This document shows positions 1 to 64,000 of a stretch of DNA of 64,000 nt, piece after piece (positions within the stretch are counted from its first letter, which is position 1; every line of letters begins with the position of its first letter). The stretch covers positions 4,898,001 to 4,962,000 of the forward strand of contig NZ_JAPNKA010000001.1 of assembly GCF_026626635.1 (NCBI RefSeq), written 5' to 3'. The DNA is from Archangium lansingense. GTDB taxonomy: Bacteria; Myxococcota; Myxococcia; Myxococcales; Myxococcaceae. The notes under the pieces were generated by a model. It was not told where the DNA came from and did not search any database. It worked only from the letters and a program-made list of their open reading frames with translations. Made by a program: the position numbers and the translations under genes.

Positions 1-699
1 GTACAGAAGGCAGGGATGGGCAGTGCACCGGCCTCTGGTGCTGCAGCTCCCACGGCTCCGTCGGGTGTGGATCTTCCCGGCGTGGATGATGGCGGGGAGA
101 CGCGCAACCTGCGGGCACAGGGCAAGAACACCATCCCCTCGGATGGGCGGCCCAACATCATTCCGCTCTTCACCTTCGAGGCCGAGGCGGAGTCGTCGCT
201 GGTGACCTTCCCGGAGCTGGAGACCCAGGTGTTCCTGCGGGCAGTGGCTCGCAACGTCTCGCCCAATCCGGTGCTGGCGGGACCGGTGGAGCTGCTGCAG
301 GAGAACGGCTTCGTGGGCTGGACCCAGACGCTGTTCGTGGCGCCCCAGGAGAAGTTCGAGCTGAGCTTCGGCCCGGAGGAGTCCGTCCGCATCCAGCGCG
401 AGGAGAAGAAGGAGAGCGAGCTCAACCCGGTGAGCAAGTGGAACGAGGCCACCACACGGCTCACCCTCTATCTCTCCAACCTCTCGGGCACTCCGCGCAC
501 CGTGGCGGTCACCGAGCGCCTGCCCGTATCTGAGATCGAGCACGTGAAGGTCGAGCTGGACAGCGAGAAGACCAGCGGCGCTCCGGTGCTCGACGTGAAC
601 GGCTTCTGCACGTGGAAGGTCGAGCTGCCCGCCAACGGGCATACGCGCCTGCACCTGGTGTTCAAGGTCCTGACGGCGCCGGGCGTGCAGAGCGTCTGA
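1..699 (+). CDS. Mucoidy-inhibitor MuiA/DUF4139-family protein, C-terminal part
   Basis: The reading frame is already open at base 1, so this is the last ~232 residues of a longer protein whose start lies outside the window. The visible part has the beta-rich DUF4139 character. It contains a run ending RAVARNVSPNPVLAGPVE, an 'LFVAPQEKFELSFGPEESV' segment, and the closing motif where an NGFCTWKVELPANG stretch precedes the last strands. Members of this family are secreted or periplasmic beta-sandwich proteins of unclear biochemistry, named after an inhibitor of mucoidy. Family assignment rests on pattern recognition of the C-terminal strands; no N-terminal domain can be checked. It ends 31 bp before the convergent TetR gene. 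Confidence 0.75.
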   Translation, partial: VQKAGMGSAPASGAAAPTAPSGVDLPGVDDGGETRNLRAQGKNTIPSDGRPNIIPLFTFEAEAESSLVTFPELETQVFLRAVARNVSPNPVLAGPVELLQENGFVGWTQTLFVAPQEKFELSFGPEESVRIQREEKKESELNPVSKWNEATTRLTLYLSNLSGTPRTVAVTERLPVSEIEHVKVELDSEKTSGAPVLDVNGFCTWKVELPANGHTRLHLVFKVLTAPGVQSV

Positions 700-730
700 G
701 CCGGGGGGGCGGAGCCGAATCCGGGCCGGT

Positions 731-1384
731 TCAGCGCGCGGGTGGGGATTTGCTCCGGCGCGACGTGGCCGGGACGTCCTCCCCCGTCACCGCCCGTGCG
801 ATCCGCTCCGCGTCCGCGGTGGTGATGCCCAGCGAGGCGAAGGTACCGCTGACGAAGAGGGTGGCCACGCCCTGCGCCAGGGCCCGACCTCGCAGCTGCT
901 CCATCAAAGGATGTGAAGCGGGGATGGCGGCTCCGGAGCGGATCAGTGCCGCCAGCTCTGGCCAGAACGTCTCCAGCGAGCCCTTGAGTGCCTCCGGTGC
1001 GTGAATCTCCGTCGATGTCGCTGCGTAGTCGATGTTCGCGGGATCGGTCGCGATGCGGTGGAGGGCCGGGTTCTCCGCCGCCCAGCAGATATAGGCCACG
1101 CCCGAGCGACGGAACGCCTCGCGCGGGTCGGAGATCCCCTCCGTCGCTGCGACGAGCACCTCACCGAGCTGCCGGTTCCCCTCCATGGCGAGCGCACGTA
1201 ACAGGGCCTGGCGGTCCGCGAAATGTTTGTAGGGGGCGGCGGAGGACACACCGACTCGGCGGCCGACCTCGGCCACGGTGAGCGCGTCCACGCCTTCCTC
1301 GCGGATGAGCTCGATGCTCGCCTCCAGCAGGGCCTGCTTGAGGTCCCCGTGGTGGTAGGGGCGCGTTCGCGTCTTTCGGGTCAT
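731..1384 (-). CDS. TetR-family transcriptional regulator
   Basis: 217 residues. The N-terminus has the TetR DNA-binding helix-turn-helix (residues ~10-55: HHGDLKQALLEAS, then ALTVAEVGRRVGVSSAAPYKHF and FADRQALLRAL). The C-terminal ligand domain contains CWAAENPALHRIA, like TetR_C WHG-type regulators. The chosen start is ATG at 1382-1384, because the longer frame upstream has no family-like sequence and would run across the divergent gene and its operator. It is transcribed away from the carotenoid oxygenase, with a near-perfect palindrome in between. A repressor of itself and that neighbour is the natural reading, but this is inferred from layout. The ligand is unknown. Confidence 0.88.
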   Translation of the reverse strand: MTRKTRTRPYHHGDLKQALLEASIELIREEGVDALTVAEVGRRVGVSSAAPYKHFADRQALLRALAMEGNRQLGEVLVAATEGISDPREAFRRSGVAYICWAAENPALHRIATDPANIDYAATSTEIHAPEALKGSLETFWPELAALIRSGAAIPASHPLMEQLRGRALAQGVATLFVSGTFASLGITTADAERIARAVTGEDVPATSRRSKSPPAR

Positions 1385-1422
1385 CGCTGTCTCCGGATTG
1401 AAGCGGAAACGAAGTCCGTTGC

Positions 1423-1447
1423 AAAGTAAGTAAGACTCACTTACTTT
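1423..1447. promoter_or_regulatory. Palindromic operator between TetR and carotenoid oxygenase genes
   Basis: A 25-bp imperfect palindrome: AAAGTAAGT at 1423-1431 and its exact complement ACTTACTTT at 1439-1447, with two more matching pairs in the centre. It lies 38 bp upstream of both the TetR and the oxygenase start codons. This is the size and symmetry expected of a TetR dimer-pair site; binding itself is inference. Confidence 0.72.
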
Positions 1448-1485
1448 TATTCCGGGCATAGGTCCACCCTTTCGAGGAGCAGTTG

Positions 1486-2862
1486 ATGAGCCAGCGGAAT
1501 GCCGTGAGTCCCCTGTTGCGGTCCCTCTCGAGACCCCACGGCTTCGAGCCTCTGCGCGTCGAGGGACGGCTCCCCGAGTCGCTGCGGGGTACGCTCTTCC
1601 GGGCTGGGCCGGGCCTCTTCGAGCGCTTTGGCGCGAGTCTCTCGCACGCGTTCGAGGCGGACGGAGCAATCTCGGCGGTGCGCTTCGATGGAAGCGGTGC
1701 ACAGGGGGCCTGCCGCATCGTCGAGAGCGCTGGCTACCGCCAGGAGGAGGCAGCGGGGCGGTTTCTCTTCAACTCGGCGGCCCCCTGGTTGGATCGCATG
1801 CGTGCCGCGCGCAAGGGCATTGCGAAGACCACGGGGAATACCTCGACCTTCTTGTGGCAGGACCGGCTCTTCGCGCTGATGGAGGGCGGACTGTTGCAGG
1901 AGATGGATCCGGGAACGTTGGACACGCTCGAGGCCACCGACCTGGGCGTGGTCTCCACTGCCTTCTCCGCACACCCGCACCGCGTTGCCTCGCTTCGGAC
2001 GACCTTCAACTTCGGCGTGCGCTATGGCCCGAAGATGCTCATCGATCTCTACGCGCTGTCCGATGAGGGCTCCGCCTCGAAGCTCGGCACGGTCGAATCA
2101 CCCTGGCAGGGCATGATGCACGACTTCATCGCGACCGAGCGGCACCTCATCCTCTTCGTGGGGCCGGTGAAGCTCAATCTCCTGCGCGCCATGCTCGGCC
2201 TCGCGGACTTCACCAAGCTCTTTCAGTGGAAGCCCGAGCTCGGGGCCCGGCTCATCGTCGTCCCGCTGGATGCCATCGACTCGCCACGTACCTTCGAGCT
2301 CGATGCCTTCTGGACCTGGCACTTCGCGAATGCCTTCGAGGAGGACGGCGGTCCGTGCATTGACCTGTGCCGCTACCCCGAGTTCTCGCTCAGCGACATT
2401 GGCGAGCTCGAGGATAGCGGACCGCCCCCGCTGCTGACGCGCCTGCACCTCGACCTGAAGACCGGAAGGACGCGCGAGACGAAGCTCTTCGACATCCCGT
2501 GTGAGTTCCCGCAGTTGCACCCACGGCTACAGGGGGCGCGTCACGGCACCCTCTTCGCGCAGACCGAACGCCGCGGCGCGGACCGGAAGTACTCGGGGAT
2601 TACGCGCATCGAGCTCGATCGCGGGAGCAGCGCGGAGTGGGCCGTGCCCGCAGGACATGTGCCGAGCGAGCCCGTGCTCGTGCCGCGTGGGGAGGCGGAG
2701 GACGACGCCTTCGTGCTCGACCTCGTCTACGATGGGACGAGCGACCACTCCTACGTCGCGGTCCTGGACGGGCAGCACCTGGAGGACGGTCCCGTGGCGA
2801 CCGTTCACTTCGACCACCCCATTCCCGTCACGTTCCACGGCGGATTCTCCGCCGCACGCTGA
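1486..2862 (+). CDS. Carotenoid oxygenase (RPE65/CCD family)
   Basis: 458 residues, the usual size for bacterial carotenoid cleavage dioxygenases. These are seven-bladed beta-propeller Fe(II) enzymes that split polyene double bonds with O2. Near the N-terminus is the family signature GTLFRAGPGLFERFG. Histidines placed like the four iron ligands are H163 or H165 (HPHR), H212 (MMHDF), H279 (TWHFANAF) and H451 (VTFHGGF). Start is ATG 1486 with GAGGAG six bases upstream; a TTG directly before it is an alternative. It is divergent from a TetR gene and probably regulated by it. Substrate cannot be told: apocarotenoid or stilbene-like substrates are all possible in this family. Part of its 3' region is repeated downstream at 3511-3546. 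Confidence 0.92.
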   Translation: MSQRNAVSPLLRSLSRPHGFEPLRVEGRLPESLRGTLFRAGPGLFERFGASLSHAFEADGAISAVRFDGSGAQGACRIVESAGYRQEEAAGRFLFNSAAPWLDRMRAARKGIAKTTGNTSTFLWQDRLFALMEGGLLQEMDPGTLDTLEATDLGVVSTAFSAHPHRVASLRTTFNFGVRYGPKMLIDLYALSDEGSASKLGTVESPWQGMMHDFIATERHLILFVGPVKLNLLRAMLGLADFTKLFQWKPELGARLIVVPLDAIDSPRTFELDAFWTWHFANAFEEDGGPCIDLCRYPEFSLSDIGELEDSGPPPLLTRLHLDLKTGRTRETKLFDIPCEFPQLHPRLQGARHGTLFAQTERRGADRKYSGITRIELDRGSSAEWAVPAGHVPSEPVLVPRGEAEDDAFVLDLVYDGTSDHSYVAVLDGQHLEDGPVATVHFDHPIPVTFHGGFSAAR

Positions 2863-2913
2863 GGGCGCTCCGACAGAGAACTGAGGCCCCAGAAACAACC
2901 TGGGGCACTCGGC

Positions 2914-2957
2914 ACCCTCACCCCGTCCCTCTCCCGGAAGGAGAGGGGCAGGGGACG
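2914..2957. repeat. Dispersed intergenic hairpin repeat (copy 1)
   Basis: A CCCTCACCCC..CCCTCTCCC element followed by its complement GGAGAGGGGCAGGGG, able to fold into a GC-rich hairpin. It sits between convergent genes. Related copies are at 5081-5111, 5145-5183, 29710-29860 (split by a MITE) and 29884-29922, with a degraded one near 24265-24281. The copies occupy gene 3' ends, as REP-type elements do. Confidence 0.75.
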
Positions 2958-2961
2958 ACGC

Positions 2962-3342
2962 TTACTGGCGCGTCAGCGTGATGGGGGTCCGTGCCTGATT
3001 GCACGCATTGGTGATGCTGACCGCCTCGAAGTAACCCTTGATCTCGTCGCCGTCGTACTCACCGTCGATCTGGATGACCGTGTCCGAGCTCTGCGAGCCC
3101 GACCCGACCGCTCCGAACTTCACGCTCGTCTCAGCCAGCGATCCACTGAGGGTCGCATTGTTGAAGCAGGTGGCCTTGTTGGTGCTGAGCACCCCGGTCA
3201 TGACGACAACGGAGCTCGAGACCTGCTCCTTCACGTTCACGGTGACATCCCAGCCGGTCACGCTGCCCTTCCACGTACCGACGAGGTTGTTACCGCCACA
3301 TCCACAAACAGCAATGGCCATACAGGCAACCCACTTCTTCAT
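2962..3342 (-). CDS. Small hypothetical lipoprotein
   Basis: 126 residues. The first 15 form a lipoprotein signal (MKKWVACMAIAVCGC) with a plausible lipobox VCGC, so acylation at C15 or C13 is expected. The rest is Thr/Ser/Val-rich with several short beta-strand-like segments (LVGTWKGSVTGWDVTVNV, ITLTRQ), like a small lipocalin-type or immunoglobulin-like periplasmic barrel. A good ribosome site (AGGAGA) precedes the start. No family recognised. Its last 25 bases recur exactly at 4069-4093, beyond the neighbouring kinase gene, as part of a local duplication. Confidence 0.7.
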   Translation of the reverse strand: MKKWVACMAIAVCGCGGNNLVGTWKGSVTGWDVTVNVKEQVSSSVVVMTGVLSTNKATCFNNATLSGSLAETSVKFGAVGSGSQSSDTVIQIDGEYDGDEIKGYFEAVSITNACNQARTPITLTRQ

Positions 3343-3510
3343 GCGTTCTCCTGAGACGACGTGTTGACGCGGGGCACTATAGGCAGCGCCGCCCGCACCG
3401 CATCTAGATTCGCGGGCAAGCTCCGCCGGTGCCCTGGTCCAGAGTAGGCGGGGAGATCACATCAATCAGGGGGAAGCCGTTTGGACATCAGGACCGGAAG
3501 GACACAGGGG

Positions 3511-3546
3511 GCGACACCTTGGTGCTCGACCTCGTCTACGATGGGA
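3511..3546 (+). repeat. Fragment duplicated from the carotenoid oxygenase 3' region
   Basis: Bases 3522-3546 are identical to 2713-2737 inside the carotenoid oxygenase gene, and similarity extends left to about 3511. The copy is in the oxygenase reading frame (it still encodes LVLDLVYDG, against FVLDLVYDG). It abuts the start of the kinase gene. A second matching pair (2964-2988 and 4069-4093) lies on the other side of that gene. Confidence 0.8.
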
Positions 3547-3554
3547 GGATCGCC

Positions 3555-4055
3555 ATGGCCCATCTGCATCTCATCATTGGTCCGGTCGGTGCGGGAAAAT
3601 CGACCTTCGCCCTTCAGCTGTGTCGGGAACATCAAGCAATCCGCATGACGCTCGACGACTGGATGGCAGGGCTCTTCGGCCCGGATGAGCGCCCCGCGAT
3701 TGGCCGCCTCGAGTGGTACATCGAGCGCAGGGACCGATGCCTCGAACAGATCTGGAAGCTGACGAAGGAGCTGATCGGCATTGGCACCAATGTCGTGCTC
3801 GAGATCGGCCTCATCCAACGGCAGGAGCGCGAGGCGTTCTACGCTCGTGTGGACGAGGCCCGTATGGGGCTCACCGTGTACGTGCTCGATGCGCCCCGCG
3901 AGGTGCGCAGGGCGCGGGTGCAACGGCGCAACGAAGAGAAGGGGGCGACGTTCTCGATGGAGGTACCCCCTCATTTCTTCGAGCTCGCCAGCGACATGTG
4001 GGAACCGCCGGAGGAGGACGAGTGCAGTGACCGCGACGTCCGCTTCCCGGGCTGA
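3555..4055 (+). CDS. P-loop ATP-binding protein, small kinase-like
   Basis: 166 residues. A Walker A loop GPVGAGKST lies at residues 9-17, right after a beta strand (MAHLHLIIG), as in the zeta-toxin/shikimate-kinase/YjjV-type single-domain kinases. A basic stretch DAPREVRRARVQRRNEEKG resembles the LID region of these kinases. The substrate is unknown. ATG 3555 is chosen because GGGAGGA lies six bases upstream; the open frame further left is a duplicated piece of the carotenoid oxygenase gene, not coding for this protein. The gene sits between two duplication fragments, so it appears to have been inserted or retained during a local rearrangement. Confidence 0.72.
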   Translation: MAHLHLIIGPVGAGKSTFALQLCREHQAIRMTLDDWMAGLFGPDERPAIGRLEWYIERRDRCLEQIWKLTKELIGIGTNVVLEIGLIQRQEREAFYARVDEARMGLTVYVLDAPREVRRARVQRRNEEKGATFSMEVPPHFFELASDMWEPPEEDECSDRDVRFPG

Positions 4056-4068
4056 GCGGACGGAGCTC

Positions 4069-4093
4069 ACTGGCGCGTCAGCGTGATGGGGGT
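4069..4093 (+). repeat. Copy of the 3' end of the small lipoprotein gene
   Basis: 25 bases identical to 2964-2988, which contain the last codons of the lipoprotein gene on the minus strand. Together with 3511-3546 it brackets the kinase gene with pieces of the two genes lying immediately to its left. Confidence 0.8.
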
Positions 4094-4146
4094 TGGATGA
4101 ACTCCGTGGCGGAGTGCGTTGCTCCAGGCTACGGAGTGTCTGAACC

Positions 4147-5076
4147 ATGCCCCCGAGAGCTCGAGGACCTACAGGACTGAGCCCGCGAGACGCCGAGCGC
4201 CTGCGCCCCTGTCTGGATGCCTTCCTGGCGTCGACGGACAGCCGGGCGCGCATCGCGTTCGATCCGCTGGAGTTCCCCCACCGCTACCGCGACCCCAGAG
4301 ACATGGAGGTGAGCGCACTGCTGGCCGCGGCGCTGGCGTACGGGCGCGCGGACCTGTTCCGCCCCAAGGTGGATGCGTTGCTCAAGCGCATGGGCCCGTC
4401 TCCGGCCGCCTTCGTGCGTGCGCTGGACGTGGCCGGGGCTCGTGAGCTGCTCACGGGGTTTGTCTACCGCTTCAACGTGGGCACGGACGTGGCGGTGCTG
4501 CTGCTGGGCATGGGCCGAGCCCTGCGTGAGCACGGGAGTCTGGAGGCGCTCTTTGTCCAGGGGTTGGAGGCCCGGGGTTCCTGGCACGGCGCGCTGGATG
4601 CCTTCACCTCGGCTCTGCGGGATGTGCCCATGGCGCCGCTTCGGAAGGCGCTCGGGCCCGAGCGCGGGCTGCAACACCTGTTGCCCTCGCCCCTCGGGGC
4701 CGGCGCGGCCAAGCGGCTCAACCTGTTCCTCCGGTGGATGGTGCGCGGGCCGGATGGGGTGGATCTCGGTATCTGGAAGCGCGTCAGTCCCTCGGCGTTG
4801 CTCATTCCCCTGGATACGCACATCGGGCGTATCTCGAAGCATCTGGGGCTCACTCGCCGCAACGATCTGAGCTGGCGCACCGCCGAGGAGGTGACGGCCT
4901 CCCTGCGTGCACTCGATGCCGCGGACCCCGTGCGCTTCGACTTCGCGCTGTGTCATTACGGCATGAGCGGCGTGTGCCCCACGAAGCCCATTCCGGAGAA
5001 CTGCGCCCAGTGCAAGCTGCTCCCCGCGTGCTCCGTGGGTCAGAAGACGGTGAAGGCACAGAGCCGAGCCAGATGA
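4147..5076 (+). CDS. TIGR02757/DUF2400 family protein, HhH-GPD-like
   Basis: 309 residues. Residues ~30-75 carry the family start (LEFPHRYRDPRDMEVSALLAAALAYGR), a middle LNLFLRWMVRGPDGVDLGIW, then DTHIGRISKHLGLTRR, which resembles the catalytic helix-hairpin region of endonuclease III-type glycosylases. Four cysteines C277-x8-C286-x2-C289-x5-C295 at the C-terminus look like the iron-sulfur loop of that superfamily. A DNA-repair-type fold is therefore likely, but family members have no established reaction that I can name. The ATG at 4147 is the first in frame. It is followed by two copies of the dispersed hairpin repeat. Confidence 0.85.
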   Translation: MPPRARGPTGLSPRDAERLRPCLDAFLASTDSRARIAFDPLEFPHRYRDPRDMEVSALLAAALAYGRADLFRPKVDALLKRMGPSPAAFVRALDVAGARELLTGFVYRFNVGTDVAVLLLGMGRALREHGSLEALFVQGLEARGSWHGALDAFTSALRDVPMAPLRKALGPERGLQHLLPSPLGAGAAKRLNLFLRWMVRGPDGVDLGIWKRVSPSALLIPLDTHIGRISKHLGLTRRNDLSWRTAEEVTASLRALDAADPVRFDFALCHYGMSGVCPTKPIPENCAQCKLLPACSVGQKTVKAQSRAR

Positions 5077-5080
5077 TGAC

Positions 5081-5183
5081 CCTCACCCCAGCCCTCTCCC
5101 AGGGGGGAGGGGGCATACACGGGGTCAACCCATGGGGTTCGATACCCTCACCCCGACCTTCTCCCGGCGGGAGAGGGGAAGGC
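5081..5183. repeat. Two tandem copies of the dispersed hairpin repeat
   Basis: Copy 2 (5081-5111: CCCTCACCCCAGCCCTCTCCC and a G-rich complement) and copy 3 (5145-5183, CCCTCACCCCGACCTTCTCCC then GGGAGAGGGG) lie in the gap between the TIGR02757 gene and holB. Both are in the same orientation as copy 1 at 2914. Confidence 0.75.
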
Positions 5184-5232
5184 TACCCCATGAGTGGTTG
5201 ACGAGGGCGCTCCGAGCGGGGATACACGCGCC

Positions 5233-6261
5233 ATGACGTTGGCCTCGGTCGTCGGACAGCCTCGCGCCATCGACGCGCTCCTCGCGGCTCTGCGCGGCGG
5301 CTCCGTTCATCACGCCTATCTCTTCGCCGGCCCCGAGGGGGTCGGCAAGGAACTCGCCGCCGTGGGGCTCGCTCAGGCCCTCACGTGTCCGGAGAAGCCC
5401 AATGAAGGGTGTGGCTCCTGTTCGAGCTGCACCCGCCTCGCGAAGGGCTCCCACCCGGATGTCTCCTGGCTCATGCCCGATGCCCAGCGCGTGGAGCGTG
5501 GGCTCGCGGGACGCTCGGACATCCAGGGTACGCCCAGCCGCGAAATCCGCGTGGAGCAGATCCGCGGGCTGCTGGAGCGCATCACCCTGCGCGGGCTCGA
5601 GTCCAAGCGCAAGGTGGCCATCGTGGTGGATGCGCACATGATGAACCCGCAGGCGCAGAACGCCTTCCTCAAGACGCTCGAGGAGCCGCCCGCGGACACC
5701 ACGCTCATCCTGTTGGCCTCGGCCCCGGACAAGATGTTGCCCACCATCCGTAGCCGCTGCAGCAAGGTGTATTTCGGCCCGCTGCCCGTGGGTTTCGTCG
5801 CCGAGCGCCTCCAGAAGGAGCGCAAGTTGGATCCGCAGACGGCGGAGCTCGCGGCGGTGATGGCGGGTGGCAGTCTGGGGCGGGCCCTGGCGCTGGACCT
5901 GGACGCGCTCGCGGCGCGCAAGGACATCATCAGCGGCTTCGAGGCCCTGAAGCCTGGCGAGGTGGGCGCCATGCTGCGCTGGGCCGAGACGTTCGGCGCC
6001 TCGCGCGAGCTGGCCGAGCAGGCGCTCTCCATCCTCTCCATGTGGACGCGGGACGTGTCGCTGGCGAAGGCAGGCATGGAGCGCCTGGCCAACCAGGACC
6101 TGATTCAGCTCGCGCAGGAGGTGGCGGCGCGCACGCATGAGGCGGTGCTGCACCGCCGGCACGCGCTGCTGGAGAAGACGAAGACGACCATCGTGGAGCG
6201 CAATGCGGCGCCGAGGTTGCAGCTCGAGCGGATGCTCATCGAGCTGCTGGAGGGGCGATGA
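5233..6261 (+). CDS. holB: DNA polymerase III subunit delta prime
   Basis: 342 residues from ATG 5233 (MTLASVVGQPRAIDALLAAL). A GTG at 5194 would add 13 residues unlike the family. It contains the clamp-loader AAA+ ATPase layout: a P-loop-like GPEGVGKE at residues 33-40 and a zinc module C52-x7-C60-x2-C63-x2-C66. The arginine-finger motif TIRSRC follows the KTLEEPPADTTLILLA segment. Delta prime is the stator of the clamp loader that puts the beta clamp on primed DNA. The stop overlaps the start of the next gene (ATGA), so it is translationally coupled to the delta subunit gene, its partner in the same complex. Confidence 0.93.
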   Translation: MTLASVVGQPRAIDALLAALRGGSVHHAYLFAGPEGVGKELAAVGLAQALTCPEKPNEGCGSCSSCTRLAKGSHPDVSWLMPDAQRVERGLAGRSDIQGTPSREIRVEQIRGLLERITLRGLESKRKVAIVVDAHMMNPQAQNAFLKTLEEPPADTTLILLASAPDKMLPTIRSRCSKVYFGPLPVGFVAERLQKERKLDPQTAELAAVMAGGSLGRALALDLDALAARKDIISGFEALKPGEVGAMLRWAETFGASRELAEQALSILSMWTRDVSLAKAGMERLANQDLIQLAQEVAARTHEAVLHRRHALLEKTKTTIVERNAAPRLQLERMLIELLEGR

Positions 6262-7577
6262 GCGCGGCGGACATCGAAGACGTGCTGGACGAGGCGAAGG
6301 CCGGCAAGGTGGCTCCGCTCTACCTGCTATGGGGCGAGGAGTACCTGGTACGCCGGGGCGCGGATGACCTGGTGAAGGTGCTGCTGCCGGACGCGTCGGC
6401 GGGGCTGAACTTCGCGGTGCTGGACGCGGGCTCGCCGCGCGAGGTGGCGCAGGAACTGGCCACGATGCCGCTCTTCCCGGGGCGCAAGGTGGTGCTGGTG
6501 CGCGACCCGGAGTTCCTCGCGCCGAAGAAGGGCCGTGGGGACGCGCTGGGCAAGGCTCGCGAGGCGTGGAAGGCGGGCAAGCGCAAGGAGGGCGCGCGGC
6601 GGCTGCTGGCGCTGGCGGCTCGGGCGGGGTGGGGCGTGGAGCAGCTCGACCCAGGGGCCTCGGGTGCGCCGTCGGTGGAGCAGTGGAAGGACGAGCTGAA
6701 CGTCGACCTCGCCGAGGCGGACCTGACCTTCCTCAAGGAGGTGGCCACGTTCTGCCGCGAGGAGCGCATCACCGCGCCCGAGGGTGACGCGAGCGCGCTG
6801 GTGGAGCTGTTCCAGAAGGGCGTACCCCCGGGACACGCGCTGGTGATGGCGGCCTCGGAGGTGGATGCGAAGAATCCGCTGGTGAAGCTGGCGGCGGACA
6901 AGGGGCGGGTGGTCGAGCGCAAGGTGGCGGCGCGCCACAAGGACTTCGAGCTGGAGCCGCTCGCCGAGGAGTTCCTGCGGCCCTTCAAGAAGAAGCTGGG
7001 GAAGGGAGCGGCGGAGCAGCTCAAGGAGCGCATCGGCGGCAACGTGCGGCTCTTGCAGTCGGAGCTGGAGAAGCTGGCGGTGTACGCGCAGGGACCGACG
7101 ATCGAGGCCTCGGACGTGGCGCTGCTGGTGGCGCACACGCGCGAGGAGGAGTTCTTCGAGCTGTCCGAGGCGCTGCAGAACCGCAACTTCAAGGCGGCGC
7201 TGGACTACACGATGGACGCGATGGGGCAGGGCGTGCATGGGCTGCAGCTCCTGGGCGCGGTGGCCTCCATCACGCGCGGCATGCTGGAGAACCACGAGCG
7301 GCTGGAGAAGTACGCGGGAGGTTCGCTGCCGCGCTCGTATCCGGACTTCAAGTCGCGGGTGTTTCCAAGGGTCGAGGAGGAGGCCAAGGCGGCGAAGGGC
7401 AAGGCCCCGCACCCGTACGCGGCGTTCCTCGCGATGCAGGGGGCGGCGCGCTACAAGCGGCGTGAGCTGCTCGATGCTCTGGTGGCCTGTGCCGACGCGG
7501 ATCTGGCGCTCAAGTCCTCCGCGAGCAGCAAGCTCGTCATCGAGCGGCTGCTCTGGACCGTTTGCGGGAGCGCTTGA
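6258..7577 (+). CDS. holA: DNA polymerase III subunit delta, with internal insertion
   Basis: 439 residues; usual family length is about 340. N-terminal PLYLLWGEEYLVRRGADDLV is the conserved delta start, and VLVRDPEF, GGNVRLLQSELEKLAVYA and the C-terminal MQGAARYKRRELLDALVACADADLALKSS match the rest of the family. Delta is the wrench that opens the sliding clamp. An extra Lys/Ala-rich region at about residues 95-175 (KAREAWKAGKRKEGARRLL onwards) accounts for the added length. ATGA overlap with holB shows translational coupling. Its last 41 bases overlap the convergent Lrp gene. Confidence 0.9.
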   Translation: MSAADIEDVLDEAKAGKVAPLYLLWGEEYLVRRGADDLVKVLLPDASAGLNFAVLDAGSPREVAQELATMPLFPGRKVVLVRDPEFLAPKKGRGDALGKAREAWKAGKRKEGARRLLALAARAGWGVEQLDPGASGAPSVEQWKDELNVDLAEADLTFLKEVATFCREERITAPEGDASALVELFQKGVPPGHALVMAASEVDAKNPLVKLAADKGRVVERKVAARHKDFELEPLAEEFLRPFKKKLGKGAAEQLKERIGGNVRLLQSELEKLAVYAQGPTIEASDVALLVAHTREEEFFELSEALQNRNFKAALDYTMDAMGQGVHGLQLLGAVASITRGMLENHERLEKYAGGSLPRSYPDFKSRVFPRVEEEAKAAKGKAPHPYAAFLAMQGAARYKRRELLDALVACADADLALKSSASSKLVIERLLWTVCGSA

Positions 7578-8091
7578 CGGGCTCGGCGCTGGGGGCCGGG
7601 CGCTGGATGGCCCCCATGGGCCCGTAGAGCGGGAGCCCGGGGCTGCGGACGTACTCGAAGATGAGCGACGTCTCCAGGTGGGCCACCTCGGGCCGGGTGG
7701 TGAAGGCGTCCATGCCGAGGTCTCGCAGGTGGTCCGCGTCCCGCACCGCCACGTGCACCAGGAAGTCGTTGGCTCCGGCCACGTGGTAGACGGCCAGCAC
7801 CTGCGGCAGCGAGAGCGCGTGGCGGCGAAACTCCTCCACCATCTCCCGCGAGTGCTGCCTCAGTCGCACGGCAATCATCGCCTGCAGCCCGATGCCCACC
7901 GCTCGCGCATCCACCTCGGCGTGGAAGGACTTGAGCACGCCGGTCTCGCGCAGCCGCGTCACCCGTGCCAGGCAGCTCGACTGCGCGAGCCCCACCTCGG
8001 CGGCCAGCTCCTTGTTCGAGAGCCGCGCATTCTTCTGCAGGGCCTCCAGGATGGCGAAGTCGATGGAGTCCAGGTTCGAGGTCTCATCCAT
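7537..8091 (-). CDS. Lrp/AsnC-family transcriptional regulator
   Basis: 184 residues. Residues 1-60 form the AsnC-type winged helix (LDSIDFAILEALQKNARLSNKELA, then VGLAQSSCLARVTRLRETGVL). Residues 65-155 form the ligand-sensing RAM/ACT-like domain (MIAVRLRQHSREMVEEF, VAGANDFLVHVAVRD). A basic C-terminal tail PVKRSRKRSRAAAR is an addition. It is divergent from the PLP enzyme gene with a 175-bp gap, a common arrangement in which the regulator controls an amino-acid catabolic enzyme; that link is inference. Confidence 0.92.
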   Translation of the reverse strand: MDETSNLDSIDFAILEALQKNARLSNKELAAEVGLAQSSCLARVTRLRETGVLKSFHAEVDARAVGIGLQAMIAVRLRQHSREMVEEFRRHALSLPQVLAVYHVAGANDFLVHVAVRDADHLRDLGMDAFTTRPEVAHLETSLIFEYVRSPGLPLYGPMGAIQRPAPSAEPVKRSRKRSRAAAR

Positions 8092-8266
8092 GGATGCGAA
8101 CGTATTTCGTTCGGCATGCCGCTGCCATTGCGGCAGTGAGGGGAACTGGCCGAAGCCAATTCGGTCCCACCCCAGTTTTGCCGGCGAGCTCCGCAGCCAA
8201 TTCGATGTCTCTCCGCCCTGCGGAACCCTATTCTCTCATCTGCCTTTCTCACGGGAGGAAATTCGG

Positions 8267-9505
8267 ATGAGCAAGCTCGGTTTCGAAACGCGTGCGGTCC
8301 ACTCGGGCCGGGAGGATCTGGCCAACCTCGGCGTCCATGCGCCGCCGATTGATCTCTCCACCACCTATCCCGTGGGCAGTATGGGGGGCATTGGCGAGTG
8401 CTTCGACGCGCTCGCCCAGGGCGGTCCTCTGCGCGACAACCCCATCTACGCCCGGCTGCACAACCCCACCGTGGTGCGCTTCGAGAAGGCGCTGGCCGCG
8501 CTGGAGGGGGCCGAGGAGTCGGTGGCCTTCGCCTCGGGCATGGCCGCGCTGACGGCGGTGCTGCTCGCGGCGCGCCAGGGTGGCAAGCACGTGGTGGCCT
8601 GCCGTCCCGTCTACGGCGGCACGGATCACCTGCTGGACAGCGGCCTGCTGGGGCTGGAGGTCACCTGGACGCATCCGCATCATGTGCGCAAGGCCCTGCG
8701 TCCGGACACGGTGCTCGTTGTCGTCGAGACCCCGGCCAACCCCACGCTGGCGCTCATCGACATTGCCCAGGTGGTGGCCCAGGCCGGCGAGGTGCCGGTG
8801 CTGGTGGACTCCACCTTCGCCACGCCCGTGCTGCAGAACCCGCTCGCGCACGGGGCCTCGCTGGTGCTGCACAGCGCGACCAAGTTCCTCGGTGGGCACG
8901 GTGATGTGATGGGCGGCGTGGTGGCCACGAGCGCGGCCTGGGCGGCGCGGCTGCGCCAGGTGCGCATCGCCACCGGCGGCGTGCTCCACCCCGAGGCGGG
9001 CTACATGCTGCACCGGGGCCTTGCGACGTTGCCCGTCCGCGTCCGCGAGTCGCAGCGCGGCGCCATGTTCCTCGCCCAGCGGCTGGCCTCGCATCCCGCC
9101 GTGTCCCGCACGTGGTACCCGGGGCTTGCCGGGTGTGACCCCGAGGGTCTTATCGGGCGGCAGATGCGCGGGCCCGGGTGCCTCTTGTCCTTCGAGGTGG
9201 CGGGCGGCGCGAAGGCGGCGGCCCAGGTGATGGAGCGAGTGGAACTGCTCACCCCGGCGGTGAGCCTCGGCTCGGTGGACTCGCTCATCCAGCACCCGGC
9301 GAGTCTCACGCACCGCGTGGTGGACGAGAAGCACCGCGAGGCCAGCGGCATCTCCGCGGGGATGCTCCGGGTCAGCGTGGGCCTGGAGAACCCCGAGGAC
9401 CTCTGGGCGGACCTGCAGCGCGCCCTAGACGCGGTGCAGCCGCTCGGGCATGGGGTGGGGGAGGGCTGCAGCGTGGTTCGTCGAGACCTCGCGCTCCAGG
9501 GCTGA
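8267..9505 (+). CDS. Trans-sulfuration family PLP-dependent enzyme (methionine gamma-lyase/cystathionine lyase type)
   Basis: 412 residues. N-terminus LGFETRAVHSGREDLANLG and the aminotransferase-like fold features NPTVVRFEKALAALEGAEE, VVETPANPTL and LVDSTFATPVLQNP are diagnostic of the Cys/Met metabolism PLP family. The PLP lysine is K206 in LHSATKFLGGHGD. Start ATG 8267 follows an excellent GGGAGGAA. The sulfur amino acid substrate cannot be decided: methionine gamma-lyase, cystathionine gamma-lyase or beta-lyase remain open. The divergent Lrp gene favours a catabolic role on methionine or a similar amino acid. The 3' end overlaps the next convergent gene by 81 bp, so the last ~27 residues (after RALDAVQPLG) may be non-conserved. 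Confidence 0.9.
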   Translation: MSKLGFETRAVHSGREDLANLGVHAPPIDLSTTYPVGSMGGIGECFDALAQGGPLRDNPIYARLHNPTVVRFEKALAALEGAEESVAFASGMAALTAVLLAARQGGKHVVACRPVYGGTDHLLDSGLLGLEVTWTHPHHVRKALRPDTVLVVVETPANPTLALIDIAQVVAQAGEVPVLVDSTFATPVLQNPLAHGASLVLHSATKFLGGHGDVMGGVVATSAAWAARLRQVRIATGGVLHPEAGYMLHRGLATLPVRVRESQRGAMFLAQRLASHPAVSRTWYPGLAGCDPEGLIGRQMRGPGCLLSFEVAGGAKAAAQVMERVELLTPAVSLGSVDSLIQHPASLTHRVVDEKHREASGISAGMLRVSVGLENPEDLWADLQRALDAVQPLGHGVGEGCSVVRRDLALQG

Positions 9506-10075
9506 CAGGAACGCGCCGAAGAGCCGCTCCTCGAGGGCCTTCGGCGCGGACAGGTCCGACACGCCGGCCTGCGCCAGCCGCAGCTTGCACGTCTCCTCGA
9601 TGTCGATCCGGTGCGACTGCTCCTCGGTGACGACCTTGCCGAGCTCCAGGCGCACCGACGCCACGCGGGTCGCGGCCTTGTAGAGCGGGTACATGATCAT
9701 GGCCCGCTGCTCGATGAGCGTGGTGGTCAGCAGGTAGTTGAGCTTGACGTCCTCGTGGCCCAGGGCCTGCGTGGCCCAGGAGGCCAGCTCGCGGTCGAGC
9801 GTCTGGAAGTACGTCGCGGCTTCCTGGGGACAGAGGTACACGGAGACTTCGCCTCCGGCCACCTCACACGCCAGCCGCTTGAAGGCCAGGGCGTGGCGTG
9901 TCTCGTCCGCGAGGTGTCCGAGCACCTCCAGCGTCGGATGACGATCGGCCACCGTGCGGCTGATCTTCCGCGCCCCGACAAACTCCAGCAGGGACAGCGT
10001 GTTCAGCCAGCGAGCCTCGAGCGTGGGGTCGGCGGCAATCTGCTTCAGGACGGTCTGGATTCGTTCGCGCAGCAT
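9425..10075 (-). CDS. Ferritin-like di-iron superfamily protein (predicted)
   Basis: 216 residues, helical throughout. Acidic/histidine signatures fit a four-helix di-iron bundle: E31 in LLEFVGARK, DETRHA around residues 57-62 (E-x-x-H) and EEQSHRIDIEE around residues 150-160 (E-x-x-H). Family members range from rubrerythrin-like to hydroxylase-like proteins; I do not recognise the specific subfamily, so the reaction is unknown. It overlaps the 3' end of the PLP enzyme gene tail to tail. Downstream of it on its own strand there is nothing obviously co-operonic. Assignment rests on motif spacing only. Confidence 0.55.
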   Translation of the reverse strand: MLRERIQTVLKQIAADPTLEARWLNTLSLLEFVGARKISRTVADRHPTLEVLGHLADETRHALAFKRLACEVAGGEVSVYLCPQEAATYFQTLDRELASWATQALGHEDVKLNYLLTTTLIEQRAMIMYPLYKAATRVASVRLELGKVVTEEQSHRIDIEETCKLRLAQAGVSDLSAPKALEERLFGAFLSALEREVSTNHAAALPHPMPERLHRV

Positions 10076-10155
10076 GGTCGCGGCGCGCGCTCTACCGCGT
10101 CGCGAGCCCGGATGCCATGCCTACGTTCCGTGGGGTCCCAACCATCGGCGTGGGG

Positions 10156-11406
10156 CTACACCACCGCGCGCCGTTTGGCGCGAGATAGGTGCTCCTCGCC
10201 ACCCTCCACGAAGCGCCGCACCAGCTCGTCCCGGCCCTGCTTGCCATGCTGTACGAGGTAGGCCAGTTCGGTGGGCAGCAGCGTCTTGACCGTGACGAGC
10301 CGTACCCGTCCTGCCGGGAGGTCGAGATGCTGCGGCAGGGTGTTTGATTCCAGCCCCAGGAGCACGCCCACCCGGCCCTCCTTGGTGACGAGGGACCTGG
10401 GCATTCCCTTTCCCGACACCTCCATGCTCAAGAGGCCCGTCAGAGCGGCCTTCCTCACTCGCTCATGTTCCACGACCTCGTTCGCTACACGGTGGAGAAC
10501 CAGAAGGGCCCAGCTTCCCTGGACGTCCTTGACGGGCTCGTCCGTCTCGATGGCGAGCTCCAGGCCGATGCCGACGGAAGGCACCTCATGTCCAGGGGGG
10601 GGATCGGAGAGGCCGTCCGTTACCAGCAGGAGTCGTCGCTCCGTCCGGTGAATGACGCGCCATGCCTGCCGCTGGCCCGGCCATTCCGGACCCCCGGGGA
10701 CAATCGGCACGATGGCGTCTTCCTCCAACTGGCCAAGGCTCCGCCAGACCGCTTCGCGCGCGGTGTCCACCTGTCTCAGCCAGTCTTCGTGTGATGCAAC
10801 TTGCGGTTGCTGGTCAGCCGTCTGGCGTCTGGGGCCTGTGACTTCTCTGAAGTCGAGTCCCGTGGCGCCGGTGCGCTCAAGAGCCTCCTTCACGTCGTTG
10901 GCGACAATGAGGGCCACTCTCCATCCCCAGGGACGGAAAACCCTGGCATCAGCGACTTTGGAGGGGTCGATGCGCATGCCGTACACATCCCGATACTGCC
11001 CGACCTTGTCGGGTCGCCCATCCTCCGGTTGCCAGTACAGCACTTCCTCACACGCCGCGTCGTCAATGCACTTTATGAGGCGGGTGACATTGACCAGGAA
11101 GTAGGGCTCTGGCCGCGACTCCACCTCCACGGGGAAGAGCTGGACGTCGCCCGGTGCCAGTTCGGTCAGGACGCGCACCACCTTTTCGGTGACCACGGGA
11201 ATGGCCCCCGTGTCGACGCGCGTGAAATCGAGCGAAGTGCCGGGGTGGTAGACAGGGACTCGAAGGCGGCTGTCATAGCGAGTGGGCTCACCGCTCATGA
11301 ACTGCCGCGTGCGCACTTCCTTCCCCTGCTCATCAAGAGGGTCTCTCAGCAACCAGCGCTCCGGGCTGCTCATGTCATCAATCAGCTCGAAGTATCTCTG
11401 CGCCAT
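10156..11406 (-). CDS. Polymorphic-toxin immunity protein, Imm11 (DUF1629)-SUFU fusion
   Basis: 416 residues. The first ~190 residues (MAQRYFELIDDMSSPERWLL, then VRVLTELAPGDVQLFPVEVE and YFLVNVTRLIKCID) look like the Imm11/DUF1629 immunity family. Residues ~205-416 (WRVIHRTERRLLLVTDGLSD, ETDEPVKDVQGSWALLVLHR) look like a suppressor-of-fused (SUFU) domain, also used as bacterial immunity. It starts inside the 3' end of the AHH toxin gene (29-bp overlap, same strand), so toxin and immunity are translated together. The final ~35 residues are closely matched by a decayed gene fragment at 44312-44461 in another part of the window. Binding to the toxin is inferred from gene order. Confidence 0.8.
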   Translation of the reverse strand: MAQRYFELIDDMSSPERWLLRDPLDEQGKEVRTRQFMSGEPTRYDSRLRVPVYHPGTSLDFTRVDTGAIPVVTEKVVRVLTELAPGDVQLFPVEVESRPEPYFLVNVTRLIKCIDDAACEEVLYWQPEDGRPDKVGQYRDVYGMRIDPSKVADARVFRPWGWRVALIVANDVKEALERTGATGLDFREVTGPRRQTADQQPQVASHEDWLRQVDTAREAVWRSLGQLEEDAIVPIVPGGPEWPGQRQAWRVIHRTERRLLLVTDGLSDPPPGHEVPSVGIGLELAIETDEPVKDVQGSWALLVLHRVANEVVEHERVRKAALTGLLSMEVSGKGMPRSLVTKEGRVGVLLGLESNTLPQHLDLPAGRVRLVTVKTLLPTELAYLVQHGKQGRDELVRRFVEGGEEHLSRAKRRAVV

Positions 11407-12217
11407 GCCGTTTTCCTCGCTTCACGGAGCCCCGGTTACCAGCTTGTTGAGTCCGGAGCCTTTCCCCCGCCAGCTTCCCCAATTCCCGCGTGAGTGCCTC
11501 CCGGCACTGGGCCGTGGTTTGGCATTCCTCCGTCGCCTCCGCGAGCCGCTGATAGATTCGCTCATGGTACGCCCTCGGGTGGGGCCCCTTGTGGCCCGGA
11601 ATGCGGACCTTGTTGGCCGGGTCTTCCATCGACATGCCGGCCTTGTCGAAGAATTCCTTGAGTCTTTGGGTCCAAGGCCCGCCACGAAGGGTGGACTTCT
11701 CATTCTCCACGGTAGCGATGTGGTGGATGGGGGCCTTCTCGACCTCCCCCTGATTCTGCATGGCGAGGAGGGCACCCGAGCCGGAAGGAAGTGTGAGAAC
11801 GAGTCTGCCCTCGACCACGGACACCGACGTCGCTTCCGACGCGGCTGCTGGCAGGCGGAAGCCTCCGGCGGTGGCGGCGTTCTGCACCGCCTGGGGGAAA
11901 CCCGGCAGTCCGCTCCCCGTCATGGCCTCCTTGCCCTTGGCGCCCGCCTTCCAGGTCGCCAGGAGGATGAGAACGCGCAGCGTGTTGGGCCCGAGCACCT
12001 GGGCGTACCGCTCGCTCGAGCCGAGTAGCTCGTGGAACGTGCTGACTGCCTCCACCTCGTCCCAGAGCTGCTTCGTGGCGGAGATCAATCCCCAGAGCTC
12101 ATGGCCCAGGTAGCCCCAGAGGAAGAGGGTCATCGCCAGGGCGAGACTCTTGGAAATGGGCTCCGGTGCCATGAGCGCCACGAGATAGAGGGAGAGACCG
12201 GCGAGCAGTGCCGTCAT
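11378..12217 (-). CDS. AHH-nuclease toxin cassette, lacking its lipoprotein head
   Basis: 279 residues. Residues 1-45 are hydrophobic (LSLYLVALMAPEPISKSLAL, LFLWGYLGHELW) and align with residues ~210-255 of the SitA-like toxin at 42537. The N-terminal half of that protein (signal peptide, lipobox, delivery region) is absent here. The C-terminal nuclease carries PIHHIAT (H165, H166), H209, H213 and H218, the AHH/HNH-superfamily pattern. Upstream the frame stays open only to about 12280 without family similarity. It may be a silent reserve cassette able to recombine onto a full-length head, or an eroded gene. The immunity gene overlaps it. Confidence 0.75.
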   Translation of the reverse strand: MTALLAGLSLYLVALMAPEPISKSLALAMTLFLWGYLGHELWGLISATKQLWDEVEAVSTFHELLGSSERYAQVLGPNTLRVLILLATWKAGAKGKEAMTGSGLPGFPQAVQNAATAGGFRLPAAASEATSVSVVEGRLVLTLPSGSGALLAMQNQGEVEKAPIHHIATVENEKSTLRGGPWTQRLKEFFDKAGMSMEDPANKVRIPGHKGPHPRAYHERIYQRLAEATEECQTTAQCREALTRELGKLAGERLRTQQAGNRGSVKRGKRHGAEILRAD

Positions 12218-12426
12218 GGCCTGCGCGGAGAATTCACACCTCCGGAAGTGACGAGACGGGAAGCCGTCGTTCCGGAATCACACGGAACCCCAGGTGTGCC
12301 CGTCAAGCCATCGGGTAGGCCGAGGCTGGGAGGATGCAGCGGGTAGGCTGTGAGCTGGGCAGTGCCCCGCGTCCCACGGCGTCATGCGGACGGCCGGTGG
12401 GAAGAGGGAAGAATCGCTGCCCGAGT

Positions 12427-12524
12427 GGAGATGCCGTTTTGGTTGGCTGACCAATCCAGGTCATGGGCGGATTTGAACCGCGATCGCTTTACAGGCGACT
12501 TACCAGTGCGTGTTCGGCATCTCC
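12427..12524. other. tRNA-like structured element
   Basis: 98 bp closed by a perfect 10-bp inverted repeat (GGAGATGCCG at 12427-12436, CGGCATCTCC at 12515-12524). Read on the minus strand, internal hairpins include TCGC-CTGTAAA-GCGA, which looks like an anticodon arm with GUA, and GCGG-TTCAAAT-CCGC, which looks like a T arm. A further hairpin (TGACC..GGTCA) lies between that T arm and the closing stem, which no normal tRNA has. It may be a decayed or rearranged tRNA, or an unrelated fold. Confidence 0.4.
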
Positions 12525-12551
12525 GGCCGGGCAGCTACCAACAAGGACGAA

Positions 12552-12585
12552 ATGCCGCGGAAAATCCTGACAACGGACGCGGCAT
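12552..12585. repeat. 8-bp inverted repeat
   Basis: ATGCCGCG at 12552-12559 and its complement CGCGGCAT at 12578-12585 flank an 18-base loop. There is no T-run after either arm. Confidence 0.5.
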
Positions 12586-12625
12586 GCCCAGGCAACTACG
12601 AACAAGGGAAGGGGCCGCACATCGG

Positions 12626-12683
12626 TCGTAGTCGACTACGAGCGGTGTATGTCTTTGCATACATTGCTCGTAGTCGACTACGA
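12626..12683. repeat. 58-bp long hairpin built from two identical palindromes
   Basis: TCGTAGTCGACTACGA occurs at 12626-12641 and again at 12668-12683, each a perfect palindrome (the second extends to 18 bp). The bases between, GC-GG-TGTATG-TCTTTG-CATACA-TT-GC, continue the symmetry. The whole forms a 26-bp stem around a 6-base loop, with only the GG/TT positions unmatched in DNA. In RNA read from the plus strand these become G-U pairs, giving an uninterrupted stem. Confidence 0.8.
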
Positions 12684-12799
12684 GTGAAAAGGGGTAGTGC
12701 TCTACCGGAAGCTGCGTGCTGTTCCGGCCGCTCGACCGGGCGTTCGCTCCAACTCACACCTTCTTAGAGGCACTGGTGGCGCGGGGCCGGATGAGCGCC

Positions 12800-13294
12800 C
12801 TAGCGGAACGCATCGACGATGTCGACCCCCGCGACGGAGAAGTCGAGGATGGCGGTCCCAGGCAGCGAGTCGGGCCGTTTCCGGAGCTGATTCTCGCTCA
12901 GACGGGCCACCGCGCAGATGGGCACCTTCTCGCTGTCCGGTGGGTGGGCCTCGTAGTACCGGATGACGACCTGTGGGCCGCCCGTCCAGACCTGCCCGTA
13001 CAAACGGGTGGTGGTTTCGAGGATGCCAAGATCGTTCTTCAGCATGCTCTCGAGCGGCCCATCGTAAAGAGTGATGGGCTTTGACTTGATCTGGTTCGCG
13101 TCGAGCTCCACCAACGCGCCGTCCCCGACGCGCAGCCTCATATATCGCATCGCCTTCTTGGCCTCCTCCGAGCATTCCTGAGGGCCAGGAGTTCCGTCCG
13201 GGCGCAGTGCCACCCCGCCACTGGTCGTCGTGCAGCCGGAGAGCGTACAGAGCAAGACGACGAAGCCGGGCAAGATTGCTTGGGCCATGGACAT
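12800..13294 (-). CDS. Hypothetical lipoprotein, third gene of the DUF2381 operon
   Basis: 164 residues. Residues 1-21 form a lipoprotein signal ending LCTLSGC with the lipobox LSGC, so an exported, membrane-anchored protein is expected. The mature part (CSEEAKKAMRYMRLRVGDG, then YGQVWTGGPQVVIRYYEAHP) has no family I recognise. ATG 13294 is chosen because it gives the signal peptide directly; the longer frame upstream overlaps the preceding gene. It starts 11 bp after that gene's stop, so the two are almost certainly co-transcribed. Confidence 0.75.
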   Translation of the reverse strand: MSMAQAILPGFVVLLCTLSGCTTTSGGVALRPDGTPGPQECSEEAKKAMRYMRLRVGDGALVELDANQIKSKPITLYDGPLESMLKNDLGILETTTRLYGQVWTGGPQVVIRYYEAHPPDSEKVPICAVARLSENQLRKRPDSLPGTAILDFSVAGVDIVDAFR

Positions 13295-13305
13295 GAATGG
13301 CTCCT

Positions 13306-14232
13306 CTACTTCCGAATCAGCGCGTGATCCAGGTTCACAAGCACCTCCATCAGCCCGTCCTCGCGGAAGATCTCCAGGGCCAGATTGACGAGGCCCTCCT
13401 TCGTCATGAACGCGCTCTCGTCTGCCACCACCGCGATTCTTCCTGACTGACCCGGGACGAGCTCGGGCCGCTCCATGCGGAGCGCGAAGGGGCGAGCGGT
13501 GTGAGAAGTCAAGTCGGCGGTCAGCCGAGCATTCCTGAATCTCCATGGCGCGTCGTACGTGTTGGTCAGGTGAACCACGGTCGCTGCCTTCCCTGGCCCC
13601 GAGAAGAGCTCGATCGTGATGTCCGTCTCTCCGTCTTTCAGGACCGCGACCCGCTCTCTCCGAAAGGGCGTCTTCTCCACCTGCCCATTGACGAGCAGCG
13701 TGGCGAAAGCATGGTCCACCGAGTTCTCTTCCTGCTTGAGGCGCTCGTTCTCCTGGCTCAGCTTGAGCTCGCGCTTGCGTGAATCGTTGAGGGCCGAGAG
13801 CACCGCTTTGTAGCTCTCGTGGTCCTTGAACACGTTCACCTGATGGTCCGTCCAGCTCCAGGTCTCACGGCGCGGCGGCCTCAAGAGGAAGGCGAGCTCG
13901 GTCCCGTCCGCGAGCGTCACCAGCAGGGGAATCCGCTCGTCCTCGTCGAGGTCACGCAGGGGCTCCAGCACCACCTTCTTGCTTCCTACGAGCGGGCGCT
14001 CGAACCGGCCCTCCCATCCCAGGAGCTTCGTCCTGGCTGGATCGCACTCCTGCTCGAAGCGCAGGACGGTGGACACCTGACCGGAGACATAGATGTTGTT
14101 CGCCTCCTGGGCGGGGTGGTCCGAGACGAACAGGGTCCTGATCTCGGTTCTGGCATCGGGCTCCAGAGCCTGCGCCACGGGCGCCAGGAGGACCAGGAAG
14201 GGTACGCATCGGATGAGGGATGGGGTTCGCAT
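13306..14232 (-). CDS. DUF2381 family protein
   Basis: 308 residues with a cleavable signal peptide (MRTPSLIRCVPFLVLLAPVAQA). The mature protein follows the DUF2381 pattern: IYVSGQVSTVLRFEQECDPA near the start, then LTLADGTELAFLLRPP, a coiled-coil-like Lys/Glu stretch around residues 140-170 (SRKRELKLSQENERLKQEE) and a beta-rich C-terminal half with WRFRNARLTAD. DUF2381 proteins are, as far as I know, a myxobacteria-specific family, so this helps place the organism. Function is unknown; the neighbours suggest an envelope-associated complex. Confidence 0.87.
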   Translation of the reverse strand: MRTPSLIRCVPFLVLLAPVAQALEPDARTEIRTLFVSDHPAQEANNIYVSGQVSTVLRFEQECDPARTKLLGWEGRFERPLVGSKKVVLEPLRDLDEDERIPLLVTLADGTELAFLLRPPRRETWSWTDHQVNVFKDHESYKAVLSALNDSRKRELKLSQENERLKQEENSVDHAFATLLVNGQVEKTPFRRERVAVLKDGETDITIELFSGPGKAATVVHLTNTYDAPWRFRNARLTADLTSHTARPFALRMERPELVPGQSGRIAVVADESAFMTKEGLVNLALEIFREDGLMEVLVNLDHALIRK

Positions 14233-14241
14233 GGCCGGAAC

Positions 14242-14784
14242 TCAAGAGCCGAAGCCGGGGTAGAGCACCTTGTCGTGGTAGTTGATGCTGTCCTCATGTG
14301 AGCGGAAGCTCTGGGCCAGCTTGCCGAGCCGTTGCAGCAGGGCCTCGTACTCGGCCCGGCTCACGCTGCGCAGCGACATGTACAGACGCGCCGCCCCTTG
14401 CAGGTACGAGAAGAGCGGGTGGCAGTCCAGGCCATCCGGACGCTGGCGCAGCATGCGGTAGAGCCGTTCGAACTCGGCATCCGTCTCGGGCTTGTCCATG
14501 GCCGTGCAGTAGATGACCGCCGTCGACTGCAGCAGGTGCAGGAAGGCCTCGTGGTGCGGAGGGGCCCTCAGCAGGAACGGCGTCTTGTCCGCGACCGACC
14601 AGAGCTGCGAGATGGGCTTGAGCTTCACCTGCACCGTCGTCCACGAGTCGTCCGCCACCGGCACCTCCTCACCCAGCGGGAGCGCCTTTCCATGCGCGCC
14701 GAACTGGATGGGCACCTGAAGCCGCTCCGGCCAGTCCAGCTCAAGGCCTGCGTGCTTCAGATCCTGTATCACCGTCAAGTCCAT
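14242..14784 (-). CDS. Conserved hypothetical protein, first gene of the DUF2381 operon
   Basis: 180 residues, no signal peptide and no membrane segment. The first half is beta-rich (LELDWPERLQVPIQFGAHGK, SWTTVQVKLKPISQLW) and the second is helical (EFERLYRMLRQRPDGLD, LARLYMSLRSVSRAEYEALL). No family recognised. It ends 9 bp before the DUF2381 gene, so these three genes form one transcription unit. The upstream boundary is the 90-bp gap to the NRDE gene, which is on the same strand. Confidence 0.7.
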   Translation of the reverse strand: MDLTVIQDLKHAGLELDWPERLQVPIQFGAHGKALPLGEEVPVADDSWTTVQVKLKPISQLWSVADKTPFLLRAPPHHEAFLHLLQSTAVIYCTAMDKPETDAEFERLYRMLRQRPDGLDCHPLFSYLQGAARLYMSLRSVSRAEYEALLQRLGKLAQSFRSHEDSINYHDKVLYPGFGS

Positions 14785-14874
14785 CGGCTTACCTCTCAGG
14801 TCGAGGCGAGGATGGTACTTTTCCCGTGGGCTGTCTAGACCTCGTTGGTCAGGTTCCGCGCCTGACCCTGGCAG

Positions 14875-15678
14875 TCACTCCGGGTAGATCAGCGGGGTGA
14901 CGTCCTGGTACGGCCCCTGGCACGGGGCTGCGTCTGAGGAGAGATAGTGGGCCACCCGGCCGGGGGCCAGCGCGACGATGGCTGACGAGCGCGTCCCATA
15001 CCCCGGCGTGTGGATGCACAGTGCCTGGTACTGGCGGAGGCGCTCGCGCAACTCCGGCAGGGCCTCCTTGAACTCCTCGAGGAGCAGCTCCGGCGCGTGC
15101 TCTGGCAGCAGGTGGTCCGCCAGTGCCAGCTGGAGGGCCTGCACGGTCTCCGGCCACGGCATCCGGGCGGCCTTCTCGGCCAGCTTCCGGGCCCTCGCCA
15201 CCTTGGGCATGGCCGGGGTGTTGAGCACGTCGTTGGGAAGTACGTGGACGCCCGGTGGGACGTCCTCCACGTGTATCCGCTCGGAGTCCGGGCGGGCGTA
15301 CGCCACCCGGAGCACCCCGGCGTCCCCATAGAGGAGGTTGAAGGGGTTGTACTCCCGGGCGTCCAGCCCCGTGAGGTAGCGGTCGACTCCCTCCACGCTC
15401 CCGGTTTGCAGGGCACGCAGGACCACCTCGCCCCGCGAGCGAGGGGCCCTCGTCAGGTTCGCGGCGCCCCGTTGGTTCGTCAGTCCTACGAAAAAGCCGC
15501 CGTCCGTCACTCCCATCCACGTCCCTTGCCGCTCCAGGTCGCGCCCTCCGACGACCCGGGGAGAGGAGGACAGGACCTGAGGACCAGCGGCCGGGCGGGC
15601 GTACAGCTCGTCGCGGTTCGCGGCCAGTACGAGCGGCCACTCGGGGTGGATGTGGCGGAGGATGACGATGGTGCACAT
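14875..15678 (-). CDS. NRDE family protein (TANGO2-like)
   Basis: 267 residues. It starts with MCTIVILRHIHPEWPLVLAANRDE, the namesake NRDE motif, with Cys2 positioned like an N-terminal nucleophile. WMGVTDGGFFVGLTNQRG and SSAIVALAPGR are also typical. The family (DUF833/TANGO2) resembles Ntn hydrolases and is linked in eukaryotes to Golgi and haem handling; no bacterial reaction is established. It is divergent from metG with a 115-bp gap. Confidence 0.9.
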   Translation of the reverse strand: MCTIVILRHIHPEWPLVLAANRDELYARPAAGPQVLSSSPRVVGGRDLERQGTWMGVTDGGFFVGLTNQRGAANLTRAPRSRGEVVLRALQTGSVEGVDRYLTGLDAREYNPFNLLYGDAGVLRVAYARPDSERIHVEDVPPGVHVLPNDVLNTPAMPKVARARKLAEKAARMPWPETVQALQLALADHLLPEHAPELLLEEFKEALPELRERLRQYQALCIHTPGYGTRSSAIVALAPGRVAHYLSSDAAPCQGPYQDVTPLIYPE

Positions 15679-15793
15679 CGTGTGGGGTCGATAACAGCTC
15701 CGGGGCCCCGGTGCATCAGGTGCGTTCTTTCGTTACTTCCCCATGACCGGAGCCCTTCGAGCGGCTAATGTCCGCCCCCCCTCAGGAGAACCC

Positions 15794-17899
15794 ATGGCGG
15801 AGAGAATCCTCGTCACCAGCGCGCTGCCGTATGCCAACGGCCCCATCCACATCGGCCATGCCGTCGAGTACGTCCAGACCGACATCTACGTTCGCTTTCT
15901 GCGCTCCTGCGGCAAGGACGTCGTCTACTTCTGCGCCGACGACACTCACGGCACTCCCATCGAGATCAACGCCTCGAAGCAGGGGCTCAAGCCCGAGGAG
16001 TTCGTCGCCCGCTGGTACGACTCGCACCAGGCGGACTTCCGCGACCTCGGCGTCAGCGTCGACTACTTCCACTCGACCAACTCGCCCGAGAACAAACACT
16101 ACGCCGAGTACATCTACGGCCAGCTGAAGGATCGCGGCGACATCGAGAAGCGCGACATCGAGCAGGCCTACTGCGAGGTGGACAAGCGCTTCCTGCCGGA
16201 CCGCTTCATCAAGGGCACCTGTCCCAACTGCAAGGCCGCGGACCAGTACGGCGACGCCTGCGAGAAGTGCGGCAAGGCCTACAGTCCTACGGACCTGATC
16301 GAGCCCCGGTGCGCCCTGTGCGGCACGCCGCCAGTGCGCCGCAAGTCCTCGCACCTGTTCTTCAAGCTGTCGCTTCACGCGGACTTCCTGCAGGAGACGC
16401 TGCGCAAGCCCGGGTTCATCCACCCTGGCCTCGCCACCCAGCTCCAGGGCTTCTTCGAGCAGGGCCTGGCGGACTGGGACATCAGCCGCGACGGTCCCTA
16501 CTTTGGCTTCTCTATTCCGGGCGAGACGGACAAGTACTTCTACGTCTGGCTGGACGCCCCCATCGGGTACATCGCCACCACGGAGAAGTGGGCGAAGACG
16601 ACGGGCAAGGCGAAGAGCGCCCTGGACTACTGGGCCGAGGGCAGCGACGCCCGCATCATCCACTTCATCGGCAAGGACATCGTCTACTTCCACGCGCTCT
16701 TCTGGCCCGCCGTCCTCAAGGAGGCCGGCCTCAAGCGGCCCGAGAGCGTGAAGGTGCACGGCCACCTCACCGTCAACGGCGAGAAGATGAGCAAGAGCCG
16801 CGGCACGCTCATCCCCGTGCGCTCCTACCTGGACCACCTGGACCCGAGCTACCTGCGCTACTTCTACGCGGCCACGCTCGGCGCCGGGGTCGAGGACCTC
16901 GACCTGAGCCTCAAGGACTTCCGCCTCCGGGTGAACGGGGAGCTGGTGAACAACATCGGCAACCTGGCCAACCGCAGCCTGTCCATGCTGGCGGGTGGTG
17001 CGCTGGAGAAGCGGCTGGCTCCCGCCACGAAGGAAGGTCCCGGCAAGGCGCTGGTGGAGGCCGCGCTCGCCCGGGTCCCCGAGGTGCGCGAGGCGTTCGA
17101 GAAGCTCGAGTACCGCAACGCCATCCGCATCATCACGGAGATCTCCCAGTCGGCTAACGGCTTCCTCCAGAACGCGGCGCCCTGGGCCAAGGTGAAGACC
17201 GACCCCGAGGCCGCTCGCGCTGACTTGAGCGACGCCGCCGAGGTGGCCTACCTGCTGGGCGCGCTGCTCACGCCGGTGATTCCGCTCGTGACGGAGAAGC
17301 TCTTCGTGCAGCTCAACGCGCCGCCGCTCACCTTCGAGGCGCTCGCCACCGCGCGCTACCCGCTGCTCGACCGCAGCCGGCCCGTGGGCACCCCCGAGCC
17401 GCTCCTGCCGCGTCTGGAGGAGGAGCGCGTCAACGCCATCCTCGGCCAGCCCGCTGCTGTCGAGCCGGCCAAGGAGGAGAAGAAGGGTAAGGGTGAGAAG
17501 GCCGAGAAGAAGGCTGCCGAGTCCAAGCCCGCCGAGGCCAAGCCCGCCGCGCCCGCGGTCGAGGCCGCGCCGGGGGAGATCGAGATTGGCGACTTCGGCA
17601 AGGTGGTGCTCAAGGTGGGCAAGGTGCTCGCCGCCGAGCGCGTGCCCAAGGCGGACAAGCTGCTGAAGCTCACCGTGGACCTGGGAGAGGGGCAGCCGCG
17701 CACCATCTGCTCCGGCATCGCCGAGGCCTTCCAGCCCGAGCAGGTGCAGGGCCGCAACGTGGTGGTGGTGGCCAACCTCAAGCCGCGCATGCTGCGGGGC
17801 ATTGAGTCGCGCGGGATGATTCTCACCGCTGGTCCTGGCGGCAAGAACCTGTCCCTGTTGGATCCGGGTGACATGCCTCCCGGCTCCGAGGTGAAGTGA
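15794..17899 (+). CDS. metG: Methionyl-tRNA synthetase with C-terminal tRNA-binding domain
   Basis: 701 residues from ATG 15794 (MAERILVTSALPYANGPIHIGHAVEYV); earlier in-frame starts add nothing family-like. The class I HIGH motif is in PIHIGHAVEY and the KMSKS loop in GEKMSKSRGT. A four-Cys zinc knuckle (CPNC..CEKC, CALC) follows ~residue 140. A Lys/Ala/Glu-rich linker at about residues 555-600 leads to an OB-fold EMAP/Trbp111 domain (FGKVVLKVGKVLAAERVPKA) that grips tRNA and often dimerises. It charges tRNA-Met and initiator tRNA. It overlaps the next gene by 4 bp. Confidence 0.97.
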   Translation: MAERILVTSALPYANGPIHIGHAVEYVQTDIYVRFLRSCGKDVVYFCADDTHGTPIEINASKQGLKPEEFVARWYDSHQADFRDLGVSVDYFHSTNSPENKHYAEYIYGQLKDRGDIEKRDIEQAYCEVDKRFLPDRFIKGTCPNCKAADQYGDACEKCGKAYSPTDLIEPRCALCGTPPVRRKSSHLFFKLSLHADFLQETLRKPGFIHPGLATQLQGFFEQGLADWDISRDGPYFGFSIPGETDKYFYVWLDAPIGYIATTEKWAKTTGKAKSALDYWAEGSDARIIHFIGKDIVYFHALFWPAVLKEAGLKRPESVKVHGHLTVNGEKMSKSRGTLIPVRSYLDHLDPSYLRYFYAATLGAGVEDLDLSLKDFRLRVNGELVNNIGNLANRSLSMLAGGALEKRLAPATKEGPGKALVEAALARVPEVREAFEKLEYRNAIRIITEISQSANGFLQNAAPWAKVKTDPEAARADLSDAAEVAYLLGALLTPVIPLVTEKLFVQLNAPPLTFEALATARYPLLDRSRPVGTPEPLLPRLEEERVNAILGQPAAVEPAKEEKKGKGEKAEKKAAESKPAEAKPAAPAVEAAPGEIEIGDFGKVVLKVGKVLAAERVPKADKLLKLTVDLGEGQPRTICSGIAEAFQPEQVQGRNVVVVANLKPRMLRGIESRGMILTAGPGGKNLSLLDPGDMPPGSEVK

Positions 17900-18882
17900 G
17901 CGTGACGGACTGGCGGGCCGAACGGGACCGGGCGCTTCTCGCCCTCGAGAGCGAGAAGCATCCCGGGTTGCGAATGGAGGCGGCAGAGCTGCTCTTCCAC
18001 CTCGCCGCCGAGGATGCTTCGCGTGCGTCCGAGCTCTCCGCGGCGCTCCAGCGGCTGCTCGCCGACAAGCAGGTGGCCGTGCGCCGCACTGGCGTGGGCA
18101 TGGCCACCGCGGTGCTCTCCTCCGAGGAGCTTCCTGGCTTCCTCGCCACGCAGCTCGCCGATGAGGAGAGCCTCGTGCGCCTGGAGGCCGCCGGACGCCT
18201 GGCTGACCTCGCTCGGCCCGACTGCCGTGGGCTGCTGGCCCAGGCGCTCGAGGACCCTGTCTTCGAGGTCCGCTTCGAGGCCGCCCGGGGCATGGCCGCC
18301 CTCAAGCACCCCGCTGGACTGGAGGTCCTCGTGGATGCGCTCGAGGAGGATCTGCTCCGCTTTCGTGCGCTCGGGGCGCTTGCCGAGCTGGGGGATGCGC
18401 GTGCACTGCCCGCCGTGCAGCGCCTGTTCCACCGCTGGATATTGCCGGCTTTCGATCGGACCCAGGCAGCCGGAGTGCTCGCGAAGCTGGGAGATGCCGA
18501 GGGGGCCGCCTGGCTCCTCAAGCGGACGCAGCGGCGGCGGTGGAGCTGGGCTCAGGATCGGGCCCTTGCCGTGGAGCTGTGTGGCGAGGTGAAGGCCCCG
18601 GGCGCGCTCGAGCGGCTGCACGCGGTCATCACCGATCCGAAGGACGACTGCCGGGGAGCGGCGGCGCGGGGACTGGGCCGCCTGGCGGACCCGAAGGCCC
18701 TGCCGTGGCTGCTCGCCCTGCTTGATGAGCCCGGAGTCCACGAGGACTACCGGCTCGATGCCGCCGAGGGCTTGTGGCTGCTCGGCGTTCCCGAGGGCCG
18801 TGACCGGGTGCGTGCGGTGTTGCCCGCGTTCTCGGCGGAGGCCCGTGCCGAGCTCTCCGAGCTCATCCAGGAGATGCCATGA
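17896..18882 (+). CDS. HEAT-repeat protein
   Basis: 328 residues. It starts at GTG 17896, which overlaps the metG stop. Repeating 30-residue helical units carry the HEAT consensus (for example SLVRLEAAGRLADLARPDC, PVFEVRFEAARGMAALKHP, DYRLDAAEGLWLLGVPEG). These scaffolds bind other proteins. No catalytic motif is visible. Translation is coupled to metG before it and tatD after it (ATGA), so the three are one operon; a functional link is not evident. Confidence 0.85.
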   Translation: MSVTDWRAERDRALLALESEKHPGLRMEAAELLFHLAAEDASRASELSAALQRLLADKQVAVRRTGVGMATAVLSSEELPGFLATQLADEESLVRLEAAGRLADLARPDCRGLLAQALEDPVFEVRFEAARGMAALKHPAGLEVLVDALEEDLLRFRALGALAELGDARALPAVQRLFHRWILPAFDRTQAAGVLAKLGDAEGAAWLLKRTQRRRWSWAQDRALAVELCGEVKAPGALERLHAVITDPKDDCRGAAARGLGRLADPKALPWLLALLDEPGVHEDYRLDAAEGLWLLGVPEGRDRVRAVLPAFSAEARAELSELIQEMP

Positions 18883-19670
18883 GGCTCGTAGATTCCCACT
18901 GTCACTTCGACCGTGCCGACTCCGCGTACGTGAATGCCGCGCTGGAGCGCGCCCGTGCCGCCGGGCTGGTGCATGCCGTCATCGTCGGCCAGTTCCAGGG
19001 CCCCGGTGATTGGGGCATTGCGCTGGAGGTCGCCGCCGCTCACCCGCAGTTCCTCACGGCGACGCTCGGCATCCATCCGCACGAGGCGGCCCGAGCCACC
19101 GAGGCGGACCTCGAGCACCTGGAGCGGACGTGTGCCCGTCCGGAGATCCACGCCGTGGGTGAGGCCGGGCTCGACTACTACTACGAGCACTCCGCCCGGG
19201 ACGTGCAGCGGCAGGTGTTCCGGAGGCAGTGCGCGCTGGCGAAGCGCCTGGGCAAGCCGCTCGTGGTGCACGTGCGCGAGTCGACGAAGGGTGGGGATGC
19301 GCATCCCGAGTGCGAGGCCATCCTGAAGGAGGAGGGTATGAGCCGGGGCGTCATCCACTGCTTTACCGGTGACACCGAGGCGGCCCGGCGCTACCTGGAC
19401 CTGGGGTTCATGCTGTCGCTCTCGGGGGTCGTCACCTACAAGAAGACCGAGGCGCTCCAGGACGCGGTGCGCTTCGCGCCGTTGGATCGGCTGATGGTGG
19501 AGACGGACAGCCCGTACCTGGCGCCCATCCCCTACCGCGGCAAGAAGAACGAGCCCTCGTACGTCGTCGAGACGGCGAAGAAGGTCGCCGAGCTGAAGGG
19601 TGTGTCGCTCGAGCGCGTGGCTGAGGTGACCACGGCCAACGCGGCGGCGCTGTTCGGCTTCACGGTGTGA
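18879..19670 (+). CDS. TatD-family metal-dependent hydrolase/DNase
   Basis: 263 residues. The TatD metal site is complete: H7/H9 in DSHCHFD, E in AVGEAGLDYYYEHS, H in VVHVRES, H in HCFTGD and D in VETDSPYLAPIPYRG. Family members are 3'-5' exonucleases or phosphodiesterases using two metals. It begins inside the HEAT gene stop (ATGA). It is the last native gene before the AT-richer foreign block. Confidence 0.93.
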   Translation: MRLVDSHCHFDRADSAYVNAALERARAAGLVHAVIVGQFQGPGDWGIALEVAAAHPQFLTATLGIHPHEAARATEADLEHLERTCARPEIHAVGEAGLDYYYEHSARDVQRQVFRRQCALAKRLGKPLVVHVRESTKGGDAHPECEAILKEEGMSRGVIHCFTGDTEAARRYLDLGFMLSLSGVVTYKKTEALQDAVRFAPLDRLMVETDSPYLAPIPYRGKKNEPSYVVETAKKVAELKGVSLERVAEVTTANAAALFGFTV

Positions 19671-20107
19671 TTCATCGTCTCCGTGGTGCCAGAGTATGTG
19701 ACTTGGCTCATCCTTTCGAGAGTGAAGCTCTGCCGCCCACTCGCTCACTTTGCACATGATGCCTTGGAGCGAGCATGACGATCGAGGAAGGACGCATGCG
19801 AACCAAAAGTGAGGAAAAGGCGATGCGCTATGTGCGTCTACATCTGGGTCCGCTGGGCGGGGACGGAACTCCGAGGGCGACGCCCCGCAGACGAGACTTG
19901 GTGCTTCTATTTGGGCTGGGGCGTTCGTGTAGTGGAGTCCCGCTCGGGACCATTGCTAGCGAAGGAAGTACTGAGTGGTGACATGGGTAATTCTGTCACT
20001 GCAGGGCCCTCTTGTACCCCTGCCTCAAACAGAAGTAATTCAGTATAGTGAATTCTGCGGAACCAAGCATGTCGTCAATGTTTTAAACATTTCCTGCCTA
20101 AAGAGAC
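19671..20107. other. 437-bp junction region before the STAND gene
   Basis: Base composition falls here from the GC-rich host level to AT-richer DNA, roughly from 19980 on. Two overlapping short frames (19775-19981 and 19809-20048) resemble nothing I know and have weak ribosome sites, so neither is called. Only a 15-bp palindrome at 20077-20091 stands out. Confidence 0.5.
20077..20091. promoter_or_regulatory. Candidate operator upstream of the STAND gene
   Basis: AATGTTTTAAACATT is a perfect 7-bp-arm palindrome around one central base, ending 16 bp before the ATG. Its position over the leader could allow autoregulation or control by an unlinked repressor; no linked regulator gene is present. 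Confidence 0.4.
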
Positions 20108-23100
20108 ATGAGCCCTGACAAAAAAAGCTGGATTGAGCCTGGCGAATTTCCAGATCAAAGAATTATGCGAATGCAAGCCGCAATGGTTCTATTCGCACTT
20201 GAGCAGTCGCTTGGATTGTTTATCCGCGAATGGGTTCAGACTCGCGGAACGGCACCAACAAAAACCTTGAAGAACCTGGGAGCACGCGCAGGCAGCCCTG
20301 GTGGAATAAGCATCGATCAAGCAATACCAGCTAGTTACCTTGGAGAGCTAATCGACATCGCACTTGAATGCACAAAGGGGGAAAGTGAGTATGATGCCGT
20401 AGCTCGGCTTCAAAGAATGTTCGACCTACTGGAAGTCTACGATATTCGCAATGCCATTGCTCACCCCAACAGGCCTTTTGCTCCTCACTATTGGTATCGG
20501 CTGAAGGCGATTGTTGCTGATCCTGTAATACAACGTCTTCGGCTATCCTCTGCATATTCAGCCCTTGTCTCTGCAATGAAAGGACAGTTTCAGGAGCCTC
20601 CAGAGGAATGGCTCAAAGCAATTCTTTGGCGTCTGCCAAACAACATCCCTGCTCTTTTTGAACACGAGGTTACTGGACTTGTGGGAAGGAAGAAGGACAG
20701 GGAGAATCTTCTCAAAATACTCCGCAATCAAAAGCTCAATCTCCTCGCCATAGTTGCGCCGGGTGGTGTCGGAAAAACTGCGCTTCTGCTCGACTGTCTG
20801 CGTGAAATCTGTGAAACTCCAGCAGACATTAACTGGGTCGAGCAGGTTGTGTGGGTTTCGGCAAAAACACACGTGCTTACTTCTGAAGGAGAAAAGCAGA
20901 TCGCTGATGACTTCGCGATCCATGATGCCACAAAAATAGTAGCCCAGGAGCTTCTTGGAGACGACAGTGCAGAATTGAAGGATGCAATTAAGCAATTTGA
21001 GTCGCGGCGCATATTGATAGCGCTGGACAATCTGGAAACGCTACTTCGTGATTCCCCAGAAAGTTTTGCAGAGTTCTACCAGAGCCTTCCTGCGGCTTGG
21101 CGAGTCGTTGTGACATCAAGAGTAACAGTAGACTCTGCTACAACGCTAACGCTCAATCATCTCAGTCGCGAGGGGGCTCAGCAGCTCGCCTTTGCATACC
21201 TGAAGTGGAAGAGTGTCGATGTTCCGCCTGATATTAATCGGCTAGTGGAACGCTGTGAGTATAATCCACTGGCTATAAAATTGTCTATTGATGGATATTG
21301 TGCTGGCGGCTCCCTGGATGAGGTTCTAAGTAGAACACGCAGAGATCTGGTTCAGTTTTCGTATAAGGTGCTAACCAGTTCGCTTGAGCAAAGCCATCGC
21401 TATCTTTTAGAAGCGCTTTTTGCTAGCGAGGGAGCACTTAGTCGCAATGACTTGGCCGCGACTCTAGACAGGCCCGTCGACGATATTGCTAATGCCTTGG
21501 CGAAGCTGCTTCGCACCAGTTTGGTTGTTCGCGTACCCGTGGAGGAGGAAGAAAAGTATGAGTTGAGCGCAGGAATACGTGAGTTGATGCTGCTCGATCC
21601 ACTTGATTTGGATTTCAGAATGGGGGTGGGGGAGCGCCGTCGTCGCGCAACAACTCTCGGGATGGAATACCAGCGTATTCAAACCGAACGAGGAATCAGC
21701 CCACTTAGCCCGTTCTACGTGCCAACGGACATCCCTTCTATACATAGCCTTCTTGCATTCAGATCCTCAAGGCACCTCCGGATGAAAACTCCGGATCGTA
21801 CTGAGACAGTGAATCTGGTTGATGAGTTGCGCCAGAAAATCGACTCGGGAGTCGAACATAGCTGTTTCTACCGATTTCTTGGTCTTTTTTTGTTGAAGCT
21901 GGGAGATCGCCCCCGTGGAATCGATTGGCTTCGAAAGGCTGTAAATGCGGCCCCGTATGATCCAGCCTCTCGCATTGCTCTTGCTTATGAGCTCGCTTTC
22001 GACAATGAGCTTGGGGAGGCTATCAAGCTCAGCCAAGAGTTGATAGGGAATGGCTGGGCCGACGAGAATAAAGTAGGCGCTGATTCCGCAGCGCTTGTCC
22101 GAAAAAACAACTGGATACACAGAATCTGGAGTGGAGACACAGAAAAGGTCGCCCAAGAGACCGTCGGCTGGCAATCTATGGGTGCTCTGTCGCTTGTGGC
22201 TGGCCTTGCCTATGCCCAAGCAAAGCGCAGATCTGTTGAGCATAAGTATGGGGTCAGTCACGAAATTGAAGCAGGCCTGACGGAGTCCGTAAAGACATTT
22301 GAGCTGATTTTCCAGAAATTTGGTCTGACTGGTCCAACGGCGCGAGAGGCTGTAAAGCTTATAGAGCAATTGGCATACGCAGCTCGTGCAAAGAACTTCC
22401 GTCCGTCAGAGCAAAGTCGAAAGCTCTTTTCAGGGTTTGTTAATCAAAGGCTTCCTGAAATATGCCAGATTCATGACCAGTTCTCAATCGAGAGCAAAGA
22501 AGTGCAGGACTGGTTCAATGCAATCCAGGTCTGGACTAATGACCAGAATCTCCAGCCCGCCAAGGCTTCACCATCCATCCTGGCTACATCCTCGCCCTTG
22601 CCCGCGCCGACGGTAGCGCCCGCGCCGACGGTAGCGCCCGCGCCGACGGTAGCGCCCGCGCCGACGGTAGCGCCCGCGCCGACGGTAGCGCCCGCGCCGA
22701 CGGGGGTGTCCTCGCCGACGGCAGCGCCCGCGTCGAAGGGTGCGTCCTCGCCGACGGTAGCGCCCGCGTCGAAGGGTGTGTCCTCGCCGACGGCAGCGCC
22801 CGCGTCGAAGGGTGTGTCCTCGCCGAAGGGGGCGTCCTCGCCGAAGGGTGCGTCCTCGCCGAAGAGTGTGTCCTCGCCGAAGGGTGTGTCCTCGCCGAAG
22901 GTGACCGTGGTCATTTCCTCGAAGCCAAAAATTGATCCGCAGTCACCTAGATTGGCATCGAGCTATCTGTTTGCTAAAGGGCCGAATGGGGTTGATTACT
23001 TTATTAGAAGGGACGACTACTCTGGAGATGACAACAGTTGGAAAGCACTTTCTCCAGGCGCAAAGCTCGAAATTCGCCCCGATAAGCCAGGCAAGGGAAA

Positions 23101-23155
23101 AGCAACGCCTGTTATATCTGCGGTTCTTGTCTCTCCAGATAATAGGCGAAAATGA
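20108..23155 (+). CDS. Predicted HEPN-like/STAND NTPase protein with C-terminal cold-shock-like domain
   Basis: 1015 residues. Residues ~20-150 are a helical HEPN-like unit with the R114-x4-H119 motif in DIRNAIAHPNRPF, the signature of HEPN ribonucleases. Residues ~185-450 are a STAND NTPase: LVGRKKDRENLL, Walker A APGGVGKT (217-224), Walker B ILIALDNLE (302-310), and VVVTSR (333-338) as the sensor. A winged-helix-like region and TPR-like helices (RPRGIDWLRKAVNAAPYDPAS) follow to ~810. Residues 832 to ~935 are tandem Pro/Ala/Thr then Ser/Pro/Lys repeats. Residues ~952-1013 (FAKGPNGVDYFIRRDDY..WKALSPGAKLEIRP) resemble a cold-shock OB fold. Codon use is AT-rich, unlike neighbours, so it is acquired. 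An antiphage sensor with a ribonuclease effector is a reasonable inference, not shown. Confidence 0.8.
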   Translation: MSPDKKSWIEPGEFPDQRIMRMQAAMVLFALEQSLGLFIREWVQTRGTAPTKTLKNLGARAGSPGGISIDQAIPASYLGELIDIALECTKGESEYDAVARLQRMFDLLEVYDIRNAIAHPNRPFAPHYWYRLKAIVADPVIQRLRLSSAYSALVSAMKGQFQEPPEEWLKAILWRLPNNIPALFEHEVTGLVGRKKDRENLLKILRNQKLNLLAIVAPGGVGKTALLLDCLREICETPADINWVEQVVWVSAKTHVLTSEGEKQIADDFAIHDATKIVAQELLGDDSAELKDAIKQFESRRILIALDNLETLLRDSPESFAEFYQSLPAAWRVVVTSRVTVDSATTLTLNHLSREGAQQLAFAYLKWKSVDVPPDINRLVERCEYNPLAIKLSIDGYCAGGSLDEVLSRTRRDLVQFSYKVLTSSLEQSHRYLLEALFASEGALSRNDLAATLDRPVDDIANALAKLLRTSLVVRVPVEEEEKYELSAGIRELMLLDPLDLDFRMGVGERRRRATTLGMEYQRIQTERGISPLSPFYVPTDIPSIHSLLAFRSSRHLRMKTPDRTETVNLVDELRQKIDSGVEHSCFYRFLGLFLLKLGDRPRGIDWLRKAVNAAPYDPASRIALAYELAFDNELGEAIKLSQELIGNGWADENKVGADSAALVRKNNWIHRIWSGDTEKVAQETVGWQSMGALSLVAGLAYAQAKRRSVEHKYGVSHEIEAGLTESVKTFELIFQKFGLTGPTAREAVKLIEQLAYAARAKNFRPSEQSRKLFSGFVNQRLPEICQIHDQFSIESKEVQDWFNAIQVWTNDQNLQPAKASPSILATSSPLPAPTVAPAPTVAPAPTVAPAPTVAPAPTVAPAPTGVSSPTAAPASKGASSPTVAPASKGVSSPTAAPASKGVSSPKGASSPKGASSPKSVSSPKGVSSPKVTVVISSKPKIDPQSPRLASSYLFAKGPNGVDYFIRRDDYSGDDNSWKALSPGAKLEIRPDKPGKGKATPVISAVLVSPDNRRK
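22601..22905 (+). repeat. Tandem repeats inside the STAND gene linker
   Basis: Five exact 18-bp copies of CCCGCGCCGACGGTAGCG run from 22601 to 22690, then a diverged sixth. They encode Pro-Ala-Pro-Thr-Val-Ala units. They are followed to ~22905 by shorter degenerate repeats encoding SSPKG/PASKG units. The block is far more GC-rich than the rest of the gene. Exact copies imply recent, slippage-prone growth; all units are multiples of three, so the frame is kept. Confidence 0.9.
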
Positions 23156-23654
23156 CATCCATACCTCAGTTCGAGTTTCGCACTTTCGGGTGACCTCTGG
23201 AAGAGCGAACGGCAGATGACTTGGTGGACTGAGTAGCCCGCGCTCCCTTTGGTGCCTTCCAACTCGCCTGAAGACGGCGCAGGGGAGCGAAGCTGGAGCA
23301 AGCACCGGCAGGACATTAGATGTCCTGCAGGAGAAGCTGATGGGAGAGGTGGTGGGCTGACGGGTTCAGACACTACTTCCGCCTGACGGGAGGCTCGCCA
23401 TGATGCTTCAAGACTTGTTCTTGCAACTCGTCCTGCAACTGGGCGTCGGCATGACGGCGCCGACGCTCAACTTGTTGGCGACGGTGGCGAAGGGGTGGCT
23501 GTTCGCCAGACGGCCACCCTCACCGGGGTGCTGGTGGCGGTAGGGGCTGGTGGCCCCAAGCACCATTCAGCCTAATACCAGCTATTCGCCGCGGCGCGCT
23601 GGAGCTTGTTGGACTCGCTGCATCGCCAGAAACTACGAAACTCGAACTTAGAGC
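23156..23654. other. Intergenic stretch after the STAND gene, with one 47-codon frame
   Basis: Composition returns to GC-rich. A frame at 23401-23544 starts MMLQDLFLQLVLQLGVGMTA after GGGAGGCTCGCC and ends CWWR. It looks hydrophobic and may be a remnant of a longer myxobacterial protein, but I recognise no family. Nothing else is supported. Confidence 0.35.
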
Positions 23655-23724
23655 GCCTAACAAAAGTAAGGTTTGAGGGAGCCGTCCCCTCGGGAGATCA
23701 CTCCAGTCCTTACTTTTGTTAGGC
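23655..23724. repeat. attC-like recombination site 1
   Basis: 70 bp. It begins with GCCTAAC (fits the inverse core RYYYAAC) and ends with GTTAGGC (fits the core GTTRRRY). The outer 17 bases pair perfectly (GCCTAACAAAAGTAAGG with CCTTACTTTTGTTAGGC), and a smaller GAGGG/CCCTC hairpin lies inside. This is the layout of an integron attC site. It shares length and interior sequence with the copy at 24186-24255. Confidence 0.6.
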
Positions 23725-23795
23725 GGTCTTACAACGGTTTCCCGAATGGACTCAATATCCTGCCGTAGGTATGGGCCTATTTCGCAAGCGGACCT

Positions 23796-23869
23796 GCCCG
23801 ACAAGCAAGCAGTGGGTGCTCATCCAAGCTGCCTCCGGGAGGAGTGCTCAGTCCTTATTTTTGTCAGGT
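23796..23869. repeat. attC-like site 2, degenerate
   Basis: 74 bp from GCCCGAC to GTCAGGT, both one or two bases off the attC core consensus. The right arm (revcomp ACCTGACAAAAATAAGGACTG) matches the arms of sites 1 and 3. It overlaps the 3' end of the small minus-strand gene, as attC sites do in gene cassettes. Confidence 0.45.
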
Positions 23870-24117
23870 GCTCTAAGTTTGAGTTCTTCGGCTTCCGCAA
23901 AAGCCAGTAATTGAGCTCGTACGTTATCGTCGGCCTCCTGTGCATCATCGCCATAACAATGTGCGCTTTGGATGAGAGATTCATCGTCAAGGCGGTGCAA
24001 AGCACCACTTGCGCCATAGACATAGTCACCACCTGGCGAACGATGTTTCCCTCTTCGGGAGATAATACGCATCCCAAAGTGAGCTGTAAGTTGCTCAAGG
24101 TCTGTTTTCTTGGTCAT
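23848..24117 (-). CDS. Small hypothetical protein in a cassette-like unit
   Basis: 89 residues from ATG 24117, which has AAAGGA seven bases upstream; a start at 24174 would add 19 residues. The sequence is rich in charged residues (MTKKTDLEQLTAHFGMRIIS, then YGASGALHRLDDESLIQ and QEADDNVRAQLLAFAEAEEL) with no signal peptide, membrane helix or known family. The gene is AT-richer than its surroundings. It is bounded by attC-like hairpins 69 bp upstream and overlapping its stop, so it looks like one mobile gene cassette. Confidence 0.55.
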   Translation of the reverse strand: MTKKTDLEQLTAHFGMRIISRRGKHRSPGGDYVYGASGALHRLDDESLIQSAHCYGDDAQEADDNVRAQLLAFAEAEELKLRAPDKNKD

Positions 24118-24185
24118 ACGGTGAAGTCCTTTCTCTTCTGGCACGATGAATATCTTCGATATAAAACCAATCATCAGCTTGGAAC

Positions 24186-24255
24186 GCCTAGCAGAAGTCC
24201 GGTCTGAGGGAGTCCTCTCCTCAGGAAAAGGGCCCAGCCCTTACTTCTGTTAGGC
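24186..24255. repeat. attC-like recombination site 3
   Basis: 70 bp from GCCTAGC to GTTAGGC. The arms pair with a few mismatches. The interior (CTCCTCAGG..AGGACTCCCTCAGACC on the minus strand) follows site 1 base by base through much of its length. Same size and orientation as site 1. Confidence 0.55.
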
Positions 24256-24285
24256 GCTCTTAGCTCCCAGGCGGGAGAGGGGGCT

Positions 24286-26247
24286 CTACACGGTGGGCAT
24301 GGACGTGGTCGGTCTGCGCGTCGCGACCTGCTGGGCGAGCACCTCCAGGTCCTTGTCCATCTGCGGCATATCCAGCAGCAGCGAGTCCGGGTCGTAGCGG
24401 AAGTCCGCCTGCTGGAAGCCCATCAGCGTCTGCAGGGCCTGCTCGCCGTTCTGGGTTGCCACGGTGGCGTAGACGAGCTTCCCCTGCTCCAGGTGCAGGT
24501 AGCCCTCGTGCGCGTTCTGCTTCAGGTAGAGCCGCCCCGACTTCTTGCCCGCTCCCAGCAGCTTGAGCAGCTGGGCCGCCGGTAGCTCGTCCAGGCTTCC
24601 GCGTACCGGCCGGGCCGGGCCGTTGTGCTGGATGCGGTCGTCGTACAGGGAGCGGATCGTCTTCGCCGCCTCGTCCGGCTGTGCGGGGGGCAGTACCGCT
24701 GTGGCTCCACCCATCATCAGCCGCTCGCGCGTGCCCGCGTCGGGGTCTCCGAGCACCACCACCGGCAGGCCCGCGTGCTCCGGCGACGAGCGCACCGCCT
24801 GCAGCAGCCCCAGCAGTTCCTCCAGCCCGAACTTCAGCCCCACCACGAGCACGTCGCAGTCCTGATACCCCAGCGCGTCATACGCCCCATCCAGCGAGGA
24901 AAGGGCGTGCACCACCAGCCCCTGCTTCTGGGAGGTCTCCAGCAGGTCCGTCCGCGTGCCCTCTTCCGGCTCCACGATGAGGATCTGCCGCCCGTCGTTG
25001 ACGATGCGCTGGCGCAGCAACTCGCCGGTCTGCACCTGCATGACGATGTCTGCCACCAGCGGATCGTACAGCTTGCCCGAGTTCTCCCTCAGGTGCTCCA
25101 GCGCCTGGTCCTTGGTCAGCAGCTTCCCGTACGCGTTGGCTGGGTTCTTCGTCAGCTCCAGGTAGCTGTCCACCGTCGCAAGGATGCGCGCGCCCAGGGT
25201 GATGTCATCCCCCTTGGCTCCCTGCGGCGTCCCCGAGCCGTCATAGGCTTCGTAGAGCTGCGCGAGCATGGTGTTCACCTGCACTGGCAGGTTCACCGAC
25301 TCGAAGAGCTTCGTCGGCACACGGCAGTAGCGTTTGGCTTCGGCCATCCACTCCGGGTTCGCCGCGTTGCTCGCCAGGCAGAAGTGGCGCTCGGCCGGTT
25401 TGCCCAGGTCGTGCAGGTAGCCCGCGATGGCCACCGCCGCCACGTCCCTGGGCAGCATTCCCAGGCGCCGCGCCACGACCGTGGCCTGGCGCGCGAGCTG
25501 CGCCGAGTGCCCCCGGTGGTGCTTGCGGTCCCGCTCCTGCATCGTCACCAGGATGTTCAGCGTCTCGATGTAGTCCTTGTCGCTCACCGTCCCGCGCGAG
25601 CCGGGGAAGGTGTCGCCGCTGGACGTCTTGTTCCGCCCTTGCGTGCCCGGGCGCTGCAGCCGCAGCCGGGTGTCCGTCTCAAGGCGCAGATGGAGGCTGG
25701 GCTTGGGGGCCGCCCCCGCGGTGCTCTCGTAGGCGCTGGCCATGCTGGACACGTCCGCGCGGATCTGCGCCGTCACCACCTCCAGCGAGGCGAAGGCCGT
25801 GGTGTCGCCGTAGTAGTGCTTGCGGATGGCGGCGGCGATGGTGCTGCGCAGGCCTACGTACGCGTAGACCTCCGTCATGCCCGTCACCAGGGCGATCTCG
25901 TCCAGCAGCTTCTTGTTCTGCGGCTCGGCCGCCACCACCGACAGCAGCTGGCGCTCCGGGTCGATCGCCAGCGGAAGCACGTTCTGCGCCTCCGCCAGCC
26001 GCACCGGTACCTTGTCCAGCACCTCCGTGGGAATGCGGGCCTTGGCCAGCTTCTCCGCGGAGACGAAGCGCGTCTGGAACTCGGCCGCCAGGAAGCGCAG
26101 CAACGCCGCCTCCTGGAGCAGGCCGATCTCCACCAGACAGTCCCCCAGCCGGTGGCCGGTGATCTTCTGGTGCTCCAGCGCCTTCTGGATGGAATCGCTG
26201 GTGACGAGCCCCGCCTCGACGAGGCGCTCACCCAGTTTCTTCGCCAT
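24286..26247 (-). CDS. MshEN-HD domain regulator with receiver-like and DUF4388 domains
   Basis: 653 residues. Residues 1-150 carry two MshEN/GspE-N-like units (LGERLVEAGLVTSDSIQKAL, RLGDCLVEIGLLQEAALLRFLA), a fold that can bind cyclic-di-GMP. Residues ~225-420 are an HD hydrolase with AGYLHDLGKPAE; the GYP of HD-GYP enzymes is replaced by YDGSGTPQG. Residues ~420-540 resemble a receiver (ILIVEPEEGTRTDLLETSQ) and the last ~110 (LPAAQLLKLLGAGKKSGRLYL) are DUF4388-like. The design suggests a c-di-GMP-linked signalling protein; activity is uncertain given the changed GYP. It starts 3 bp after the YhaM-type gene, so one operon. Confidence 0.8.
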   Translation of the reverse strand: MAKKLGERLVEAGLVTSDSIQKALEHQKITGHRLGDCLVEIGLLQEAALLRFLAAEFQTRFVSAEKLAKARIPTEVLDKVPVRLAEAQNVLPLAIDPERQLLSVVAAEPQNKKLLDEIALVTGMTEVYAYVGLRSTIAAAIRKHYYGDTTAFASLEVVTAQIRADVSSMASAYESTAGAAPKPSLHLRLETDTRLRLQRPGTQGRNKTSSGDTFPGSRGTVSDKDYIETLNILVTMQERDRKHHRGHSAQLARQATVVARRLGMLPRDVAAVAIAGYLHDLGKPAERHFCLASNAANPEWMAEAKRYCRVPTKLFESVNLPVQVNTMLAQLYEAYDGSGTPQGAKGDDITLGARILATVDSYLELTKNPANAYGKLLTKDQALEHLRENSGKLYDPLVADIVMQVQTGELLRQRIVNDGRQILIVEPEEGTRTDLLETSQKQGLVVHALSSLDGAYDALGYQDCDVLVVGLKFGLEELLGLLQAVRSSPEHAGLPVVVLGDPDAGTRERLMMGGATAVLPPAQPDEAAKTIRSLYDDRIQHNGPARPVRGSLDELPAAQLLKLLGAGKKSGRLYLKQNAHEGYLHLEQGKLVYATVATQNGEQALQTLMGFQQADFRYDPDSLLLDMPQMDKDLEVLAQQVATRRPTTSMPTV

Positions 26248-26250
26248 GTC

Positions 26251-27762
26251 TCAGCCTTCCGTGTCCGAGCCCTCCCCACCGGGCTTGCCGGCGGGCTCCG
26301 TCTTCGCCGACGTCAGCACGCTGAAGGGCTTGAACGTCAGCTCCTTGGGCACATCCACCCGCTCGCGCGGCGGCTTGGGCTCACGAGGCTCGCGGGCCTC
26401 ACGAGGCTCCTGCCCCTCCCGCGGCTCCCGTCTCTCCCGCGGCTCCCGCGGCTCCCGCGGCGGCCGGGGCTCGCGCTGCTTCTCCTGCCGCTCGGGCTTC
26501 TCGGAACGCGGGGCCTGCTGCCCCTCGCCTGCGGGGGCACCCGCCGCCCGCTCCGGCCGCTGCTCCTTGGGCTTCTTGTCCTTGCCCTTCCTGCGGCCGC
26601 CCTCCACCGGCGCCCGGCCCCGGGACGTGGGCACAGGGCCCTTCCAGAGCTGGCGGTCGTAGAGCTTGAGGTTCTCCGTCCAGCGCTCATTGGGGTCGCG
26701 CTGCATGGCCTCCACCCAGGAGGCGATGCGCGAGTCCAGCGAGTCCAGCGCGTGGACGATGTGTGCCTCGATCGTCATCGGCAGCTTGGGCGAGCCGTAC
26801 TCCAGCCGCCCGTGGTGCGCGAGGACGAGGTGGGTGAGGTGCTGCTCCAGCAGCGGCGGGAAGTTCGGGATGGCGAGCGTCTTCTCGCGGATCTTCTGCG
26901 CCGTCATGACGAGGTGGCCCACCAGCTTGCCCTCGTCGGTGTACTCGAAGCCCTTGTCCGCGGAGATCTCCGCGACCTTCATCACGTCGTGGAGGAAGGC
27001 GCCAGCGAGCAGCAGGTCGCGGTCCGCCATGGGGTAGTGGTCCGCCACCCGGAGGGTGAGCCGCATCACCGACAGCAGATGGTCGGCCAGTCCGCCGCGG
27101 TAGGCGTGGTGGACGCCCTTGGCGGCCGGCGCGTGCGGCAGGCCCGCGGCGATCTGCGCGTCATCCAGGAAGGCCAGCAGCAGCGCCTTCACGTTCGGGT
27201 CGTTCACGCGCTCGGTAATGAGCTCGCGAATCTGCCCCACGGCGCGGGCTCCACCGTGGCCCTCGCCGCCAGGCTTGGGCGCGGCCTGCTCCTCCCGGCG
27301 CTCTTCCCGAGCCTCGCGGGCGGGGGTGGGGGCGGGGGCGGCGGCCTTGGGGGCGGGCTGCTCCTCGCGGGCAGGCGGGGCCGCTGGGGGCTCGAACTCC
27401 TTGGGATCCAACGGCTCGGGGTCCAGCTTCTCGAGGGCCTCGATGACCACCTGGGACTTGCCGTGGAAGGCGATGACGTTGCCGCGCACGAGCACGAAAT
27501 CGCCGGTGGAGAAGGTGGACTCGAGGGGCTCGACCTTGTCGAAGACGCGAGCGTCGATCTCTCCGCTCTTGTCGACGAGCACCACGGAGAGGAACACCTT
27601 GCCGCTGCGGGCGGTGACGCGCTCCTTCTTGGTGACGCGGAAGACAGTGTTGACGGAATCCTTCTCGCGCAGGTCCTTCGCGTACACCTTGCGCACCGTC
27701 TCCACGGAGGCGTCGGTGGGGGATGAAGTGGGGGAATTGTCGGAGGGGTTATCGGTGGTCAT
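26251..27762 (-). CDS. YhaM-type 3'-5' exoribonuclease (OB fold plus HD domain) with repeat tail
   Basis: 503 residues; YhaM is about 315. Residues ~20-110 are an OB fold (VYAKDLREKDSVNTVFRV, GKVFLSVVLVDKSGEIDARV). Residues ~170-360 are the HD nuclease (HHAYRGGLADHLLSVMRLTL, AGAFLHDVMKVAEIS, HLVLAHHGRLEYGSP). The order matches YhaM/CBF1 exoribonucleases. Added are a Pro/Ala/Glu linker and a long basic tail with repeated EPREPRE units (~395-470), which may bind RNA or be disordered. It heads a two-gene operon and is divergent from the START gene, 46 bp away. Confidence 0.85.
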   Translation of the reverse strand: MTTDNPSDNSPTSSPTDASVETVRKVYAKDLREKDSVNTVFRVTKKERVTARSGKVFLSVVLVDKSGEIDARVFDKVEPLESTFSTGDFVLVRGNVIAFHGKSQVVIEALEKLDPEPLDPKEFEPPAAPPAREEQPAPKAAAPAPTPAREAREERREEQAAPKPGGEGHGGARAVGQIRELITERVNDPNVKALLLAFLDDAQIAAGLPHAPAAKGVHHAYRGGLADHLLSVMRLTLRVADHYPMADRDLLLAGAFLHDVMKVAEISADKGFEYTDEGKLVGHLVMTAQKIREKTLAIPNFPPLLEQHLTHLVLAHHGRLEYGSPKLPMTIEAHIVHALDSLDSRIASWVEAMQRDPNERWTENLKLYDRQLWKGPVPTSRGRAPVEGGRRKGKDKKPKEQRPERAAGAPAGEGQQAPRSEKPERQEKQREPRPPREPREPRERREPREGQEPREAREPREPKPPRERVDVPKELTFKPFSVLTSAKTEPAGKPGGEGSDTEG

Positions 27763-27808
27763 ACGCGGGCGCCGACACTACCACCACCCAGGCGGTTAGG
27801 ATGGGTTC

Positions 27809-28426
27809 ATGTCCCTACTTCCCACACTCTCTTTGCTCGTCCTGTTGACTGGGGCCGCTGAACCGGCCTGGCAGCAGGTGGCCCGTGACGATGGTATCTC
27901 CGTGCTGGCCCGGACCCCCGAGGGGGGCTCCGTCTCCGAGGTGAAGGCCACCGCCCTCGTGGACGCCCCTCCCCACGACGTGTGGCGGGTCATCCGTGAC
28001 TACACGAACTACACGAAGACCATGCCCTATACCGAGGAGAGCCGCGTGCTGGCCTCGGAGCAGGAGGGGAAGATCACCCTGTTCTATTGCCTGGTGAATG
28101 CCCCGCTGGTGGACAAGCGCGACTTCATCATCCGCATCCGGGACGAGTCGGACTGGAAGGAGGGGAAGGGCTTCCTGAAGACGGCCTGGACGGCGGCCAC
28201 GGAGGGAGCTCCCCCCGAGAAGGCGGGGGTGGTGCGTGTGAAACTCAACACGGGCTACTGGCTGCTGGAGCCGCGCGAGGAGGGGAAGAAGACGTTCGTC
28301 ACCTACTACCTCTACACGGACCCGGGCGGCTCGGTGCCGAAGTGGATTGCCGACCGGGCGAACAAGACGTCGGTGCCGGACGTGCTCCGAGCGGTGCGCA
28401 AGCACTCCACCGCCGCGAAGAAGTAG
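27809..28426 (+). CDS. Exported START-domain protein
   Basis: 205 residues with a signal peptide (MSLLPTLSLLVLLTGAAEPA). The mature part has the START/SRPBCC lipid-binding layout: DGISVLARTPEGGSVSEVKA, VWRVIRDYTNYTKTMPYTEE, DKRDFIIRIRDES and the closing long helix DRANKTSVPDVLRAVRKHS. Such proteins carry lipids or other hydrophobic ligands; an outer-membrane or periplasmic lipid role is possible. The gene ends 3 bp from the convergent RlmI-like gene. Confidence 0.85.
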   Translation: MSLLPTLSLLVLLTGAAEPAWQQVARDDGISVLARTPEGGSVSEVKATALVDAPPHDVWRVIRDYTNYTKTMPYTEESRVLASEQEGKITLFYCLVNAPLVDKRDFIIRIRDESDWKEGKGFLKTAWTAATEGAPPEKAGVVRVKLNTGYWLLEPREEGKKTFVTYYLYTDPGGSVPKWIADRANKTSVPDVLRAVRKHSTAAKK

Positions 28427-28429
28427 GCG

Positions 28430-29569
28430 TCAGCTCGCCTCGATGACGATGCCCGACAGGTAGTCGGTGCCGGGGAAGCCCACGAGGGTGGGGTGGTCCG
28501 GGGGCAGGCCGAGCCGGGCGAAGCGGAAGCCCGTGCGGCCCTCCTGCTCGCAGGCCTCGGCCACCAGCTCGTCGAAGCCCCCGATGGGCAGGGGCGGGTG
28601 GTAGCCGATGATGAGCAGGGTACCGCCGTGGCGGGTGACGCGCAGACCCAGGCGCACCTGCTCGACGAAGGTCTCCGGGGAGGAGGCCTCCGGGGTGTCC
28701 AGGAGCACCAGGTCGAAGGTGTCGTGGAGGCCTCGCAGCACGGCGAGGGAGTCTCCAGGCTCCACCTGGAGGCGCCCCAGCAGCCCGTTGGCCTCGCCAT
28801 TCTCGCGGGCGAGGTCCGCGGTGTCCGCGTCGCTGTCGAAGGCGAGGATGGCGCGGGCGCCGTGGCGTCCGGCGTGGACGAAGAGGCCTCCCACGTGGCA
28901 GCTCGGGTCGAGCACCCGCGCGCCCTGGGCGAGGCGGGCGAGGAAGCGGCGCAGCTCGCGCTGGTCGTACGGGTAGCCCACGCCCGGGCCGTAGGTGAGG
29001 TCCACCGTGAAGCGGGCCCCCAGCTCCAGCACGCGGCTCCAGCGGGGAGGGTTGCCGTAGAGGGCGTGGGGCCGCTGCACGGGCAGGCCGAGCTGCCGGC
29101 GCCGGGCGGTGTCGTTGCGCAGCAGCACGGACTCGGCGCCGGATACTTCGATGAGGGCGCGGGTGATCTCCTGCAGCCGGGCGTCCATGGCGCGCGTGAG
29201 CGTCTGGACGACGAGGTGCGTGTCATAGCGGTCCACGATGAGGCCGGGGAGGGCGTCGCCGTCGTCGTTGATGGCGCGGCAGAAGCGCGGGTCATCCACC
29301 ATGCGAGCGCGGCGCTCGAAGGCGTGGCGGACGTGGCGGGGGATGAGGCCCTCGGCGGATTCGTCGGGGAGCCCCAGCCGGCGCACGGCATAGGCGGACT
29401 CGAGGTCCACGTCGGCGAGCCCCAGCACGTGCCCGTCCTCATCCCGGAGCTGCACGGCCTCGCCGGCGGAGGGGGTGCCTTCCATGGAGACGATGTCCTC
29501 GCGGCGCACCCAGGGGGCTCCATGCTTGAGCCTTCGCGCCGCCTCTCGGGACAGGTAGGTGTTGAACAA
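28430..29569 (-). CDS. RlmI-like class I SAM-dependent rRNA methyltransferase, divergent
   Basis: 379 residues. It opens with a PUA-like domain (LSREAARRLKHGAPWVRRED, GLADVDLESAYAVRRLGL). A middle EEHEAD-type region (LPGLIVDRYDTHLVVQTLTR) leads to a Rossmann methyltransferase (RVLDPSCHVGGLFVHAGRHG, ILAFDSDADTADLARENGE). The order matches RlmI/RlmK-type 23S rRNA m5C methyltransferases. The usual motif IV DPPxF reads LDTPEAS and the SCS-like motif reads LIIGYHPP, with no cysteine. Either it uses another nucleobase or catalysis is lost. Confidence 0.75.
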   Translation of the reverse strand: MFNTYLSREAARRLKHGAPWVRREDIVSMEGTPSAGEAVQLRDEDGHVLGLADVDLESAYAVRRLGLPDESAEGLIPRHVRHAFERRARMVDDPRFCRAINDDGDALPGLIVDRYDTHLVVQTLTRAMDARLQEITRALIEVSGAESVLLRNDTARRRQLGLPVQRPHALYGNPPRWSRVLELGARFTVDLTYGPGVGYPYDQRELRRFLARLAQGARVLDPSCHVGGLFVHAGRHGARAILAFDSDADTADLARENGEANGLLGRLQVEPGDSLAVLRGLHDTFDLVLLDTPEASSPETFVEQVRLGLRVTRHGGTLLIIGYHPPLPIGGFDELVAEACEQEGRTGFRFARLGLPPDHPTLVGFPGTDYLSGIVIEAS

Positions 29570-29718
29570 GGCCGTCCTCCCCTCTGTGCGGGCCCCGTGC
29601 TGGCCGCGCGCTATGTGCCCTCAGTGGGAGGAAACATGCGGCAGGTGGGGACCGGGTGCGGGGAGGGCGGGAGTGCCCACTTGGGGGGCAGGGGAGCGAG
29701 CGAGGGACAACCCTCACC

Positions 29719-29836
29719 CTAGGAGCTTGTCGGAGAATCGCCGAAAAACGACTCCTACATACCAACCATAGCGGTGTGTTTGAGTCGCACTACCCCTCAT
29801 GTAGTGGGTAGCCGAGGTATTCCGACAGGCTCCTAG
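29719..29836. mobile_element. 110-bp MITE with CTAG target duplication
   Basis: GAGCTTGTCGGA at 29723 and its near-complement TCCGACAGGCTC ending at 29832 form 12-bp terminal inverted repeats with one mismatch. CTAG flanks both sides (29719-29722, 29833-29836). Removing 29723-29836 restores the usual CCCTCACCCTAGCCCTCTCC arrangement of the dispersed repeat, so the insertion site is readable. There is no room for a gene; a transposase acting in trans is needed. Confidence 0.85.
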
Positions 29837-29922
29837 CCCTCTCCCAAAGGGAGAGGGGACATGCACGGTGACACCTCAGGTGAGTCCCTCTCCCTCTGGG
29901 AGAGGGTCGGGGTGAGGGTCTT
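29837..29922. repeat. Right half of a split dispersed repeat plus an inverted copy
   Basis: 29837-29860 (CCCTCTCCCAAAGGGAGAGG) is the right half of the repeat interrupted by the MITE. 29884-29922 is another copy in reverse orientation (ends GGTCGGGGTGAGGG), so the pair faces each other between the RlmI-like and GYF-like genes. Confidence 0.75.
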
Positions 29923-29947
29923 CAACCTGTGCCCTGGGCTGTGCTGC

Positions 29948-30319
29948 TCAGTCCCTCGGTGGGGCCGGGCGCTTGAAGGCTCCGGAGGTCACTCGGGTGA
30001 GCAGCACGCTCATCGCCAGCGCCAGGACAATGCCCAGTCCCCGCCGAGGCCAGGAGTCGCTCATGATGAGGACCAGGGCCCCCGCGCCCAGCGCCACCGC
30101 GGCGATGACACTCAGCATATGGGTACGCCCCGCGAGTCCCTTCGACTCGGGACGAGCTCGGGCGAGCGCCGGGATGCTCGCGGCTTTGCGCCAGGTGGAG
30201 TGTCCATCCTCGAGCACTTCATCCTCGGGATCGACCAGCCCCTGGGTGTACGCCACCTCCACATCCCTCAGCGTGGGGTAGGCCAGCTCTCCATCCGGTG
30301 TGCGTACGCGGTAGCCCAT
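29948..30319 (-). CDS. GYF/DUF4339-like domain membrane protein
   Basis: 123 residues from ATG 30319 with GGGAGA upstream. Residues 1-50 (MGYRVRTPDGELAYPTLRDV, then AYTQGLVDPEDEVLEDG and TWRKAASIP) resemble the bacterial GYF_2-type domain, which binds peptides. Two hydrophobic segments (~70-90 LSVIAAVALGAGALVLI; ~95-112 GLGIVLALAMSVLL) form a C-terminal hairpin in the membrane. Partner unknown. It sits 16 bp after the FAD oxidoreductase stop on the same strand, so it is probably co-transcribed. Confidence 0.7.
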   Translation of the reverse strand: MGYRVRTPDGELAYPTLRDVEVAYTQGLVDPEDEVLEDGHSTWRKAASIPALARARPESKGLAGRTHMLSVIAAVALGAGALVLIMSDSWPRRGLGIVLALAMSVLLTRVTSGAFKRPAPPRD

Positions 30320-30335
30320 GACACTCTCCCGTGGC

Positions 30336-31931
30336 TCAGGCGAGCTCGCTCGCAATCTGCTCAGCCACGCGCAGCCCATCAATGGCCGAGGAAACGATAC
30401 CGCCAGCGTAACCGCAGCCCTCTCCGGCGGGGTAGAGCCCGCGCATGGACACGGACTGCATGTCCTCGCCGCGCGTAATCCGCACTGGCGAGCTGGTGCG
30501 GCTCTCAATGCCGATGAGCTTGCCCTCGTCGCTGATGAAGCCGCGCATCTTCCGGTCGAACGCCTTGAGCGCCTGCTTCAGCGACTGCGTGAGGCGCGCC
30601 GGGAAGAGCTTGTTCAAATCCGTATGAGCCAGTCCCGGCCGGTAGCTGGTGCCGCCCGGGTCCTTCTTCACGCGCCCGGCCAGGTAGTCGGGGATGGTCT
30701 GCGCGGGAGCGAAGAACTTCCCACCGCCCAGCTCATACGCCTTGGCCTCCCAGTGGCGCTGGAACTCCAGGCCCGCGAGCGGGCCGCTGAAGCCCTCGCG
30801 CTCGAAGTCCTGCACGGACACGGTGACGACAATGCCCGCGTTGGCGTACTTCGCATTGCGGCGCGAGTTGCTCATACCGTTGGTGCACTGCAGCCCGTCC
30901 TGGGTGGGCGTGGGCACCACGATGCCGCCGGGGCACATGCAGAATGAGTAGATGCCGCGCACTTCCCCATCCACCTCCAGGTTCTCCGCTAGCTTGTAGT
31001 CAGCGGGGGGCAGCCGCGGGTTCTTCGCCGCGCTCCCGTACTGGATGGAGTTGATGAGCCCCTGCGGGTGCTCGGCCCGGAAGCCGAGCGCGAAGGGCTT
31101 GGGCTCGATGACCACGCGTCCATCCGCGGCGAAGCGCTCATACAGCTCGCGCGCCGAGTTGCCCGGAGCGAGCACCACCCGATCGCTCTCCAGCGTGCGC
31201 CCGTCGGCCAGCTTCACGCCCGACACCCGGCCATCGCGGTAGAGCACCTCCTCCACCTTGGTCTCGAAGAGCACCTGACAGCCCCCGGCGATCAGGTCGT
31301 CGCGCAGCTTCGCCACCGCGCCCGGCAACAGGTCCGAGCCGATGTGCGGCTTGCCCTCGATGAGGATGTGGTCCGGCGCGCCGCAGCGGGCGAACGTCTC
31401 AATCACCTTGCGCACCATGGGGTGGTTGATGCGCGTGGACAGCTTGCCGTCGGTATAAGCGCCAGCCCCACCCTCCCCGAAGTTCATGTTGCTCTCCGGG
31501 TCCAACGAGCCGTCCCGCATCAGCTTCGCCACATCTTTCCGCCGTGCCACCACCTCGCGGCCGCGCTCGATGAGGATGGTGCGAACGCCGCGTTCCAGTA
31601 GGCCCAGGGCGGCGAAGAGGCCCGCGGGTCCGGTGCCGATGATGAGCGGCATGCGCTCCGGCTCCTTCACGCGCTGCGGAGGCTCGGGAGGAGGCGGTGT
31701 CTCTCCAACGTCCGGCGGTAGCTGCTTGGGTGCACGGCCCGGAGCCAGTTCCACCTCCAGCGTATAGATGTAGCGGGGGCTGCCTTTTTTACGAGCATCC
31801 AGCACCGCGCGCACGACGCGCACGGACGCCAGGTCCGCGCGAGTCACTCCGAGCTTCTCGGCTGCTCGCTGGCCGAGCAGCTCTTCCGGCTCGTCCAACC
31901 ACAGCCCGATGTTGTTCACTCGATACGCCAT
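30336..31931 (-). CDS. FAD-dependent oxidoreductase (NAD(P)/FAD family)
   Basis: 531 residues from ATG 31931 (MAYRVNNIGLWLDEPEELLG) with GGAGAAG upstream. The FAD dinucleotide motif MPLIIGTGPAGLFAALGLLE lies near residue 95, followed by an ERG-type acidic strand (ILIERGREVVARRKDV). The C-terminal AGEGCGYAGGIVSSAIDGLR contacts FAD. N-terminal ~90 residues form the small alpha/beta extension found in this uncharacterised bacterial family. PGGIVVPTPTQDGLQCTNGM is family-like. Substrate is not known. Confidence 0.88.
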   Translation of the reverse strand: MAYRVNNIGLWLDEPEELLGQRAAEKLGVTRADLASVRVVRAVLDARKKGSPRYIYTLEVELAPGRAPKQLPPDVGETPPPPEPPQRVKEPERMPLIIGTGPAGLFAALGLLERGVRTILIERGREVVARRKDVAKLMRDGSLDPESNMNFGEGGAGAYTDGKLSTRINHPMVRKVIETFARCGAPDHILIEGKPHIGSDLLPGAVAKLRDDLIAGGCQVLFETKVEEVLYRDGRVSGVKLADGRTLESDRVVLAPGNSARELYERFAADGRVVIEPKPFALGFRAEHPQGLINSIQYGSAAKNPRLPPADYKLAENLEVDGEVRGIYSFCMCPGGIVVPTPTQDGLQCTNGMSNSRRNAKYANAGIVVTVSVQDFEREGFSGPLAGLEFQRHWEAKAYELGGGKFFAPAQTIPDYLAGRVKKDPGGTSYRPGLAHTDLNKLFPARLTQSLKQALKAFDRKMRGFISDEGKLIGIESRTSSPVRITRGEDMQSVSMRGLYPAGEGCGYAGGIVSSAIDGLRVAEQIASELA

Positions 31932-32248
31932 GCGCTGCTCTTCTCCTGAAGTGAAGCCGGGGAAAGGGGGCGGTTGTGCGTCACCCAAGCCCCCGAATGC
32001 AAGCTGTTGAACACCTGAGGAGCGAGCGGGTGCGAACTTGACGATGCACCCCTCGCATGCCCTCCCCCTGGACCGCGAACAGGGTGCGAAGGTTCCTTCG
32101 CATCTCCGGACAACCCCGCCAGCCCCTGGATTCTCTCAACCGCCCGATGTGCATGGAGAATTCGTAAGGAAGGTGGCTGCTGGCACGCGGGTTGAAGACG
32201 ATACCGCCAGTGATTACGCGGTCCCACCGCATCTCGGAGGACACGTCC
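31932..32248. other. 317-bp intergenic region with one hairpin
   Basis: No gene is supported. A perfect 8-bp inverted repeat TGCGAAGG-TT-CCTTCGCA spans 32085-32102. The right end holds the GGAGGA ribosome site (32236-32241) of the small gene that follows. Confidence 0.6.
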
Positions 32249-32443
32249 TTGAGTACTGACAAGCAGGGCACTCGGATTCTTGCCCGTACTTTCTTCAATC
32301 AGCTGCGCGCGAGCGGCTATACCCCCATGCAGATCATCGGCATCGCCACGGAGCTGCTGGACCTGGTGACGGAGGACATCAAGGGCGAGAACGTTGCCCA
32401 GCCGACGTCCGAGGCCCGGCCTGAGTTTCGGAAGGAAGCCTGA
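32249..32443 (+). CDS. Small conserved-looking hypothetical protein
   Basis: 64 residues starting at TTG 32249, chosen because GGAGGA lies seven bases upstream and the peptide from there (LSTDKQGTRILARTFFNQLR, then ASGYTPMQIIGIATELLDLV) is a compact helical unit. The frame further upstream lacks a ribosome site. The tail is acidic and then basic. It looks like a small regulator or adaptor, but no family is recognised. A terminator follows. Confidence 0.6.
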   Translation: MSTDKQGTRILARTFFNQLRASGYTPMQIIGIATELLDLVTEDIKGENVAQPTSEARPEFRKEA

Positions 32444-32529
32444 TGCCCTAGACTGGCGCTGTCCCTGGCGGGTAGCCGGGCTCCGGGCAGGTCCCGGGGC
32501 TCGAGCCTCCCCCAGGCGGCGAGTGAAAG

Positions 32530-32552
32530 ACCGGCCCCGCGCCGGTTTTTTT
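32530..32552 (+). terminator. Rho-independent terminator
   Basis: ACCGGC (32530-32535), a 5-base loop, GCCGGT (32541-32546), then a run of seven T from 32546 to 32552. It ends the transcript of the small gene at 32249-32443. Confidence 0.85.
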
Positions 32553-32591
32553 ATGCCCGCACCTCGCCGGTGAGCGCTGAGTGGCGAGCCT

Positions 32592-33275
32592 CTACCGGTG
32601 GCCCGCGCGCTCGCGGCGCCGCTGACGAGCGGCGGCCCCGGCGACGAAGAGCAGCCCGGCGTTCATGGCGGTGAAGACGGAGCTGGCGGTACGGGGAGCG
32701 AGCGCTCCGAGCAGGAGGGCGCCGCCCAGGAAGGCGAGTCGGTCCACCCAGACGGAGCGCGGCTGCGGAAGGACCAGCACCATCACGCACAAGGCGAGGG
32801 GCAGGCCGAGGGCGACCTGACGGGCGATCTGCGGCCCGCTGCTGGCTACCGTCTGCCAATTGTGCACGAGGATGGCGGCGAAGATGACAACGGTGCCGGT
32901 GGCGAGCACCAGCACGCCCGCGGCGGCGGCGTCCTTGGTGAGGCGCGCCTTCTCGTCGAAGTGGCGGGTGGCGAGGTCCACCAGGTGCTCGAGCGCGCTG
33001 TTGAGGATCTCCGCGAAGAAGATGAGGAGGACGCAGAAGATGAGCGTCACCTTCTCCGCGAGCCCCAGCTCGATGCCGCTGCCCACCAGGCCCACCAGGA
33101 GGGCGGAGACGAGGTGGACGCGCATGTTGCGCTGGTGGACGACGGTGTGGATGAGCCCGTTCCACGCATGGAAGAAGGAGGCGAGCATGCCGGAGCCGCC
33201 TCGAGGCGGATGCGGAGTCGGCGGCTTCTTCTCGGGTGAGGGTGGAAGCGGGGGTGATAGGGCAGGAGAGCTCAT
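32592..33275 (-). CDS. Diacylglycerol/undecaprenol kinase-like membrane protein
   Basis: 227 residues. Residues ~30-150 match DgkA-type kinases: FHAWNGLIHTVVHQRNMRVH, the catalytic FFAEILNSALEHLVDL with E-x-x-N-x-x-x-E, and DEKARLTKDAAAAGVLVL. Three to five membrane helices follow, with extra helices at the C-terminus (LALCVMVLVLPQPRS). E. coli DgkA is ~120 residues, so ~75 residues here are added. Such enzymes phosphorylate undecaprenol or diacylglycerol. The proline-rich first 28 residues may be non-coding; an internal ATG at MLASFFHAW (33189) is an alternative start. Confidence 0.82.
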   Translation of the reverse strand: MSSPALSPPLPPSPEKKPPTPHPPRGGSGMLASFFHAWNGLIHTVVHQRNMRVHLVSALLVGLVGSGIELGLAEKVTLIFCVLLIFFAEILNSALEHLVDLATRHFDEKARLTKDAAAAGVLVLATGTVVIFAAILVHNWQTVASSGPQIARQVALGLPLALCVMVLVLPQPRSVWVDRLAFLGGALLLGALAPRTASSVFTAMNAGLLFVAGAAARQRRRERAGHR

Positions 33276-33361
33276 CGCGTCAGCAGGTTAGCGGGAGAGC
33301 AGGCAGGCACTCACGGTTTGATTGGCGTGCCCTCGCGCCGGGGCCTAACGTCCGCCCCCCC

Positions 33362-36217
33362 ATGGTCCTTCCTGCTCACATTCGTACCATCGCCTGGATG
33401 CTGGTCTCGCTGCTCTGCCTGCCGGGCACGAGCCAGGCCCAGGAGGATGGCGCCTTCCCCCAAGATTGTGGCCTGGAGCCGCCGGATGCCGTCTATGTGC
33501 CGCTCCCTGGCCCGAGGCCCCATGAAACGCGTTGGCTGCCCTCCGAGCCGCCCCTGGTGCGCCGAGAGGCTCGTGGAGGCTCCGTCTCGGCGCTCTCGGG
33601 AGTGCCGCAGACGCGCATCCGCACCGGGGCGCTGTCAGGAAAGACGATCTACCTGAGCCCGGGACACGGCTTCTTCCGCAGCTCTCCCCTGGGCCGGTGG
33701 GCCACGCAGCGTGGCAACACGAACGACGTCGTCGAGGACCTGATCTCCATCGAGACGCTCAACCAGTACCTGCTGCCGATGCTGACGGGGGCGGGCGCCA
33801 CGGTGATTCCCGTGCGCGAGTCGGACCTCAACCCGCGCATGGTCATCCTCAACAATGGAGGGGCGGGTTACTCGGAGGAGGGGGCCGCGGAGCTCTTCTC
33901 TACCTCCACGCTGGCGGGCTGGGGTCCGCCCCCGGTGCCGATGGGGAACGCGGTGCGGCCCTTCGAGCTCGGAGGCAACCGGCTGATGACGGCCGCGCCC
34001 TCGGCCACCGCGCACGCCACCTGGGCGCCCACGATTCCGGCTGATGGCGCCTATCACGTTTACGTCTCCTATACCGCGCACTCGGCCCGGGTGCCGGATG
34101 CGCACTACGTGGTGCGGCACGCGGGCGGCGAGAGCCACTTCCGGGTGAACCAGCGCCGCCACGGTGGGACGTGGGTCCTGCTGGGCCGCTTCTACTTCCG
34201 GGCGGGCCTGCACCCCGAGTCAGCCTCGGTGGTGGCGCTCAACGACTCGACGACGTCGGGCAACGTGTCGCTGGATGCGGTGCGCTTTGGCGGTGGCAGC
34301 GGCATCATCGGTGACGGATCGTTCGCGCCCCTGTCCCGCCCGCGCTTCGAGGAGTGCGCGCGCTACCACACCCAGTTCAGCGGAGCACCGCCCTCGGTGT
34401 TCGCGCCCTCGGGCGTCAACGCGCTCTCCAACGAGCGCAACGATGACGTGTCCTCGCGCCCGCGCTTCGCCGCCTGGCTGCACGAGGACGGAGAGGACGC
34501 CGTCTACGTCGCCTGGCACACGAATGCCTCCGGACTCTCGACCCCCGACGACCGGTTCCGCGGCACCGAGGCCTACGTCTACGGGCCCAATCCCGTGGAT
34601 GGCACACTGAATTTCACTGGGGTGCCCGGTAGCGACGTGCTCGCGCGCAAGCTGCTGGAGGAGATGACGCAGGACATCCGCAATGCGATTGAGCCGACCT
34701 GGCGGGTGCGCTCGCTGCGCTCGGCCAACCTGGGTGAAGTGAACCCGGCCCACAACCCGGAGATGCCGTCAGTCCTCCTGGAGGTGGCCTACCACGACCA
34801 TCCTGCGGACGCCGTACACCTGAAGCGTCCAGAGTTCCGCCGGGTGGCCGCGCGCGCCATGCTCCAGGGCCTCATCAAGTTCTTCGCCACGCGGGACAGC
34901 AAGACGGTGGACCTGCCGCCCGAGCCTCCCTCTGCGTTGGTGGCACGCAACGCCGGCAGCGGCCAGGTGGAGGTGAAGTGGGCGAAGCCGTCTACGGACA
35001 CGCTCGATCTGGGCGGGCATGAGGCCACCGGCTACCGCGTCTACCAGAGCGCGGATGGGCTGGCCTGGGACGACGGGACCGAGCGGGACTCGACCTCCTT
35101 CTCCGTCACCCTGGCGCCGGGCACCACGCGCTACTTCCGCGTGGCTTCCCTCAATGCCGGAGGTGAGTCCTTCCCCTCGGAAGTGGTGGGCGTGCGCGTG
35201 CCGGAGGCGGGTCGCGTGCCGGAGGTGCTGGTGCTCAACGCCTTCCTCCGCATGGACGAGGAGCTCGCACGCAGGGACGACCTCTCGGCGTACGCGCTGG
35301 CCTCGCCCTGGCGCCATCTGCTGGAGTCCATGAACGACGGCTCGGGCCTGCGCCGTCACGGAGACGCGGTGGCGCAGCATGGAGTGGCCTTCGATGGAGC
35401 CACCAGCCAGGCGCTCTCCGAGGGACTCTTCACGCCGGTGGGCTACCGGGTGCTGGACTGGTTCACCGGACGCGGTGGGGCAGGGGGAGTGGGACCGGGC
35501 GCCGCCGAGCTGGACCTGATGCGCACCTTCGTTACGGGTGGCGGCCACCTGCTGCTGTCGGGTAGCCACGTGGCCTCCGCGCTTTCGGTGGGAGGTACCG
35601 TGGAGCAAGCCTTCCTCTCGGAGATTCTCCAGGTCTCGCTGGGCGGCGCGGCCTCCGCTCTCTCGGTGGAGGGCCTTCCGGATGGTTGGCTGAAGGAACT
35701 CTCCGGCGCGGTGCTCGACGATGGGACGCTTGGCGCTTTCCCGGTGGGAACGACGGATGTGCTGACCCCGCTGACGGGCGGCACGCCGGTATTGGGCTAC
35801 ACGGGGACGAGCCAGGCTGCGGGTGTGGCCTCGGCGCCGGGGGGCCAGGTGCTCTTCCTGGGCATGCCCTTCGAGGGCCTCGTCAGTCCCTCGCGGCGAG
35901 CCTGGCTGATGGGGTCCTTCCTCTCGCGGACAGGCGTGCTGGCCACGGCTCCCGAGCCACCCGCCGGGGATCCTCCACCTCCCGCGCCGGGCCCGCTGAA
36001 CCAGTGGGAGTCCGAGACGAAGGCCGATCCCCCACCGCCGCCGCCTCCTCCTCCGCCCCCCTACGTGGTGGACCGCATTCCCGAGTCCTACGAAAACGCG
36101 GAGACGGGCTGTGGCTGTCGAGCGGGCGGGGGAACCGTGTCTATTGCGTGGCTATTGCTCCTGTCGACTGTTCAGCTAAGGCGTACGCGTCGTCGTTCTC
36201 CCGTCACAGAGCGTTGA
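33362..36217 (+). CDS. N-acetylmuramoyl-L-alanine amidase with inserted golvesin-like and fibronectin III domains
   Basis: 951 residues with a signal peptide (MVLPAHIRTIAWMLVSLLCL, ending near SQAQ). The amidase_3 fold is split: its first zinc histidine is in IYLSPGHGFFRSS (~residue 100) and later parts are VAWHTNASG (~385) and PSVLLEVAYHD (~475), giving H, H and the catalytic E. Between them lies a golvesin-like domain (YHVYVSYTAHSARVPDAHYV, NVSLDAVRFGGG; ~220-320). A fibronectin III domain (PPSALVARNAGSGQVEVKWA) follows at ~520-610. The tail (CGCRAGGGTVSIAWLLLL then RRTRRR) is MYXO-CTERM-like, predicting cell-surface sorting. It cuts peptidoglycan stem peptides; prey or self wall is open. 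Confidence 0.85.
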   Translation: MVLPAHIRTIAWMLVSLLCLPGTSQAQEDGAFPQDCGLEPPDAVYVPLPGPRPHETRWLPSEPPLVRREARGGSVSALSGVPQTRIRTGALSGKTIYLSPGHGFFRSSPLGRWATQRGNTNDVVEDLISIETLNQYLLPMLTGAGATVIPVRESDLNPRMVILNNGGAGYSEEGAAELFSTSTLAGWGPPPVPMGNAVRPFELGGNRLMTAAPSATAHATWAPTIPADGAYHVYVSYTAHSARVPDAHYVVRHAGGESHFRVNQRRHGGTWVLLGRFYFRAGLHPESASVVALNDSTTSGNVSLDAVRFGGGSGIIGDGSFAPLSRPRFEECARYHTQFSGAPPSVFAPSGVNALSNERNDDVSSRPRFAAWLHEDGEDAVYVAWHTNASGLSTPDDRFRGTEAYVYGPNPVDGTLNFTGVPGSDVLARKLLEEMTQDIRNAIEPTWRVRSLRSANLGEVNPAHNPEMPSVLLEVAYHDHPADAVHLKRPEFRRVAARAMLQGLIKFFATRDSKTVDLPPEPPSALVARNAGSGQVEVKWAKPSTDTLDLGGHEATGYRVYQSADGLAWDDGTERDSTSFSVTLAPGTTRYFRVASLNAGGESFPSEVVGVRVPEAGRVPEVLVLNAFLRMDEELARRDDLSAYALASPWRHLLESMNDGSGLRRHGDAVAQHGVAFDGATSQALSEGLFTPVGYRVLDWFTGRGGAGGVGPGAAELDLMRTFVTGGGHLLLSGSHVASALSVGGTVEQAFLSEILQVSLGGAASALSVEGLPDGWLKELSGAVLDDGTLGAFPVGTTDVLTPLTGGTPVLGYTGTSQAAGVASAPGGQVLFLGMPFEGLVSPSRRAWLMGSFLSRTGVLATAPEPPAGDPPPPAPGPLNQWESETKADPPPPPPPPPPPYVVDRIPESYENAETGCGCRAGGGTVSIAWLLLLSTVQLRRTRRRSPVTER

Positions 36218-36320
36218 CTCGCGTGCGCCACATGCCTACGGTCGGCCGCCTTTTCCCACGGCGGGAGGGTGTGCGGCCCGTCGTGTGCCTGTGAGCTTTC
36301 CAACCTCTCTAGGAGACTGA

Positions 36321-37334
<1,014 letters not shown>

Positions 37335-37373
37335 TCAGCCATTTCAACGGGCGTTCCGAGTGGGAGGACCGAG

Positions 37374-38561
37374 ATGATCCGCTACATCGACGACATGCAG
37401 CTCACCGGCAAGCGCGTCTTCATCCGGGTGGACTTCAACGTTCCCCTGGAGGGCAGACGCATCACCGACGACACCCGCATCCGCGAGGCGCTGCCGACCA
37501 TCCGGCGCGCCCTGGAGATGGGCGGGAAGGTGATTCTGGCCTCTCACCTCGGGCGCCCCAAGGGCCCGGACCCGAAGCTCTCGCTGGAGCCGGTGGCCAA
37601 CCGGCTCATCGAGCTGCTCGGGCCCAAGCACGAAGTCATCCTCGCCGACGACTGCGTGGGTGACGGCGTGCGCAAGCTGGTGAAGGACCTGAAGGAGGGG
37701 CAGGTGCTCATGCTCGAGAACCTGCGCTTCCACAAGGAGGAGGAGGCCAACGACGACGCCTTCTCGCGTGAGCTGGCCTCCTTCGCCGACGTCTACATCA
37801 ACGACGCCTTCGGTACCGCGCACCGCGCCCATGCCTCCACCGCGGGCATGGTGCCCCACGTGAAGGAGAAGGGCGCCGGCCTCCTCATGCGCAAGGAGCT
37901 GGAGTACCTGGGCGGGGTGATGAAGAACCCGGCCAAGCCCTTCGTGGCCATCCTGGGCGGCTCCAAGGTGAGCGACAAGATCAAGGTCATCGAGAGCCTG
38001 CTGCCCAAGGTGGACGCGCTGCTCATCGGCGGCGCCATGGCGTACACCTTCCTCAAGGCGCAGGGCATTGAGGTGGGCAAGAGCCGCGTGGAGGAGGACA
38101 AGCTGTCACTGGCCACGCGCATGCTCGAGGCGGCGCAGCGGCTGAAGACCTCGCTGGTGCTGCCCGTCGACCATGTCTGCAGCACCGAGCCCACGGACAA
38201 GGGCCCTGTGCGCGAGGTCGTGGACCGCGCCATCCCCGCTGACCTGATGGGCCTGGACATCGGCCCGAAGACGCGGGCCATGTACTCCGAGCACATCAAG
38301 AGCGCGAAGACGGTGGTGTGGAACGGCCCCATGGGCATGTTCGAGATTGGGAAGTACGCCGCGGGCACGCGCACAGTGGCCGAGTCCATGGCCCTCAACA
38401 AGGACGCCATCACGGTGGTGGGCGGTGGCGACAGCGCGGCTGCCGTGACCCAGATGGGGCTGGCCAACAAGCTCAGCCACGTGTCCACCGGTGGCGGCGC
38501 CTCGCTGGAGTTCCTCGAGGGCCGTGAGCTGCCGGGCGTGAAGGCGCTGGAGACGAAGTAG
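37374..38561 (+). CDS. pgk: Phosphoglycerate kinase
   Basis: 395 residues. N-terminal RVFIRVDFNVPLEG, VILASHLGRPKGPDPKLSL, and MLENLRFHKEEEAND are substrate-binding motifs. FVAILGGSKVSDKI and VVWNGPMGMFE, then TVVGGGDSAAAVTQ and STGGGASLEFLEG, bind nucleotide. It makes ATP from 1,3-bisphosphoglycerate. Second gene of the gap-pgk-tpiA unit. A GGAGG-type site precedes the start. Confidence 0.98.
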   Translation: MIRYIDDMQLTGKRVFIRVDFNVPLEGRRITDDTRIREALPTIRRALEMGGKVILASHLGRPKGPDPKLSLEPVANRLIELLGPKHEVILADDCVGDGVRKLVKDLKEGQVLMLENLRFHKEEEANDDAFSRELASFADVYINDAFGTAHRAHASTAGMVPHVKEKGAGLLMRKELEYLGGVMKNPAKPFVAILGGSKVSDKIKVIESLLPKVDALLIGGAMAYTFLKAQGIEVGKSRVEEDKLSLATRMLEAAQRLKTSLVLPVDHVCSTEPTDKGPVREVVDRAIPADLMGLDIGPKTRAMYSEHIKSAKTVVWNGPMGMFEIGKYAAGTRTVAESMALNKDAITVVGGGDSAAAVTQMGLANKLSHVSTGGGASLEFLEGRELPGVKALETK

Positions 38562-38594
38562 TCGGCCGTACCCAACACCACGGAGGCAGTCCTC

Positions 38595-39368
38595 ATGGCG
38601 GCACAGGTGCGACGCAAGCTCATCGCCGGCAACTGGAAGATGAACAAGACCATCCCCGAGGGGCTCGCCCTGGTGCGGGAGCTGAAGGGGCTGGTGGCCT
38701 CCCTTCCGGGAGAGCGGGTGGAGCTCGCCGTGGCACCGCCGTTCCTGTCGCTGCAGGCCGTGGCGAAGGAGCTCGAGGGCTCCTTCGTGAAGCTGGCCGC
38801 CCAGAACTGCCACTGGGAGGCCAGCGGGGCATACACCGGCGAGGTGTCCGCGCCGATGCTGAAGGACCTGGGGTGCGCCTACGTCATCGTGGGTCACTCC
38901 GAGCGCCGGCAGTACTTCGGCGAGACGGATGAGACGGTGAACAAGCGCACCCGGGCGGTGGTGGGGGCGGGGATGACGCCCATCATCTGCGTGGGTGAGA
39001 CGCTCGCCGAGCGCGAGGCCAACCGCACCCTGGAGGTGGTGGAGCGGCAGGTTGCGGGGGCGCTGAAGGGCTTCCAGGCGGCCGAGGTGGCGGGCTTCGT
39101 CCTGGCCTATGAGCCGGTGTGGGCGATTGGGACCGGCCGGACGGCCACCAGCGCCCAGGCCCAGGAGGTCCACCGGGCCATCCGCGAGCAGCTCGGGCGG
39201 CTGTACGACCGGGGGACGGCGGAGCGGGTGCTCATCCAGTACGGTGGGAGCGTGAAGCCGGACAACGCGGCGGAACTGCTGGGCCAGCCGGACGTGGACG
39301 GGGCGCTGGTGGGCGGGGCGAGCCTGAAGGCGGGCGACTTCGCGGCGATCGCGAAGGGCGGGGTGTGA
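38595..39368 (+). CDS. tpiA: Triosephosphate isomerase
   Basis: 257 residues. [11 protein letters not shown] carries the N and K of the active site, [12 protein letters not shown] the catalytic His, and [15 protein letters not shown] the catalytic Glu. [11 protein letters not shown] and [10 protein letters not shown] close the phosphate site. It interconverts DHAP and GAP. Third gene of the glycolytic operon; a GGAGG-like site lies before the ATG. Confidence 0.98.
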
Positions 39369-39450
39369 TCGCAGGAAGATTGTCACCGCCCGGCCCGTTC
39401 GGTTAGGCTGCGCGGCCTTTCATCCAGGACCGGAAAGAAGAGCTTAAAGC

Positions 39451-39903
39451 ATGTTGACCTTCGTGACGATCGTGCACGTCCTCCTGTGCGTGTTCATGAT
39501 CTTCGTCATCCTGTTGCAGCCCGGGAAGGACGCCGGCATGGGTTCGGCCCTGGGTGGCGGCGCCGCGACGAGCGCCTTCGGTGGCCGCGGTGCCACGACC
39601 TTCCTGACCAAGATCACCGGCATCTGCGCGGCGATGTTCTTCATCACGTCGCTCGGCCTGTCCTTCGTGGGCATGCGCACGTCGGTGGCGGGCTCGCTGG
39701 CCAACAAGCCGGCGGCGACGCAGCCGGCGCAGCCGGGTGCTGGCGCTCCTCCGGCGGGCCAGGTGCCCGCGGCCAATCCTCAGGAGGCGGCGCCTCCCTC
39801 GGGTTCGGCTCCGGCGGAGCAGACGGCTCCGGCCGCTCCGGGCAGTGTGGAGCAGCCGCGCCCCGCCGAGGCTCCGGCCCCGGCTCCGGCGCCCGCTCAG
39901 TAG
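39451..39903 (+). CDS. secG: Preprotein translocase subunit SecG
   Basis: 150 residues. Two membrane helices (LTFVTIVHVLLCVFMIFVIL and FLTKITGICAAMFFITSLGL) flank the SecG motif LLQPGKDAGMGSALGGG. SecG is ~75-110 residues in most bacteria. Here a Pro/Ala-rich tail of about 60 residues (AQPGAGAPPAGQ and similar) is added, as in other myxobacterial SecG proteins. It joins SecYE in the inner membrane. It follows tpiA by 82 bp and may share the operon; the tRNA lies 124 bp downstream. Confidence 0.93.
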   Translation: MLTFVTIVHVLLCVFMIFVILLQPGKDAGMGSALGGGAATSAFGGRGATTFLTKITGICAAMFFITSLGLSFVGMRTSVAGSLANKPAATQPAQPGAGAPPAGQVPAANPQEAAPPSGSAPAEQTAPAAPGSVEQPRPAEAPAPAPAPAQ

Positions 39904-40027
39904 GCGGGTAGCCACCCGGCGGAAGAAAGCGGGTGGCAAAAATCGTTGTTGCAGACAGCGCGGTTCGTGGTACTAGAGGCCGCGTTGTTTCCGGGGCGAC
40001 TCACTCAGTCGAGACCGCACCGGAAAT

Positions 40028-40109
40028 GCCCAGGTGGTGGAACTGGTAGACACACCATCTTGAGGGGGTGGCGCCGAAAGGTGTGCGGGTTCGAATCCCG
40101 CCCTGGGCA
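40028..40109 (+). tRNA. tRNA-Leu (GAG)
   Basis: Acceptor stem GCCCAGG (40028-40034) pairs with CCTGGGC (40102-40108), discriminator A 40109; CCA is not encoded. The anticodon arm CCATC-TTGAGGG-GGTGG gives anticodon GAG. A long variable arm marks it as class II. GGGTTCGAATCCC is the T arm. The 3' end from 40086 onward is the integration target for the islands that follow. Confidence 0.95.
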
Positions 40110-40119
40110 CTCCGAAAGA
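40086..40119 (+). repeat. Island attachment repeat, copy 1 (in tRNA-Leu)
   Basis: 34 bp covering the 3' half of the tRNA T arm through ten bases beyond its end. Identical 34-bp copies are at 45965-45998 and 53041-53074. Each is followed by the same terminator. This is the classical tRNA att site of a tyrosine-integrase element. Confidence 0.93.
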
Positions 40120-40151
40120 GCCTCCAAGTCCTTGAGACTTGGGGGCTTTTT
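40120..40151 (+). terminator. Terminator after tRNA-Leu
   Basis: GCCTCCAAGTC (40120-40130), loop CTTGA, GACTTGGGGGC (40136-40146), then five T. Repeated in slightly changed form after both other att copies. Confidence 0.85.
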
Positions 40152-40156
40152 CATTT

Positions 40157-41158
40157 CTACGCGATGCCCTCCTGGTCATGTGCCCCCAATGTGCCCCTCG
40201 GGCGCACGACGTCCAGGGCCCGCACCGCGTCCTTCTTCACGTTCGGGCTGAGGTGGGCATAGCGCATCGTCATCTCGATGGTGGCGTGCCCCATCAGCTC
40301 CTGCACGGCCTTGAGCGGCACCCCGCGCATGACGAGGTGGCTGGCGAAGGTGTGGCGCAGCGTATGCCAGCCGATGGGACGCAGGCCCGTCCGCTCCGCG
40401 TTCCGGAGGATGGCCTCCGAGCAGGTGTGCTGGGGATTGCGGATGAAGCCGCCATCCCGCTGGGGGAAGACCCACGGCGAGTCGATCCGCCGGGGGTAGT
40501 CCCGTAGGGCCTTCAGCGCCCGCTCGTTGAGCGGCACCTCTCGCTCGCGTCCACCTTTCGGCGTGCCCAGGTGCCCTCGGAAGACGTTGCGCTTCACGAT
40601 GAGGCGACCGGCCGTCATGTCCACGCAGTCCCAGGACAGGGCCGCCAGCTCCCCGATGCGCAGGCCCGTGTTAAGGGCCAGGGAGATCATCGCCTTCCAC
40701 CGGCCGGGCTCCGCGAGCGACTCCAACTGCTCGGCCTCCTCGAAGGAGAGGAAGTCGATCTCGGGCTTGGGCGCCTTGAGCCAATCCACCTTGGGCACCA
40801 CGTCGAGCTCGCCGAACTCCTGGGCGAGGGCCAGGAGCTTGCGCAGCACGGTCAACAGGTTGTTGACGCTCTTCTTGGAGAGCCCCTCCTTCACCTTCTG
40901 GGCCTTGAATGCCTCAAGCTTGGCCGTGTCAATCTGGTCCAGCTTCAACCGACCGAACGCGGGGACCAGGTGCCTGCGCAGGATGTCGGCCTTGGTCTTC
41001 GCGGTGGAGACCTTGTTGTTCGTCCGTGCATGATCGAGGAACCGCTCCTGGAACTGCTCCAGGGTGGGGACCTCCTTCTTCTCCTTTCCGAAGGTGCTGT
41101 GGAGGAGGGCCTGACGCAGCTCCCGCTCGTACTGCTCGGCGCCCCGGCGGGTATTCAC
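40157..41158 (-). CDS. Tyrosine-type site-specific integrase, N-terminally truncated
   Basis: 333 residues. The SAM-like core-binding domain (TLEQFQERFLDHARTNNKVS) precedes the catalytic domain: R in ALNTGLRIGELAAL, K in TPKGGREREVPL, HTLRHTFASH with H and R, H in LMGHATIEMTMRYAHL, and the Tyr in MRYAHL. All catalytic residues are kept. The frame starts abruptly at a GTG in VNTRRGAEQYERELRQALL, a stretch that lies ~50 residues into typical integrases. The IS21 remnant begins at that exact point. So the original N-terminus (arm-binding) has been replaced, and activity is doubtful. Its 3' end faces the att site, as expected. Confidence 0.88.
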   Translation of the reverse strand: MNTRRGAEQYERELRQALLHSTFGKEKKEVPTLEQFQERFLDHARTNNKVSTAKTKADILRRHLVPAFGRLKLDQIDTAKLEAFKAQKVKEGLSKKSVNNLLTVLRKLLALAQEFGELDVVPKVDWLKAPKPEIDFLSFEEAEQLESLAEPGRWKAMISLALNTGLRIGELAALSWDCVDMTAGRLIVKRNVFRGHLGTPKGGREREVPLNERALKALRDYPRRIDSPWVFPQRDGGFIRNPQHTCSEAILRNAERTGLRPIGWHTLRHTFASHLVMRGVPLKAVQELMGHATIEMTMRYAHLSPNVKKDAVRALDVVRPRGTLGAHDQEGIA

Positions 41159-41187
41159 CGGGGACGCCTTCCGAGAAGCTCAAGGCG

Positions 41188-41910
41188 ATGAAGCTGCTGG
41201 GGATGGCCAGCTACCTGGAGAGGTGGCTGGAAACACCTTCCACTCAGGACGTCAGTGCGTCCGAGCTGGTGGGGCTCCTGGTGGACGCCGAGTGGATGCA
41301 GCGAGAGAACCGCAAGCTCTCCCTGCGGTTGAAGAACGCGAAGCTGCGGCAACCGGCGTGCGTGGAGGACATCGACTACGCCCACGCTCGTGGGCTGACG
41401 AGAGCCCAGGTGGTGGAGCTGGCCTCGTGCCGCTGGGTGGCCGCCCACCAGAACGTCCTGCTCACCGGGCCGACGGGAATGGGCAAGAGCTACCTGGCGT
41501 GCGCGCTGGGCAACAAGGCGTGCCGCGAGGGCTACACGGTGGTGTACCGCAGGGCCTCCCGGCTCTACGACGAGCTGGCCCAGGCACGCGCCGATGGCAC
41601 CTGGCGCACGGTGCTGCAGCGCTTGTCCAAGGCGCATGTCTTCATCCTCGACGACTTCGGTCTGGAGCCACTGACGGCCAGCGAGCGAAAGGACCTGCTC
41701 GAAGTCTTGGAGGACCGGTGTGGAACTGCTTCCACCGTCATCACCTCCCAGCTCGACCCCAAGCAGTGGCACGCGCTCATCGGTGATGCGACCGTCGCCG
41801 ACGCCATCCTCGACCGGGTGGTCCACAACGCCCACCGCATCAAGCTGCTGGGCGAGTCCATCCGCAAGCGGGATGGAAAGTTGACGACCGAGCCGAAGCC
41901 GGAGAAGTGA
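41188..41910 (+). CDS. istB: IS21 helper ATPase IstB, slightly 5'-truncated
   Basis: 240 residues from ATG 41188; the frame continues left for a few codons (EKLKAM), so the native start is probably lost. The IstB layout is clear: KLLGMASYLERWL, Walker A TGPTGMGKSYLACALGNKA, Walker B VFILDDFGLEPL, sensor STVITSQLDP and IGDATVADAILDRVVHNAHR. IstB is a DnaA-like AAA+ helper that works with the IstA transposase, which is absent here, so transposition cannot be autonomous. Confidence 0.93.
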   Translation: MKLLGMASYLERWLETPSTQDVSASELVGLLVDAEWMQRENRKLSLRLKNAKLRQPACVEDIDYAHARGLTRAQVVELASCRWVAAHQNVLLTGPTGMGKSYLACALGNKACREGYTVVYRRASRLYDELAQARADGTWRTVLQRLSKAHVFILDDFGLEPLTASERKDLLEVLEDRCGTASTVITSQLDPKQWHALIGDATVADAILDRVVHNAHRIKLLGESIRKRDGKLTTEPKPEK

Positions 41911-41936
41911 GAGGCACCAGCGTCGCTCCGCTCCGA

Positions 41937-42025
41937 TGATCGGCTTCGCCCGGAACTGGTGCTCGGCTTGAGCCGGAATCGGTGATCGGCTTCGCCCGGA
42001 ACAAGTGATCGCAATGGCCGGAATA
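41937..42025. repeat. Four 20-bp terminal repeats with exact 23-bp period
   Basis: Copies of TGATCGGCTTCGCCCGGAAC start at 41937, 41960, 41983 and 42006, always 23 bp apart; copies 2 and 4 carry changes (TGCTCGGCTTGAGCC, TGATCGCAATGGCC). IS21 elements carry such multiple transposase-binding repeats near their ends. Confidence 0.85.
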
Positions 42026-42301
42026 TGCACCGGGTGCTCGCCAGCCGCGGGCGGAGGGGCCGGTGTCGTCATCTCGTGGGCTCGAGTACCCAGGGACAGG
42101 AGCACGTCTGAGGAGATGCCCAGGGTCTCGCAGATCCGCCGAAGTGTCGGCACGCTGGGGACCATCATCCCGCGCTCGACCCGGCCATAGACCCCGGACT
42201 TCAGGCGAACCTTCTTGGCTACTTCCGCCTGCGTGAGGCCCAGCCGCAGGCGAGCAGCTCGGGCCGCGTCCCCCCAGCGCGTGTCGCAGCTTTTCGTCCA
42301 T
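42026..42301 (-). pseudogene. XRE-family regulator, frameshifted and cut by IS21
   Basis: Starting at ATG 42301 the frame reads MDEKLRHALG and then goes out of frame at a run of six G. Removing one G restores DAARAARLRLGLTQAEVAKK, a standard XRE helix-turn-helix followed by GVYGRVERGMMVPSVPTLRR. The 3' end runs into the IS21 terminal repeats at 42025. A one-base sequencing error in the G run is an alternative for the frameshift, but not for the truncation. Confidence 0.75.
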
Positions 42302-42536
42302 GGTGTTCGTCTACCGGAAAGAGGAGGGGAGCGCGACGAGCGACTCCCGGCAGTGGTGAATCCCGGCACACAGCCGTGAGTGGTGGTGGGGCTGTCGACG
42401 CCCATCTCGCTCGACTCATGTTATGGCGCGGGGCCTATCCTCCACGTCGTCAATACCTTCACCCACCTGATGGATTGACGTGCCTGTCGGACCCTCCTGT
42501 AATCCTGGGGCCAGTCACCTTAATCGGAGGTGCGGC

Positions 42537-43910
42537 GTGTCCACCCGTCTTGTTGGTTCGCGCCCGGCAGGCACGTGGCAGCGCTCCTGGTTGGGTGCTT
42601 GGGCCCTCATTGTCCTCTTCCTCCATGCAGCATGCGCCACGGGCGTTCCTCGGGGCGGCTTGCTGGTGGGGTCGTCCTACCGGCCACCGACACACCGTTT
42701 CCATGAGGATGCCCGGCCTTCCACGGCTGAAACGGAGGTCGAGGAGGAGGAGGGCGAGGTCGCGGACGGGCTGGTTCGCCTCTCCCTGCCCACCCGATTC
42801 GGGGCCGTGCAGGTGAGCGACTTCGAGCTCAACGAAGCCCTCACCACCCTGGTGCTGAACATGCCGCTGCGGGTGGCCGGCTCCCGTTTCCCGCTCTACC
42901 TCCACCGGAAGCTGGCGCTGGCCTCCTTCTCGCTCACGGGCGAGGAGTGGCGCACGCCCTTGGCGCGGTCCTACGGGAGCTTCTGCGAGCGGCAAGGCAC
43001 GCCGGGCGACTGCCTCGAGTTGTTCAATAACGGGCCGGGACTGGACGGCGAGGACAAGCGCGACATCGCCCTGGCGCTCTCCGTGAATGCGGCGCTGGAG
43101 GCCCGGGACGCGGAACTGCGCTCCATGTTCTCCACGACGCAGCTCTGGATGTCGCTGAGCCTCACCATCATTGGATACCTCGCCTTGGTTTCGGCACCCG
43201 AGCCCGTTTCTAAAGGCGTGGCCGCCGCGTTGGCCCTGCTCATGTGGGGCTACTTGGGCTGGGAGCTCTTCGACCTGGTGCGGGCCTACTTCAAGCTCTG
43301 GGAGGAGGCGGCGGAGGCCAGCACGTTCGCGGAGCTGCGCGAGGCGGGAGACCGCTTCGGCAAGGTCATCGGGCCCAACAGCGTGCGGATTCTCCTCCTG
43401 CTGGGCACGGCGGCGGTGGGGGAGACGGCGGCGCTCGTGTCCAAGGCCCCGAAGCTGCCGGGCTTCGCGAAAGCCGCCGGTGCGCTCGAGTCCCATGCCG
43501 GCATCCGAAACGTGCTGACGGCCGCGCAGGAAGCGGACAAGGTGAAGGTCGCCGTGGCCGAGGGCACCTTCAGTGTCGTCCTGCCCGCCAATGTCGTGGC
43601 CATGACGGTGAACGGGCCATCGAAGTCCGAGCATGCCCGGCAGCGACAGATGGAGGGCCGGCCTGTCGGGACAGCGTTCAACGACGCGAGGAACGCACGA
43701 CCTGCCGACGTCTTCATTCAGTCGGAGGACGGCAGATTCGTCGTTCGGGGTCCCAACGGCCGAGAGCACATCTTCGAGCAAAACGGTACGCTCGTTACGA
43801 CTGTAGATGGACGCAGCGCGGCTGCGCACAGGAATAGAATCCAGAGTGGTATTCTACGGCTGGTCACCGAGGACGAGTTCAATGCGTTCAAGTCCCTCTT
43901 CGGGAGGTGA
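42537..43910 (+). CDS. SitA-like lipoprotein polymorphic toxin
   Basis: 457 residues from GTG 42537 with GGAGG seven bases before. The lipoprotein signal (SWLGAWALIVLFLHAAC) predicts lipidation at C33. An N-terminal beta region (LSLPTRFGAVQVSDFELNEA) and a helical part precede a hydrophobic hairpin (LSLTIIGYLALVSAPEPVSK, LALLMWGYLGWELF; ~205-250) shared with the cassette at 11378. The C-terminal ~120 residues (SKSEHARQRQMEGRPVGTAF onwards) form an unrecognised toxin tip ending LRLVTEDEFNAFKSLFGR. Lipoprotein toxins of this build spread between myxobacteria by outer-membrane exchange; assignment to that class is inference. Confidence 0.78.
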   Translation: MSTRLVGSRPAGTWQRSWLGAWALIVLFLHAACATGVPRGGLLVGSSYRPPTHRFHEDARPSTAETEVEEEEGEVADGLVRLSLPTRFGAVQVSDFELNEALTTLVLNMPLRVAGSRFPLYLHRKLALASFSLTGEEWRTPLARSYGSFCERQGTPGDCLELFNNGPGLDGEDKRDIALALSVNAALEARDAELRSMFSTTQLWMSLSLTIIGYLALVSAPEPVSKGVAAALALLMWGYLGWELFDLVRAYFKLWEEAAEASTFAELREAGDRFGKVIGPNSVRILLLLGTAAVGETAALVSKAPKLPGFAKAAGALESHAGIRNVLTAAQEADKVKVAVAEGTFSVVLPANVVAMTVNGPSKSEHARQRQMEGRPVGTAFNDARNARPADVFIQSEDGRFVVRGPNGREHIFEQNGTLVTTVDGRSAAAHRNRIQSGILRLVTEDEFNAFKSLFGR

Positions 43911-43911
43911 T

Positions 43912-44244
43912 GTGGAGCCCATGAGTTTGGAGGTGTTGCTGGAACTCATCTCTGGTGACATCGTCAGCATGAAGCGCCACCAGGACGTGCTGAGGACACT
44001 CCTCTCCAGTCAAGCCGGTGAGTGGCGGGATCTCCGGCGACTCGACCCGACGGACGCGCTCGCAGCGGAGTGCCGAGGCTACTCTCCGGACCTGGGCCCA
44101 AAGGTTCTGGATGGCCTCCGATTGGCTTGGACGCCCCATCCAGATGAACCGCCGGGCAGTCCCTTCTGTCTCATCCTGTTCTTCTACGGTCGAGACGGCC
44201 TGATATGGCACCCCGTGGCTAGCTTCAACCGCGACACACTGTAA
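43912..44244 (+). CDS. Candidate immunity protein for the SitA-like toxin
   Basis: 110 residues from GTG 43912 (ATG 43921 is the alternative), one base after the toxin stop. The ribosome site GGGAGGTG lies inside the toxin's last codons, so the genes are coupled. The sequence (SLEVLLELISGDIVSMKRHQ, then DEPPGSPFCLILFFYGRDGL) is acidic with a beta-rich end; no known immunity family is recognised. Immunity role is inferred from position alone. Confidence 0.6.
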   Translation: MEPMSLEVLLELISGDIVSMKRHQDVLRTLLSSQAGEWRDLRRLDPTDALAAECRGYSPDLGPKVLDGLRLAWTPHPDEPPGSPFCLILFFYGRDGLIWHPVASFNRDTL

Positions 44245-44269
44245 TGGGCCATCTTGTAGGGCGAGGCGT

Positions 44270-44461
44270 GGAGTCGCGCCCGTCATTGCGGCACCTCACC
44301 ATGCTATCGGAGAGGTGCAGCTCGTCACTGTCAAGGCGCTGTTGTCGGCGGAGCAGCAGACCCCCGTGGCGCACGGGAAGAAGGGCCGCGACGAACTGGT
44401 GTGCCGGTTCACGGAGAGCGGCGCGGCGCACCTGTTTCGTGCTCGGCGGTGCGGTGCGTGA
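44270..44461 (+). pseudogene. Decayed C-terminal fragment of an Imm11-SUFU immunity gene
   Basis: Bases 44312-44461 encode EVQLVTVKALLSAEQQ, then HGKKGRDELVCRFTESGAAH and LFRARR, closely matching the last ~40 residues of the immunity protein at 10156-11406 (VRLVTVKTLLPTELAYLV, HGKQGRDELVRRF, SRAKRR). The rest of the gene is missing or unrecognisable. It directly follows the intact immunity gene, so it is an orphan immunity relic. Confidence 0.8.
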
Positions 44462-44580
44462 TGTAGCTCTGGGCTGGTGATGCTGCGCGGCACCGCAGCT
44501 GCAAGGGCTGCGGAGGCCAAAAAATGCCGGGGGACTCGTGGGCCACCACGGCATGCAGCTGCGAGCGAACGGGGAGTGCG

Positions 44581-45195
44581 TCAAGGCGCGCGTGTCTCGG
44601 GCGCGGTGCTCCCGTTGCCCTTGCGCCTGTTGCTGGGGGTGGACTTCTTGCCGGTCTCCTCCTGCCGGCGCGGAGTCTCGGCGGCGGTGCGCTGGCGCCC
44701 GGGCACGGCGAAGACCTCTCCCCGGTCCTTCCCGTGGAGAAATTGCTCCACCGCGTCCTGGCGGCGCGATAGGTCCGCCACGGCCTCGCGCAGCTCCTCG
44801 CCGAGCGCCCGCGTCTCGCTGCGCTGGGCGTCGAGCTGGCCCTCGAGCTCGGCCATGGAGGTGATGACCTCCGACTGCGCCTCGTTGATGAGCACCCTGA
44901 AGTCGCTCATCGTCTTGGTGTTCATTGCGGTGAGCTTCTCCAAGAGCTCCGTGTGCTTCCTGTCCAGCTCGTCCGGGGCCAGCTGGCCGTGGAGGTTCTT
45001 GATCGACTCGGCCGTCTCGAGCACGCCCGCTGCATCCTGGAGGTGCCCCTGCTTCCGCTCCTTGGGGTCGGGCTCTTCGTCCGAGAGCCAGCGGCCGATC
45101 CGGTCACGGTTGACGTAACCCACGATGCCCAAGGTGGTTGCAGCCGCGGCAGCGATCTTGCCCAGGTTGTTGGCGATGATGGGGAGGAAGACCAT
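44581..45195 (-). CDS. Hypothetical membrane-anchored coiled-coil protein
   Basis: 204 residues. One N-terminal hydrophobic segment (FLPIIANNLGKIAAAAATTL then GIVGYVN) anchors it. Residues ~55-155 have heptad-like Leu/Ala spacing (LLEKLTAMNTKTMSDFRVLI, LDAQRSETRALGEELREAVA), suggesting a coiled coil. A basic, low-complexity tail follows (RRQEETGKKSTPSNRRKGNG). No family recognised; it is an island gene of unknown role, on the opposite strand to the toxin pair. Confidence 0.6.
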   Translation of the reverse strand: MVFLPIIANNLGKIAAAAATTLGIVGYVNRDRIGRWLSDEEPDPKERKQGHLQDAAGVLETAESIKNLHGQLAPDELDRKHTELLEKLTAMNTKTMSDFRVLINEAQSEVITSMAELEGQLDAQRSETRALGEELREAVADLSRRQDAVEQFLHGKDRGEVFAVPGRQRTAAETPRRQEETGKKSTPSNRRKGNGSTAPETRAP

Positions 45196-45407
45196 GAGGG
45201 ACTCCTGGTGTGGCCGGGATGAATTCCCAGGCTCAGGAGCTGATACCCATCGGCGCCCTCGGATTTCGGAAGATGGAGAGGGTAGGGGGCTGGCGTCCGC
45301 TCCTTCTTCGGCTCCGCCCCATCGCTGCCACCGGCGGGCTCGCCACCAGCGAGCTCCCGTTGTACTTCTCGAACTTGTGCGGGCTGAGCGGGCCCCGAGG
45401 AGGATGC

Positions 45408-45761
45408 ATGCCGATCACGCGAGAGGAACTGCTTCGAGCCGTTCAGGAGGCCGGTCTTGTCATCGAGCACCAGGGGTCGTGGTCGCGGTGCATGGACCCG
45501 GCGCACCTGCGAGACACACACCGTCGGCTGTACATCGCGCACACCAAGCGTCCCAAGGTCGACCTCAGCCGCTTCTCGCTCCAACATCGGGCGGTCCTCC
45601 AGCGCAACCCGGCAAAAGCGAAGGACCCCAAGGGACGGGTGATGGGCGTGGTCGACTTCGGACGGCCTGACAACGAGGTGTGGGACGCTTTCCGGCAGGC
45701 CCTCCGGGCCATCCGAGAGCAGCCGACGCTCTTCCCCGGACTCATAAGGGACGAACCGTAA
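45408..45761 (+). CDS. Hypothetical island protein
   Basis: 117 residues from ATG 45408 (MPITREELLRAVQEAGLVIE) after GAGGAGG; an upstream in-frame start at 45210 lacks a ribosome site and family-like sequence. RDTHRRLYIAHTKRPKVDLS is basic. No signal peptide, membrane helix or family recognised. It is the last gene before att copy 2. Confidence 0.55.
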   Translation: MPITREELLRAVQEAGLVIEHQGSWSRCMDPAHLRDTHRRLYIAHTKRPKVDLSRFSLQHRAVLQRNPAKAKDPKGRVMGVVDFGRPDNEVWDAFRQALRAIREQPTLFPGLIRDEP

Positions 45762-45964
45762 AGGGCCGCATCCATCAGGGCGGGACGCGAAAGCCCCTGT
45801 GGCACAAGGGCCGCTGCCATGTGCCCCCAATGTGCCCCTCCAGCGCGGATTCAGGGGGGACGAGGTGGCACAGGGGGGGACAGGGCGGGACGGCGAAACC
45901 GAGTAAAATCAAGGGGATGGCGGGTAAAGGCGCGTCCTGCCTGAGGTTTTCCATCCCCCCGTAC

Positions 45965-45998
45965 CGGGTTCGAATCCCGCCCTGGGCACTCCGAAAGA
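45965..45998 (+). repeat. Island attachment repeat, copy 2
   Basis: Exact 34-bp copy of 40086-40119. It marks the junction between islands 1 and 2. Upstream at ~45816-45841 a stretch repeats the integrase 3' end (ATGTGCCCCCAATGTGCCCC, as at 40180), a further relic of recombination. Confidence 0.93.
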
Positions 45999-45999
45999 A

Positions 46000-46032
46000 G
46001 CCTCCGAGTCCAAGTGACTCGGGGGCTTTTTT
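46000..46032 (+). terminator. Terminator copy after att 2
   Basis: GCCTCCGAGTC, loop CAAGT, GACTCGGGGGC, six T: same design as at 40120 and identical in stem to 53075. Confidence 0.8.
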
Positions 46033-46194
46033 ATTTGCCGCTCTGGACTGTAGATCGTCGTGGTGTTCGGGGCCTACCACGGCTTCGACATCATCAGCCG
46101 AGGCTCGCAGGGGGGCGCGACTTTCGCGCGAGCTATGCAGGTGCGCTTCGCCGCGCCCTCTTCCCACGACTGAAACTCCGTCCGCCCTCGCCCC

Positions 46195-46812
46195 TCACGG
46201 GCGGTAGCTACAGAGGAAGACACGCACCGCGTGAGCGACCCTGGCTCGAATCTGCTCGTCCGTGAGGCTCTTGAGGACTCCGAGCTGTGCCCGGATGGGG
46301 ATGTCGCCATGGCAGAGGGCCAGGAAGTCCAGGGCGGCCTGGGCGGGGTCCTCCAATCTCAAGGCCCCCGCCGCGCTGGCTCGCTCCAGGTAGAGGGTCA
46401 TCCGCAGTTGCGTGGCACTCGTACCCTGCTCGAACAGCGCCACCCCGAGCTCCGGAAAGCGGTCCACTTGTGCCGCGAAGATGCGGTACCGCTTGAGGAT
46501 GGCAGGTGAGAGGAGCAGGCGCATCAATGCCTCCCCAATCAGCTGGAGGTCACGCTCCAGATCGCCCGACGGCGTGTCCAGCACCTCGCGCAGACGCTCC
46601 TCCACCGCGCGCGTCTCCTCGGAGAGGCATGCGACGAACAGCGCTTTCTTGTCCTCGAAGTGGTTGTAGATCGTCGCCTTGGAGACCCCGGCGCGGGCGG
46701 CAATCGCATCGACGCTCGCCCGCTCGTACCCCAGGTCACTGAAGACCGCGGACGCGCCACTGAGAATCTGTGCACGCTTGGTTGGCGAGAGCTCCGCTGG
46801 TGTCTTCCTCAT
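46195..46812 (-). CDS. TetR/AcrR-family repressor of the RND operon
   Basis: 205 residues. The HTH (ILSGASAVFSDLGYERASVD, AIAARAGVSKATIYNHFEDK) is at residues ~15-60. The C-terminal domain (LQLIGEALMRLLLSPAILKR, YRIFAAQVDRFPEL) matches AcrR-type proteins with a TetR_C ligand pocket. It is divergent from the efflux operon with two identical operator boxes between. Repression of both directions, relieved by a pump substrate, is the expected mode. Confidence 0.93.
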   Translation of the reverse strand: MRKTPAELSPTKRAQILSGASAVFSDLGYERASVDAIAARAGVSKATIYNHFEDKKALFVACLSEETRAVEERLREVLDTPSGDLERDLQLIGEALMRLLLSPAILKRYRIFAAQVDRFPELGVALFEQGTSATQLRMTLYLERASAAGALRLEDPAQAALDFLALCHGDIPIRAQLGVLKSLTDEQIRARVAHAVRVFLCSYRP

Positions 46813-46866
46813 GTCCCGCCTTTCTCGCTCGCCCTGTCCCGCCTGTCACCCCTTTCCGTGGGGTGT

Positions 46867-46940
46867 ACTGAACGGTTTAGTCTTGACATGAAATACCCCC
46901 GGCCGTATTGCTCCGCAACGTTGAACTGAACGGTTTAGTT
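46867..46940 (+). promoter_or_regulatory. Efflux operon promoter with two operator boxes
   Basis: ACTGAACGGTTTAGT occurs at 46867-46881 and again at 46925-46939. Each is an imperfect palindrome (ACTnAAcnGnTTnAGT). Between them TTGACA (46883-46888) and TATTGC (46906-46911), spaced 17 bp, form a sigma-70-like promoter for the plus strand. The boxes bracket it, one touching the -35 and one just after the likely start site. Confidence 0.8.
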
Positions 46941-47002
46941 CTGTTCGGATTGCCTCGTGGATGCCCCCCCAACGGGGCCCTCCGACCGAGGCCGAGGGAG
47001 AG

Positions 47003-48235
47003 ATGGTGAAGACAGAATCCGTCCTGATGAGAGCTGCCGAGCAGGAATGTGCCCGCTGGCCTTTTCCCACCCCGCGCGTCAGGGGCTTGGGCGTGGTCGC
47101 CCTCGGAGCCCTGCTTCTTGGCGCGTGTGGCGACAAGCCGAGCGCTCCAGCTGGCCCGGGTCCCTCGGGTCCCGTGGAGGTGGGGGTGGTGCAGCTGGCC
47201 GCGGCGCCCGTGGCGCTCGCCAAGGAGCTGCCGGGCCGGACCTCCGCGTACCGGGTGGCCGAGGTGCGCGCCCGCGTCAACGGCATCGTGCTCAAGCGGC
47301 TCTTCACCGAGGGCAGCGACGTCAAGGAGGGACAGGTGCTCTTCCAGATCGATCCCCAGCCCTACCAGGCGGCGCTCGACAGCGCCAAGGCCACGCTCGC
47401 GCGGGCCGAGGCGAACCTGGAGCAGAACCGCCTCCAGGCGGAGCGCTACACGGAGCTGCTGGCGGAGCGGGCCATCAGCAAGCAGGAGTACGAGAACGTC
47501 ACCGCGGCGCACAAGGTATCCCTCGCGGATGTCGCTGCGGCGAAGGCCGCCGTCCAGACGGCGCAAATCAACCTGGGCTACACCCGCGTCACTGCCCCCG
47601 TGTCGGGCCGCATCGGCCGCGCGACGGTGACCGAGGGCGCCTACGTCCAGCAGGGCCAGGCCACCCTCATGGCCACCGTGCAGCAGCTCGACCCGCTCTA
47701 CATGGACATCTCCGAGTCGAGCGCCGAGGTGCTGCGGCTCCGACGGGAACTGGAGAGCGGGCGGCTTCAGCGTGCGGACGCCACGCGCGCGAAGGTGAAG
47801 CTCCTCCTGGAGGACGGCACCGAGTACCCGGAGCCGGGCACGCTGCAGTTCTCCGACGTGACGGTGGATCCGTCCACGGGCTCCATCACCCTGCGGGCGC
47901 TCGTGCCCAACCCCGAGCAGCGGCTGCTGCCGGGCATGTTCATCCGCGCGCGGTTGGAGGAGGGCGTGGACCCGGACGCGCTGCTCGTGCCCCAGGCGGC
48001 CGTCACGCGCGACTCCAAGGGCCAGGCGATGGCGCTCGTCGTCGGCGCGGAGAACAAGGTCGAGCCGCGCACGCTCGTGGCGGAGCGGAGCGTGGGGGAC
48101 AAGTGGCTCGTCACCGAGGGGCTGGCGGCGGGGGACCGCGTCATCGTCGACGGCCTGCAGAAGGTGCGGCCGGGCAGCGAGGTGCGCGCCGTGCCCGCCG
48201 CCGGGAGTGCCCCCATCACTCAATCCACGCGCTGA
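47003..48235 (+). CDS. RND efflux periplasmic adaptor (membrane fusion) lipoprotein
   Basis: 410 residues from ATG 47003 after GAGGGAG. The signal ends LLLGACG, giving a lipidated Cys. The rest follows AcrA/MexA: VEVGVVQLAAAPVALAKELP, a lipoyl half (YRVAEVRARVNGIVLKRLFT), an alpha-hairpin (AKATLARAEANLEQNRLQAE) and the second lipoyl half with RVTAPVSGRIGRATVTEGAY. GTLQFSDVTVDPSTGSITLR is the beta-barrel. It links pump and outer-membrane channel. First gene of a three-gene operon. Confidence 0.95.
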   Translation: MVKTESVLMRAAEQECARWPFPTPRVRGLGVVALGALLLGACGDKPSAPAGPGPSGPVEVGVVQLAAAPVALAKELPGRTSAYRVAEVRARVNGIVLKRLFTEGSDVKEGQVLFQIDPQPYQAALDSAKATLARAEANLEQNRLQAERYTELLAERAISKQEYENVTAAHKVSLADVAAAKAAVQTAQINLGYTRVTAPVSGRIGRATVTEGAYVQQGQATLMATVQQLDPLYMDISESSAEVLRLRRELESGRLQRADATRAKVKLLLEDGTEYPEPGTLQFSDVTVDPSTGSITLRALVPNPEQRLLPGMFIRARLEEGVDPDALLVPQAAVTRDSKGQAMALVVGAENKVEPRTLVAERSVGDKWLVTEGLAAGDRVIVDGLQKVRPGSEVRAVPAAGSAPITQSTR

Positions 48236-48268
48236 GCCCAGCCGCTCACCGCATCAGCGAGAACTTCC

Positions 48269-51200
48269 GTGGCCAGATTCTTCATTGACCGACCCATCTT
48301 CGCGTGGGTCATTGCCATCATCATCATGCTGGGGGGCGCGCTGGCGATTCTGGGCCTGCCCGTCGCCCAGTACCCCGCCATTGCTCCGCCCATCGTGAGC
48401 ATCAGCGCCTTCTACCCCGGTGCCTCGGCCAAGACGCTCGAGGACACCGTCACGCAGGTCATCGAGCAGAAGATGAACGGGCTCGATCATCTGCGCTACA
48501 TGGCCTCGTCGAGCGACTCGACGGGTAGCGTGACCATCAGCCTGACCTTCGACGCCGGCACGAACCCGGACATCGCCCAGGTGCAGGTGCAGAACAAGCT
48601 GCAGACGGCCATGGCCCTGCTGCCGCAGGAGGTGCAGAAGCAGGGCCTGCGCGTCAACAAGGCCGTCAACAACTTCCTGATGATCGTCGGCTTCATCTCC
48701 GCGGACGGGAGCATGAACCGCTACGACCTGGGCGACTACGTGGCGTCCAACGTGCAGGACCAGCTCAGCCGCGTACCCGGCGTGGGCGAGGTGCAGCTCT
48801 TCGGCGGCCAGTACGCCATGCGCATCTGGCTCAATCCGGGCAAGCTCATGAGCTACAAGCTCACGCCCACCGACGTGAGCGTCGCCATCCAGGCGCAGAA
48901 CGCGCAGGTCTCCGCAGGCCAGCTCGGCGGCGCCCCGTCCATCGAGGGCCAGCAGCTCAACGCCACCGTGACGGCGCAGAGCCGCCTGCAGACGCCGGAG
49001 CAGTTCCGAGACATCCTCCTGCGCGTCAACCCGGACGGCTCGCAGGTGCGGCTGCGCGACGTGGCGCGCGTGGAGCTGACGGGTGAGTCGTTCGAGGCCA
49101 CCAGCTTCTACAATGGCAAGCCCGCCACGGCACTGGCCATCAAGCTGGCCACGGGCGCCAACGCGCTGGACGTGGCCGCGGGGGTGCGCGCCCGCCTCGA
49201 CGAGCTCGCGCGGTTCTTCCCGGCCGGAATGCAGGTGGTGTACCCCATGGACACCACGCCCTTCGTGCGGCTGTCCATCGAGGAGGTCGTCAAGACGCTC
49301 ATCGAGGCCATCATCCTCGTGTTCCTCGTGATGTACCTCTTCCTGCAGAACTTCCGTGCCACGCTGATTCCCACCATCGCGGCGCCAGTGGTGCTGCTCG
49401 GCACGTTCGGCGTGCTCGCGGCGGCCGGCTACAGCATCAACACGCTGACGATGTTCGGCGTGGTGCTGGCCATCGGCCTGCTGGTGGACGACGCCATCGT
49501 GGTCGTGGAGAACGTCGAGCGCGTCATGAGCGAGGAGGGCCTGTCCCCGAAGGAGGCCACCCGCAAGTCCATGGGGCAGATTACCGGCGCCCTCGTCGGC
49601 GTCACCTCGGTGCTGTCGGCCGTGTTCGTGCCCATGGCCTTCTTCGGCGGCTCGGTGGGCGTCATCTACCGGCAGTTCTCCATCACCATCGTCTCCTCCA
49701 TGGTGCTCTCGGTCCTCGTGGCGATGACGCTCACGCCGGCCCTCTGTGCCACGATTCTCAAGCCGGTGGCCGCCGGCCATGGCCACGAGCGGCGCGGCTT
49801 CTTCGGCTGGTTCAACCGCACCTACGAGCGCGGCAGCTACAAGTACCAGGGGCTCGTGGGCGTGCTGCTGGGACGCACGGGCCGCTCCATGGCCGTCTAC
49901 GTGGCGATTGTCGGCGTCATGAGCCTGCTGCTCGTCCGCATGCCCAGCGCCTTCCTTCCGGACGAGGACCAGGGCTCCGTCTTCACGCTGGTCCAGCTGC
50001 CGCCCAATGCCACGCTGGAGAAGACCACCGCGGTCCTCCAGAAGGTGTCGGACCACTACCTCACCCAGGAGAAGGACGCCGTCGAGTCGGTGATGGCCAT
50101 CGGCGGATTCAGCTTCGGCGGCCGCGGGCAGAACACCGGCATGGCCTTCGTGAGGCTCAAGGACTGGAGCAAGCGCGAGTCGCCCGCGCTGAAGGCCAAG
50201 GCGCTGGCGGGCCGGGCGATGGGCGCCTTCTCCCAGATCAAGGAGGGCATGGTCTTCGCCTTCATTCCCCCGGCCGTCACGGAGCTCGGCAACGCGACGG
50301 GCTTCGACCTCCAGCTCCAGGATCGGGGCGGGCTCGGCCACGAGAAGCTCATCGCGGCGCGCAATCAGCTCCTCGGGCTCGCCGCGCGGCACCCGGCGCT
50401 GGCGAAGGTTCGCCCCAACGGCCTCGATGACGCTCCCCAGTACCGCGTCAACATCGACCAGGAGAAGGCGGCGGCGCTGCGCCTGTCGCTGGCGGACATC
50501 AACGGCACCCTGTCCTCGGCGTGGGGCGGCTCGTACGTGAACGACTTCATCGACCGCGGCCGCGTGAAGAAGGTCTTCCTGCAGGCGGATGCGCCCTACC
50601 GGATGCAGCCGGAGGACATCAACCGCTGGTACGTGCGCAACGCGCTCGGGGAGATGGTGCCGTTCTCGGCCTTCGCCACGGGCGAGTGGACCTACGGCTC
50701 GCCGAAGCTCGAGCGCTTCAACGGCCTGCCCTCCGTGGAGATTCTCGGCGAGCCCGCGCCGGGCCACAGCTCCGGCGAGGCGATGAAGGCCATGGAGGAG
50801 CTCGTCCAGCAGCTCCCGCCGGGCATCGGCTACGAGTGGACGGGCATGTCCTACGAGGAGCGGCTGTCGGGCTCCCAGGCCCCGGCGCTCTACGCCATCT
50901 CGTTGCTCGTCGTGTTCCTCTGCCTCGCGGCGCTCTACGAGAGCTGGTCCATCCCCGTGTCCGTCATGCTGGTGGTGCCTCTTGGTGTCATTGGCGCCTT
51001 GGTGGCGGCGCTGATGGGCGGGCTCAGCAACGACGTGTACTTCCAGGTGGGCCTGCTCACCACGATTGGTCTGTCCGCCAAGAACGCGATTCTCATCATC
51101 GAGTTCGCCAAGGAGCTGTACGAGCAGGGCCGAAGTCTCAAGGACGCGGCGCTGGAGGCGGTGCGCATGCGCCTTCGCCCCATCATCATGACATCGCTCG

Positions 51201-51421
51201 CGTTCATCCTCGGAGTGCTGCCGCTGGCGCTCGCAAGCGGAGCGGGTTCGGGCAGTCAGAATGCCATCGGCATCGGCGTGATTGGCGGCATGGTCTCCGG
51301 CACGGTGCTGGCCGTCTTCCTCGTCCCCGTGTTCTTCGTCGTCATTCTTCGCAGGTTCTCGCGGGTGCCCACCGCGGCGCCCCAGGCGCCTGCCACCGCC
51401 GGAGGTTCGGTCCATGGTTAG
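48269..51421 (+). CDS. RND multidrug efflux transporter (AcrB/MexB type)
   Basis: 1050 residues, standard HAE1 length, from GTG 48269 ([20 protein letters not shown]). The proton-relay Asp pair is in [18 protein letters not shown]. The GxSxxDP-like and QYP ([20 protein letters not shown]) motifs and [20 protein letters not shown] near the C-terminus are typical. It exports drugs or solvents from the inner membrane and periplasm using proton flow. It is 33 bp after the adaptor gene; its stop overlaps the channel gene by 8 bp. Confidence 0.97.
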
Positions 51422-52850
51422 GCTTTCTCTGCTGGTCGCCGCGAGCGCGGCCCTACTGGTGAGCTGCACGCTCGCGCCGAAGTACCAGCGTCCCGAGGCA
51501 CCCGTTGCCTCCGCGTTTCCAGGAGGGGAGGGCGGCAAGGGGCAGACGGGCGTGCACGCGGCAGACATTGGCTGGCGGGACGTCTTCGGGGATGCGCGCC
51601 TGCGGGAGCTCATCTCCCTGGCCCTCGAGAACAACCGCAGCCTGCGCATCGCCGCGCTGAACGTGGAGCGCGCCCGCGCGCAGTACCAGATTCAGCGCGC
51701 GGATCTCTTCCCCACGGTCAACGCCACCGCCAGCGACGCCCTCCAGAGGCTGCCCGCCTTCCAGAGCCCGACGGGGGAGGCCATGACCCTCAACGCCTAC
51801 AGCGTGGGCGTGGGCGTGACGGCCTACGAGCTCGACTTCTTCGGCCGGGTGCGCAGCCTCAACAACCAGGCACTGGAGCAGTACCTCGCACTGGGCGAGG
51901 CGCAGCGCAGCGCGCACCTGTCTCTCGTGGCGGAGGTCGCCCGGGCCTACCTCACCCAGCGCGCGCTCGACGAACAGTTGGCCCTTGCCCGCCAGACACT
52001 CGAGACGGTGCAGGCTTCCTTCGACATCACCCGGCGCAGCTATGAGCTCGGTCGGGCTTCTGAACTGGACCTGCGCACGGCGGAGACCCAGGTCCACGCC
52101 AGCCGTTTCACCCTGGAGTTCTACAAGCGCCAGTACGCGCAGGCGGAGAACGCCCTGGTGCTCCTCATTGGCCGCCCCCTGCCCGCCGAGCTTCCCGCGC
52201 CGCGGCCTCTGTCCACCCTGCAGCTCCTCGCGGACCTGCCCGAGGGACTGCCGTCGGACCTGTTGAAGCGCAGGCCCGACATTCTCCAGGCCGAGCACCA
52301 GCTCAAGGCGGCCAACGCGAACATCGGGGCGGCGCGTGCCGCGTTCTTCCCGTCCATCACCCTGACGGGGTCCGGTGGCCTCTCCAGCACTGAGCTCGTC
52401 GGGCTCTTCTCCGGCGGTGCGGGCGTCTGGAGCTTCGTGCCCCAGATTCGCGTGCCCATCTTCACCGGCGGCCGGCTCCGGGCGAACCTCGAGGTGGCGG
52501 AGGTCTCCAAGTCCATCGAGATTGCCCGCTATGAGGCCACCATCCAGACGGCATTCCGCGAGGTGGCGGATGCCCTCGTTGCGCGCGCCTCCCTCGAGGA
52601 ACAGCTCAAGGAGCAGACGGAGCGGGTGGCGGCCGAGGAGCAGCGCTTCCGCTTGTCCGAACAGCGCTACCGGGCGGGCGTGGACAGCTACATCACACTG
52701 TTGTCGGCTCAGCGAGACCTCTACAACGCCCAGCAGATGCTCATCGACGCGCGGCTCTCCCGCCTGTCCAACCTCGTCAACCTCTACAAAGCGCTCGGCG
52801 GGGGATGGCTGGCGAGCACGCAGCCGCCGGGGACGAGCGCGGGCGGGTAG
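51414..52850 (+). CDS. Outer-membrane efflux channel lipoprotein (OprM/NodT type)
   Basis: 478 residues from ATG 51414, which overlaps the pump stop; GGAGG lies upstream. The signal ends ALLVSC (lipobox LVSC). TolC-family repeats follow: [20 protein letters not shown] and [40 protein letters not shown] is a hallmark. It forms the tunnel through the outer membrane for the pump. Last gene of the operon. Confidence 0.95.
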
Positions 52851-53040
52851 GTAGGGGCCGTGTCATCGAGCCGGTTGGGGGGACGACAGGGGGCGAGGGG
52901 CCCGGAGATGGGTCGTGAGCGGGAGCTACACCGCTACATCCTTCTTCGACGAGACTCGACTCGATGACGACCTGGGTATGTAAGTGCCTGATTTTCCTGG
53001 CAGCATTCGACTTGGTTGCACCGGACGGAACGTGATTTGC

Positions 53041-53074
53041 CGGGTTCGAATCCCGCCCTGGGCACTCCGAAAGA
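53041..53074 (+). repeat. Island attachment repeat, copy 3
   Basis: Exact 34-bp copy of 40086-40119, preceded by 190 bp without a supported gene. It marks the right edge of the efflux island. Confidence 0.93.
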
Positions 53075-53106
53075 GCCTCCGAGTCCAAGTGACTCGGGGG
53101 CTTTTT
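53075..53106 (+). terminator. Terminator copy after att 3
   Basis: GCCTCCGAGTC, loop CAAGT, GACTCGGGGGC, five T; same stem as at 46000. Confidence 0.8.
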
Positions 53107-53250
53107 CGTTTGCTGCTCCTGACTGTAGCTTCAGCTTCGCCACCTCCGCGCAGAGCGACTCCCAGGGGAGCGTCGTGTAGAGGCTCACGATGTCCCCCTT
53201 CGGCCCGTGCGTGACCCAGGCGAGCTTGTCCCGGTCCGCCCCGTCCGCCC
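53107..53250 (-). pseudogene. Tyrosine integrase C-terminal relic
   Basis: Minus-strand peptide RDKLAWVTHGPKGDIVSLYT then TLPWESLCAEVAKLKL looks like the last segment of a phage-type integrase, with the Tyr of LYTTLPW as the catalytic residue. Everything upstream is missing. It lies next to the att site on the strand and side where the integrase of island 1 lies. Confidence 0.55.
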
Positions 53251-53325
53251 GACTCTTGTTGGGTAATCCAGAGCTGGGTACCGTGCTCGGGTGCACAGTG
53301 GTCCTCCTCTACCCGGAGCGCAGCG

Positions 53326-53514
53326 ATGACGACGGCAGAGCCTTGGGCCTCGGTTGAAGACGTCGCCAAGCGCCTCGGGGTCGCGAAGGACTCCGTGTAC
53401 CGGTGGATCGAGGCGCGGAAGCTCCCGGCTCATCGCATCGGCCGGCTCTGGAAGTTCAAGCTCTCCGAAGTCGACGAGTGGGTTCGGGCGGGAGGCGCCC
53501 AGGAAGACGACTGA
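53326..53514 (+). CDS. Excisionase-like MerR-type HTH protein
   Basis: 62 residues: SVEDVAKRLGVAKDSVYRWI then EARKLPAHRIGRLWKFKLSE is the helix_turn_helix_17/excisionase-type domain over the whole length. Such proteins steer integrases or regulate restriction systems. It is 20 bp upstream of the helicase gene and probably transcribed with it; either an excisionase of the island or a regulator of the defence operon. Confidence 0.85.
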   Translation: MTTAEPWASVEDVAKRLGVAKDSVYRWIEARKLPAHRIGRLWKFKLSEVDEWVRAGGAQEDD

Positions 53515-53534
53515 GGACGCGACCAGGGCAAGCG

Positions 53535-56500
53535 ATGATGCCGAGCGCCCAGACCAGAGACGATCGACGAGTCGAGCCGGCGAGCGCGCCGCGTGAAATC
53601 GCGCGCGCCGAGCGGTTCGACGTGCGTCTGCGTTTCGGCGTTGCGGCTGAGGCCTCCCGCTACCTGCGCGCGATCACGAGCCTGCTTTTCGGCGGGAGCA
53701 CCAAGGTCACCGCGACGCTGACGACAGGCGCGCCGCGCGAAGACCTCACCGCCGAGGAGATCGCCGACCGGCTCTCGCGTGGCGCCATCGACAAGCTGCG
53801 CTTCGCCCTCCGGCTTGGCGAGCGCCCGCTGCACATCGAGCTTGCGCTGCCGGCCTCCGAGCCCGGCGCCGTCGCGCTTCGCGCTCCGTTCACAAACGGC
53901 CCCGTCACTTCGCGTCTCTGGCTCCAGTCCGACGCCGACGTCGTAGCCCCGGTCCCGGCGCTCGCGCTCCCGACAACTACCGAGGGGCTCGCCATCGACG
54001 CCGTGCACGCGCTCGTCGGGCTTGCGGTCCGGTGTGGCGGTTTCCATGACGCCGAGCTCGCTGGCGAGCATCCGCTCACCTGGAACACGACGAAGCCGCA
54101 CGACGACGCCCAGCCCGTGCGCAGCGCGCTTCGCGACGCCGTCTGGAGCACCGCCCCGCAAGCCGAGGGCGCGGTCGCCCTCTGGGTCACCGGCCTGCCC
54201 CCGCCGCCGAAGCTGCGCACGCCCGAGGCTGGCTGGTGGGAGCAGTACGACGTGCTCACTCGCAGCCCGCGCCAGGTGCTGACCGAGCTGCACGCCCACC
54301 TCGCGACGCAGTTCGAGATCCCGTGCGCGTGGACGATCCTCGACATCACCGCCGCGCCCGAAGGCAGCTTCGTCGTGCAGCCAGAAGCGAGCGCCATCGC
54401 GCGACTCGTGCCCGAAGCCAACCGCGTCGTCGTCGCCGTCGACCTCGAGCAGCCCGCCTCGCTCGTCGCCGAGATGCTCTTGCACCTCTGCGCCCACCTC
54501 ACGCTCGGCCACGTTCGCCCGGGCGATGCGTGGGGCCATTGGGACACGCAGGCCTCGCTCTCGCCGACGCCGCATCGGCAGTGGGACCGCGAAGCCCGCG
54601 CGTACGTCGACGCGCACTTCGCCCGCCCCGTGCGTCGCGTCTCGTCGCTCGAAGAGTGCAACCCGCGCGAGAAGGCGTGGCTCGTCCTGCTCGACCACAT
54701 TGGGCGCATGGTCGGCCAGACGCGCATGCTGCACGCCGCAACGGAGCGCTACCAGGCCGCCGCTTACCAGCGCCAGGCAGCGCAGCGGCTCGTGGCGCAG
54801 CTCGAGGAGTACGGCGGCGCGATGCTGTGCGACGGCGTCGGCCTCGGAAAGACCTACGTCGCCACCACTGTCGCCGTTCACTACGCGAACCAGTGGCGCG
54901 ACCAGCTCGCGGACGCGAGGCGCTCGGCGACCGACGACCCGTTCCGCGTGACGGTGCTCTCGCCCAACTCGGTGGTCAGCACCTGGCAACGCGAGGCCAT
55001 CGCGCCGCTTGCCGCCCACGGCGTTCCTCTCGCCACCATCCGCGTGCTCTCGCACTCGAAGCTCTCTCGCATCGTGCCGAGCAGCGACATCCTCACGCGC
55101 GGCCGCTCGGGCATGAGCGACATGGAGCACCTGCTCCTGTCGGATCTCGTCGTCGTCGACGAGGCCCACAACTTCCGCTCCGTCGGCGCGCGCCGCACGA
55201 CGGTGCTGCGCGACCTGTTGCGCCTGCAGCCGCGCAAAGAGCCGCGCCGCAAGGTGCTGCTGCTCACCGCGACGCCCGTCAACAACAGCCTCGAAGACCT
55301 GCGCCAGCAGGCGGCACTGATGTTCGGCAAGCCGCTCTTCTTCAACGACAACCTCACGCCCGACAAGTACCGCGCGCGCGTCTTCAAGGACGTCGAGGAG
55401 CGCGTCGCGAAGGCCGCCAAGGGCAAGGGCGCTGCCGACGTCGCGGCGTTGCTCATCCACGGCGACGCCTCTGCGAAGTTCGCCTACGCGCCCGACTTCC
55501 GCGACGACGTGCAGTTCGGCGTGCAGGTGCCGCGCGTTGGCGACTACCTCAAGGAGCAGGAGAAGCGCCTCATGGCGCAGCAGGCGGCCGTGCGCGCCGC
55601 CATCCAGAGCGGACATCCACCCACCGAGGCTCCGGCTCGCATCGCAGGCGAGCTGCTCGACCGCATCGTGGTCCAGCGCTCGCGCGCGCTCTGCAAGCAG
55701 ATCGAGCGTGAGCAAGGCTCGAATGCGCGGCTCCTGTTTCGGCCCGATGCTGCCACGCCCGAGAAGCTCGTTTACGAGGACGTCTACGACGACACCCGCG
55801 ACGTGCTCGCGCGCTTCCTTCCGCTCTTCGAGACCGAGGACGAAGCGGCACCGAAGGAGGTGCCACCGCTTTCGCTCAAGGTCTACATGTGGGCCGACGT
55901 TCGCGACGGCATCAGCGACGCGGGCGAGGTATCGTCGGTCGTCGGCCTGCAGCGCGTGCTGGTGCTCAAGCGCCTCGAGTCGTCGCCGGTCGCGTTCCTC
56001 ATCACGCTGCTCCGGCTGCTCGCGTTGCATGCGCATCGCCTCAAGCAGCTCGCGGCGCTGTGTCGTGAGGTCGGAGACAAGAAGCGCGAGAGCGCGCTCG
56101 CCGCCGAGCTCGCCAGCCTCATCGCACAGGTCTCGCCCGTGGATCGTGAGCGCATCGACGCGCTGCTCACAGGTGGCACGGCGAAGGCGCGCGATGGCGA
56201 TCTCCTCGAACGGTGGAGCAACGCGCACATGAGCGCGAAGGCTGCGGCCGACACCGACGATCCGCTGCCGCCTCAGCTCGACCTGTTTGGCGAAGACGAG
56301 AAGACGACGGAGCGCCGCGAGCAGCTTGATCGTCTCTGGAGCCTTCGCGAGAACCTCGCGCGCGATCTCGCGACACTCCTCAGCACCGCGCCCAGCCTCG
56401 CTGACATCGTCTTCGGCCGCTTCGCGCAGTCCGATTGGCCCCATCGCTTCATCAACGGTGGTCAGCAGGTCGACTGGCCGACGTCGGCGGCGTGGGCGAT

Positions 56501-57926
56501 GCGCATCGTGACCGACGCCAAGCTGCAGCGCCTCGTGTCCCGCTTGTTGCGCGCGCGTAAGGACGGACAGAAGGTCATCGTCTTCTCGCAGTTCACCGAT
56601 ACGCTCGCATACTTGGACTCGGTGCTGCGAGCCGCACCCGTGCTTGAACGCAACGAGTGGAAGACGGTGCTGCGGGAGCTGTCTGCCGGCGCGGGCCACA
56701 TCGTGTCGAAGGACGAAGTGCTGGACCTCATCGGGCGCATTGCGGTCGTCAGCGGCGAGACCGAGGAGCGAGACGCTGTCATCCACGCCTTCGCGCCCTT
56801 CTACCGGCTCGGTCCATCACGCCCGCGCCTGCCCGGCGCATCGACGATCGAACAGCAGCAGCTCGACGCGCTGTGGAGCAACGGATGGACGCAGGCGCTA
56901 AAGCAGCCCATCGACGTCCTCTTCGCCACTGACGTGCTCGCCGAAGGCGTGAACCTCCAGGACGCGGCGCTGCTCATCAACTTCGATGTGCACTGGAACC
57001 CGGTGCGCATGATCCAGCGCGCGGGCCGCATCGATCGCCGCTTGAACCCCGCCATCGAGGAGGCCACGAGCTTCCCCGACCTCGAAGCCCTCGCGCGTGA
57101 CCTCGGCGTCGAGCCGCCGCGCTACTGGTGGCACGCGCACACTGGTGCCGCGCCCGTTACGGTGAACCTGCTCTTGCCCGACGAGCTCGAGGCCGAGCTG
57201 CAGCTCCGCGAGCGCATCGCCAATAAGACGCTTGCCATCGACTTCACTCTCGGGCTCGAACAGGGCACCGGCGCCGAGGCCGACTGGATGGCCGAGTACC
57301 GCTACCAGGGCATCTCGGCGCTCAACGCCTGGCAAGGCGACCGCGCCATCGAGCAGATCGCGGGCTACCAGCAACGCCTGCGCCGCCTGCTGTCCGAGCG
57401 CGGCATCGAAGCTGAGTGGCTCGCCGCCTGGAATGGCTGGCTTCGCGAGGTTGGTGGTCGCCCGGACGACTGCATCATCGCGTGGGCGAACCTGGGGCGT
57501 AAGGGAGGCGACGCCAAGGAGTACACGCGACAGCTCCAACCGCGCCTCGTCGGCGACGTTCCGCACTGGCTGTGGACGGCAGAGAAGCCCGTGGAGTGGA
57601 GCAAGAACTTCTGGCTCGTCCTCGACAGCAACACGCACCCCGCAGCAACGCGCAAGGGCCTCGGCTTCTCTGAAGATGCCTCGCGCCCCGTGGCTGCCGA
57701 AGATCTCCTGACCGCCTCGCGCCGTGTCGTCGACGGTGAGATCGTCCTCGAAGAGCTTGGACGCGAGGTAGGCCGCCCCTTCCAGCAAGGCGCGTCGGCC
57801 GTTGCAGCGGGCGTCTTCAGCGAAGAGGACCGCCGCGCCATTCAGATCCGAGGATTCCGAATCCTTCAGGTGCGCCACGTCGACGCAGCGCCTGCCACCG
57901 TGAGACCGAGCGAGGAATCATGCTGA
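53535..57926 (+). CDS. SNF2-family helicase with degenerate M78-like peptidase segment
   Basis: 1463 residues from ATG 53535 (second ATG at 53538). Residues ~20-430 are non-helicase; within them LLHLCAHLTLGHVRPGDAWG (H317, H321, H327) followed by EARAYVDAHF mirrors the HExxH..H zinc pattern of ImmA/IrrE (M78) peptidases with the Glu lost. The helicase has Walker A DGVGLGKT (433-440), VDEAH (541-545), LLLTATPVNNSLEDL, VIVFSQFTDTLAYLDS, and DVLAEGVNLQDAALLINFDV, AGRIDRRLNP (~1165). It likely translocates on DNA. It overlaps the methyltransferase gene by 7 bp (ATGCTGA), so the two form one system. Confidence 0.85.
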   Translation: MMPSAQTRDDRRVEPASAPREIARAERFDVRLRFGVAAEASRYLRAITSLLFGGSTKVTATLTTGAPREDLTAEEIADRLSRGAIDKLRFALRLGERPLHIELALPASEPGAVALRAPFTNGPVTSRLWLQSDADVVAPVPALALPTTTEGLAIDAVHALVGLAVRCGGFHDAELAGEHPLTWNTTKPHDDAQPVRSALRDAVWSTAPQAEGAVALWVTGLPPPPKLRTPEAGWWEQYDVLTRSPRQVLTELHAHLATQFEIPCAWTILDITAAPEGSFVVQPEASAIARLVPEANRVVVAVDLEQPASLVAEMLLHLCAHLTLGHVRPGDAWGHWDTQASLSPTPHRQWDREARAYVDAHFARPVRRVSSLEECNPREKAWLVLLDHIGRMVGQTRMLHAATERYQAAAYQRQAAQRLVAQLEEYGGAMLCDGVGLGKTYVATTVAVHYANQWRDQLADARRSATDDPFRVTVLSPNSVVSTWQREAIAPLAAHGVPLATIRVLSHSKLSRIVPSSDILTRGRSGMSDMEHLLLSDLVVVDEAHNFRSVGARRTTVLRDLLRLQPRKEPRRKVLLLTATPVNNSLEDLRQQAALMFGKPLFFNDNLTPDKYRARVFKDVEERVAKAAKGKGAADVAALLIHGDASAKFAYAPDFRDDVQFGVQVPRVGDYLKEQEKRLMAQQAAVRAAIQSGHPPTEAPARIAGELLDRIVVQRSRALCKQIEREQGSNARLLFRPDAATPEKLVYEDVYDDTRDVLARFLPLFETEDEAAPKEVPPLSLKVYMWADVRDGISDAGEVSSVVGLQRVLVLKRLESSPVAFLITLLRLLALHAHRLKQLAALCREVGDKKRESALAAELASLIAQVSPVDRERIDALLTGGTAKARDGDLLERWSNAHMSAKAAADTDDPLPPQLDLFGEDEKTTERREQLDRLWSLRENLARDLATLLSTAPSLADIVFGRFAQSDWPHRFINGGQQVDWPTSAAWAMRIVTDAKLQRLVSRLLRARKDGQKVIVFSQFTDTLAYLDSVLRAAPVLERNEWKTVLRELSAGAGHIVSKDEVLDLIGRIAVVSGETEERDAVIHAFAPFYRLGPSRPRLPGASTIEQQQLDALWSNGWTQALKQPIDVLFATDVLAEGVNLQDAALLINFDVHWNPVRMIQRAGRIDRRLNPAIEEATSFPDLEALARDLGVEPPRYWWHAHTGAAPVTVNLLLPDELEAELQLRERIANKTLAIDFTLGLEQGTGAEADWMAEYRYQGISALNAWQGDRAIEQIAGYQQRLRRLLSERGIEAEWLAAWNGWLREVGGRPDDCIIAWANLGRKGGDAKEYTRQLQPRLVGDVPHWLWTAEKPVEWSKNFWLVLDSNTHPAATRKGLGFSEDASRPVAAEDLLTASRRVVDGEIVLEELGREVGRPFQQGASAVAAGVFSEEDRRAIQIRGFRILQVRHVDAAPATVRPSEESC

Positions 57927-60900
57927 CCAAGGACGACTTCATCCGCCACATTCTTGGCGAAGCCCCTCGCACGAAAGCGCGCGCGACGAAGAAGGACACG
58001 GGCCACATCGAGGGCTTCGACTTCGCCGACGACGCGCCGGACTCGGAAGCGACCGAAGACACGCGATTCGTGACGCCGCTGCTCCAGGCAGGGTTCAGCG
58101 ATGGTCAGGGCATCCCGCGCTCGACGGTGATTCGGAGCACGGATGCCGTCGCGCGCTACATCCCCGACGAGGTGCGCTACTGGCCAAAGACGCCGTCGCG
58201 GCCGCACCACACGCTGCTGATCGAAGCGAACCTGACGCACCGCGAGCTGCTGGCCATCCCGGCGTTCAAGTCGCGCCAGCTCGCCCACCTCGACATCGCA
58301 GAAGACGCCGTTGCTCGTCTGGTCGCAGAGGCGCTGGAGGGCTTTCAGCGTGGTGCCGAAGGGCTCGACGCCTCGGCCTTGAAGGGCCAGAAGCACGAGA
58401 CCCTGTGCGTGGTGTCGATCATCGACGAGCGCGAGGGGCACGCCGGTCGCCTCGCGTGCTTCGGCACGTTCAACGCCAAGACCGCAGGTCTCGAGACGTT
58501 CTTCCTGACCGAGCACGCACGCACGTGGGACCGTGCCGACGCACGCGAACGCTTGGGCCTCATCTACGAGAGGCAGTTCAAGAAGCTCGGCGAGGCCTCG
58601 TGGCAGGAGGCGTTCACGACGACCGACGAGCGCAAGCAGGCTGAGAAGCTGCTTGAGGTCTGCACGAAGAAGAACGTCGCGGAGAAAGACGTGCAGGAGT
58701 CGATCCTCGACCTGCTCGACACCATCGCGCGTGGATTCGGCCTTCGGAAGAAGGCCGACGCCGAGCGGCGCTTGCGCGCATTCCCGCTGCCGGGAGAGCA
58801 CGACATCGGCATCGACTCCGAGGAGCGCGAGAACAAGTACGGCGGCACCAACCCGTTCAGCGGCGTCACGCTCCGTGACGACCACAGCCGTCTGCTCGGC
58901 TACATCGTCTACCCGCTCAAGACGAAGGCCGACGCGGAAAAGCTGCGGCAGCACCTCGAGAAGCACAATCGCTTCCACAACGTGCTCGTCGTCTACCCCG
59001 ACACGAACCAGGCCAGCATCGAGCTGTGGCAGGGGCGCGAGCAGCTCACCGGGAAGCTGCGCAAGGGCCAGAGCCACAAGGACGCCGCCGACGTCGTGAA
59101 CCTGCTCTCTCGCTTCTTCGTCGTCAGCAAGGCGAAGGTGCGCAACCCGGCGGAACTCGCGCAAGAGCTCGCGTACCGCGCGCGTTACTTGCGGCGCCTC
59201 GTGATCAAGCAGCTCGAGGACGAGCCCGAGAAGGGGCCGCTCCGCAACCTGTACGACGCCTTCAAGGTCGCTCTCGTGCATGACCAGAAGGAGGACGAGT
59301 TCGCGGACGCCTTCGCGCAGACCATCACCTACGGCCTCTTGACCGCGCGCTGGCTCGGCAATGATCAGCTCGCGACGACGGGCGAACGCTTCACGCGGCA
59401 GAGCGCTCTCAAGTACCTCCCGGCCGCGAGCCCCTTCCTCAACGACCTCTTCAAGTCGGCACTCTCCGTGAAGCTCGACGACCAGCGCGGACGGCTGCTC
59501 TGGCTCGTCGATGACGTCGCCGATCTCCTTGACCGTATCGACGTCACCTACGTCTTCGGCGCGGGCGACAAGGGTTCGGACGCGGCCACCGACCCCGTCA
59601 TCCACTTCTACGAGCCGTTCCTCGCGGCGTACGACAGTAAGCAGAAGATCCAACGCGGCGTCTTCTTCACGCCTCGCCCGGTGGTCGCGTACATCGTGCG
59701 AACCGTCCACGAGATGCTTCAGAAGGAGTTCGGACTAGAAGACGGCCTCGCATCCACCGACACGTGGGGCGACGTCGCGAAGCGCATCGACGGACTCAAG
59801 CTCCCCGAGGGCACCAAGCCCACCGACTCGTTCGTCCGTGTCCTCGACCCGGCAACCGGCACGGGCACGTTCATCTACGAGTGCATCGGCGTCATCGAGC
59901 AAACGATGAAGGACCGCTGGTGCCGCGAACTGAAGGTCGATTCGTGGGCCGACGAGAAGGTCGTCACTCGCTGGAATGAGTACGTCCCGAAGCACCTTCT
60001 GCCGCGCCTCTACGGCTTCGAGCTGATGATGGCGTCGTACGCTATCTGCCATCTGAAGCTGTCCTTCAAGCTGGGCGAGACGGGCTACCACTTCGGCAGC
60101 TCCGATCGCCTCCACGTCCACCTGACCAACACGCTCGACGAGCCCTCGGCGTCCGCCAACCCGAAGCTCGCCGGTCTGTTCGTGACCCTCGCGGAGCAGG
60201 CACGCGAGGTCGACAGCATCAAGCGGAACATGCGGTTCACGGTGCTCATGGGGAACCCGCCGTACTCGTCCTCGGTGTCCGATCCTCCTTGGCTCGTGCG
60301 CGAGCTCGAGCTCTGGAAGGAGGGGCTCAACGAGACGAAGATCGACCTCAATCGCGAGGAGTGGAAGTTCGTTCGGTTCGCGCAGCTCCTTGCTGAGCGC
60401 GTGCCGTGCTTCATCTGGGGCTACATCGTCAACCGCGACTTCCTCGACGGAATCGCCAAGCGCCGCATGAGGGAGAGCCTTCAGGCAACGTACCCGGCGC
60501 GCGTGGTGGTGGACCTCAACGGTGACGTCAAAGGCAACATCGTCGACGAGAACGTCTTCGACATCATCCAGGGCGTCTGCGTCACGGTCGCCTGCCACGG
60601 CGGTCGCACCCAAGGCCACCGCTTCGCGTCGATCGTCGGCTCGAGGCAGGAGAAGTACGCGCTCCTCTCGGAGCCCGCGAAGGTTGACGCACTCCTGTCG
60701 CCGCATGTGCCGACCGAGCCGTACTTCCGCTGGGTCCCGTTCCGCGATGCCGCAACCGAGTCTGTTGAGTCGGAGTACCGCGCGTGGCCTGCGCTGAACG
60801 AGGTTTTCGCTCTGTACTCGTCTGGAATTCAGACCAAGCGAGACGGGCTTTGCATCCAATTCACCCGCAGCGAGATGTGGGACGTCGTGCGTCGCTTTCA

Positions 60901-61897
60901 TGAGGCGGACGCGAAGCACGCGCGCGCTGACTTTGATCTCGGCGAGGACGGTCGCGACTGGACGGTGACCCTGGCCAAGAAAGACATCGCTGACTCTGGG
61001 CCGCGCCAGAGTCACTTGACGCCCATTCTGTACCGTCCGTTCGACGTGCGGTTCACCTACTGGACCGGCCGGACGAAGGGATTCCTCGCCTACCCGCGTC
61101 GGGAGGTGATGCAACACATCATCGGAGCAGAGAATGTCGGCCTGATCTTCAACCGGCAGGTCGTGGGAGACAGCGTCTCTACTTTTGGCGTCTCGCGCAT
61201 CCCGATCTGCCACGGGACGTTCTACCTCGGCAACAAGGGACAAGATTACTTCGCGCCGCTTTACGTCACTGAGGCCGATCTTCTTTCCGGGGGCAATCCT
61301 CAACGTCGCTCGAACATCACGCCGAAGGCTCTCGCCGCCTTGAAGGCAGCGCTTGGCGCTGAGCCGAGCCCCGATGACGTCTTCAACTATCTCGTGGGCC
61401 TGTTTCACAGCCCGACGTTCCGAAGCCGCTACGCGGAACTCCTGAAGCAGGACTTTCCGCGTGTCCCGCTGACGCCGAGGAAACCGTTGTTCTCCGCGCT
61501 CGCCAAACTCGGAGCGGAGATCGCCTCCCTGCATCTCCTGGAGTCCACGCAGCCGCAGGCCAGCCGGATCACCTTTGTGGGAAGCACGAAGTCGGAGGTC
61601 TCGAAGGCGTCCTATGACGAGCGCACTCGAACGCTCTGGTTCGACAAGGATAAGACGGCGGGGTTCAAGGGCGTAACTCGCGAGGCATGGGACGCCCGGG
61701 TTGGCGGATACCAGGTGTGCGAGAAGTGGTTGAAGGACCGGAAGGGTAGGTCTCTTTCCAAGCACGATATTGAGCACTTCCAGCTCGTGCTCGACACCCT
61801 CACGGTGCTGCAGAAGCTCATGAATGACGTTGACGCTGTGATTGCAAAGCACGGCGGCTGGCCCGGTGCCTTCGCCACGAAGGCGTGCGCGTCATGA
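57920..61897 (+). CDS. Type ISP-like N6-adenine DNA methyltransferase
   Basis: 1325 residues. Motif I DPATGTGTF begins at D643 and motif IV NPPY is at 779-782, an N6-adenine gamma-class set. The lead-in FYEPFLAAYDSKQKIQRGVF then FTPRPVVAYIVR is typical of type ISP and type IIG enzymes. The first ~560 residues include a region that may be a nuclease (SRQLAHLDIAEDAVARLVAE, HNVLVVYPDTNQASIELW), but no PD-DxK can be named with confidence. Residues ~1000-1300 probably recognise DNA. Unlike single-chain ISP enzymes the helicase is in the separate gene before it. Confidence 0.85.
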   Translation: MLTKDDFIRHILGEAPRTKARATKKDTGHIEGFDFADDAPDSEATEDTRFVTPLLQAGFSDGQGIPRSTVIRSTDAVARYIPDEVRYWPKTPSRPHHTLLIEANLTHRELLAIPAFKSRQLAHLDIAEDAVARLVAEALEGFQRGAEGLDASALKGQKHETLCVVSIIDEREGHAGRLACFGTFNAKTAGLETFFLTEHARTWDRADARERLGLIYERQFKKLGEASWQEAFTTTDERKQAEKLLEVCTKKNVAEKDVQESILDLLDTIARGFGLRKKADAERRLRAFPLPGEHDIGIDSEERENKYGGTNPFSGVTLRDDHSRLLGYIVYPLKTKADAEKLRQHLEKHNRFHNVLVVYPDTNQASIELWQGREQLTGKLRKGQSHKDAADVVNLLSRFFVVSKAKVRNPAELAQELAYRARYLRRLVIKQLEDEPEKGPLRNLYDAFKVALVHDQKEDEFADAFAQTITYGLLTARWLGNDQLATTGERFTRQSALKYLPAASPFLNDLFKSALSVKLDDQRGRLLWLVDDVADLLDRIDVTYVFGAGDKGSDAATDPVIHFYEPFLAAYDSKQKIQRGVFFTPRPVVAYIVRTVHEMLQKEFGLEDGLASTDTWGDVAKRIDGLKLPEGTKPTDSFVRVLDPATGTGTFIYECIGVIEQTMKDRWCRELKVDSWADEKVVTRWNEYVPKHLLPRLYGFELMMASYAICHLKLSFKLGETGYHFGSSDRLHVHLTNTLDEPSASANPKLAGLFVTLAEQAREVDSIKRNMRFTVLMGNPPYSSSVSDPPWLVRELELWKEGLNETKIDLNREEWKFVRFAQLLAERVPCFIWGYIVNRDFLDGIAKRRMRESLQATYPARVVVDLNGDVKGNIVDENVFDIIQGVCVTVACHGGRTQGHRFASIVGSRQEKYALLSEPAKVDALLSPHVPTEPYFRWVPFRDAATESVESEYRAWPALNEVFALYSSGIQTKRDGLCIQFTRSEMWDVVRRFHEADAKHARADFDLGEDGRDWTVTLAKKDIADSGPRQSHLTPILYRPFDVRFTYWTGRTKGFLAYPRREVMQHIIGAENVGLIFNRQVVGDSVSTFGVSRIPICHGTFYLGNKGQDYFAPLYVTEADLLSGGNPQRRSNITPKALAALKAALGAEPSPDDVFNYLVGLFHSPTFRSRYAELLKQDFPRVPLTPRKPLFSALAKLGAEIASLHLLESTQPQASRITFVGSTKSEVSKASYDERTRTLWFDKDKTAGFKGVTREAWDARVGGYQVCEKWLKDRKGRSLSKHDIEHFQLVLDTLTVLQKLMNDVDAVIAKHGGWPGAFATKACAS

Positions 61898-62187
61898 GCG
61901 AGCCGAAGGCATGGGCGCTCGACATTAGCCTGGTGTCCGACTTCTCGTCGGACGCTGCTGGTCCCGTGCAGCTCGAGCTGCCCTCCAGCCTCCATCTCGA
62001 GCCCGGAGCCCTGGTTGCTCTGCCCGAGCCCGCGTCCTCGGCGCGACACGCGCCAATTGGCCGCCCTCGTGGCGCTCGTCGGCAAGAGGGGCCGCCATGC
62101 CCAACCTGTAAGCCGCGCTTACAAGTTCGAGAGTCCGGCGAGTTTCGCGCGCCCCCAGTGCGGCAACCATCCGGCGCTGCCGAATAG
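61894..62187 (+). CDS. Short third frame coupled to the methyltransferase, probably a truncated gene
   Basis: 97 residues, starting in the methyltransferase stop (ATGA). The first ~50 (SEPKAWALDISLVSDFSSDA, LPSSLHLEPGALVALPEPAS) look like real protein; after that the sequence turns Arg/Pro-rich and likely out of frame. Similar-quality peptide continues in the next frame (RDTRQLAALVALVGKRGRHA), suggesting a frameshift. No family recognised. Confidence 0.35.
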   Translation: MSEPKAWALDISLVSDFSSDAAGPVQLELPSSLHLEPGALVALPEPASSARHAPIGRPRGARRQEGPPCPTCKPRLQVRESGEFRAPPVRQPSGAAE

Positions 62188-62245
62188 TTCGACTGCGGCT
62201 CTCGCCCCGTTTACCAGCTCGCCAGGGCGCCCGATGTCCGCGCAT

Positions 62246-62611
62246 CTAGCAGTCCGGATTCTGCCAGATGACGCGCTTCCTTCCGGGCCTCACTCGGGTT
62301 GCGCGTGAGCGACTCCTGCGCCCTTCGGAACATTGGTTGGCCGCTACGTCGGGGAAGGGGCCGCACTCCTTCGGGTACTTCGAGCAGAGCTCATCGAGCT
62401 TTGAGCGGAAGCCGTCGAGGCTGTAGCGGAGCACCTGCTTGCCGGCGATGCTCTGGTACTGCACCAGCATCGTCTTCGCCGTGCGCATCCTCCACAGGAG
62501 GTCACCCCCGGTCCTGATCAGAAAGAGGCCCCGGGCGTCCCGTCGCTCGTAGGCGGGGAACGTCATGGGCTTGTCGTCGTCGAGGCGAACGGTTGCCGCG
62601 AATGTGCGGGC
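62246..62611 (-). pseudogene. 3' fragment of an unknown gene, cut by IS3
   Basis: Minus-strand peptide with coding character: TFAATVRLDDDKPMTFPAYE, GLFLIRTGGDLLWRMRTAKT, MLVQYQSIAGKQVLRYSLDG, ELCSKYPKECGPFP. Its N-terminal part ends where the IS3 fragment begins. No family recognised. It ends at 62246. Confidence 0.45.
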
Positions 62612-62951
62612 GACGCGGCTGAAGCGTGGGAAGACCCAGGAGCGTGACTTCCTAAAAAAAGCAGCGGCCTTCTTCGCGAAGGAGGGCTCGACGTGAAGTT
62701 CGAGCTGATTGACGCGCAGAAGGCCCTCTTCCCCGTGAACTTCATGTGCGAGCAACTGGGAGTGTCGCGCTCGGGCTACGACGCCTGGCGAGAGCGTCCA
62801 GAGTCCGCGCTGCACGAGGCGGACCGCGTCCTGGCCGAGGTGGTGAAGCAGGTGCACCAGGGCAGTCGCCGCACATACGGCAGCCCTCGCGTGCATGCGG
62901 AGCTGCGTGCCCGCGGACAGAGGGTGGGCTTGCCGCCCCCTTCGGAGCCGT
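62612..62951 (+). mobile_element. IS3-family fragment (end of orfA, start of orfB)
   Basis: Left part encodes the end of OrfA (QERDFLKKAAAFFAKEG). Seven A residues at 62654-62660 lie where IS3 elements make OrfAB by -1 frameshifting. OrfB begins at 62693 (MKFELIDAQKALFPVNFMCE) with the HTH_21 segment GSRRTYGSPRVHAELRARGQ, then breaks off at 62953, far short of the DDE domain. Both IS ends are gone. Confidence 0.85.
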
Positions 62952-62966
62952 GAGAGATAACGCAGC

Positions 62967-63296
62967 GTGTTGCTCCTGCGCGCCTTCGCCCTCTTCATCC
63001 TTACGGCACTGGCTGAGGTGATCGGCTGCTACCTGCCCTACCTGTGGCTGCGCGAGGGCAGGTCGGCGTTGCTGCTCCTCCCCGCGGCGGTAAGCCTGGC
63101 TGTGTTCGCGTGGCTTCTCACGCTCCATCCCACCGGAGCCGCCCGCACGTACGCCGCTTACGGAGGGGTGTACATCGCAGTGGCGCTTGTCTGGCTGTGG
63201 CTCGTCGAGGGAGAGCGGCCCACGGCCAGGGACGTCGTCGGCGCGCTCGTCGCCATGACAGGAATGGCCATCATCGTTCTCGGGCCCCGAAGGTAG
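62967..63296 (+). CDS. ynfA: YnfA-family membrane protein
   Basis: 109 residues from GTG 62967, normal family length. Four membrane helices, with [20 protein letters not shown] and [20 protein letters not shown] being family signatures. YnfA is a distant SMR-type small transporter. It starts 16 bp after the IS3 fragment and is intact. Metal or drug export is possible given the CzcA and DUF3703 pieces next to it. Confidence 0.92.
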
Positions 63297-63313
63297 CGGC
63301 AGGAAGCAGGCCT

Positions 63314-63724
<411 letters not shown>

Positions 63725-64000
63725 CTACGAATCGCGCAGGAGGGCCTGGAGATCCTCGGGAATGGGCATGGGGGTGAAGATGCCGACGCTGGCGCCTCCC
63801 GTGTTGCCCAAGGGGGCGCGCCCGAGGAGGGAGCCGGGCCCGGCGAGTAGCAGCCGTGGCACCTGGCCGAGCAGCTCGTGCATGTTCCGCCGGCGCCACG
63901 CGAAGGTGAACATCCTCCAGTGCACCCAGAGGTGAGGGCCCGCATGGGCCTGACTGAGAATGTGCGCGCGCTCGAGGAGCGTCCACGCGGTGGGCAGGTC
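63725..64000 (-). CDS. DUF3703 family protein, 5' end outside the window
   Basis: 91 residues visible, ending LFT-like GIFTPMPIPEDLQALLRDS. TAWTLLERAHILSQAHAGPH, VHWRMFTFAWRRRNMHELLG and GQVPRLLLAGPGSLLGRAPL match the DUF3703 pattern, a small family found beside heavy-metal efflux genes. The frame is open to base 64000, so the start lies beyond the edge. Role unknown; the CzcA fragment next door fits the usual neighbourhood. Confidence 0.85.
   Translation of the reverse strand, partial: DLPTAWTLLERAHILSQAHAGPHLWVHWRMFTFAWRRRNMHELLGQVPRLLLAGPGSLLGRAPLGNTGGASVGIFTPMPIPEDLQALLRDS

Follow-up and report, generated by a model that had tools for sequence, protein, structure and literature searches.

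A predicted HEPN-STAND-TPR protein with a cold-shock-like C-terminal barrel in an inserted segment of Archangium lansingense

The window analyzed here is a 64,000-nucleotide stretch of contig NZ_JAPNKA010000001.1 of Archangium lansingense (assembly GCF_026626635.1). It contains one large gene, present as a single copy in its genome, whose product (P0001) joins a nuclease-like N-terminus to an NTPase switch and a possible nucleic-acid-binding tail. The locus raises the question of what such a chain does and what part its tail plays. Taken as a whole, the observations are best explained by an NLR-like immune receptor that is encoded by one gene and moves horizontally, a reading that we hold to be moderately probable. 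P0001 is an expanded-linker member of a widespread and already predicted class.

Domain layout of the protein

The features of the gene and its product are as follows.

20108..23155, + strand: HEPN-STAND-TPR-linker-OB protein P0001, 1015 aa, ATG start
20156..20578, + strand: HEPN-like helical domain, residues 17-157
20447..20464, + strand: R114-N115-x3-H119, predicted HEPN catalytic motif; R, N and H identical in 121/121 aligned
20648..21637, + strand: STAND/NB-ARC NTPase with helical and winged-helix-like parts, residues ~181-510
20756..20779, + strand: Walker A, A217-P-G-G-V-G-K-T224, residues 217-224, conserved in the aligned set
21011..21037, + strand: Walker B, ILIALDNLE, residues 302-310, conserved in the aligned set
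21728..22537, + strand: TPR-like helical repeats, residues ~541-810, from the AlphaFold2 model and family profile
22565..22888, + strand: disordered A/P/S/T/K-rich linker, residues 820-927, pLDDT <50
22901..23128, + strand: cold-shock-like OB barrel, residues ~932-1007, with RNP-like aromatics Y953, F955 and F965

The AlphaFold2 model, built with 84 aligned sequences, has a mean pLDDT of 84.5 and a pTM of 0.56, so the mutual placing of the domains is not reliable. It consists of helices at 17-157, the NTPase at ~181-510, helical repeats to 810, disorder at 820-927 and five strands at 932-1007. Conservation was assessed on P0001 and 120 listed of 246 matches, a search in which only the 7999 candidates with the most common words were scored. 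Residues R114, N115, H119, G219, G220, G222, K223, T224, D307, N308 and E310 are identical in all 121 aligned proteins (among the matches listed), a conservation of motif residues far beyond chance. The R114-N-A-I-A-H119 motif and the Walker motifs at 217-224 and 302-310 lie where a preliminary description of this DNA had placed them; its observations stood as a whole and its interpretation in part. By its predicted domains P0001 belongs to the HEPN-STAND-TPR-OB class in one chain, the HEPN part resting on the motif and weak matches.

The HEPN superfamily motif, R-x4-6-H with a polar residue after the arginine, is present as R114, N115 and H119. Profile search brought no Pfam HEPN model above its cutoff: HEPN_Swt1 scored 12.2 bits in the P0001 segment, below the cutoff of 27.5, and the best of 36 segments had an E-value of 0.0055. 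When the N-terminal family profile was compared with PDB sequences, no match fell below E 0.11 and no HEPN was among the matches. Residues 17-157 are predicted to be helical, with a weak match to the HEPN fold, and are a probable RNA-cutting, HEPN-like domain.

Walker A, Walker B and an NB-ARC-like fold with a winged helix identify the STAND NTPase. PADLOC returned just STAND_TPR and PDC-S27, both weak and over the P-loop region; no Avs model was among these two matches, and the PADLOC library presumably contains Avs models. The TPR-like helices of the preliminary description were recovered as helix pairs in the model, and the family profile matches TPR structures. Tandem repeats in the linker were likewise found, as 18/36-nt units within 22600-22902 (pLDDT <50) that encode A/P/S/T/K-rich units. 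The aligned stretch from the helical repeats to the barrel (812-932) has 120 aa in P0001, against a median of 29 and a next longest of 36 (121 aligned, among the matches listed).

A cold-shock fold had been proposed for residues 945-1015; the OB barrel was upheld, and the AlphaFold2 model moves its bounds to ~932-1007. In ten-residue blocks of the tail pLDDT is 84 to 96, except at residues 941-950, where it is 61. The tail family profile (A4) matches PDB 2kcm with E 5.8e-4. Pfam CSD was matched by one of 35 family tails (E 3.2e-4), but not by the tail of P0001 itself. Five-strand OB topology and a profile relation to CSD were thus both found for the tail. Mean column identity is 33% in the tail (A4) versus 52% in the HEPN part (A3).

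Relation to known systems and spread of the family

P0001 shares an N-terminal effector, STAND module and C-terminal sensor with the Avs (AVAST) receptors; to our knowledge Avs1-4 carry no HEPN. The plant NLR resistosome (6j5t, which we take to be ZAR1), CED-4 and Apaf-1 have effector and sensor domains that differ from those of P0001. Table 1 of Anantharaman et al. 2013 (PMC3710099) lists in its Abi2/Swt1 group 'STAND-ATPase, TPR, S1 (Npun_F6454, MED222_16016, Desac_1927), mostly active', and the text gives Bacillus cereus gi 229028907 as an example HEPN-STAND protein and mentions that some carry a C-terminal cold-shock-like OB domain. This HEPN-STAND-TPR-S1/cold-shock class has in common with P0001 the N-terminal HEPN, STAND NTPase, TPR and C-terminal OB, the named proteins being placed with the P0001 family by architecture. 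A prediction of this architecture is therefore already in print. The P0001 linker is fourfold longer than the family median.

CoCoNuTs, predicted to act in defence by targeting RNA, also combine HEPN nucleases with cold-shock-like OB folds, but as McrBC-type GTPase operons rather than one STAND protein (PMC11090510). The layout of P0001 resembles that of human antiviral SAMD9, a likeness of layout in which the cores were compared by description. The SAMD9 core is described as a P-loop NTPase, TPR and an OB fold closest to cold-shock proteins (Mekhedov et al. 2017, PMC5445408), an order also found in P0001, and a review describes SAMD9/9L as poxvirus-activatable tRNA nucleases (PMC13245274). 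In SAMD9 an Alba-type tRNase serves as effector and a SIR2-like domain comes after it, both lost in some members (PMC5445408), whereas P0001 is HEPN-like with no such Pfam match; SAMD9 has glycine in place of the Walker A lysine (PMC5445408, PMC13245274), whereas K223 is kept in 121/121 aligned family proteins. No SAMD9 was among the best 60 of 268 matches of the PDB sequence profile search. Four validated systems with HEPN domains are reported in the DefensePredictor paper (PMC13092281), one of which may be a P0001-family member. The literature searched, to which subscription papers and bioRxiv are mostly external, contained no experimental test of the family and no paper drawing the SAMD9-HEPN-STAND parallel; two papers in which SAMD9 and HEPN both occur concern Cas12a3 and gene editing.

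A survey with residues 1-511 over 40 genomes of the order matched the genome of P0001 itself and no other. Elsewhere the family was found at 42 loci in several phyla. Long matches also occur on six Acinetobacter plasmids, and shorter ones, annotated NB-ARC, on two plasmids. None was found in phage records, one partial match occurred in a viral contig, and a DNA search with one Photobacterium gene as query found no E. coli homologue. The tree of 36 proteins agrees broadly with phyla and mixes families inside them (a Methylobacter gene with a Vibrio gene); two Sideroxydans genes are separated, for which paralogy could also account. P0001 groups with two cyanobacterial proteins (100/100) on a long branch, for which reason no donor is claimed.

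The neighbor scan covered 138 proteins of at least 115 aa, no more than two on either side of the gene, at 42 loci, with reading frames called by a simple script. No Pfam family was matched by more than four of the 138, so no fixed partner was seen, and no conserved core locus appeared among them. Defence-type and mobile genes do occur there, but with no control set a defence-island enrichment is only suggestive. Reverse transcriptase/DRT matches were not counted, since as many members, two, match group II intron maturase (GIIM) as match reverse transcriptase. Effector swapping was considered and rejected: residues 520-922 of P0012, used as a sensor-half query, retrieved 19 proteins including P0012, and of the eight new ones seven carry the RN-x3-HP motif, while the other, of 748 aa, begins downstream of it. 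The same search with P0001 residues 535-1015 scored nothing; words from the linker had probably taken up the list of candidates.

On an 8-kb Acinetobacter baumannii plasmid the family gene follows replication and toxin-antitoxin (TA) genes; on another plasmid, of 29.6 kb, these three TA genes are found nearby on the opposite strand. In both (L066, L067) the TA genes are RelE-type. The larger also has genes for macrolide resistance and for a restriction enzyme of the BsuBI/PstI type.

Proposed mechanism and alternatives

Domain order, invariant catalytic-type residues, predicted core and tail folds, genome insertion, patchy spread and the lack of a constant neighbor are directly supported; RNase activity, oligomerization, defence and nucleic-acid binding we infer. 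A role in defence is likely. By analogy with NLR/Apaf relatives, the STAND module would be locked at rest. The C-terminal half, a TPR solenoid with the cold-shock-like OB on a flexible leash, would recognize a sign of infection, whereupon nucleotide exchange would lead to oligomerization, as expected of an NLR/Apaf-like core, and so bring HEPN domains together. The most likely ligand of the barrel is RNA or single-stranded DNA, either nucleic acid of the phage, acting as trigger, or RNA of the host (e.g. tRNA), acting as substrate. The family hints at a large class of RNase receptors, each encoded by one gene, whose tail probably binds nucleic acid.

What the barrel does is the main point of contention. 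The TPR solenoid alone might recognize a phage protein in the manner of Avs, whose C-terminal sensors recognize phage proteins (PMC13245274), leaving the barrel only to grip the HEPN substrate RNA or latch the resting state. The 120-aa leash, against the median of 29, is easier to reconcile with a gripping module on a tether than with a sensor docked rigidly, and this account is a serious contender, if short of probable; however, the tail sits where STAND proteins carry sensors, and it varies more than the HEPN part, as a sensor would. The opposite proposal is that the barrel is the trigger, phage RNA or single-stranded DNA being bound and the signal passing via TPR and STAND to HEPN cleavage of host tRNA, with the family a bacterial counterpart of the SAMD9/9L core and perhaps related to it. 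We regard this proposal as unlikely. If true, a core of nuclease, STAND switch, TPR and cold-shock-like OB would extend from bacteria to humans, and a nucleic-acid-sensing receptor would differ from Avs, said to sense phage proteins (PMC13245274). Because the layout is common to SAMD9, the family is a tractable bacterial model.

Two further accounts set aside defence or cleavage. Small plasmids with a homologue beside RelE-type TA genes, in a survey that had no control, would suit a gene by which mobile elements secure their maintenance or addiction, or an RNase acting in stress generally, with no part in phage defence; a large receptor-like gene without a constant partner able to be its antidote, the NLR-like switch, the patchy spread and the defence genes among some neighbors make this quite improbable. 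The N-terminal HEPN fold could instead bind RNA without cutting, the effect being due to a different activity. Anantharaman et al. 2013 (PMC3710099) regard some HEPN domains as probably inactive, and the fold match is weak, but R, N and H are invariant in 121/121 aligned proteins (among the matches listed) and the inactive Swt1 family is described there as having lost the motif, and we consider non-cutting highly improbable. The NLR-like immune receptor is retained as the preferred reading.

The insertion site

19671..24263, no strand: inserted segment, 53% GC, between tatD and an HD/DUF4388 gene; right edge within ~30 bases

In four of five congeners the HD/DUF4388 gene region begins within ~35 bases after tatD, and in the fifth this place is occupied by a different insert, of 3.4 kb; no P0001 homologue was found in these corresponding stretches of the five. 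The empty site in four of five congeners supports horizontal acquisition, as the preliminary description had claimed. The gene had also been called AT-rich against its genome. This applies to the first 819 codons (GC 49.7%, GC3 0.48; five flanking genes, GC 67-72%, GC3 0.85-0.93) but not to the linker, which is GC-rich with a GC3 of 0.83. The length of the linker and a GC3 near that of the flanking genes suggest, without proof, that it grew after the gene reached its GC-rich host.

The gap between the convergent tatD and the HD/DUF4388 gene (window 19670-24286) has received two unrelated inserts within one genus. That of the fifth congener (L060, 800-4243) has a normal GC of 66% and an ORF that is amidase-like by eye.

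Palindromic 80-85-nt repeats, one of the three a half copy, lie at 23650-23729, 23849-23874 and 24178-24262. A 108-aa ORF (23848-24174, - strand) between two of them had no Pfam match up to E 0.1. The GCCTAAC/GTTAGGC ends presumably resemble the attC consensus, but an integron attC was rejected: the arms form a stem free of bulges and are also found as ends at other places. The repeats have a stem z-score of -8.9 as DNA and 12 matches at eight places in their own genome. In L048 and L051 pairs of the palindromic ends lie ~0.9 kb apart, which suggests miniature copies of a transposon.
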